Source of the DNA: Pleurostoma richardsiae
Lineage: Eukaryota; Ascomycota; Sordariomycetes; Calosphaeriales; Pleurostomataceae
Length of the DNA: 32,726 nt
NCBI GenBank assembly: GCA_030052745.1
Contig: JANBVO010000096.1
Location: 1-32,726, forward strand
Reading direction: 5' to 3'
Positions within the stretch are counted from its first letter, which is position 1, and every line of letters starts with the position of its first letter. Shown here piece after piece: positions 1 to 32,726 of this stretch. The notes beneath the pieces were generated by a model. That model made no database searches and was not told where the DNA came from. It saw only the letters and a list, made by a program, of their open reading frames with translations. The translations under genes and the position numbers were made by a program.

Positions 1-1
1 C

Positions 2-346
2 ACGGCCAGCTCGCTGCAGAGCGACAGGCACGAGGCGCTGGCGGCGGGGTGCAATGACTTCTTGACAAAGGTGAGATTCCTCTCCCATTTCCATTCCCCT
101 GAAGAGCTTTCTTGAGGAGTGGATAAACAAATACTGACAACGCCTTCGATGTAGCCCGTCAACTTTGTGTGGCTCGAGCGAAAGGTCATGGAGTGGGGCT
201 GCATGCAGGCGCTCATCGACTTCGACGGCTGGCGGAAGTGGAAGCACTTCTCCCAGAGAAACGAGGAGGCCGAGACCGCGGCCAAGAAGCTCGCGGCCAA
301 GACTAAGACGAAGAAGAACCGGCAGTCGATCACAGCCGCCGCGTGA
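2..346 (+). CDS. SSK1: Ssk1/Mcs4-type response regulator, C-terminal part (5' end outside window)
   Basis: Two exons, 2-70 and 155-346, are separated by an 84-bp intron (71-154) with a GTGAG donor, a TACTGAC branch-like site at 131-137 and a TAG acceptor. The translation opens with TASSLQSDRHEALAAGC, the end of a receiver domain, and crosses the splice as DFLTK/PVNF. The K-P pair is the conserved receiver lysine-proline. It continues through VMEWGCMQALIDFDGW, which I recognise from fungal Ssk1/Mcs4 regulators, to a basic Lys/Ala-rich tail and TGA. In the family the receiver takes phosphate from the Ypd1 relay and controls the Hog1/Sty1 MAPK cascade through the MAPKKK. The phospho-acceptor Asp lies upstream of the window. 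No lesion is visible. Assignment to Ssk1 rather than another receiver protein rests on the C-terminal motif from memory. Confidence 0.8.
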
Positions 347-3031
347 GGATGCCTCGAACAGTGATGGCATGCGCGGGCTGTTCGATCTTGCTCACCCGCC
401 TCGGCTTCAGCCATTTCTTTGTTCTACTCAGTATGGCTTCGGCTTGTCCTAATGCCCATCTCAAAATGGACGCGAACACGATGCATTACGGCCTTTTTAT
501 ATTCACATGTACCTATTCTTTTTGGACGAGCAAAGCGTTTTGGCGTCTTGTTGAGATTCCCGGAAGGAGGGAAGGTCAGGAAAGGGGGAGGGAAACAGGG
601 CGGGTACACGAGGGTCCTGGAGTGACTGGAGTTGCTTGTGCTGATTATTAACTCGACTGTATCATACGGCATTTACTGTTGTATCTCTCTGTGCAGAGTA
701 GGGTCATCTTTATTCCCCTTCCCAGAAGAGGTGGCGGGCAATGGTAGCAGCATGGGAGAAGTGCGGGTTCAGATCGAACATTCACGCTCGGTGGCGGTTG
801 TTTATACCCAGGACAGGTAGTCATATCTAGCGAATGCCAAAAACAAAGACTTCAAGACAGTCAGTCCTATGGCGTCCCTGGGTCCGGCTCCCCGTCTCTT
901 GCAGATTCGACACTCATAGCACTGGGCCTCCGCGTCCCCTCTTTCGCGGCACAACACGGAAGGCCAGAGAGTGCTTTTGGCTCGGTGCCGTGCATATGCC
1001 ATCCCTCACCGGTCTCCTGCCCTGCTCTGCCTGCACATGCTCACATGGGATCATTGTCTGGGCATCTTTCGTCATTGCCTGACCCAAGTCCGGGCAGGGA
1101 CGGCCTACCAGAGGCGCCACGATTCCATGCTACCTGTCGGCTGTCGGCTTCTCCCCATGTGAGGGTGGCGGCCAGAGGGCTGCCCCGAGGTGGGCATCGT
1201 GATGCCCATCTGCCTTGTGCCGTTTCATACCGTTGCGGTCAGTCCATACGGCCATCCTGGGGTGGATGCCAGATCGGAGGACGGGCTGCGTTGACCCTGG
1301 TTGTTAGACCTCCCGTTCGAGGATGGGCAGCTTTGTACAATCCTCCATCCCCCATCCTCGCCAGAACTTCGGACTACTCGGCTCGTTCCAGTCCGATTGC
1401 CTGCCTGGCGTCGACCTGCACGGAGCCAAATGCGTCAGACCATCACTGTTATACCCCCCTAGTCGAATATTCGTTCCACTGGGTAAGCCCCCAGAGGTTT
1501 TCCAGTCGGGGTTGGGTGATCGCCCGCCCTCTTCATCGAGACGTCGCTGCTTCTCCGGTCCGGGACTGTAATCAAGATGCGATGTGGACGTGGTTGGCGT
1601 TTTCTGTGCGAGGCTGCCGTCTTATTTATTGGCCCGACTCGTATGGACGGCGCAGGACGGCCCAGACACGCCACAGTGCCATCCGCGGAGTGTCGTGTCT
1701 CTACCCAAACTCTCCTCGAGTCTCGCAAGGCTGCAGGGCGCTGTGGCAGGCGTTTTTGGTGGTGGCCCGGCCGGGAACGCCACTTGGGTCTCCCTGACCG
1801 CTCACCCTGGTACTCAGCACACAGCCGGTAGCCTCTGAGCGACCCTATGACCCGACCGCAATGTAGGTGCGTGGTACAGAGACGAGAGACCCTGGACTGT
1901 CACGCAGGGGCGTGCGTGCTATTGTTCACCAGCTCATAGCCGAGGGCCTTGTCCGCGGACCGGGAGCAAGGATGCTCTCGAAACACGCAGTTTCTCAGAT
2001 GCAGGTGGAGGAAGAAGAGGGGACTTGTGCGGCACGGCAGAAGGAGACATTCCAGTGCCAGGAGTTTTCTCGGGCTTGAGACAGAACATAAGGAGGAATT
2101 ATGCGAGGAGGCGAGAACGGAGACAAGTGACAAGGTGCGAAGCAAGCCACAACCCAGCCCTGGGACGTGGAGACGCAGCAGGAAAAAGTAAAGAGGCGAC
2201 GAGAAATGCGATCCCAGGCGAGCAGGATTGCGGATCGGCGAAATTTGCAGCCTCATGCCAGCGTTACAGCACGTCTGTGGACTCGCTGGGGCTTCACCCA
2301 TGCGGCGCTTGGTGTTCCACGCCGCCTCTCTGCTCTTGCTAGGATCGTCGCAAAGTGCGGCGTCAAACTGCGGGGTTGGAGTGTTCGGGTGTCGTCGGGG
2401 TTAGGCCGCTCTATGACGAGACCGCGTAGAGGATGGCATGGTCGAAGCTGACGAAGATGACGGCTCCTGGCCCCTTGCTCGACCTGCGCATCGAATATAG
2501 GCCTATCATCGCACGTCCTGTGGACCTCCACGCAAGATGTTGGAAGAGTCTGTCCGTACCGCTAGGAAATATTTAAAGCACGGACCAGCAGTACTTAAGA
2601 GCACTTCAGAGTACTAAAGATAAATTCATACTGTACGGTCGAGTAGCATAAAGCAAGCAGGCTAACCGGAAGCTTACATAATGGTCTCCTGCGGTGCAGC
2701 CGTGCCAGCTCACGCAATCTTAGCGGACATTATATTACATATAGACTATCGCAGCTGTTTAGAAAGTTGAGGGACGTTGCGCAAGATCCTACGCACGCTC
2801 GACTGCTGATGGTACTGTCCCAACTACCTATCGACTTCCGGTAGCCTGCCTTGCTCCCTGCCCACCCGGGCGGAGCTCGACGTCTCCTGTCCAGTCCCCC
2901 AGCAGAGAGTTATCTTTGTCGTAGGCTGCAGCAGATGCGGGTTGCTCTTTGCCACCTAGTGCCGCTGCCCAGTCACCATCGTGGTCTTCACAGACCTTGT
3001 ATACTTGCCCCAGTTGCGCTGTGTAAGAAGT
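347..3031. other. Long stretch without a recognisable gene
   Basis: Between the response-regulator stop and the APH-like remnant I find no family motif on either strand. The longest open frame (985-1797, +) is Pro/Ser/Arg/Cys-rich and has no domain I recognise. The segment around 2560-2700 is more AT-rich than its surroundings. The first few hundred bases probably hold the 3' UTR of the response-regulator gene. No tRNA or repeat array was seen. Confidence 0.5.
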
Positions 3032-4300
3032 TCATTCGAGAGACTTCCTCGCCACCAGGGTCTTGCGGCCAAGGTCGTTACGTATATATGCTGTTATTCG
3101 GTCATGCACATCTCTTTTTCCGCCATAGGCCCTCCAGTTAAAATATCGATTCGCGAGCCAGTCCATGGCTGTCCAGTTCTCCAGAGCATTAGCGACCATA
3201 AAACCGCTATTCTGCTTCGCTCCATCCCACTCACCTGCCAGGAGCTCGTTTCCATATCTTTGCCGCTCTCGTGCACGAAGGATGGCCAGGAATATGTCGA
3301 AGACTTGAAGGTAGCCACTATATCTGTAGCCATAGGACATCTCCTCTATCCTCGTGCTGTTGAGCCACAGAGGGGGGCTGAAGAACTAACGAGGCACCAC
3401 GCGACTCCACTCCCAGTCGAGAACCGAGACGATGTTCGCATCCTCGTCTAGGATCAGGTTGAATATCTCACGGTCCCCGTGTATCAGAACGAAAGGGCCA
3501 TTGTCGAGACTGCGATGGACCCAGCTCTCGGCATACTGGCGGAACATATGCAGATGACAGAGAATCTCCTCACCTTTTTCCTGTGAGGGAGTGCCGGGTC
3601 TCTTGGCGAACGCGTTGTCCGCAATCTGGAGCAGCATCGTAACGTAATCGTTGGCCGAGGTAAGAATGCCGCCGCGGCCGCGCTAAGAGTCCTGCACTTC
3701 TGACGGAGCCAAACCCTCCAACTCTTGCATATTGAGCGCAATCGCGCTGACTCTCTCCTGGACCTGGAATGCCATCTAGGCCCCGCGTCAGACACCCAAT
3801 CGAGGGAAAGTCGAGCCGCCTGAGCTGTATGTACATATTGGCGAGGGAAGTGTAGAGACGCGTGCGCTGCCCGTCCGGCAGCTTCTCGACATCGGCGTAG
3901 GTAAGCTTTCGGCCTTCGACGTATCCCAGGATGAGGAATGAGGGGAAGGGCTGAGGGCCGTCGCCAAGGCCTAGGCACAGGGAGGTTGAAATGCCAGATC
4001 CGTGCCGCAGATGCAAGTGTAATCTGGTTGAAAAAAGAAAGACTTACTGCATTGTCGCGACCTCGCTCTACTCCTGCCTCCGAGAGCTAGGCATGGTTCT
4101 AGAGGCACGCGTACTATCCACTTGTCACCATCTTCGAGAACTGTGCGAAGTAGCAGATGCTACCACGGAAGGGGGGGGGGGGCGAAGAACGTGCAGGTGT
4201 TGTCGTCGTGATACGACGCTGCGAGACGGCCAGACATCGTCGCTGCGGATGGCGGCAATGAATTGGTCGCGATGACGGTGTACGTGCTCCTGTACGACGG
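3032..4300 (-). pseudogene. APH-family kinase-like protein (fungal phosphotransferase), degraded
   Basis: Reading the minus strand, the pieces follow the order of fungal aminoglycoside-phosphotransferase-like proteins: SICYFAQF then EDGDKWIVRVPL (beta-strand/Lys region, about 4085-4165), SEVATMQ (about 4050-4070), GDGPQPFPSFLILGYVEGRK (about 3890-3965), KLPDGQRTRLYTSLANMYIQ, MQELEGLAPS, then the catalytic loop IHGDREIFN with the H-G-D-x4-N pattern (about 3455-3490), VLDWEWSRVVP, FFSPPLWL and a C-terminal helix region ending at 3032. Frames change near 4135, 4070, 3985 and 3765, and TAG stops lie at 3683-3685 and 3386-3388. A 24-bp GT..AG vestige (4024-4047) sits where an intron may have been. 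The family phosphorylates small molecules or is of unknown substrate. With at least four frameshifts and two stops this copy cannot make the full protein. Confidence 0.88.
4171..4182. repeat. Run of 12 G
   Basis: Twelve consecutive G on the plus strand (C on the coding strand of the APH-like remnant), between the segment reading HDDNTCTFF and the segment reading SICYF. Homopolymer slippage here could have caused one lesion of that gene, and the run length is also prone to sequencing error. Confidence 0.9.
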
Positions 4301-4919
4301 CATTCCTGAAACTTTGCGGAGCCCTCGACTCCGCCCGTTTGCTAGCCTAGGTCTCTGCACACCTCTGCGCTGATGTCTTGCCTCTAGCGAGAGAGCCGGA
4401 CATGGAAGAGAGGCCAGCAGCTGGAGCGGCTCCCATGATGCGTTTTATTCAAAGGAAACCTCTCCCCTTTAGGCCAACGCCATGCACTAGCAGAAGCTGC
4501 GCAGCACCGTATCCACCACTAATCGCAATGACAGAGTTTTGAGGGTTCACTATACATATTTGGGCACCCTCACCCTTGATCGAAGTGCTATGTTCAATGA
4601 ACGAGTAACTGCCCAGTACGGTGTCTACCATATTAGTGCCGATCCATCCCTGAGGTTGACGTCACTCTCTCGTGGAAGAATACAGCCACACCGGCTGAGG
4701 CTTGGCGGTCGTGACACCTGTGGATCCCCTTCCCGGATCTCCTTGGCAGCAAATGACTCGAGTTAGACAGCGGACTTTCCCGCTACACAACGACGAGACT
4801 CATGAGCGCGAATGTCCTCAATAATGACTTTTCGGGTAGGCATCGCAAAAGGGTTGCAGGAGGTCAGCAACTGGCAGCCGTATCACGGGCGTGTCAAGAC
4901 CAGACAGTAGTCATCCAGA
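4301..4919. other. No gene recognised
   Basis: About 0.6 kb between two minus-strand remnants. Short open frames are present on both strands, but none has a motif I recognise. Confidence 0.5.
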
Positions 4920-5425
4920 TCGAAAGAGCCCGGACAAACCCCACAACCAACGCCATGCGCATGGAAGTAAGTTTCATTTTTCTGCGCGTGCCACAGCGCA
5001 TGTCATGCTGGGATGTGGCAGGCTGTACTGGTGGAACCGGGCCTTTAGAACAGTTGAAGATGGCGGACGATTCGGCGCCGTTAGCGACGGCGCGGTGTAT
5101 CTGACCGCAGTCAGGCCTCGGGGAGTACTGGGAATCGGCAGGATGTCGGCGGAGGTATGAGATAAAAGACGCCTCAAGAACATCTTCAAGGCTGGGGGGA
5201 GAGAAGCTCTTGGGGCTCTGAGAGTGTAAGGATATTTCCACAGCGACCCTCTGCGCCGAGACAGGGAATACAGCTCTCCGTGGACGTCGACGCCGGCGCC
5301 TGACAGAGGCCGACGAAACAACCGACACGGTACACTTGACCACAAGACGTACAGGTCGGCTCCTCCCCTTCGTTCCAACAGACTGAACACTCCGTCTGTG
5401 CATCAGAGTGCCGTCGCAGGTCCAA
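4920..5425 (-). pseudogene. RING/IBR (RBR, ariadne-like) protein remnant
   Basis: On the minus strand, ECSVCWNEGEEPTCTSCGQ followed by GCFVGLCQ (about 5300-5400) matches a RING1-type finger. CLGAEGRCGNILTLSEPQEL (about 5210-5275) then leads into EDVLEASFISYLRRHPAD and PDCGQIHR...IFNCSKG (about 5020-5195), the IBR layout, with an MTCA-like end in another frame near 4975. Frame switches occur near 5195 and 5010. Zinc ligands are lost: the expected H in CGH reads Q, the following C reads R, and an IBR C reads S (YSPRPDCG). RBR proteins transfer ubiquitin through a RING2 cysteine, and no RING2 is visible here. In some fungi this layout is fused to a DEAH helicase. Open sequence up to about 5690 may be more of the same gene, but I could not match it. 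Confidence 0.72.
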
Positions 5426-7229
5426 TCTGCCTGCTGCGGACGAGAGCCAGGGCCGTGCTGTAGTCTGCCTTGGATCCAGTGATGCTGACGTTTGAGAGTC
5501 GACACGATATCAATGGTCGCTTTGTCTCCTAGGCGTGATGCAAGCGGCTTGGAACCACTTCGACAATATCCAGCATTGGTGTACCGCGTTGCCCATCCCG
5601 CGGCTTCTTCCCTCTCCTCCGGTCTCAATATGATGAACGCCATACCAGCGAGGAACACTAGCCTGGTGGAGCTGCAGAGCTGCACCAGAATCTGTCAAAC
5701 CGCACGGCCTTCTGGGTCAATGTCTTGAGAATAGGCTATCGAGGCTATGGCCCGAAAACCCAGTATCTCGGTGGTGTCCTTGGAGCCCAACGCCTATACT
5801 GCCAACCGTCCGATCGCCGGATGCTCATCTACACCGCACCATCTTCCGGGTCTTCTGGCACACGTCGTTCCACTAGCTCATTCACAACGCACAATTTGAC
5901 ATCTTGAAATGTCTTCCCCTGCAGCCAAGGACCGTACTTGACATGCTTGTGAGATATTCGCTCCGATGTTCTGGACGCGGGCTCGCTCCCTATAGAAGAT
6001 ACTCGAAGACAGAAGGACCCTGATCGGTTGAAGATGCCGTATACGTCCCGTCGTACCTCACGTCCTAATTCTCGCCCGCCTTCGTTCCGTACCCAGCCCA
6101 GTTTAAGAGGCGTACCAATGAGCTCTTTAGGAACCGAGGTTGTCGCACTCGGAGTGAATCTGCTTCTGTGAGCACGGTGGACCGTCGGGTCTGGCTTGGG
6201 GGCAGGGTGTCGTGAGCGCTTTACTCTCGACTGACGCGGCGCTTTCCGTGAACGTCGGGCATAGTGGGAACGTGTCGGTTGGTCCAGGGATGTGTCCGCT
6301 GTTGCTACTCTGTGTCAGATCAATGCCGTGTGCGATACGAAGTCAGTACCTGTCTGCAGCGGCGACCGCTTTGAAACGGTGCCTAAGCATATCACTTCGT
6401 CTTCGTCGCCAACGCCGGAGAGATTTCTTGCGTGTCGAAACGTCACAGGAGCGCCGAGACAGTCGCTGCCAGTCGATCTCTGATAGCCACTCTGCTGCAG
6501 TATCCCTCCACGCGAGAAGCCCCTGCTTGGTGGCATTAGATCTGTGCGGCTCGGTGTTGTGTATGAACTGGTGTATGAACTGGTGATGCATGGGTTATAA
6601 TTACCTACAACTTCCGGAGACAGATGAGCCAGATGATTGTTGCCTGAGGCTCTCATCTCCGCTTATCGGGCTTAGGACTTCCGGGCCGATCCGACTGAGG
6701 ACAGAGCTCGTATGTACGCAGTACAGTGTCAGACAGGTTTGCGCCAACACAAACTTAATGTAAGCAGCCTAGCAACCAACGGGGCTGGCGCTGCTGTGCC
6801 CCAGAATCATCTCAAGTATTTGCTTCGGCCTTCGGAAGATCTGGACCGAGGGCGCATTACCTGGTTCTCTTAGACAGTTATGCGTATCTCTTGGTCATGG
6901 GCCATAATGAAGGCATTAGGACAGCTAGATGAACTTTCGCAGAGACCAAGGGTCGTCTTTTGATAGCAGACGACATGTGACTCCATTGCACTGAGCAAGG
7001 TCTTGCCTTGCCATGTCCCTAAACCCTCTTCTACGCACTCCTGTCAGATATCCCAGCTTCCTCCCCTACACTCCCGAAATACGTGGTCTCATCAATTTTC
7101 CAGCAACAGCCCTTCTGTCGAGTGTGTTTGGTCCCAGGAAGCAACCTTGAGCCCTCAGCTAGGGGAATTGTGTCTATTGTATCGTGTTGAGCCATCTCTT
7201 CTGTAAACTCGCCGCATATGGCGCCTGTA
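5426..7229. other. No gene recognised (possible upstream part of the RBR remnant to about 5700)
   Basis: Short open frames exist on both strands, such as 6212-6586 (+) and 6315-6656 (-), but none carries a motif I know. A 12-bp tandem duplication lies at 6559-6582. Nothing else structured was seen. Confidence 0.45.
6559..6582. repeat. Perfect tandem duplication of GTGTATGAACTG
   Basis: The 12-mer GTGTATGAACTG occurs twice back to back (6559-6570 and 6571-6582). It is a simple duplication with no assigned function. Confidence 0.9.
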
Positions 7230-7784
7230 TTACTTACTATAGTGGTATTGATAGAAACTCGTCACCCAGCCGCAGCTTCTCAACGAGGCATGGCTTTCTG
7301 GTGGACTCATTTCTTCGCCATACAGGATTAGAACTGCGTATGGGGCGACCCATTCCAGAAATCCCACAAACTCGGCGGCTTCGTGCATCCTCCTCTCTGG
7401 TACTACGATTCGATCCATATGGGGGCATTTGAGGGGGCGAATCTGAATCATATGTTCTTCCAAGGCTTTATCCCACATGCAGAAATGAAAGGTCCGCTGA
7501 ATCGCGCCTGCACGCCGTATGCGTAGAGCCGTTTGCCTAGACTCTCGGCAAACTTTTGATATAGGTGAGCATTTCGATGTCGTACGGTCTACTGCAAGGC
7601 CTTCCGAGAGTCCGAGAAACTTCACGGGTATAAACCTCGGTTGGAAGACCGCTTGTTCCCAGACCATGGTCCGGAGCTCGACGGGCAGTCGAGAAAAATG
7701 GTGGAAAATGGTGTCGCGCTTGGGGCCGCCGAGCTCCGTGACAGCCGCGCAATGTCGGTCACCAACTCTGTCACAGATACCCAT
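7230..7784 (-). CDS. 2EXR-domain protein (small, function unknown)
   Basis: An uninterrupted 184-residue frame starts at an ATG at 7784. Residues about 27-45 read FHHFSRLPVELRTMVWEQA, the hallmark start of the fungal 2EXR domain (hydrophobic, L-P-x-E-L-R, then W-E-x-A). Residues about 76-86 read KVCRESRQTAL, the conserved V-C-R-E-S/A-R-x-x-A-L segment. The middle (IRPLKCPHMDRIVVPE) also fits the family. 2EXR proteins are abundant in Pezizomycotina and have no established biochemical role. The ORF is shorter than many members. A splice-acceptor-like CTTAG lies directly before the ATG, so an upstream exon is possible, but an in-frame stop there fits this start. It is divergent from CDC16, with about 430 bp between starts. 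Confidence 0.75.
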   Translation of the reverse strand: MGICDRVGDRHCAAVTELGGPKRDTIFHHFSRLPVELRTMVWEQAVFQPRFIPVKFLGLSEGLAVDRTTSKCSPISKVCRESRQTALRIRRAGAIQRTFHFCMWDKALEEHMIQIRPLKCPHMDRIVVPERRMHEAAEFVGFLEWVAPYAVLILYGEEMSPPESHASLRSCGWVTSFYQYHYSK

Positions 7785-8211
7785 CTAAGATTGATGTAAG
7801 CAGGAGATTGATACCTCAGGGCATGAACGACTTTCGAAGCTGGATGTGCGGTGATGTCAGCCACACCAGGCAGCAATTGGATTGACAAAGCAATCGGCAA
7901 CGCAATCGGTGCGGCTGCAAGGTGGAAGCGTTGCTACCGTAAGCGAGATGGTGTGTCAGTGTATGAAGTTAGGTAAGTACCTACCTACACAGAGTGTTGG
8001 CGTCCGGAGACTGGCTGATAACGATAAGGACCACCGTAAATAGACTGGCTGGCTGTCGGGTATTATCTTCGCTCTGCCGGTGCCAACGCGTCGCGTCTCC
8101 GACGAAAGAAGCATCGCTGCATCACATCCAAGAGTCCGGCTGGGCCACTAAGCAACCGGACAGTTCTGCTTTTTATATGCTCCAGACGAGAACCCTCAAT
8201 GACTGCCCGCC
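7785..8211. other. Divergent intergenic region between 2EXR ORF and CDC16
   Basis: This 427-bp spacer separates two oppositely transcribed starts and presumably holds both promoters. A short inverted element (AGGTA..TACCT, about 7970-7982) and a TTTTTATAT stretch about 40 bp before the CDC16 ATG are visible. No coding motif was found. Confidence 0.5.
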
Positions 8212-10233
8212 ATGTCAGACAACAGCAGCAACGGAGACGGTAGCGTCGACATGGAGCCGCCTTCCCACTCCAAGCTTGCCCAGTTTCTCCGCGAATGGCG
8301 GCAGGAAGCTCTGAACAAGGCCCAGTACGAGAGTGCCATCTCCGTGGGAGATAAGCTTTTGGCATTGACGCGTCCGTATCTCTCACACCTCGCTTCCTGC
8401 ACTCTCCATTGCTGCAGTTGCAGCTGTGCTAACTCGGCGCTTGACCAACTGCAGACGACGACGACGATGTCTTCTGGCTCGCACAGGTCTACTTCGCCAT
8501 GGGCAACTACAAGAGAGCGCTGTCCTACCTCAAGCGCCGCGATCTCATCCACCGCAACCCCTCCTGCAGATACCTGGCCGGCCACTGCCTGGTGAAGCAG
8601 TCCCGATACGACGAAGCTCTCGCCGTACTCGGCGAGCGCAACCCGACCTACCTCATCAAGTCCAAAGACGCAAACAAGCGCAAGATCCAGCCAATAGCAG
8701 GTGGCCAGCGGAAGTCCGGCCCCTCGAAAGCAAAAACACTCGACGACGATAGCGAGACGGAGGAGGAAGCGGCTAACAGGCGTTACCAGGCGGGCATGTG
8801 CTATTTGCGTGGGCTCTGCTTTGCTAAGCAAAACGCGTTTGATCGAGCAAAAGAGGCATACAAGGACGCTGTACGCATTGATGTGCAGTGTCTCGAAGCC
8901 TTCACTCAGTTGACCAAGAACCAACTGCTGGCCCCCGAGGAGGAGTGGGAATTTCTGCAGTCGCTCGACTTCGACTCCATCAAGGTCGGCGGCAAGGCCG
9001 ATCAGGAAGTGGCGGACTACGTCCAGTGGCTCTACAGCAGTCGGCTCTCTAAGTACCAAAATCGTGACGCCATCGCAACCGCCTGCGACACCCTCGCGAC
9101 TCACTACGGGCTGAAGGACAACCCCGACATCCTCCTCGCTCGAGCAGACATATTCTTCACTCAGTGCCGCTTCCGGCAAGCCCTCGAGGTCACGAACGCC
9201 GTTCTCGCCCAGGACAAGTACAACTTCAACATCTATCCTATACATCTGGCGTGCCTTTACGAGCTCAAGGAGAAGAACCAGCTCTTCCTCATCTCGCACG
9301 AGCTCGCCGAGAGCCATCCGGAGGAGCCATGCACGTGGCTTGCGGTGGCCACCTACTACTTCCTGATCGACAAGATCGCCGAGGCGCGGCGATACTTCAG
9401 CAAGGCCAGCATGATGAATCCTCATTTTGCGGCTGCCTGGATTGGTTTTGCCCACACGTTCGCCGCTGAAGGCGAGCACGACCAGGCCATTTCGGCCTAC
9501 TCGACGGCGGCGCGGCTGTTCATGGGCTCGCACCTACCGCAGGTCTTCTTGGGCATGCAGCACCACGCTATGAACAATATGACGGTGGCGGAGGAGCTCC
9601 TCAAAACGGCCTACGGCATGTGCAAGAACGATCCATTGCTGCTGAACGAGATGGGAATCGTCTACTACCACCAGGATCGGCCCAAGGACGCAATCACCAT
9701 GTTCCGCAAGGCGCTCGAGGTCATCGAGGATACCGAGGCCGACGCCGAGGCGTGGCTACGCCCGCGCATCAACCTCGGCTACGCGTACCGCCGGCTGCGT
9801 ATGCACGAGAAGGCGCTCGGCGAGTTCGACCTGGCGCTGCGGGACGGCGGCAGGGACGTGGCCGTCTTCTGCGCGAAGGGCCTCATCTACCTCGAGCTCA
9901 GGCGGCCCGAGGACGCCGTCGAGGTTCTACACGACGCCCTAGCCATCAACGCGCAGGACCCGACCGCCACGGAGTTGCTAAATAAGGCACTCGAGGAGAG
10001 CGCGGCGTCCATCGCACCCGGGCTCGACGAGGGTGCGGATCTGGGGGGAGTTCGAGAAGACTCTCGATAGGGCTAAGGTCAGCGCCAAGGCGAAGCCCGA
10101 GGCAAAGACCAGGCCGCCTGGTAGGGGGGGCGGCAGCTCTCACCGGGACAGGGCCAAGGGCAAGGGCAAGGAGGGCGCGGGAACCGGGAGAGAGAAGGGC
10201 GAGGGCGTCATGGAAACGACTGACGAGGACTGA
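8212..10233 (+). CDS. CDC16: Anaphase-promoting complex subunit Cdc16/APC6 (TPR protein), with one apparent frameshift
   Basis: Exon 1 is 8212-8371 from ATG. The intron is 8372-8454, with a weak GTCCGT donor, a TGCTAAC branch at 8427-8433 and a CTGCAG acceptor. Exon 2 starts at 8455 and reads DDDDVFWLAQVYFAMGNYKR. The TPR superhelix follows, with family landmarks YEAL-like repeats, ARADIFFTQCRFRQALEVTN, YPIHLACLYELKEKN, LFLISHELAESHPE, TWLAVATYYF, SKASMMNPHFAAAWIGF and LLNEMGIVYYH. Cdc16 is a scaffold subunit of the nuclear ubiquitin ligase APC/C that drives cyclin and securin destruction. The open frame stops at 10068-10070, but a G6 run (10043-10048) is followed in the +1-shifted frame by EFEKTLDRAKVSAKAK and a Lys/Gly-rich tail to TGA at 10231-10233. 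With five G the protein would be 645 residues; as read it ends at about residue 591, after the TPR array. It is probably functional either way. Confidence 0.95.
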
Positions 10234-10607
10234 TCATATGACTTTCTTTTTGGCATGGAGTTCTACGGGGCTGTCACCTCTGGGGCTTTGAGCGATGGGT
10301 TCTGTTTCGGCGTCGGGAAAGAAAGAGACGCCGAATGCTTGTATGGGATGGGACTTAAAGAGGTTTCGGAAAGAAGGACGCCTGGTATTGCATAGCATAC
10401 GGTACAGATAGATACCAGGCAGGCCATAGAGACGATCGAACACGGTCGATAACTCGATCTGAGACGCGATGATCCGGAGCCGGCCGCCTTTACAGAAGAT
10501 AGGGGAAACGAATCACGGCACTTTCTACGCTCAGCGGCCCCGGTTCCTTCGGTCCACGGCGTCGTTGGCTGCATTCCGATGATAGCGATATCCAGTATCC
10601 TGACGCC
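10234..10607. other. CDC16 3' flank, no gene recognised
   Basis: Only short open frames without motifs. This probably contains the CDC16 3' UTR and terminator; no clear polyadenylation hexamer could be assigned. Confidence 0.5.
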
Positions 10608-10715
10608 AACATGCTGGTCTTCTACGTTCTGCTCTACCTGCAGGTGCGCGGCTACTCCGCCACCGAGAGCGGCCTGCGCCTGGTGGCCTCCTCGCTCGGC
10701 GTCTCCTTCACCTCC
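10608..10715 (+). pseudogene. MFS transporter fragment (one membrane segment and loop)
   Basis: The open frame reads NMLVFYVLLYLQVRGYSATE, then SGLRLVASSLGVSFTS. A hydrophobic helix followed by (R/K)GYSATxSGLRLxxSSLGVS is a conserved stretch of drug:H+ antiporter-type major facilitator proteins in fungi. Nothing on either side continues the family: upstream lacks the earlier helices, and downstream (CIRLASCVVREN...) does not read as the next helix. It is an isolated fragment of about 36 residues from a protein normally about 550 long, so it is not functional as a transporter. Confidence 0.7.
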
Positions 10716-11151
10716 TGCATCAGACTTGCGAGCTGCGTGGTTCGTGAGAACTCAGGAGCGATGAGCTCTGAGGAGATGCGGACAAGGCATCGAGTCCTTC
10801 ATGATCAGGTAGGCGTTAAGGGGGCCGGGCGGCTCGGGCTACAGGAATTGTTTAGTGTATCTACTCTTATCACCTCGTCGAGAACACTGCATCCTGTTTA
10901 CGGGACTTAGAAGATGCAGAGTTTGAAGTGTCTATTGCAACGAGAAGAGCACAGCCGCGTGTCAAGGACTACCTCGCTTTCGGCAGAGTTTGACTATCTA
11001 TGGAGGACGCCGAGCCGTCCGTCACCCGGGCGCCCTAGAAGGTTGCAGAAACACGGCAGCCGTGTCCTAGACACGTCTCCGTGCAATCCTCGGCCCGCGG
11101 GATCCTCTCGCCCATCACGATTGACCCATGCTATCGTGTATCGTACAGCTA
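10716..11151. other. No gene recognised
   Basis: Short Ser/Arg/Pro-rich open frames on the plus strand without motifs; nothing else found. Confidence 0.45.
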
Positions 11152-11622
11152 CTATTTGGAGTTGTTCGATTTACGCCTGTTCGAGCTCGTGTCACTCCCC
11201 CTGCCAGACGTCTGCGGTTCATTACGCATTCTGGGGATCTGATAGCTTCGATTGCTTCGGAGGGTTGCAGGGTCGGGCGTTGGGCCTGTGTCTCTGCTGG
11301 TCAGTCTCCTGACGCTCTCCGGACGTCCTGTGATGCCCAGGTTCGATCGCATACTCAGACTTCGCCGTACCACTTTCATTGTCTGACACAGGCCCTTGGA
11401 CTTGTAATCTCGGGACATAGCCTCAGTCTTGCGTCTCATGAGATGCCGGCCCACATAGCTCCACATCGTTGCCTGCCTCGTGAACAGTCTGTGACAAAGT
11501 ATGCACTTGTACCGGTCGTCCCGGTAGTGCTGCCGAGAAATCGACATTGCACCGGGTCTATTCTGATCTGCGAGATGGCCTCTGTCAATGTCGGTATACG
11601 GAGGTAGCGGGTCTATAACCAT
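11152..11622 (-). pseudogene. C2H2 zinc-finger-like ORF with a lost histidine ligand
   Basis: A 156-residue frame starts from the first in-frame ATG at 11622. It contains YKCILCHRLFTRQATMWS followed by Y-V-G-R-H. The two cysteines have the CxxC spacing and 12 residues follow, but the first zinc-binding histidine position is tyrosine; the second His is present after three residues. A CAC to TAC change would explain this. The N-terminal part (VIDPLPPYTDIDRGHL) looks protein-like, whereas the C-terminal half is Ser/Arg-rich without motif. It may be a decayed DNA-binding protein or a fragment of a larger C2H2 gene. I have no orthologue name. Confidence 0.45.
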
Positions 11623-11943
11623 CCCTGCGTTAGGTATTATCGGCGCCGGATGATTCACTGGCTCTTATATAATCGGCACATCCGGCAGCCCTGGCACGAC
11701 GGGACATCAACGAGAGACAACCGCATTTGTTGCTTATGGTATCTCTGAGAATGAAGAGTACCACGTCATCTCAGCTGAGCACTGTAGACTGTCCTCATGT
11801 CTCCGCCGCAAACCTAGTCTGAGGTAGCGGCTGGATATACGTGTCCACCCCAGGATCGACCCTCGCAAAAGCGTCCGGAATATCAACCGCAAGGGAAGGG
11901 ATTGTTGCCTCTTCTCCGCTCTGCTGCTGTGGCCTTGTACCGT
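11623..11943. other. No gene recognised
   Basis: A spacer of about 320 bp between two minus-strand remnants. No motif was seen. Confidence 0.45.
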
Positions 11944-14662
11944 CTATTCTGAAACAATTTCTGCGACAGGATTAGAGAGTGCGTGACTTGACAAGGCGAA
12001 AGCTGTGTGTACGGTGATCCTGGCAACGTCCAACTCGAGTTCTCTTGCTAGATCCCCTCTAGCAGGGATGTCGGGCTGTGAATTGCGCTGAAACTCAAAT
12101 TCAAGCCGGTCTAGCTCCTCTTTTTCAAGCTGCCGCTTTTGTATATCCACGAACCTGAGGCTGGAGCGATAGCGCCCGGAACGGCAGCGCCCGGAACGGC
12201 ATTGCGGAAGGCAGATGTTAGTCTCGCCGCTGCTGGGTCGCCCGTGGTCATTGGGTACGGTAGCCTCCTGTCCAGGAAGCCCATCTCTCTTGAAGAAAAG
12301 GGACGAGCAGGAACATGATGCGTGTTTCCTGTTGTGCACTGATCGTTGGTCATAGCTGCCAAGTTCGCGGGATTCAGATTCATAATACGGTTTGGGACGT
12401 TGGGGGGGGTCCCAGCGGCATCTGCTCGGTTGTCCGTTGCTGCAGCAGTGTTGCGCGGATGACTCCCTGTCACGCAAGCCTCGGAGGCGGAGTACGGTGT
12501 GAGATTTGGGCCAGAACCTAGTGAGGCTGCTCTCTGCTGCAATAGATCTATCACAGTAGGATATGGTCCTGCCGTGGAAGCTCGAGTGGACGCTGGCGTC
12601 CAATCAATGGAGAACATGTCTTCCGCTCTCGATCCGGCTGAGGACTTCTCGCTAGGCAGAGGCGACAGCCTGCCACGTATCGAACTCCCATGAGCTTTCT
12701 TCGATCTGATGACTCTGCGCCAGAGATTGACTGCTGAATATTGACTGCTGACGCTACATCGGTAGTTGATAACGCCTTGGCGGCTGTCAGCTGCACTAAA
12801 CGGGTCAAAGACTCGGGACAAGAACCCCTCGCGGGAAAAGTGTCCTGGACTTCTCGCTCTTTGTGGGCTAGTGTTTCTGTCGGCATAGATGTATCCCAAG
12901 ACCCGGTACGTCGACTTGGCGACGAGGTCTCGGTAGAAGGCAGATTCTGCGCTAAAGGCAACTCTCGTTCGAAATCGAGATAGATTTCCGCGTCCTCTTT
13001 GTGTCGGATGTTCTCTTCGCTGCTGTCAGACCCTATCCAATCCCCTGTCTCTTCTTCACTTCCTTTCTCTTGGATAAGACCGTTGCGCTCGGGTTCTTGC
13101 TGTGATGCCCTTTCTGAGATGTCCATATCAAAGTGGTCGTTTTCGCGCTCAGCATCTAAGCCATCGTGTGCTTCAGCGCCATCACCAGGACATCCAGATA
13201 TACCGGCGACGATCGTGCGGGCTGCTTCTCGTGCGATCCTGGACCTCGCCGAGGCTTTCTGTTGTGGTTGTGCTTCATGTTCGACAGAACTAACGCCATC
13301 TTCATCTTCGCCACTATCGGCAAGGCTGGCGCTAGAAACACTGCTGGTTTCGCGAGACACCAATGTCTCTGGATGATGTGCCTCATGTGCTGCTGATTGC
13401 CAAGCCGTCAGTATCAGCACGGGAGTGTCATCTTTGACTGTTGTTCGTAGAACGCACCGTCTGTTTGATCTCTAGCGCTCGGCGGAGGTCCATTTCGCTG
13501 TGGACGCGCCCTCCCGATGAAGCTCAACGCGGCGTCGTAGCCATGAGCAGGCAAGTCTTCAGGATCATATCTGCCAAAGGGCCGGAGTCCGTCGGCAGGG
13601 AGCCAGGCCAAGGAATCTGGGGACGGCAATGGAAGGAGCCCGCCCGACGGTATCGTCTGGTTGTCGTCGAACCGAAGTGGGTGTTGTGCTCATCGCACCG
13701 GAGAATGAACCAGTCCCCACTGCCCTCCGGGTGCTCGAAAATCCTGTGTTTATAGCTAGCATGGCCGTCTCCGAAGACTTCATCGAATTCGATAGCCTTC
13801 ATCTGCTGTGTCCCCCGCCTCCGCTTTCCACTCTCATCCTTATTGCCTATTATCTCTTCATGTGTGACGGATACTCGAGGAGCGCCGTCATCTTGCGGAG
13901 CTCTCCCATGCTGTCCACGACCGGACGAATGTTCCTCATCTCGCTTTCTCTGTTGGCACACAGGTTAATATAATACAAGACTGCTGACGACACCGAACCT
14001 CACTTTTCTTGTGGCAGGTAGACGCGGGCTGGCTGGCGACACTTCCAACTCACGACGACTTGGAGGGAGGGAATCGGTCGGCGGCGGTTCGGGGGAGAGG
14101 TGCTGGGGCCGCCGGCGCTGTCGCGTTGACCGCCGGCCTCCTAGCTGAATGGCTGGCGACGGCGTAGCCGTCTCATGGGCCGAGCCGCCGGGCCGATCGT
14201 GTTCGGTGCTGTCCTGCTGCTGAGATGTGGCGGCTTCGGTCTCCGCACCGTTTTGCGCGCCATGCGTGGGTGTCTGTTCTCGTGACGTGCCTGATAGGCT
14301 CTGTCGTAGGTTCTAAGATGAGCGTCTTCTTCTCTCGAGGTGCAGTCGTTCCCGGACTCGCAGGTGCGCCCGAAAATAGCCGACACTCTACGCGTCCGCT
14401 CTCTGGCGACCGCATAGATGTTCCGCAGCTGAGCAATCTTATCCCGCTCTACATCGTTCTCTCGCTGAAGCCGGCGGATTGCCTCCTTGTTCCTCTTGAT
14501 CCGATCCTGAAGAGCCGGCGCTTCCTTGGTGTAGGTGTACTGCGCGGCCCGTTCATCCGCGGTCAGTGTAGAGACCAAGCAATCGACGTCTCGCTGCAGA
14601 CGCCTGACTTTGGAGTCGATATTCTCGGCCGTGTGCACCGCCCCGCGTGGTGACGGACCCAT
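11944..14662 (-). pseudogene. Large coiled-coil/acidic protein gene of unknown function, frameshifted
   Basis: Likely one gene read from an ATG at 14662. Residues 15-90 form a heptad-rich coiled coil (KVRRLQRDVDCLVSTL, IRRLQRENDVERDKIAQL). A Gln/Thr/Ser/Pro-rich frame follows (TEAATSQQQDSTEHD ... LPPSRRELEVSPASPRL) to a 54-bp intron (14003-13950, GTGAGG..CAACAG) joining TRK to RKRDEEHSS. Next comes FDEVFGDGHASYKHRIFEHP and GSGDWFILRCDEHNTHF, a conserved module I have seen in unnamed fungal proteins. Later segments are RPFGRYDPEDLPAHGYDAAL, a strongly acidic region (12.7-13.4 kb), FSIDWTPASTRASTAG, and a final charged helix (QLEKEELDRLEFEFQ) to the stop at 11944. Frame changes are needed near 14.3, 13.68, 13.43, 12.70 and 12.14 kb. 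Some could be unrecognised introns; several have no splice sites, so I call it degraded. Confidence 0.55.
12171..12200. repeat. Tandem 15-bp repeat, AGCGCCCGGAACGGC x2
   Basis: Two perfect adjacent copies (12171-12185 and 12186-12200). On the minus strand they encode a duplicated pentapeptide (AVPGA) within the degraded coiled-coil/acidic gene, so the unit length keeps the frame. Confidence 0.9.
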
Positions 14663-15311
14663 AGTATACGTTGCATGAGAGGAGCAGAATCCAGAAACTT
14701 TGTCAACGGAAAGGGGCTGCGTGACCGAGACCGCGTACTAGACAGCTAACGCACGGACCAGACAGTGCACACAAGCGGTGCTTTATTGCGCAAACGCTGG
14801 ATCAGCGCCACTAATGGCACGGGCACCCTTTGACGGGAGGTGCAATCACTCCGTAACCCGTGTCTGCAGGGGAATGCGCCCCCTTGCTGAAGCTAGCTCC
14901 GCAATTGACCAATGGCATGGAGAGCCGCTATGCGGATGCGGAGACGGTGAGCCGCGTAAGAGCGCAGACGTCCCGTGAGGGTCGCAGCTGAGCCCGGTTC
15001 CCTCACTTCTTTCGGTCCCTTGGATGGAAACAGCGACTGAAGGAAGCATACGCTCAGAAAGAGCACTGTTGACCGGAATAGCCTTTCCCTATCGAAGGCA
15101 TCTATCGCTGCCGAAGAACTCGCTTTGGACGCCTGGAAAGCCACTCAGGTTTGTCGCACGACATGAAGAGCAAAGCTCTACATCCACGAAGGATTGATTA
15201 TATATCTGGTTACACCCGTCTGTTAAAGGACGATTCTGTTTCCCAAAGGCCATATACCAGCCATTTCTGGCTCTTGCTTATCCTTCTCGTCTAAGTACTG
15301 CTGCTCGTGGC
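14663..15311. other. No gene recognised
   Basis: A spacer of about 650 bp between the start of the coiled-coil gene and the stop of the F-box-like gene, both on the minus strand. Short open frames carry no motif. The promoter of the former and terminator of the latter should lie here. Confidence 0.45.
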
Positions 15312-16364
15312 TCACAACTCAAGTCCGGATACATATTCAAGCAACAGGATCCATACCCGGGGTGAGAGATCCGCTGTTGTTACAGGTCGCAAAGAGGAGC
15401 TTGATCCCGAAACCCAGGAGTAAATCTTGTCGCCATTGATCATGTAACGCGTATGGTGATCGCGGGGGAATATAGCATCGAGAAGAGGGAAGGGCAAGTT
15501 ATAGAACAAGAGACGAGGACCAAGTTCTGCAGCGAACAGCCTTCCTGCCAGCGTGTCCGTACTCAGCTGGGCGGGGGGGCCTTCGACCCCATTCAAGAGG
15601 TCGGGATTATTGTTGAGAAATGTATCCAAGACTTCGCGATGATTGTTGAGAAACGAATCCAGGCGGTCGATTCCAGTGTCGAAACGAAATACTGACTTGG
15701 TCAAGTCCTCTAGCAACCATACAAGCGACATCGACGGCAACACTTGCCGGTAATCTCGCTTGAATGGCTTCTCGCCGCGCACAAGCTTCTGCAGCAGCAA
15801 AACGGCAATTTTGTGGCAACGCTTCATCTCGTAAGTCAAGGCTAGCGCTCCGCCGAGAGGAAGCAGTCGGTTCTCCACGCCCTTCCTCCGAAAAACCGGC
15901 CAGGCAAGAACGAACAGTTCTGCGACAACGTCTCGATCCATGACATCGCGACGAATAGCCAACTCCAACTGCAGCAATAACTCTTTAATCTTGGGTTTCT
16001 TAGCGCTGCATTGCCGACGGAAGATTGTAGGGAGGGTCGTTTTTTGACAGGCTTTGTGCGCATCCCAGAAGGAGCGGGTGGCTAGGATGGCAGCGTAGAC
16101 ATCTGTAATGCTCGGCAGATGCCCAGCGATTTGCGCATGTAGCTCGACGGGTAAGCTAGCCAAATGATTTTTGCCGGTAGAGGTTTTGACGGTGTCGCCA
16201 GGCTCGGATGGCCTTTCTATGACGGTCTCGAGCAGCTCTCGTCGGCATTGAATTGCGCAGAAAACATTAGCTTGATCGTGAAGAACTGGAGGATGAAGAG
16301 GACTAGATTGATCGGATGGGACAGTCTGCGTTTTATGGGAATAGGGGGCGCTAGCAGGAGGTAT
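15312..16364 (-). CDS. F-box-like protein (5' exon/start unresolved)
   Basis: An uninterrupted minus-strand frame ends at TGA (15312-15314). The core begins LASLPVELHAQIAGHLPS (about 16110-16163), an F-box-like L-P-x-E-L helix, followed by ITDVYAAILATRSFWDAHKA. A mostly helical 250-residue region without repeats follows (IKELLLQLELAIRRDVMDRD, VWLLEDLTKSVFRFDTG, DLSPRVWILLLEY). No ATG precedes the F-box in frame, yet the frame stays open and protein-like upstream (VLHDQANVFCAIQCRRELLE, TVIERPSEPGDTVKTSTGK) to a good acceptor, CTGCTCCTCAG, ending at 16365. I therefore start the exon at 16364 (350 codons) and expect an upstream exon I could not place. F-box proteins bind Skp1 and recruit SCF substrates; the target here is unknown. 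Confidence 0.75.
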   Translation of the reverse strand: MPPASAPYSHKTQTVPSDQSSPLHPPVLHDQANVFCAIQCRRELLETVIERPSEPGDTVKTSTGKNHLASLPVELHAQIAGHLPSITDVYAAILATRSFWDAHKACQKTTLPTIFRRQCSAKKPKIKELLLQLELAIRRDVMDRDVVAELFVLAWPVFRRKGVENRLLPLGGALALTYEMKRCHKIAVLLLQKLVRGEKPFKRDYRQVLPSMSLVWLLEDLTKSVFRFDTGIDRLDSFLNNHREVLDTFLNNNPDLLNGVEGPPAQLSTDTLAGRLFAAELGPRLLFYNLPFPLLDAIFPRDHHTRYMINGDKIYSWVSGSSSSLRPVTTADLSPRVWILLLEYVSGLEL

Positions 16365-17394
16365 CTGAGGAGCAGGGCCTGAATTCGGCCTGGCGGCTCA
16401 CGCCAACACGAGTCGCAAATGAGAAGAGCCAGTGCTAGCTCAGAGTATTGAACAGACGGCGCTGGGCTGGCCCCATACAGTACTATACAGTAGAAGGTGA
16501 GTTAAGTGTTGCTAAATTTTAGTTAACTTTGATAGTTGGCTTCATTCCTGGACACCTGCTGCTGACTTATGTGGCTGTGCACTATGGTCATTGATACTCC
16601 CAGCTACCGCGTAAAGCAGCAGGAACGTTACGGCAGTGAAAGGAGCGAACCAAGTGTCGCTGATTTTCCAGTTAGCATTGTAAGGTCTGCGGGTCAGAGT
16701 GCGGCTTGTGTGGCTTCATGAGGGCGTATGAAGCTCCCTAACAAGTATCTAGGGATGACCCAGCACTTTCACCTCCACAGAGGCAGCAAACAATCTCGCG
16801 ACCTTTGAGTTGGCGCCACCGCGCGTGCTCCAACCGTCCAGATACTCCATTCCGAGAGACGCCACCATTCATACCGAACGGTTTTGCTGTATTTCGAAGA
16901 CGCTCCACTTAGCTCCTCCGCCGGCACTGGTCACCTTGTATGCCTAATAGCCAAAGGACACCACGAAAATACAACGAAAAAGATCACTCAGAGTATCGAC
17001 CGCCGTATTAGATTGGCGAAGCTGCGCGGCGCTCAGGGACCGCTAACCGAGCGTCGTCTTCCAGGGGGGCAAGGCCGCTGCTGGTAATGTGACCATGCAC
17101 ATGACTTTTCTTTCCCAATCGCACCGCCGCAGGGTCGCGCGGGGTCGGGTCGCGGGGTCGTCTTGGATGGACACCCTCGACAACACACGCTGCGGTTACC
17201 TGACATTCACCATCACTACCGTACTCTGGCAGGCGTCTCGCGCCAATCTACGCCAAAATAAGCAAAAGTAATTGCCCCTGTCAACCTAAAAGCCCTTCGG
17301 ATACTTACTAGCAAACAATACAGGCCCTCCTCTAACCCCCCTTAGCTCCCGGCGCCGAGATCACTACAGATCCACCATCCCTGAGTCAGCGCAC
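16365..17394. other. No gene recognised; may hold 5' exon of the F-box-like gene
   Basis: About 1 kb. The part nearest 16365 should contain the missing first exon of the F-box-like gene, but no ATG-containing exon with a convincing donor was found. A GC-rich mini-repeat of GGGTCG units lies at 17132-17160. The last 100 bp lead into the TPR remnant. Confidence 0.4.
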
Positions 17395-18348
17395 ATGTCT
17401 GATCAACCGGATCTTTCAGGGCCTCAGCCCGTCTCTTCATCGAGAACACCAGAAGAGACCGGGCAAGAGACCAAAGGAGTGCTCCCCATCGACCTCGAGC
17501 AGGCCATTGCGCTTCTTGTTGGGAGTCTCGATCCCGATAAGGTGCCTGCCGCTATCGCCGAACTGTCCTCCTAATACACCTGCTGCGGCAATTTGGACAG
17601 AGCAATATCGATCTTCAAGCAAGCAGTGGAGGCGACGAAGGTTGAATTCGGAGAGACATCCTTCCACGCTCGCATGCATGGCTAATCTTTCCGCGACACT
17701 GGCCAATATGTGTGAATGGAAACATGCGGAGGATCTAGGGCCACTGTGGAGGTATTGGAGATGAGGCGGGAAGTCTTGGGAGAAGACCATCGCAACACGC
17801 TTATATGCGCGTCCAACCTGGCGGCAATGTATCAGACATTGGCCCGATATCGAGAGGCGGAAGCCCTACAATCGCACACTCTCGAAAAGATGAAAGGGAG
17901 TCTAGGTAGAGACGATCCTATGACGCTGGCTTGTATGGCTAGCCTGGCCTCAAATTCCAAGGCCGATGTGCAGAAGCCGAAAATCTAGCGAAGCATGTGC
18001 TGGAGAGGAGAGACAACACTCAATGAGGAACACCCGGATCTGCTTACATCCATGTCCGATCTGGCAACGGTATTCGTAGAACAAGACCGATACGAGGATG
18101 CTGCGACATTGTTCCGCCGGACGATGACGATGAGGCAGGAGGCCTTAGGAGCGAAGCACTCGGACACGCTTGATTCTACGGCAAACCTCGCAGCGATATA
18201 TATCAATCAAGGAAAATGGACGCTACCGGAGCAACTAGCATCTCCAATTGTGTTCATGATGAAACAAGACTTGAGTATCGAGCACCCATCCACACTATCA
18301 ACGATGGCGAATTTGGGTGTCTGGTGGCTGGGGCCAAGCGTAACATGA
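17395..18348 (+). pseudogene. Kinesin-light-chain-type TPR protein, degraded
   Basis: ATG at 17395 starts SDQPDLSGPQPVSSSRTPEE, then IDLEQAIALLVGSLDPDKVP, to a TAA at 17572-17574. The same frame resumes with GNLDRAISIFKQAVEATKVE. The remaining pieces, in successive frames, are TPR_10/TPR_12 repeats: HPSTLACMANLSATL (about 17660-17740), MRREVLGEDHRNTLICASNL and REAEALQSHTLEKM (17742-17955), AEAENLAKHVLERR (17957-18017), then NEEHPDLLTSMSDLATVF, LGAKHSDTLDSTANLAAIY and EHPSTLSTMANLG (18018-18345). At least four frame changes plus one nonsense codon. In fungi such repeats often form the C-terminal sensor of NLR-like (NB-ARC/NACHT) proteins, but no nucleotide-binding domain lies upstream here. 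Confidence 0.87.
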
Positions 18349-18370
18349 TGGCCTATTAGGGAAATACCCC

Positions 18371-18403
18371 GTGTGTGTCTGTGTCTGTGTCTGTGCGTGT
18401 GTG
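18371..18403. repeat. GT-rich microsatellite
   Basis: Imperfect (GTGTCT/GTGTGT) repeat of about 33 bp directly after the TPR remnant. Low-complexity DNA with no assigned role. Confidence 0.85.
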
Positions 18404-18624
18404 ACTGGAAAAGGTGACATTGACGGACTGGGGAAAGCGCCGGATTGCGGGAAGCGCCGGCGGAAACGACAGCTCCTCAGGGAAAATCCGTGGGATGGTT
18501 TCCAAAAATAGCGGGTCTATTCTTAGGGCGTTTCTTGTCCAAACCATGCTATCTAATTGGTCTTGAGGCTTAAATGAAGCCGCGCTTTGTACATAACTCT
18601 GGTGCTGATATTTCATCGCGACAG

Positions 18625-19786
18625 AAGAGACACGGCCTTACTCATCCGGGACGACTCCTTCCCCCACGAATACCAGCGACTACACCAGCTCCTTGCAAGA
18701 TGGACTTCACAACACGGACAGGTATACTATTCCTGTAGGATGGCCGGACCAGTCTTTTCAACTGTCCGAAACCTCTCTGACGTTTGGCCTTGGGGCTGTT
18801 CATGATCCCACGACCGAAGAGCCTAGCCTGCTCCCAAACGACCTCTGCAGCCAGACAAAGCTCAGTAGCGACGGGAACTCGGTCCCAGTCACTTCGGCCG
18901 TCGTCTGACCCGCAATTAGACGACGTAATGCTTTCGGAACCGTCACAGTCTGCGCAACACTCAGACGGCCCCGATCATTCCCATCTCTTTCGTGTCGTTA
19001 CAGGGACAGCACAACAGGCAGCACTACACAGTCTTGAATCGGGACCACTTACTAATGCCTGCGTGACTTCAAGCCCGAACATGATGCAGGGTGCAACAGA
19101 GATGCTATGTTCACAGTCGCACCTGGCCCAGACCTCTCCCGCTCTCAAGTCAGTCCCCGCAGAGAGCCCGCAAGATACTGCGGTCTATCACAGAATGACT
19201 CTTCAGAACATACTGAATGTTCTCGACGATCCTGTGCCGTCTTCTACCCATTCGGCTCCGCCAAGGGAAGAACCCTCGTTAAATGATGAGCAAAGTGGGC
19301 ACACCCGTTCATTGGCCTCACAGCCGTTGCTACTCTTTGATCCAAGATCCGACAAGCTTTCGTCAGTGACTCGGTCTTGGGCGTACGGAGACGTCAACGG
19401 TATCCAGAAAGACTCAACGAGCTGGGATATATCACAGCACAGAGATACGGGCCATTCGGACACTCGCTCAGTCCAGGACCGCTCTACGATTCCCTCCGAC
19501 CAGCATGTTCCCACGAGAAGAAGAGGTCCGGCTTTGAACCGGCAGAAACGGAAGGGCTGCAAGAGGACAAGAACCGGCTGCGTGACATGCAGATTCAGGA
19601 AGAAAAAATGCGATGAGAAGATACCAGAATGTGAGTCGCGCCCGTTGACCCAGCACATCATTCCCTACTGAAGTTTCTCTAGGTGGTAATTGTCTGAGTG
19701 CTGGCTATCACTGCCAAGGTTATCCCCAGTCCGTTGATTTGAGGAATCCCGCGAAGTTGCCTCCACTTCAGCCTAAGCAATCGTAG
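18625..19786 (+). pseudogene. Zn(II)2Cys6 transcription factor, N-terminal region plus DNA-binding domain; frameshifted and truncated
   Basis: After an acceptor-like CGCGACAG (ends 18624) the frame reads EETRPYSSGTTPSPTNTSDY, then TIPVGWPDQSFQLSETSL, to a TGA at about 18906. It continues in another frame (DPQLDDVMLSEPSQSAQHSD, a MTLQNILNVLDDP motif at about 19195) to the basic segment KRKGCKRTRTGCVTCRFRKK. A 52-bp intron (19631-19682, GTGAGT..CTCTAG) splits the fourth cysteine codon; exon 2 reads CGNCLSAGYHCQGYP. The six cysteines of the binuclear cluster are therefore all present: CxxCx6Cx5CxxCx6C, counted across the splice. The frame then ends at TAG 19784-19786, only about 20 residues past the cluster, so the usual middle-homology/activation region is absent. 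The N-terminal frameshift and early stop make it a probable pseudogene. Confidence 0.72.
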
Positions 19787-20226
19787 CAGAAAGCTAGATT
19801 GTACTATCTAGTGTCCTATTCAAAGAGTTATGAGAAGTTTGGAAATCGAGCTGTTGTCATAGAACGGTGCCGAGGTAGTCATATGGGGCAATCTATAGCT
19901 CTATCGCACTCCTTCCGTGATCCTAACTGGCTTACAGGCTATGTGGCGATCAATCCTAGTTGAGTAGACGACTGTCAAGTAGCCGTCACAATACTGACCG
20001 AATTAAAGATTGTCAACGGCTGAATACAACCATCGCGACGCTGTCCGAAGCCATCTTGTTTCTGCTTCTTTGGAAAGTTCAACCGGTCTCATCCTCTCGG
20101 CTAGTCTCCGTAAAGAGCCAGCCAAGAGGACGTTTGGAAGCAGGGTGGAGACAATGTGGACGACATCGAAGCTACAATCCGTCGATTCATCAACAAAAAG
20201 AAATGGATCTCGCGAAGACTGCAGAC
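19787..20226. other. No gene recognised
   Basis: A spacer of about 440 bp. The 13-mer TACTATCTAGTGT near 19802 recurs in the direct repeats at 28382 and 28434; otherwise nothing was found. Confidence 0.45.
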
Positions 20227-20661
20227 CTAGGGTGTTGCATTGAGAAATGTCATTTCAGCGGCCCAACACACCGTGATAGAAAATAATGGAGATATTGATT
20301 GAGAACGAGATCGGACATACAATTCAAGTGGTTTGACGATGGCCTTGTGGCCGTTTGTTGCGGCATATAATAGCAGCATCTTGCCATTTTCGTTCTTCCC
20401 ATCGGCCTCGACCCGGCCTATGGCGAGTAGCAGCTTGACCACGGCCTCATACAATAGCGGCGTCTGGCCATCATCATCCTCCGAATCGGCCTCGACCGCG
20501 CCTGTATCGAATTCGGTATTGATACCTTGGTGCCAAATGTAGCAAAGCGCATCCAGCGTGGTTGGGAACTGTATGAGACCGATGAGCGAATGATCTCTTA
20601 AGAACGACTGGATCTTGTCAATCTTTTCTGTGTCACGAAAAGTTGCTTCTAAGACTGCCAT
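20227..20661 (-). pseudogene. Ankyrin-repeat protein fragment
   Basis: A 144-residue frame starts from an ATG at 20661. GAVEADSEDDDGQTPLLY and AVVKLLLAIGRVEADGKNEN, then GKMLLLYAATNGHKAIVKPL are fungal ankyrin units of the (A/V)EADxxDxxGxTPLLYAAxNGHxAVVKLLL type. The first unit lacks the AAxNGHE part between LLY and AVVKLLL, as if seven residues were deleted in frame. The second has K-P where K-L-L is usual. The N-terminal part (TLDALCYIWHQGINTEFDT) is not typical ankyrin sequence. Ankyrin arrays bind proteins. With two damaged units and no effector domain this is probably a remnant of a longer protein. Confidence 0.65.
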
Positions 20662-20852
20662 CCATCGAAAAGGCAGACGTCTGGATACGCAATACGTGCT
20701 ACAGTCCAGAACGGCTCAAAATCGAGCGGCTTTCACGCGACCCGTTGCCGATAGGCCAGTGCTACATCAATCTCGCAATCATAGACGGTACTCAAGTGCA
20801 CCCCCGAAGAACAAACAAAGCAATAGGTTACTGTGAGCTAGGTCGTAGATAC

Positions 20853-21155
20853 CTAGTATTCTTTGGGTTTGCGCCCATATACATAGCGCAAGTTCATATA
20901 GGCGTGGATATACTTATTCTTGAGGACCTTGCGCAGACTCATAAGGAAGACCTGGTACTCGTCCTTGGGCCAACCCAGGATGTTGTGCCATAAGTGCGTG
21001 GTATAGCCTGAAAGGGCATCAGTATCATTGATGCCATAGCCCAAACCAATAGAACAGAACGGTTAATCACCTTCGCGGTCGTTCTCTATGGCGAACTGGA
21101 GGAACAGTCCGATTTCCTTCCAATTTTCGTCCGTAGCCCACGGGCCAACGGGGAC
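20853..21155 (-). pseudogene. LaeA-like SAM methyltransferase, C-terminal two exons only
   Basis: The minus strand reads VPVGPWATDENWKEIGLFLQ ... ENDREG (exon 21155-21071), a 63-bp intron (21070-21008, GTGATT..TTTCAG), then YTTHLWHNILGWPKDEYQV, SLRKVLKNKYIHAYMNLR and VYGRKP to TAG at 20853. This is the conserved tail of fungal LaeA/TAM-type methyltransferases (I/VPVGPW, LGWxxEEVQVFL, KNxKIHAYxxxxVVYGRKP). An acceptor-like CCTAAATAG lies right before the first exon, but the DNA further upstream does not encode the SAM-binding core. The protein would be 5' truncated. The corresponding N-terminal part of such a gene lies on the opposite strand at 23084-23624. Confidence 0.82.
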
Positions 21156-21554
21156 CTATTTAGGATTTATCAGTGTCAAATGCCTGGCGCTTCCGATCCC
21201 GTTTCCTGGTGGAGCGCCGACTGGGCTCCCGGATGTGTGGCAGATGCGGCGCATCGCCAATAACCCGTTTCCCGTTTCCTGGGATCGTGAAATGTTCGAG
21301 CTTGAATTAATAAATTCCTCGGTTTACTAGTAGTTTTATCATGTCGTTCCGTTGATCTTTTTCTTTTTCCTAAATCACTTCTCCAACAACATGCGAGCAT
21401 TCATTCCTTCCCCTTCCATCTGACTTTGACCATCCCTTTCATAGATACACCTCATCAGCACTTTTTTTTATTTCTATTTCTCCGCTTACTCTACGATTGC
21501 CTGTCACGACTAGTGGTCTCTTGACTCAAACACGCCTATCTTTCGCATCACGCC

Positions 21555-21926
21555 ATGTCTGTGTCAGAGCCAGCCGCCGCCTTTGGACCTGTTGGCCTGG
21601 TTATGTCCTTTGCCTCGGGAGAGTACCAAGGAGGCATAGGCAACGGCACATCTGCACCTACAGCAGCTCTACATTCTACCCATTTCCTCTCCACATCCTC
21701 CGAATTGAGTCCAATATCTGCGGCGCACATCTGTCGTCAGCCCAGCCAAACACATCTTTCCACCCGACGCGGTCGCTTCACCATCCCATCATCTCGCCGA
21801 CAGTCCCGGAAGAACCGCTGCCTGCAGCTCCCTACCATGCTAAGCAGACGAGCAATCAACAAGGCGATGACTTCGAAAGGCGTCGACAGAGGCATGAACG
21901 TCGAAAACAAACTCGACGTATTTTAG
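21555..21926 (+). CDS. Unrecognised ORF behind a pyrimidine-rich leader
   Basis: ATG at 21555 sits in a good fungal context (ACGCCATGTC) and follows about 180 bp of CT-rich DNA with T-tracts, the usual look of a fungal promoter/leader. It encodes 123 residues starting SVSEPAAAFGPVGLVMSFAS, with Ser/Thr/Pro-rich then Arg-rich sequence. No domain is recognised. A longer open frame in another phase (to 22165) contains a charged segment GDDFERRRQRHERRKQTRR, so a frameshift or missed intron is possible. This may be the start of a real gene that has decayed, or chance. Confidence 0.25.
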   Translation: MSVSEPAAAFGPVGLVMSFASGEYQGGIGNGTSAPTAALHSTHFLSTSSELSPISAAHICRQPSQTHLSTRRGRFTIPSSRRQSRKNRCLQLPTMLSRRAINKAMTSKGVDRGMNVENKLDVF

Positions 21927-23083
21927 TTCTTCAGAAATATCTACAGCCCATAGACCTCTCGTCGCAATCGGCTCGGGTACTCTCGGCAGACCTTCCGGTA
22001 ACCCTAGGTCTTCCTGCTTTTTTCTCACTCTACGATTCTTTCGACTTCTTACTGGAATGTACGAAAACGAACGGCCGCATCATACAGAGCAAGCTACCTT
22101 CACCGCGTCAGGCTGTTTTGCCTGCGACTATACGGTGGGCGCTGACATGGAGCCAAGGGGTCTAGCTGGAAGAGCAGCAATGGGGATTTATGCTGCACCT
22201 CACAGTCCCACCGGTGACCCCAGGTTATGCAGCGGTCACATCCGCCTGGGCCAGTACATGGGACGGCGCTACACTCTGAAAGGAGTGACACCGGTGCAGA
22301 TCAAGCATATCCATCGAGGAAAAGAGAGCCCAAATGCTAGAAGCATATACTGTGGACGGCGTCATCTATTCTGACGTGTATGAAGAAAACACGGACGTGA
22401 ACGTGGTTGAGGGCTCCCTTGAAAGGCGACTGTCGTTCTGTGGCAGACATCCAGAATGACTGGTTGACTTGGGCGTTGCGCCGCGGCTCGCGGCGACTTC
22501 GGAGGAGTCGACGAGCTGGAGAGAATGACTGGAGTTCAGAATAAAAGTGGCTAGCCGCATCGCTAGAAGGACTGATCGATCCGGCTCAGGAATCATGGTC
22601 AGGAGGCTAAGTTAGCCCACCCCTGTCTTGCTGAAAGTTGATGTAGCCCAGTAACGTTAACCATGGTTACGGAGCTAAGTCATAGCTCACCGCTTTCGGA
22701 GGAAGTGTTAATTAATCTGGCCCAGAAACTATGACAACGGGAGTAAGGTTCAAACTTATCGCCGTGCAAGAGTGCGTGGACACCCGTTGTTCTCCGTCAC
22801 CTATGACCTTCCCACCCGGATCGTTACGGCTGGCTCACTTGTTATCAGTGGCTCGGTATTCATTCATTTTCACCCAGATATTTTTTTCGCCATGGTCTGA
22901 GGGCAGGTTAGCGCTAGCTCAGCAACGGGGTTCGCCATCCCCCGAGTCCCCGGCAGCTGAGATTCCTACCCGCGTTCTCCCTAGTGAGCACGCAGAGGCC
23001 ATTGGTTCGTGCCACCCACCTTGCCTTTCATGACAATAGTACGCATGCTAACAGATCTGCGCGGAAGCTAGCCGGTACGACAT
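21927..23083. other. No gene assigned; may include N-terminus of the methyltransferase remnant
   Basis: A frame at about 22925-23030 reads SPSPESPAAEIPTRV, which resembles the Pro/Glu-rich N-terminus of LaeA-like proteins and may belong to the remnant that follows. A perfect palindrome lies at 22658-22669. Otherwise there are no motifs. Confidence 0.4.
22658..22669. repeat. Palindrome TAACCATGGTTA, copy 1
   Basis: A perfect 12-bp palindrome. The same 12-mer recurs at 25563-25574, and a near match (TTAACCACGGTGGTT) is at about 24480-24494. Unassigned; possibly the core of a short dispersed repeat. Confidence 0.7.
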
Positions 23084-23624
23084 GATGACAATGACTCGTC
23101 GCTTGTTGACGGTGCTGTTAGCTCCACAGCTTCCATTGCCTCGAGCATGGTCAAATATCGGACGATTCTAAGGACATACCACAGCGAGAGGGGTCACTCA
23201 GTACTTGGTAGCTGGAGCCGCACTTATCCCGCTCTGTATCTTTGCGGATGATGAGCAAGCGAGCGAGACCTTGGATATCAGGTAAGTTATGCTACAATTC
23301 AGCGGTATCGGCAGTGTTGAGCTTGATAGTCATTTTCTCACGCTCTGCCTGGGCGGTAAGCTCCATCTAGCACCGCTGGCAAAGACCATACAGGTCAGTC
23401 CTCGGTATCTTTTTCAGCTGAATTCACGTGGAGGCTTATAAATCTGCCAGAAAGCACTCGATATCGGAACGGGAACGGGAATCTGGGCCATGTGGGTCAT
23501 CCTTTTGGGATGATACATATTGATATCACAACAGCGATTTTGCCGACGAATATCTCGGCTGTGAGGTCATCGGGACAGATCTCTCTTCCATCCAACCGAG
23601 CTGGCTTCCGCCAAACCTGAAATT
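23084..23624 (+). pseudogene. LaeA-like SAM methyltransferase, N-terminal and SAM-binding part, truncated
   Basis: The acidic/Ser start DDNDSSLVDGAVSSTASIAS and MVKYRTI..TYHSERGHS (23084-23200) match the N-terminus of fungal LaeA-like methyltransferases. The frame slips near 23230, then DDEQASETLDI leads into exons separated by three clean introns (23282-23329, 23394-23450, 23492-23534). The spliced reading is HFLTLCLGGKLHLAPL, then ALDIGTGTGIWAIDFADEY (SAM motif I) and [19 protein letters not shown]. After a GTACGT donor at 23625 the family sequence fades ([13 protein letters not shown], stop at 23718) and the C-terminal half is missing. These proteins bind SAM; LaeA relatives influence secondary metabolism and development. 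The broken N-terminal junction and absent C-terminus make this copy non-functional. Confidence 0.85.
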
Positions 23625-24046
23625 GTACGTCTCTAACACAATGAATGGCTTGCCACCAACCAGGTGCCTCCGTCCACTGGCTGAATGCACTGTCGCGTCA
23701 TTGGACTGCAAGCCCGTGTAACGCAACGACGCTATCGATTATCTTGTGCATCCGTATTGTCAGAACGGAAACGGTTCAGTCATGGTCGCTCCGGGCTCCA
23801 GTCCGACGGCGGCTCATCGCGTCGTCATACCAAACTTTACTCCCAAAACGGACGACATGGCAGCACAACGATGCATATTCGAGTCGTCAGAGTGCTCTCT
23901 GTCCGCTGCAGCCCTGCTAACTGTCGACATGCAGGCACCTCCTTCCTCTGTCCCAATCCCTAGACGCCGCGCCGACAGCGGCGCCGACACGTTCCAAGGA
24001 TGGCTTCACGCGCTCCTGCCGGAATCCCACCGCATCGACTCCGACG

Positions 24047-24330
24047 ATGCCGAACCATTACATCACGGCCTGCATCGAGAGGGAGTTTGACTTGCGCAGG
24101 CTGCACCGAATTCTCGGCTGGTTGTGGGTCGCGGGCCGACCACTACGTTAACGGCTTCTACTCGGTCGGCATTTGTTACTGTGTGGATGAACTCCTCTCT
24201 CGTGGGGATTACGGGGCTGCGTATTTCTTCCACGCGTTCCTACCGGAACCGTTCTTTGGACTGAATATGTTTTTTTTTTCCCAGCTGGGATCCACTCCCC
24301 AGCCTCAGTCAGTTGGGCTTGCCTGGCAGA
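24047..24330 (+). pseudogene. Remnant of an unnamed fungal protein with a WLWVAGRP motif
   Basis: ATG at 24047 opens PNHYITACIEREFDLRRLHR, then ILGWLWVAGRPLR and TAA at 24149. This matches a segment common in unnamed, often subtelomeric, Pezizomycotina proteins: E-x-x-(F/L)DLRRL..I..WLWVAGRPMPPRPLHxQLLL. The same frame after the stop reads RLLLGR, and later frames read GAAYFFHAFLPEPFFG and LWTEYV, resembling the family's GRIFLKPIPRFLLEP.FW.EYL stretch. The piece is short and interrupted. I know no biochemical role for the family. Confidence 0.5.
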
Positions 24331-24804
24331 TGGCGTCTTGCCGGGGTTATGTGATCCGCATTGGCGCCCATTATCAGATCTGCCGTTGGCGGTCAGTTCG
24401 GTTATCCCCGTATGCATGACTGCTGATGGATGATGAGGGGCATCATGCTTACATAATTTTTACGCTCCAAGGCGGTGATATTAACCACGGTGGTTCTAAC
24501 ACTGATCCGTGGCTGGCTCGGCGTCCTGATGCATCCTAGAGCACTGGCTACGGGTGCGTACTAGGCTCTATCTGTGCCATCCGGTCGGGTACATGAGAGT
24601 TGCCAATGGGCACATGGATGTTCCCTCATGGATATAAGAGGTTCTTTGACTATGCTCTGCTCGGTCTGACAGTAATTCGATTTATTTCTTTTGACTAGCG
24701 AGATATCAAAAGCTCAATTCGTACCTCGGTAGGTAAGCTCAAGTTCCGCATAGGAAAGCTTCGCTGACCTACCAATTCGTTGCGAAGGTGGGGTGCGGGG
24801 AAAG
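24331..24804. other. Intergenic; promoter side of the small Cys-rich ORF
   Basis: Contains the imperfect palindrome TTAACCACGGTGGTT (about 24480) and an AT-rich stretch (24660-24720) before the ORF. No coding motif was found. Confidence 0.45.
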
Positions 24805-25026
24805 ATGGCGATCTGTAAAGTCATAGTCTACAAATATTTCAATTGTAAAAGCCCCCACGAGTCAGGCAGGATAGAGAGAGAATGCTCGGTCTGTACCGAT
24901 CCGAGCGACTGTGAGCACTGCGACTGGAACCGCCCGGGTGAGGAAGGAGGCCCGATAACGGTCGTGGAGTGGGAGATCGACCTATGCCCGGAACATCCCG
25001 ATTACAACCCACATGAAGACTGGTAG
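24805..25026 (+). CDS. Small cysteine-rich protein (73 residues), unknown function
   Basis: ATG at 24805 to TAG at 25024-25026, uninterrupted. The protein has eight tightly grouped Cys/His positions: C4, C14, then ECSVCTDPSDCEHCDWN (two CxxC-like pairs) and a C-terminal DLCPEHPDY. It is acidic, with no signal peptide and no membrane segment. The layout (MxxCxVxxYxxxxC ... CxxC ... CxxC) is typical of small fungal ORFans thought to bind zinc; that is inference, as no family name is known to me. Absence of a signal peptide argues against a secreted effector. It has no close partner gene; neighbours on both sides are remnants. Confidence 0.55.
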   Translation: MAICKVIVYKYFNCKSPHESGRIERECSVCTDPSDCEHCDWNRPGEEGGPITVVEWEIDLCPEHPDYNPHEDW

Positions 25027-25816
25027 TGTATTTACGAGCTCTGAAGACCTGTGTCGCATCGCGGGTGCTCTTAAGAGAGTATCCAAAAGTTCCCGGTTAT
25101 AGATGCCGATGGGAACGGCGTCGGCCACATGACTGGACAGAGCAGCGACGTTGGGTTTCTGTATGTTGGTTGCCAGGACAAACTACAGTGACTGCCCGGG
25201 CAGAAAGGACCTAGAGCGGTTCCGGAGCAGACCGAGGAAGATGGAGATACCGGAGCCAGCCCGTCCCTACCGAGAGTCAAAATTCAAGCCTAACAAGCTA
25301 TCTCCTGTCTCAACCATGTTCCGCGATGGACGCCTCTTATTACATTACAGGCCACCGATGATTTCGTTCGACACGTATCGATATTTGGTGGCAAACTCTT
25401 CGCTGACGAGGTGTACTTCGGCATTGGAGCACGTGATCGGTGCTGACAAGGCCTCAGCATTCCCCGTTCTTTGGCCCATCCTATGGTCGCAACCCGATGG
25501 TCATCCTTACTGAGGCAGATCCAAGTCCGACTCTCAAGGCGGTGATCGAAGACTTGGCACAGTAACCATGGTTATTGAGCCGATCGAGAGGTGTGCAACG
25601 GCGCACGGGCGACATCTTGTGCAGGCCATTTGCTGCTCACATGGACTGTTCCCTGAGGCTTAGGGTGCTGACTCCCTTAGTTAGTGATGATTCTGTCCAT
25701 AGACTATAATGGTGAGTCCATTGAGGGAGCCGTTTTTGGGCCCATGCGACGGCAACGACGTTTTCAGCTTACCCAGGTGGACCAAAACGCGGCCCCATAA
25801 TAACTTCACATATTAA
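25027..25816. other. No gene recognised
   Basis: Open, protein-like stretches without a known family: VIDADGNGVGHMTGQSSD (about 25105-25160) and NPMVILTEADPSPTLKAV (about 25492-25545) lie in different frames and may be parts of another decayed gene. A perfect TAACCATGGTTA palindrome is at 25563-25574. Confidence 0.4.
25563..25574. repeat. Palindrome TAACCATGGTTA, copy 2
   Basis: Identical to the palindrome at 22658-22669. About 40 bp upstream lies CAAGGCGGTGAT, which also precedes the imperfect copy at about 24480. Confidence 0.7.
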
Positions 25817-26068
25817 TCTATCTTCTGCGTGGCAAACTGCGTCTTTGCCATCTTCCTTGTCAAGGAGACCAAAGGCCGTAGCCTCGAAGACATCGACATC
25901 TTGTTCGGAAATGTCTCTGAGGAGCAGCGACGGGCAGATGTAGACCAGGTCCTTCATAAGGCGCACATGGCTGGAGAGGCCGAGGTCGAGCTTGCCGAGG
26001 ACGGTGGAGCGCACCCACGCGTCGCACGTCTAGATATTCTTAGATCATCGTGCGTTTGGTTCCGGTAG
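25817..26068 (+). pseudogene. MFS sugar-porter C-terminus (last helix and tail)
   Basis: Following a TAA at 25814-25816 the frame reads IFCVANCVFAIFLVKETKGR, then SLEDIDILFG: the end of helix 12 and the (P/V)ETKG-(R/L)SLED(I/M)D signature of fungal sugar:H+ symporters. A cytosolic tail of about 55 residues (EEQRRADVDQVLHKAHMAGE ...) runs to TAG at 26066-26068. The preceding 11 helices are absent: upstream DNA has stops in all frames and no match. It is therefore a 3' fragment of a gene normally about 1.6 kb. Confidence 0.78.
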
Positions 26069-26552
26069 TTTCGTTTAGCGACGTGGGTCTTTGTTCGGAA
26101 GAAGAAATGGTTATTGGGCTTGGAATGGAACTATGAAGACAGCAGATTAGGTCTGCTAACGCCGATAGTAGAATGATGAGACTTCTCATATCAAGGTTCG
26201 TGAGAGTAAAAATCAGCCGAGAGTCTAGACATAAGTCATTCTGTCCCTTTTGTGGATTCCTTTCGAAGGTTCGACGCTCAGGTATATATGATCTTGCGAA
26301 ATATCCATCCTAGATACCTAGCTGAAGTGGAAAAGGAGCCGGAATCCTTACGAGATTGGAGACGTTCAGATCTCCGGGCCCGACACATGCCAAAGGCCTA
26401 CCTAAGCATCAGAGCAGCGATCAATTCATTCTCAGCCAGAGCACTATGTGTAAGACTATGGAATCACTAACTGGTATTGTGATTTATAGACATTGGAGCC
26501 AGACCAGTGCCTGACATTCAAGTTCGGCTTCCCTTTGCAATAAGTTCCAGTA
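26069..26552. other. No gene recognised
   Basis: A short open frame at 26252-26470 (+, PRYLAEVEKEPESLRDWRRS) looks protein-like but matches nothing I know. The 3' flank of the aldo/keto reductase gene is at the right end. Confidence 0.4.
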
Positions 26553-27843
26553 TCAGTGCCCAACCATAGCTTGATGCACAGGTGGATATCTATTGCCGAC
26601 TGGCTTAGCCTCGTCAACGAGTCTCCTCATTGCTTGCTTCTCCTCATCCGTCAAATCAATTTCCCTGGATGCCCAGTTCTCTTCCAGTCTCTGAGTCTTG
26701 GTTGTGCCTGGTATAGGGATCATTCCCTGGGCAGCGACCCATGCAAGCGCGATCTGAGCCACAGTACAACCCTTCCGCGCAGCGAGCACCTTGATCTGCT
26801 TGACAATAGCCTTGTTTTTGTAGAAGTTCTCTCCCTGGAACTTGGGAACTGTGTATTACAAGTCGAGAGTCAGTTATTCTTGAGATCTCACTGTGTGAAA
26901 TGCGCAGACTCACCGGTCCGCCTGAAGTCATTCGGCGCAAAGTCATCTGGGGAGTTATAATCAAAGTTGTCGACAAGCCAGCCGTGCCCTAGAGGGCTAA
27001 ACGCTACGTAGGAAATGCCGAGCTCCTTTGCGGTCTCTATGAGCCCGTCCGTCTCGTGCAGGGTCTCAAAGGCCGAGTACTCAGCCTGGACAGCGTCAAT
27101 CTTAGCAACTGTCATCAAAGTTAGTGGCTACTAGTCTACCAGTAGGAAGGCTATCAAGAGATCCTTACTGGAGTTGGCCTTGCGCAGAGTTGCGGCAGAA
27201 CACTCTGAAAGCCCGATGTACTTTGTCTTCCCGGCTTTCCGGAGTCCGTCCAGAGCTGGGATAGACTCTTCCAAAGGTGTATCTGAGGGATTTCGTTAGT
27301 AAACAGAATCCGGACATACATGTCAAGAAACAACGCACTGGGGTCAATCCTGTGAAGGTAGTAGAGATCTGGCGTGAAGCCGAGTCTCTCAATGGTGCCT
27401 ACGATATACTCGTTGATGTGGGCTGGAGAGTTCGTGACGGTCCATCCAGGACCACGAAAACATTCGAGACCGCACTTCGAGGCGACTAGGTGCACACGCG
27501 TCAGCGTCCATTCGCGAGTGGGAGTACATCAGGGACTTGACTTACCGAAGAGCTTATCACGCACGTTGTGCTTCCTGATGAAATCGCCCAGTAGCTTCTC
27601 GTTGACACCAGCGCCGTAGAGGACCTCACAAGAGCGTTAGCCTGCTATGTCCTTCCAACTAGATCCTGGCTCGGTCTAACTTACTGCGGTGTCCCAAAAA
27701 GTGCAACCCAATTCGATTGCCTTCAGCAATATGGGCTCAGCCTTTTCGAGGCTAAAGTTGTTTCCGAGACCATGGCTCATGCCCATTACCCCGAAGCCGG
27801 GGCTCGGTACATCGATGCCCTGAAAAGAAAATGTCTTAACCAT
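26553..27843 (-). CDS. Aldo/keto reductase, NAD(P)H-dependent (Yakc-like, AKR13-type)
   Basis: Six exons: 27843-27685, 27624-27546, 27485-27339, 27282-27169, 27108-26914 and 26848-26553. All introns are 56-65 bp with GT..AG ends, giving 329 residues. The start [20 protein letters not shown] leads to the first family motif [19 protein letters not shown]51 and Y56 are the catalytic Asp and Tyr. K84 in FVASKCG is the catalytic Lys, and YYLHRIDP carries the catalytic His. [29 protein letters not shown] and [17 protein letters not shown] complete the cofactor-binding C-terminus. The tetrad D-Y-K-H is complete, so it should reduce aldehydes or ketones with NADPH in the cytosol; substrate unknown. 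It stands alone among remnants, and a TATA-like element lies about 90 bp upstream. Confidence 0.95.
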
Positions 27844-28376
27844 GTTCGCAGTAAGGGGAGAAGGTCAAGAAGAATTCCGCGATGGTAAGAAACCGAACAT
27901 GCCTGCGAAGAGAAGTGGAAGTGCCTCTATATATAAGTAAGAAGCGAAACGTCTCTTCTACATGTACGTGGTTCGAAAGCGGGGGTTTGTCGTGTCGAGA
28001 TCCGGACTTAACCTTGAAACCCGCACCTACCGGACTTAAAAGTGAGCAAAACATGGACCACCTACCATGCCAAATGAAGCCCACGTCTTGAGCCGTACAT
28101 ATTATCTCTTCTTCGATTTTCGAGCCCGAAAAATAAGGTCTTTGAAGCAGAGAAAGAGCCGCGTATATACTGTTCGTTTCCTACTATGTAGTTCACCACC
28201 TTGGGACTGAGGTCGAATACACGTGAAGAGAAGCCCATCGTTGTGCGGCGGTCCCTGGGACCTCCGTATGGCCACTCGTGGTCAACAATGAGCGTCCAAC
28301 TCGACAGGGGGCGTGCCCATCACTGCTAGAGATGAGGCTCGAGTCAGCGTCAGCTCCCCAACTCGGGGCCGTCATA
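27844..28376. other. Promoter region of the aldo/keto reductase and spacer
   Basis: No coding motif. The first 100 bp hold the TATA-like element; the remainder to the direct repeats shows nothing recognisable. Confidence 0.5.
27928..27938 (-). promoter_or_regulatory. TATA-like element of the aldo/keto reductase gene
   Basis: The minus strand reads CTTATATATAG, 85-95 nt upstream of the ATG at 27843. Position and sequence fit a core promoter TATA box with a 5' leader of about 60 nt. Confidence 0.55.
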
Positions 28377-28505
28377 CTCGATACTATCTAGTGTTACCAC
28401 AAACTGTGGGCCTTGAGAGCTTGTCGTCCTCGATACTATCTAGTGTGCTACGACCCTCGTCCCCACTTTAGAACCAAACAAACTGTGGGCCTTTAGGGCT
28501 TGTCG
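28377..28505. repeat. Two interleaved direct-repeat pairs
   Basis: CTCGATACTATCTAGTGT occurs identically at 28377-28394 and 28429-28446. CAAACTGTGGGCCTT followed by a GAGAGCTTGTCG-like end occurs at 28400-28426 and 28479-28505, with a few mismatches. The order A-B-A-B with unequal spacing indicates an ancient tandem duplication. It lies about 200 bp before the Gag-like ORF and could be part of an LTR-like or promoter region. Confidence 0.8.
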
Positions 28506-28569
28506 CGGACACGATGCTGACCCGGCGGCTGACCGAGGTAACCAGACCTTAACTCCATGTCTGTGGTTC

Positions 28570-28577
28570 TATAAGTA
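28570..28577 (+). promoter_or_regulatory. TATA-like element before the Gag-like ORF
   Basis: TATAAGTA lies 136-143 nt before the ATG at 28713 and is followed by a CT/GT-rich leader. It fits a pol II core promoter, such as the U3 end of an LTR. No transcription start evidence is available. Confidence 0.4.
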
Positions 28578-28712
28578 GGGGGCCATTCCTCTTCACAAGT
28601 CGACTGTTTCTGAGTGCCGTCACCCTCCGATATAGCTGCTTGTCGAGCGTGCCTTCATCGTGACTGTTTTTCTATTTGAATTGTTTCCGACGTTTTCTTG
28701 TCTGGCCCCGTG

Positions 28713-29299
28713 ATGTGGTTGGCTGGACCAGAAGATATTCAGTCGTGGTCAGTACACCTAGAAAAGATGGCGGAACTCGCGGGTTGCCATGACGTCCTAT
28801 TTGACCGTTGCTTCGACGAGGCTATGAAAACGTTTGATCCGAGCACTACCGGCGGTCTGCTGGCCAAACTTCGGAGAAAGCAGGCTATGACTTTTCTGCA
28901 CAACTCCGTGTCCGGCAAGGTGTGGGCGTTCATGCGAGTAATGGGCTATTCGGACTTTGCATTCGATCCCTTTAAAGCTCGGCTATGCGCTATAGAAGCG
29001 GCGAGGAGTCTCCCTGCAGCGGAGATATATGAGTAGAGCAGGGAGGAGATCGACAAGATGTCCACGAGTGGCGCTGCGCAAGATTAAAGTACTACTGGAC
29101 CGACGAGCGGTACGAGGAGGCTAAGAAGTGGCTGGGCGAGCGGCTGAAACTGTACTATGACAATGGGCATCCCGAGGTGCGCCGCTTCATGGATACGGAA
29201 TCTCGAATTCCGACAGTCACGATTGATTCCAACGATGCCTCATATGTCGACGAGGCTCCGTCTACGGCAATTATCCGTGTTAAGCAAGAGGTGCAGTAG
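28713..29299 (+). pseudogene. Possible Gag-like protein of an LTR-type element, interrupted
   Basis: ATG at 28713 opens WLAGPEDIQSWSVHLEKMAE, whose L-x-G-P-E-(D/N)-(I/W)-x-x-W start resembles copia-type Gag proteins. Alpha-helical sequence follows (LLAKLRRKQAMTFLHNSVSG, MGYSDFAFDPFKARLCAIEA) to TAG at 29034-29036. The same frame resumes as SREEIDKMSTSGAAQD to a TAA at 29085. After a frameshift it reads YYWTDERYEEAKKWLGERLK, HPEVRRFMDTESRIPTVTID and a final IIRVKQEVQ to TAG at 29297. No zinc knuckle, protease, integrase or reverse transcriptase follows, so mobile-element origin is an inference from the N-terminal motif and the upstream repeats. It could equally be a decayed cellular gene. Confidence 0.4.
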
Positions 29300-29892
29300 A
29301 TTAGAGGGTGGTTGAGATGGAGCGAGCGCGTCGAGTGGCCGAGACGCCCCGTGAGCAAGTCGATGTTGATATCCTCGATCGACTCGTGCCCTCGGACAAG
29401 GGAGCCTCGTTCTAGGGTGGAGCAAGTATATGGGAGACGGAGAATGTTTGAAAATCGAGAGGTAAAGCGGGTAAATTATCGATATAGACGTTCTATTGAA
29501 ATAAACCCTATCTACTTGCTCCTGCGGATCTCGTGAACCTAATGCTGCCATTCGTCTATCGCCGAAGGATCTCCATGCGCCGCACTGCCTCGGTCTGGGC
29601 GGGCGTAGCTGCGCCGTCAACAGACATAGAGCTCGCCGTGATCGAATCAGCATCGCGTGAATTCGTGAGGACAGCCATGTTAAACAGCACAGGCTGTTAG
29701 ATTATGATCCTTTTCGACGTGAGGGTTATCCGATTAAACACCATGCCCTGTTGGTCAGACGGCCTCTTTCTGCCGGCAGAATTCAGCTCCACGGACAACC
29801 CGCGTTTCCTCCATCGCCATCACGCTTCGAGCCATTTCGAGATTCCACCACGAGTCCTTGGATAAATAAGGCCGACAACTCGGAATAATTGC
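29300..29892. other. No gene recognised
   Basis: Includes an AT-rich segment (about 29440-29530) after the Gag-like remnant. No LTR copy of the repeats at 28377-28505 was found here by eye. Confidence 0.4.
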
Positions 29893-30452
29893 ATGACACG
29901 CGAGGCTCGCCTCCTGTTGCCGCATCATCATTATTCCGACATCCCCCACCAGGCGCGACACCGCCGGTCGCGGTCGCACATCGAAGTAGATGATGAAGCC
30001 GATGACGTCCGCCACGGCGACAAGTCCTCATCGCCCGCCTCCGAGCACGCGAAGAGCATGCGCCTCCGCGACTGGTGAAAATGTGCTTCAAGAACCACGC
30101 GCAGGCTGTGCACAACTTCGATCTCAGGCCCAAGGTCAAAAGATGGACGATAACGACGAGATCTGTAGCCCCAGACGAAAGCGCGGCACCCACGACACGA
30201 ATCATCATCCGCCGAAGTATTGAGAAGCCGAAAAGCAGCCGGAAGATCGTCCTCCGGCTAGGCGGGCAGGGAGCCAGGCGGGCTACCAAAAGTCCATATA
30301 CTCCATCCCAGCGTCACAAAATTACATAGGGAACTAAGGACGCAGACGCGACCGAGTCCGCACCAACATCCAAGCGTAAGCCTGATTGGGGTGACACGAG
30401 CCACGCGCAGAAGAGGACAAGGACGGATCGAGGAGACATCAGAGGCGCATGA
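29893..30452 (+). pseudogene. Low-complexity basic/acidic protein remnant, unknown family
   Basis: Three plus-strand frames succeed one another. ATG 29893 gives HRRSRSHIEVDDEADDVRHG ... SPASEHAKSMRLRD with a stop at 30076. A second frame reads GQKMDDNDEICSPRRKRGTH. A third reads TTRIIIRRSIEKPKSSRKIV, then LRLGGQG, to an in-frame TAG (30327-30329), resuming with KDADATESAPTSKRKPDWGD and AQKRTRTDRG to TGA at 30450-30452. The mix of acidic patches and KR-rich nuclear-localisation-like patches suggests a nuclear or chromatin-associated protein, but I recognise no family. A nonsense codon and two phase changes argue for decay. Confidence 0.35.
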
Positions 30453-31361
30453 CGGCCTGAAGACTCACGGTGTTCCGTCGGCACACCCTGAGAGCAGTTG
30501 TCGCCTGATAGAATGGCGAACGGTTCTACTCCTGCATGCCCGCCAGCCTAGAGGACAGTACAGCGAAACGCAACACATATCCGGCTCAGCCAAGGCAGGC
30601 TGCCTGACAAGATGGCTGTGTCATAGCCACACTCTCTAAGGTCATGGCAGAACGTTCTCTTCAGTGTGTATCGAGCATGGTTCACATGGGATTTTGAGAC
30701 CAAATGGATATTGGAAGCCTAACGATTGTCTACTGAGTGGCTGAAATTATCTCAACATTGCTGATTGCACTAAAGATCACCTTTCAATAAAGGGCTCATG
30801 GGGCAGGCACGCAGGCAGATCGACTGTTCTGGGCGAGCATATGCAGATGCCAATAAACGTTGGCTGTATGCTGGTCGGGTTGGCGAACCTAGATGTAGCA
30901 TCGTCGTAGGCAGATAGCGTAGCGTCCGAGACTGGGAGCATTAGGTAGCAGCTGCGTGTCGTCTCTGGTTCAATATTCGAGCTCCGGCGATGAACGCCTC
31001 CGGTTCCGCCTTACAGATCACTCCGCGCTAGGCTTTAGCTAGGGGCCGTAGGTCTCTCTGGTGGGCCTAGGGAGTCAAGGACCGATCCTTTCCAGTTCCT
31101 GTATTGGCAGAGCGGTAGCATGTGCCATGCTCGGTGTTGCTGCAGACTGGGCACACCCCTTGCCGCTCACAAGGAGAACGCGACGACGGCTCTCCCTCCT
31201 GTGCTCAGGCAGAGTCAGATGGGTGAAGATACAGGGTCCGTAGATACACACTTTTCCTCCTTCGGTGGACGTCGGACAAAGCATGGCCCGGTCCTCGCTG
31301 GGTCTGCAGTGCTATCGCCATCCAAAGACGGGGGGCCGGTCTGGCGGCGAGCACTGGACTA
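30453..31361. other. No gene recognised
   Basis: About 0.9 kb with short open frames on both strands and no motif. A sequence related to the GATCCA repeat (ATCCAAAGACGGGG) appears at about 31320. Confidence 0.4.
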
Positions 31362-31644
31362 GATCCAGAATTGGCTCTTTCACGGGAGCCGTTGGTCTGC
31401 GCCTAGAGAGGAAGGTGTCTGGCCGAGATCCAAAACTGGCCCGCCAACTGCCCGATCCATCGAGAGACAGAGCTAACCTGGTACGGAAAGTCGATCCCTC
31501 ATCAGGACGCCGACAACGCGTCGGGCGGGGCGTGAAGCAACGTAATTACCGCAGGGCTGGTGACGCGATGCCGAACCCTGCCAAAGATCCAAAAACGGCT
31601 CTCCAAAACCAGAAGGAGGTTCATTCAGATCCAGATATGGCTCC
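31362..31644. repeat. Four dispersed copies of a degenerate 16-mer GATCCARAWHYGGCYC
   Basis: Copies are at 31362-31377, 31427-31442, 31586-31601 and 31629-31644. The frame 31265-31705 is open across them and reads DPKLARQ, DPKTALQ and DPDMAPA at the last three; the first copy encodes DPELALS in a different phase. This suggests a decayed coding tandem repeat rather than regulatory sites. Confidence 0.55.
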
Positions 31645-32137
31645 TGCATCCCTGGCGGGGCGTGCCTGGCCCGGCTGCGTCGTCAGCGGCCAGCAGACGC
31701 CATGAGCCCATCGTCCACAGCTACTTCTGAGATCCTTGTCGTCCATCGGGGGTTCGGCACGGAGACGGAAGCGTCAGTTCAGTCCGGGGCATCATTCACC
31801 ACGAGTCCCGGGCTTGCTATGAGCTCTTTCTGCGTTGTGATCGGGCGCTGCTGGACGAACAGGAGCCAATAGGCGAAGAGCAAGCGTTCCTACATCTCGG
31901 TGCTTTCTACGCTCCCTATTGGTCAATGACAGCCAAGATCATGGCGTCTACGTCTGGTGATCGCGCTCATACAATACACCCTGCGCATCTGCATATAGGA
32001 GATTCGCGGATAGTCTTAGGTTTGGTGAATCTGGCGGCTGCGGAACGTCGTCTCGTGCTCATTGTGCACCTATCTGGAGCATCTAGATCCGTATCCTGTC
32101 CGCACTGTTCCTCCTCGCCCCCGCTGGCTCGCGTCCG
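31645..32137. other. Upstream part of the DUF3435 locus, not resolved
   Basis: Open plus-strand stretches (such as MSPSSTATSEILVVHRG from ATG 31701, and ACYELFLRCDRALLDEQEPI, about 31815-31875) may be the N-terminal part of the DUF3435 gene, but I could not align them to the family with confidence. Confidence 0.3.
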
Positions 32138-32726
32138 AAGTCCATACCACTGCTCCGGTTCGGTGAAATACGGGTTGTGCTGTCGAGAGACCCCGAGGGC
32201 AGGCCGCATAACATCATGGTCAAATTCACATTGGAGTTCATCACGACGTACCAGGGTGCCAAGGACGCGTAGGTGTGCCGCCGCAGAGGCCCCGGCCCGC
32301 CGCGTCTGCGTCTCCATCTCACGTGCATATGCTGACGAACGTCGGGAACACCGCTCCCCTCCCCGAGACCATGTTCGAGACTAAGTTCAACCTGTCACTA
32401 CTTCTCAGCCACCACGTCTTCTCGGCATCCTCTTCCGACACCGCGCGTTCCGGGAGCCCGAGCTCGTCTCGCCCCGGCAGCTGGACAGCCTCGACATCCA
32501 CCCGGACGAGCTCGAGCTGCGCATACCCCTGCGGCGCGACCTGCACGATGTGTGTCTATTCCGCCGCGCCGTCCGGACCCTGACCGGGTACGACATGTCC
32601 CCGACAGAGCCCATCACCTACGCCATGATGGCGGCGTGGACCAAGAAGATCGGCGAGATCATGGGCCTCGAGATAGGCACGATCCCGTACAACCTGCGCT
32701 ACAACGCAGGCAACGAGTTTGACCAG
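32138..32726 (+). pseudogene. DUF3435 protein (tyrosine-recombinase-related), damaged and cut by the window edge
   Basis: KSIPLLRFGEIRVVLSRDPE and NIMVKFTLEFITTYQGAKDA (32138-32269) match the 'LRYxDIxxxLLRDPEG..' core of DUF3435; a TAG follows at 32270-32272. After about 60 unaligned bases, APLPETMFETKFNLSLLLSH ends in HVF (to 32419). There the frame shifts, consistent with a 4-bp loss within CTTCCTTC, and continues uninterrupted to the edge: LLGILFRHRAFREPELVSPR, LDSLDIHPDELELRIPLRRD, PITYAMMAAWTKKIGEIMGL, IPYNLRYNAGNEFD. The last motif corresponds to the conserved Arg box of the recombinase fold. DUF3435 includes the captain recombinases of Starship elements and many non-captain relatives; which of these this is cannot be told from the fragment. 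Confidence 0.85.

Follow-up and report, generated by a model that had tools for sequence, protein, structure and literature searches.

DUF3435 gene at the right contig end

The window, i.e. the whole stretch of DNA that we analysed, comprises the entire contig C133 (32,726 bases) of a 39.4 Mb genome in 136 contigs, which its gene families suggest to be fungal. At its right end we found the remnant of a DUF3435 gene on the plus strand (window 32087-32726), with coding pieces at 32087-32269 and 32347-32726 according to tblastn. The features referred to below are as follows:

11200..11703, minus strand: weaker relic of a DUF3435 C-terminal tail of the C32 type with a C2H2-like finger (tblastn, 41% over 174 positions, E 3.8e-28)
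28220..30272, plus strand: block matching contig C129 (89% and 86% nucleotide identity), which holds the 'Gag-like' frames
29634..31185, plus strand: pieces of a dispersed locus with other copies on C54 and C79, with less DNA between the pieces in the window
30078..30455, plus strand: C32/C15-type 3' tail, from a second DUF3435 subfamily, that lacks the recombinase domain (tblastn)
32085..32269, plus strand: exon-3-like piece of the DUF3435 gene with the segment APAGSRPKS (blastn break, PF11917, tblastn)
32268..32346, plus strand: probable intron with inferred borders, carrying an in-frame stop common to four of four copies
32347..32726, plus strand: exon-4-like piece of the DUF3435 gene with a frameshift near 32.42 kb (PF11917, amino acid identity to C44)

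The first-pass annotation had placed a DUF3435 gene on the plus strand at the right edge and had suggested a PF11917 profile search, and this search bears the gene out: the 114-aa frame at 32385-32726 reached 92.5 bits (E 3.5e-26), above the curated cut-off of 25.8. Profile positions 33-86 were matched at window 32108-32269 and positions 108-210 at 32418-32726. Over 103 residues of the 114-aa frame we observed 98% amino acid identity with the copy on C44. A search for relatives with solved structures gave none for the window frame; a relative on C85 had three, at E 0.21-0.24.

Tyrosine recombinases share a signature of Arg I, (H/Y)xxR and a C-terminal H...Y. The Arg-box segment IPYNLRYNAGNEFD claimed by the annotation is present (followed by Q) in the exon-4-like part at the right contig end. 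A second Arg-containing segment, APAGSRPKS, lies earlier in the remnant; we take it to be the Arg-I-like segment of tyrosine recombinases and YNLR to be a segment of the (H/Y)xxR type. The first two recombinase segments are present in the window and the Tyr end would fall beyond the contig end. In the relatives C44, C129 and C79 the next exon carries LGHAN...KHYLGRE (regular expression search, three of 13 loci scanned), and a variant of the LGH...Y segment is visible in C87. The family assignment holds: this is a DUF3435 tyrosine recombinase of the Starship-captain type.

Damage to the gene

Compared with C44, C87 and C129, the relatives with the longest matches, homology starts abruptly at window 32085 (blastn); the shorter matches on C79, C80 and C60 begin further inside the gene. 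In C44, where by our own count the start codon lies near C44:2113, open frames of ~230 codons (106 + about 79 + 45, with inferred intron borders) precede the point equivalent to 32085. When the exon-1 and exon-2 pieces of C44 were compared with the window by tblastn, the best match had E about 0.6. The gene lacks its 5' part, being truncated at 32085, and homology to its 5' third is absent from the window. At the other side the right contig end falls inside the gene, with no DNA to the right of 32726.

A stop and a frameshift had been reported as further damage. The frameshift near 32.42 kb stands, whereas the in-frame stop near 32270 is probably no sign of damage: it occurs at the identical place in the window, C44, C87 and C129, i.e. 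in all four aligned copies, and is therefore probably intronic, although it may instead be an old inherited stop. At the stop the PF11917 match breaks off in two copies, its profile positions jumping from 86 to 108 in the window and from 81 to 100 in C60, whereas it runs through the stop in C44, C87 and C129. The 3' border of the presumed intron looks degenerate in the window.

Region upstream of the gene

The stretch between 28.4 and 32 kb had been described as mobile-DNA-like. This description is right in that the region is rich in relics and contains short direct repeats (28371-28505), but the 'Gag-like' frames gave it no support: neither the frames at 28680-29033 and 29033-29296 nor the C129 frame had a Pfam match (Gag included) up to E 10. 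The frame at 28680-29033 occurs at four genomic places including itself, with relatives on C129, C125 and C74; on C74 the frame is open over 403 aa.

Window 28220-29684 matched C129 at 89% and window 29728-30272 at 86% nucleotide identity. The part at 28220-29640 was found at two genomic places, C133 and C129, and 29634-30259 recurs elsewhere in the genome. The C129 counterpart of 28220-30272 lies within C129:31181-34085, which interrupts a DUF3435 gene of the C44 type from exon 1 on; the flanks of this interruption correspond to C44:1894-2353 and C44:103-1570. The interrupting stretch measures 2.9 kb where C44 has about 0.3 kb, and its first 0.8 kb are absent from the window. We considered position 28220 as an element border and rejected this as the most likely reading, because the same block in C129 lies within a captain-type gene.

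Window 30078-30455 showed 70% identity over 127 residues to an open frame of 392 aa on C32 (tblastn). We also asked whether the C32 and C15 frames could be the right half that the window gene lacks, and rejected this: they cover PF11917 positions that C44 covers with different sequence and therefore belong to another subfamily. The tail relic at 11200-11703 had no Pfam match, and the finger label is our own. Parts of 29634-31185 are found on C60, C32 and C15, besides C54 and C79. When window 31150-32084 was searched for repeats in the genome, itself alone was reported. The interval from 28.2 to 31.2 kb is a mosaic of relics with no single recognisable element.

Further to the left, window 8445-10067 and 7233-7784 hold a TPR gene with a match to ANAPC3 (anaphase-promoting complex) and a frame of the 2EXR family. 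Window 19435-19724 has 70% nucleotide identity to C32 (L043 5544-5831), and on both contigs the match adjoins or falls within frames with a match to the fungal Zn2Cys6 cluster. As for RIP indices, none of the 17 bins of the window had a TpA/ApT above 0.85; the substrate index was 0.99 in the short last bin, 1.03 at 28001-30000 and higher elsewhere. C15:1-10000 (L036) showed a strong RIP-type bias (TpA/ApT 1.34, substrate index 0.71), whereas its homologue on C32 was without bias.

DUF3435 loci across the genome

The PF11917 search of the genome returned at least 34 matches, which we grouped into 20 loci on 17 contigs. Eight of the 20 loci lie within 25 bases of a contig end (C44, C87, C129, C133, C126, C32, C15 and one of the two loci on C120). 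Six loci (C44, C129, C87, C108, C65 and C79) have in common a block that precedes the start codon, and in C79 the match ends short of that codon. Ahead of the start codon, C44, C87 and C65 are alike over about 450 bp; beyond that point C44 meets AT-rich DNA, whereas C87 and C65 have further flank in common. Against a uniform border, C79 has the end of a TPR gene upstream and C129 is 75% identical there; the corresponding C129 frame had no Pfam match. Some of the relatives look captain-like, e.g. by the conserved 5' border.

The pairs C80/C123 and C64/C120 have mainly 3.3-3.4 kb around the gene in common in the stretches compared (L017 3478-6877 with L018 3048-6406, and L031 3244-6513 with L032 3036-6275). 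By eye both pairs show abrupt 5' borders beside AT-rich DNA, for C120 close to the border only. In the pair L031/L032 both copies carry the motif AATTACA two bases ahead of where their common sequence begins.

An accessory DUF3723 gene near the captain is a known, though not obligatory, Starship association. The search of the genome gave six DUF3723 matches, which we grouped into three loci (C129, C64 and C9), and none on C133 near the window gene; C129 and C64 carry both families. A genome that carries Starship-type elements fits these results, which fall short of proof. The 35.5-kb contig C129 (27247-28326, i.e. L037 2248-3327, and 9287-10928) holds a frame with GNAT and bromodomain, presumably GCN5-like, and DUF3723 matches including an open 766-aa frame, as well as the broken DUF3435 gene at its end.

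Origin of the contig-end fragment

Captains move their elements by the strand exchange of tyrosine recombinases. In the literature the captain is described as the first gene of its element, whose movement it directs. The window gene shares with Starship captains the PF11917 match and the Arg-I-like and Y-x-x-R segments; in contrast to them, neither its N-terminus nor the upstream block was found, it has no demonstrated element borders or cargo, and its Tyr end is off the contig. We consider it most probable (about 0.78) that a DUF3435 tyrosine recombinase gene of the Starship-captain type survives at the right end of the window as a dead and rearranged fragment. A relic is favoured by the break at 32085, seen against C44, C87 and C129, whose matches span the gene, by the missing exon-1 and exon-2 traces and upstream block, by the number of DUF3435 loci at contig ends, by the tails of the second subfamily at 30078-30455 and 11200-11703, by the interrupted gene on C129 and by the uneven divergence from C44. 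Two observations count against it: the exon-4 part is little changed compared with C44, which is unusual for an old relic and could reflect conversion, recent descent or a misjoin, and the contig end hides the remainder of the gene. We infer that multi-copy captain-type genes and their debris would have recombined, or taken insertions and deletions, at the right end of the window. The outcome would be a gene middle from one subfamily next to a tail from another and next to the block by which such a gene is interrupted in C129. The assembly would have halted inside the gene because the conserved DUF3435 core is repeated. The window copy itself could not direct the movement of an element. Descent from a captain is plausible.

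That the gene is a decayed 'solo' DUF3435 gene which never travelled with cargo is a tentative alternative that we regard as possible; it overlaps with the dead-fragment reading and does not exclude it. According to a passage of PMC12134995, solo genes outnumber captains, and the confinement of the common sequence in C80/C123 and C64/C120 mainly to the surroundings of the gene points the same way. Like the solo or degraded DUF3435 genes described in PMC12134995 and PMC11623301, the window gene is truncated, frameshifted and without a demonstrated element; unlike them it belongs to a mosaic that includes a tail from the second DUF3435 subfamily. The likeness of C44, C87 and C65 up to about 450 bp upstream, as captains might show, argues against a solo origin; the 3' side of these three copies is not assembled. 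According to passages of PMC12134995 and PMC11905480, captains do not cluster apart from other DUF3435 genes.

An assembly artefact, with a collapsed repeat misjoined as the final ~305 bases, is unlikely. The identity to C44 rises sharply at the frameshift: across the last 305 bases we counted 8 differing sites in gap-free columns (97% identity) compared to 52 across the preceding 324 bases (p 2.9e-9). Moreover, the final 45 bases are identical to C44 and the contig terminates there. The contrast is partly a matter of exon conservation, because the comparisons C129-C44 (29/328 in the left part, 13/341 in the right part, p 0.01) and C87-C44 (40/331 and 30/340) show a similar trend, with right-hand parts that include a few dozen columns past the window end. 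Beyond exon conservation the contrast may reflect a patchwork history, conversion or a misjoin. The 309 bases of the exon-4 part differ from C44 by 6 residue-keeping and 3 residue-changing nucleotide differences. Against an artefact, DUF3435 sequence that is collinear with the remainder is already present at 32085-32421, and the last part is 97% and not 100% identical to C44. The near-identity to C44 starts at the frameshift (window 32418-32726) and is a possible conversion tract or misjoin.

The first-pass annotation had proposed the possible left end of a Starship-like element that starts a little left of the gene and continues to the right, beyond the window. In this reading the element could begin e.g. 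near 28220, and its captain would be secondarily damaged. The orientation of the gene fits, a homology border at 28220 is common to the window and C129, and the relatives have captain-like features. We nevertheless judge this reading to be improbable. Neither the N-terminus nor the six-locus upstream block was found in the window (blastn for the block), and the block at 28220-30272 is no element edge in C129. In the stretches compared there was no blastn match between the window and C129 to the left of it. Looking for a captain at the 5' end of an element, we identified no element border in the window, and the upstream DNA is largely debris of other loci. The left-end reading is therefore unsupported. 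Its companion proposal, a Crypton-like element, is very improbable: a tyrosine recombinase is used by Cryptons as well (PMC3212892), but PF11917 was the only Pfam model matched by the window fragment, and a passage of PMC12134995 describes Starship and Crypton recombinases as very distantly related.

Implications

The fragment at the contig end is an ordinary, known kind of mobile-element recombinase remnant. A good DUF3435 match at a contig edge should not be equated with the end of a Starship, and since eight of the 20 DUF3435 loci lie at contig ends, Starship counts from this assembly could mislead. A broader and rather unlikely idea is that captain genes of different subfamilies recombine in relic clusters, giving rise to captain loci that are chimeric. 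On this view the window and C129 would be two snapshots of such chimerism, with a tail of the C32 type by a core of the C44 type, and the near-identical tract would suggest gene conversion; this we offer with similar reserve. If captain loci do recombine in this way, this would be relevant to the way in which Starships change their captains, a question raised in a passage of PMC12134995, and gene conversion between captains, if true, would be a possible route for captain swapping.
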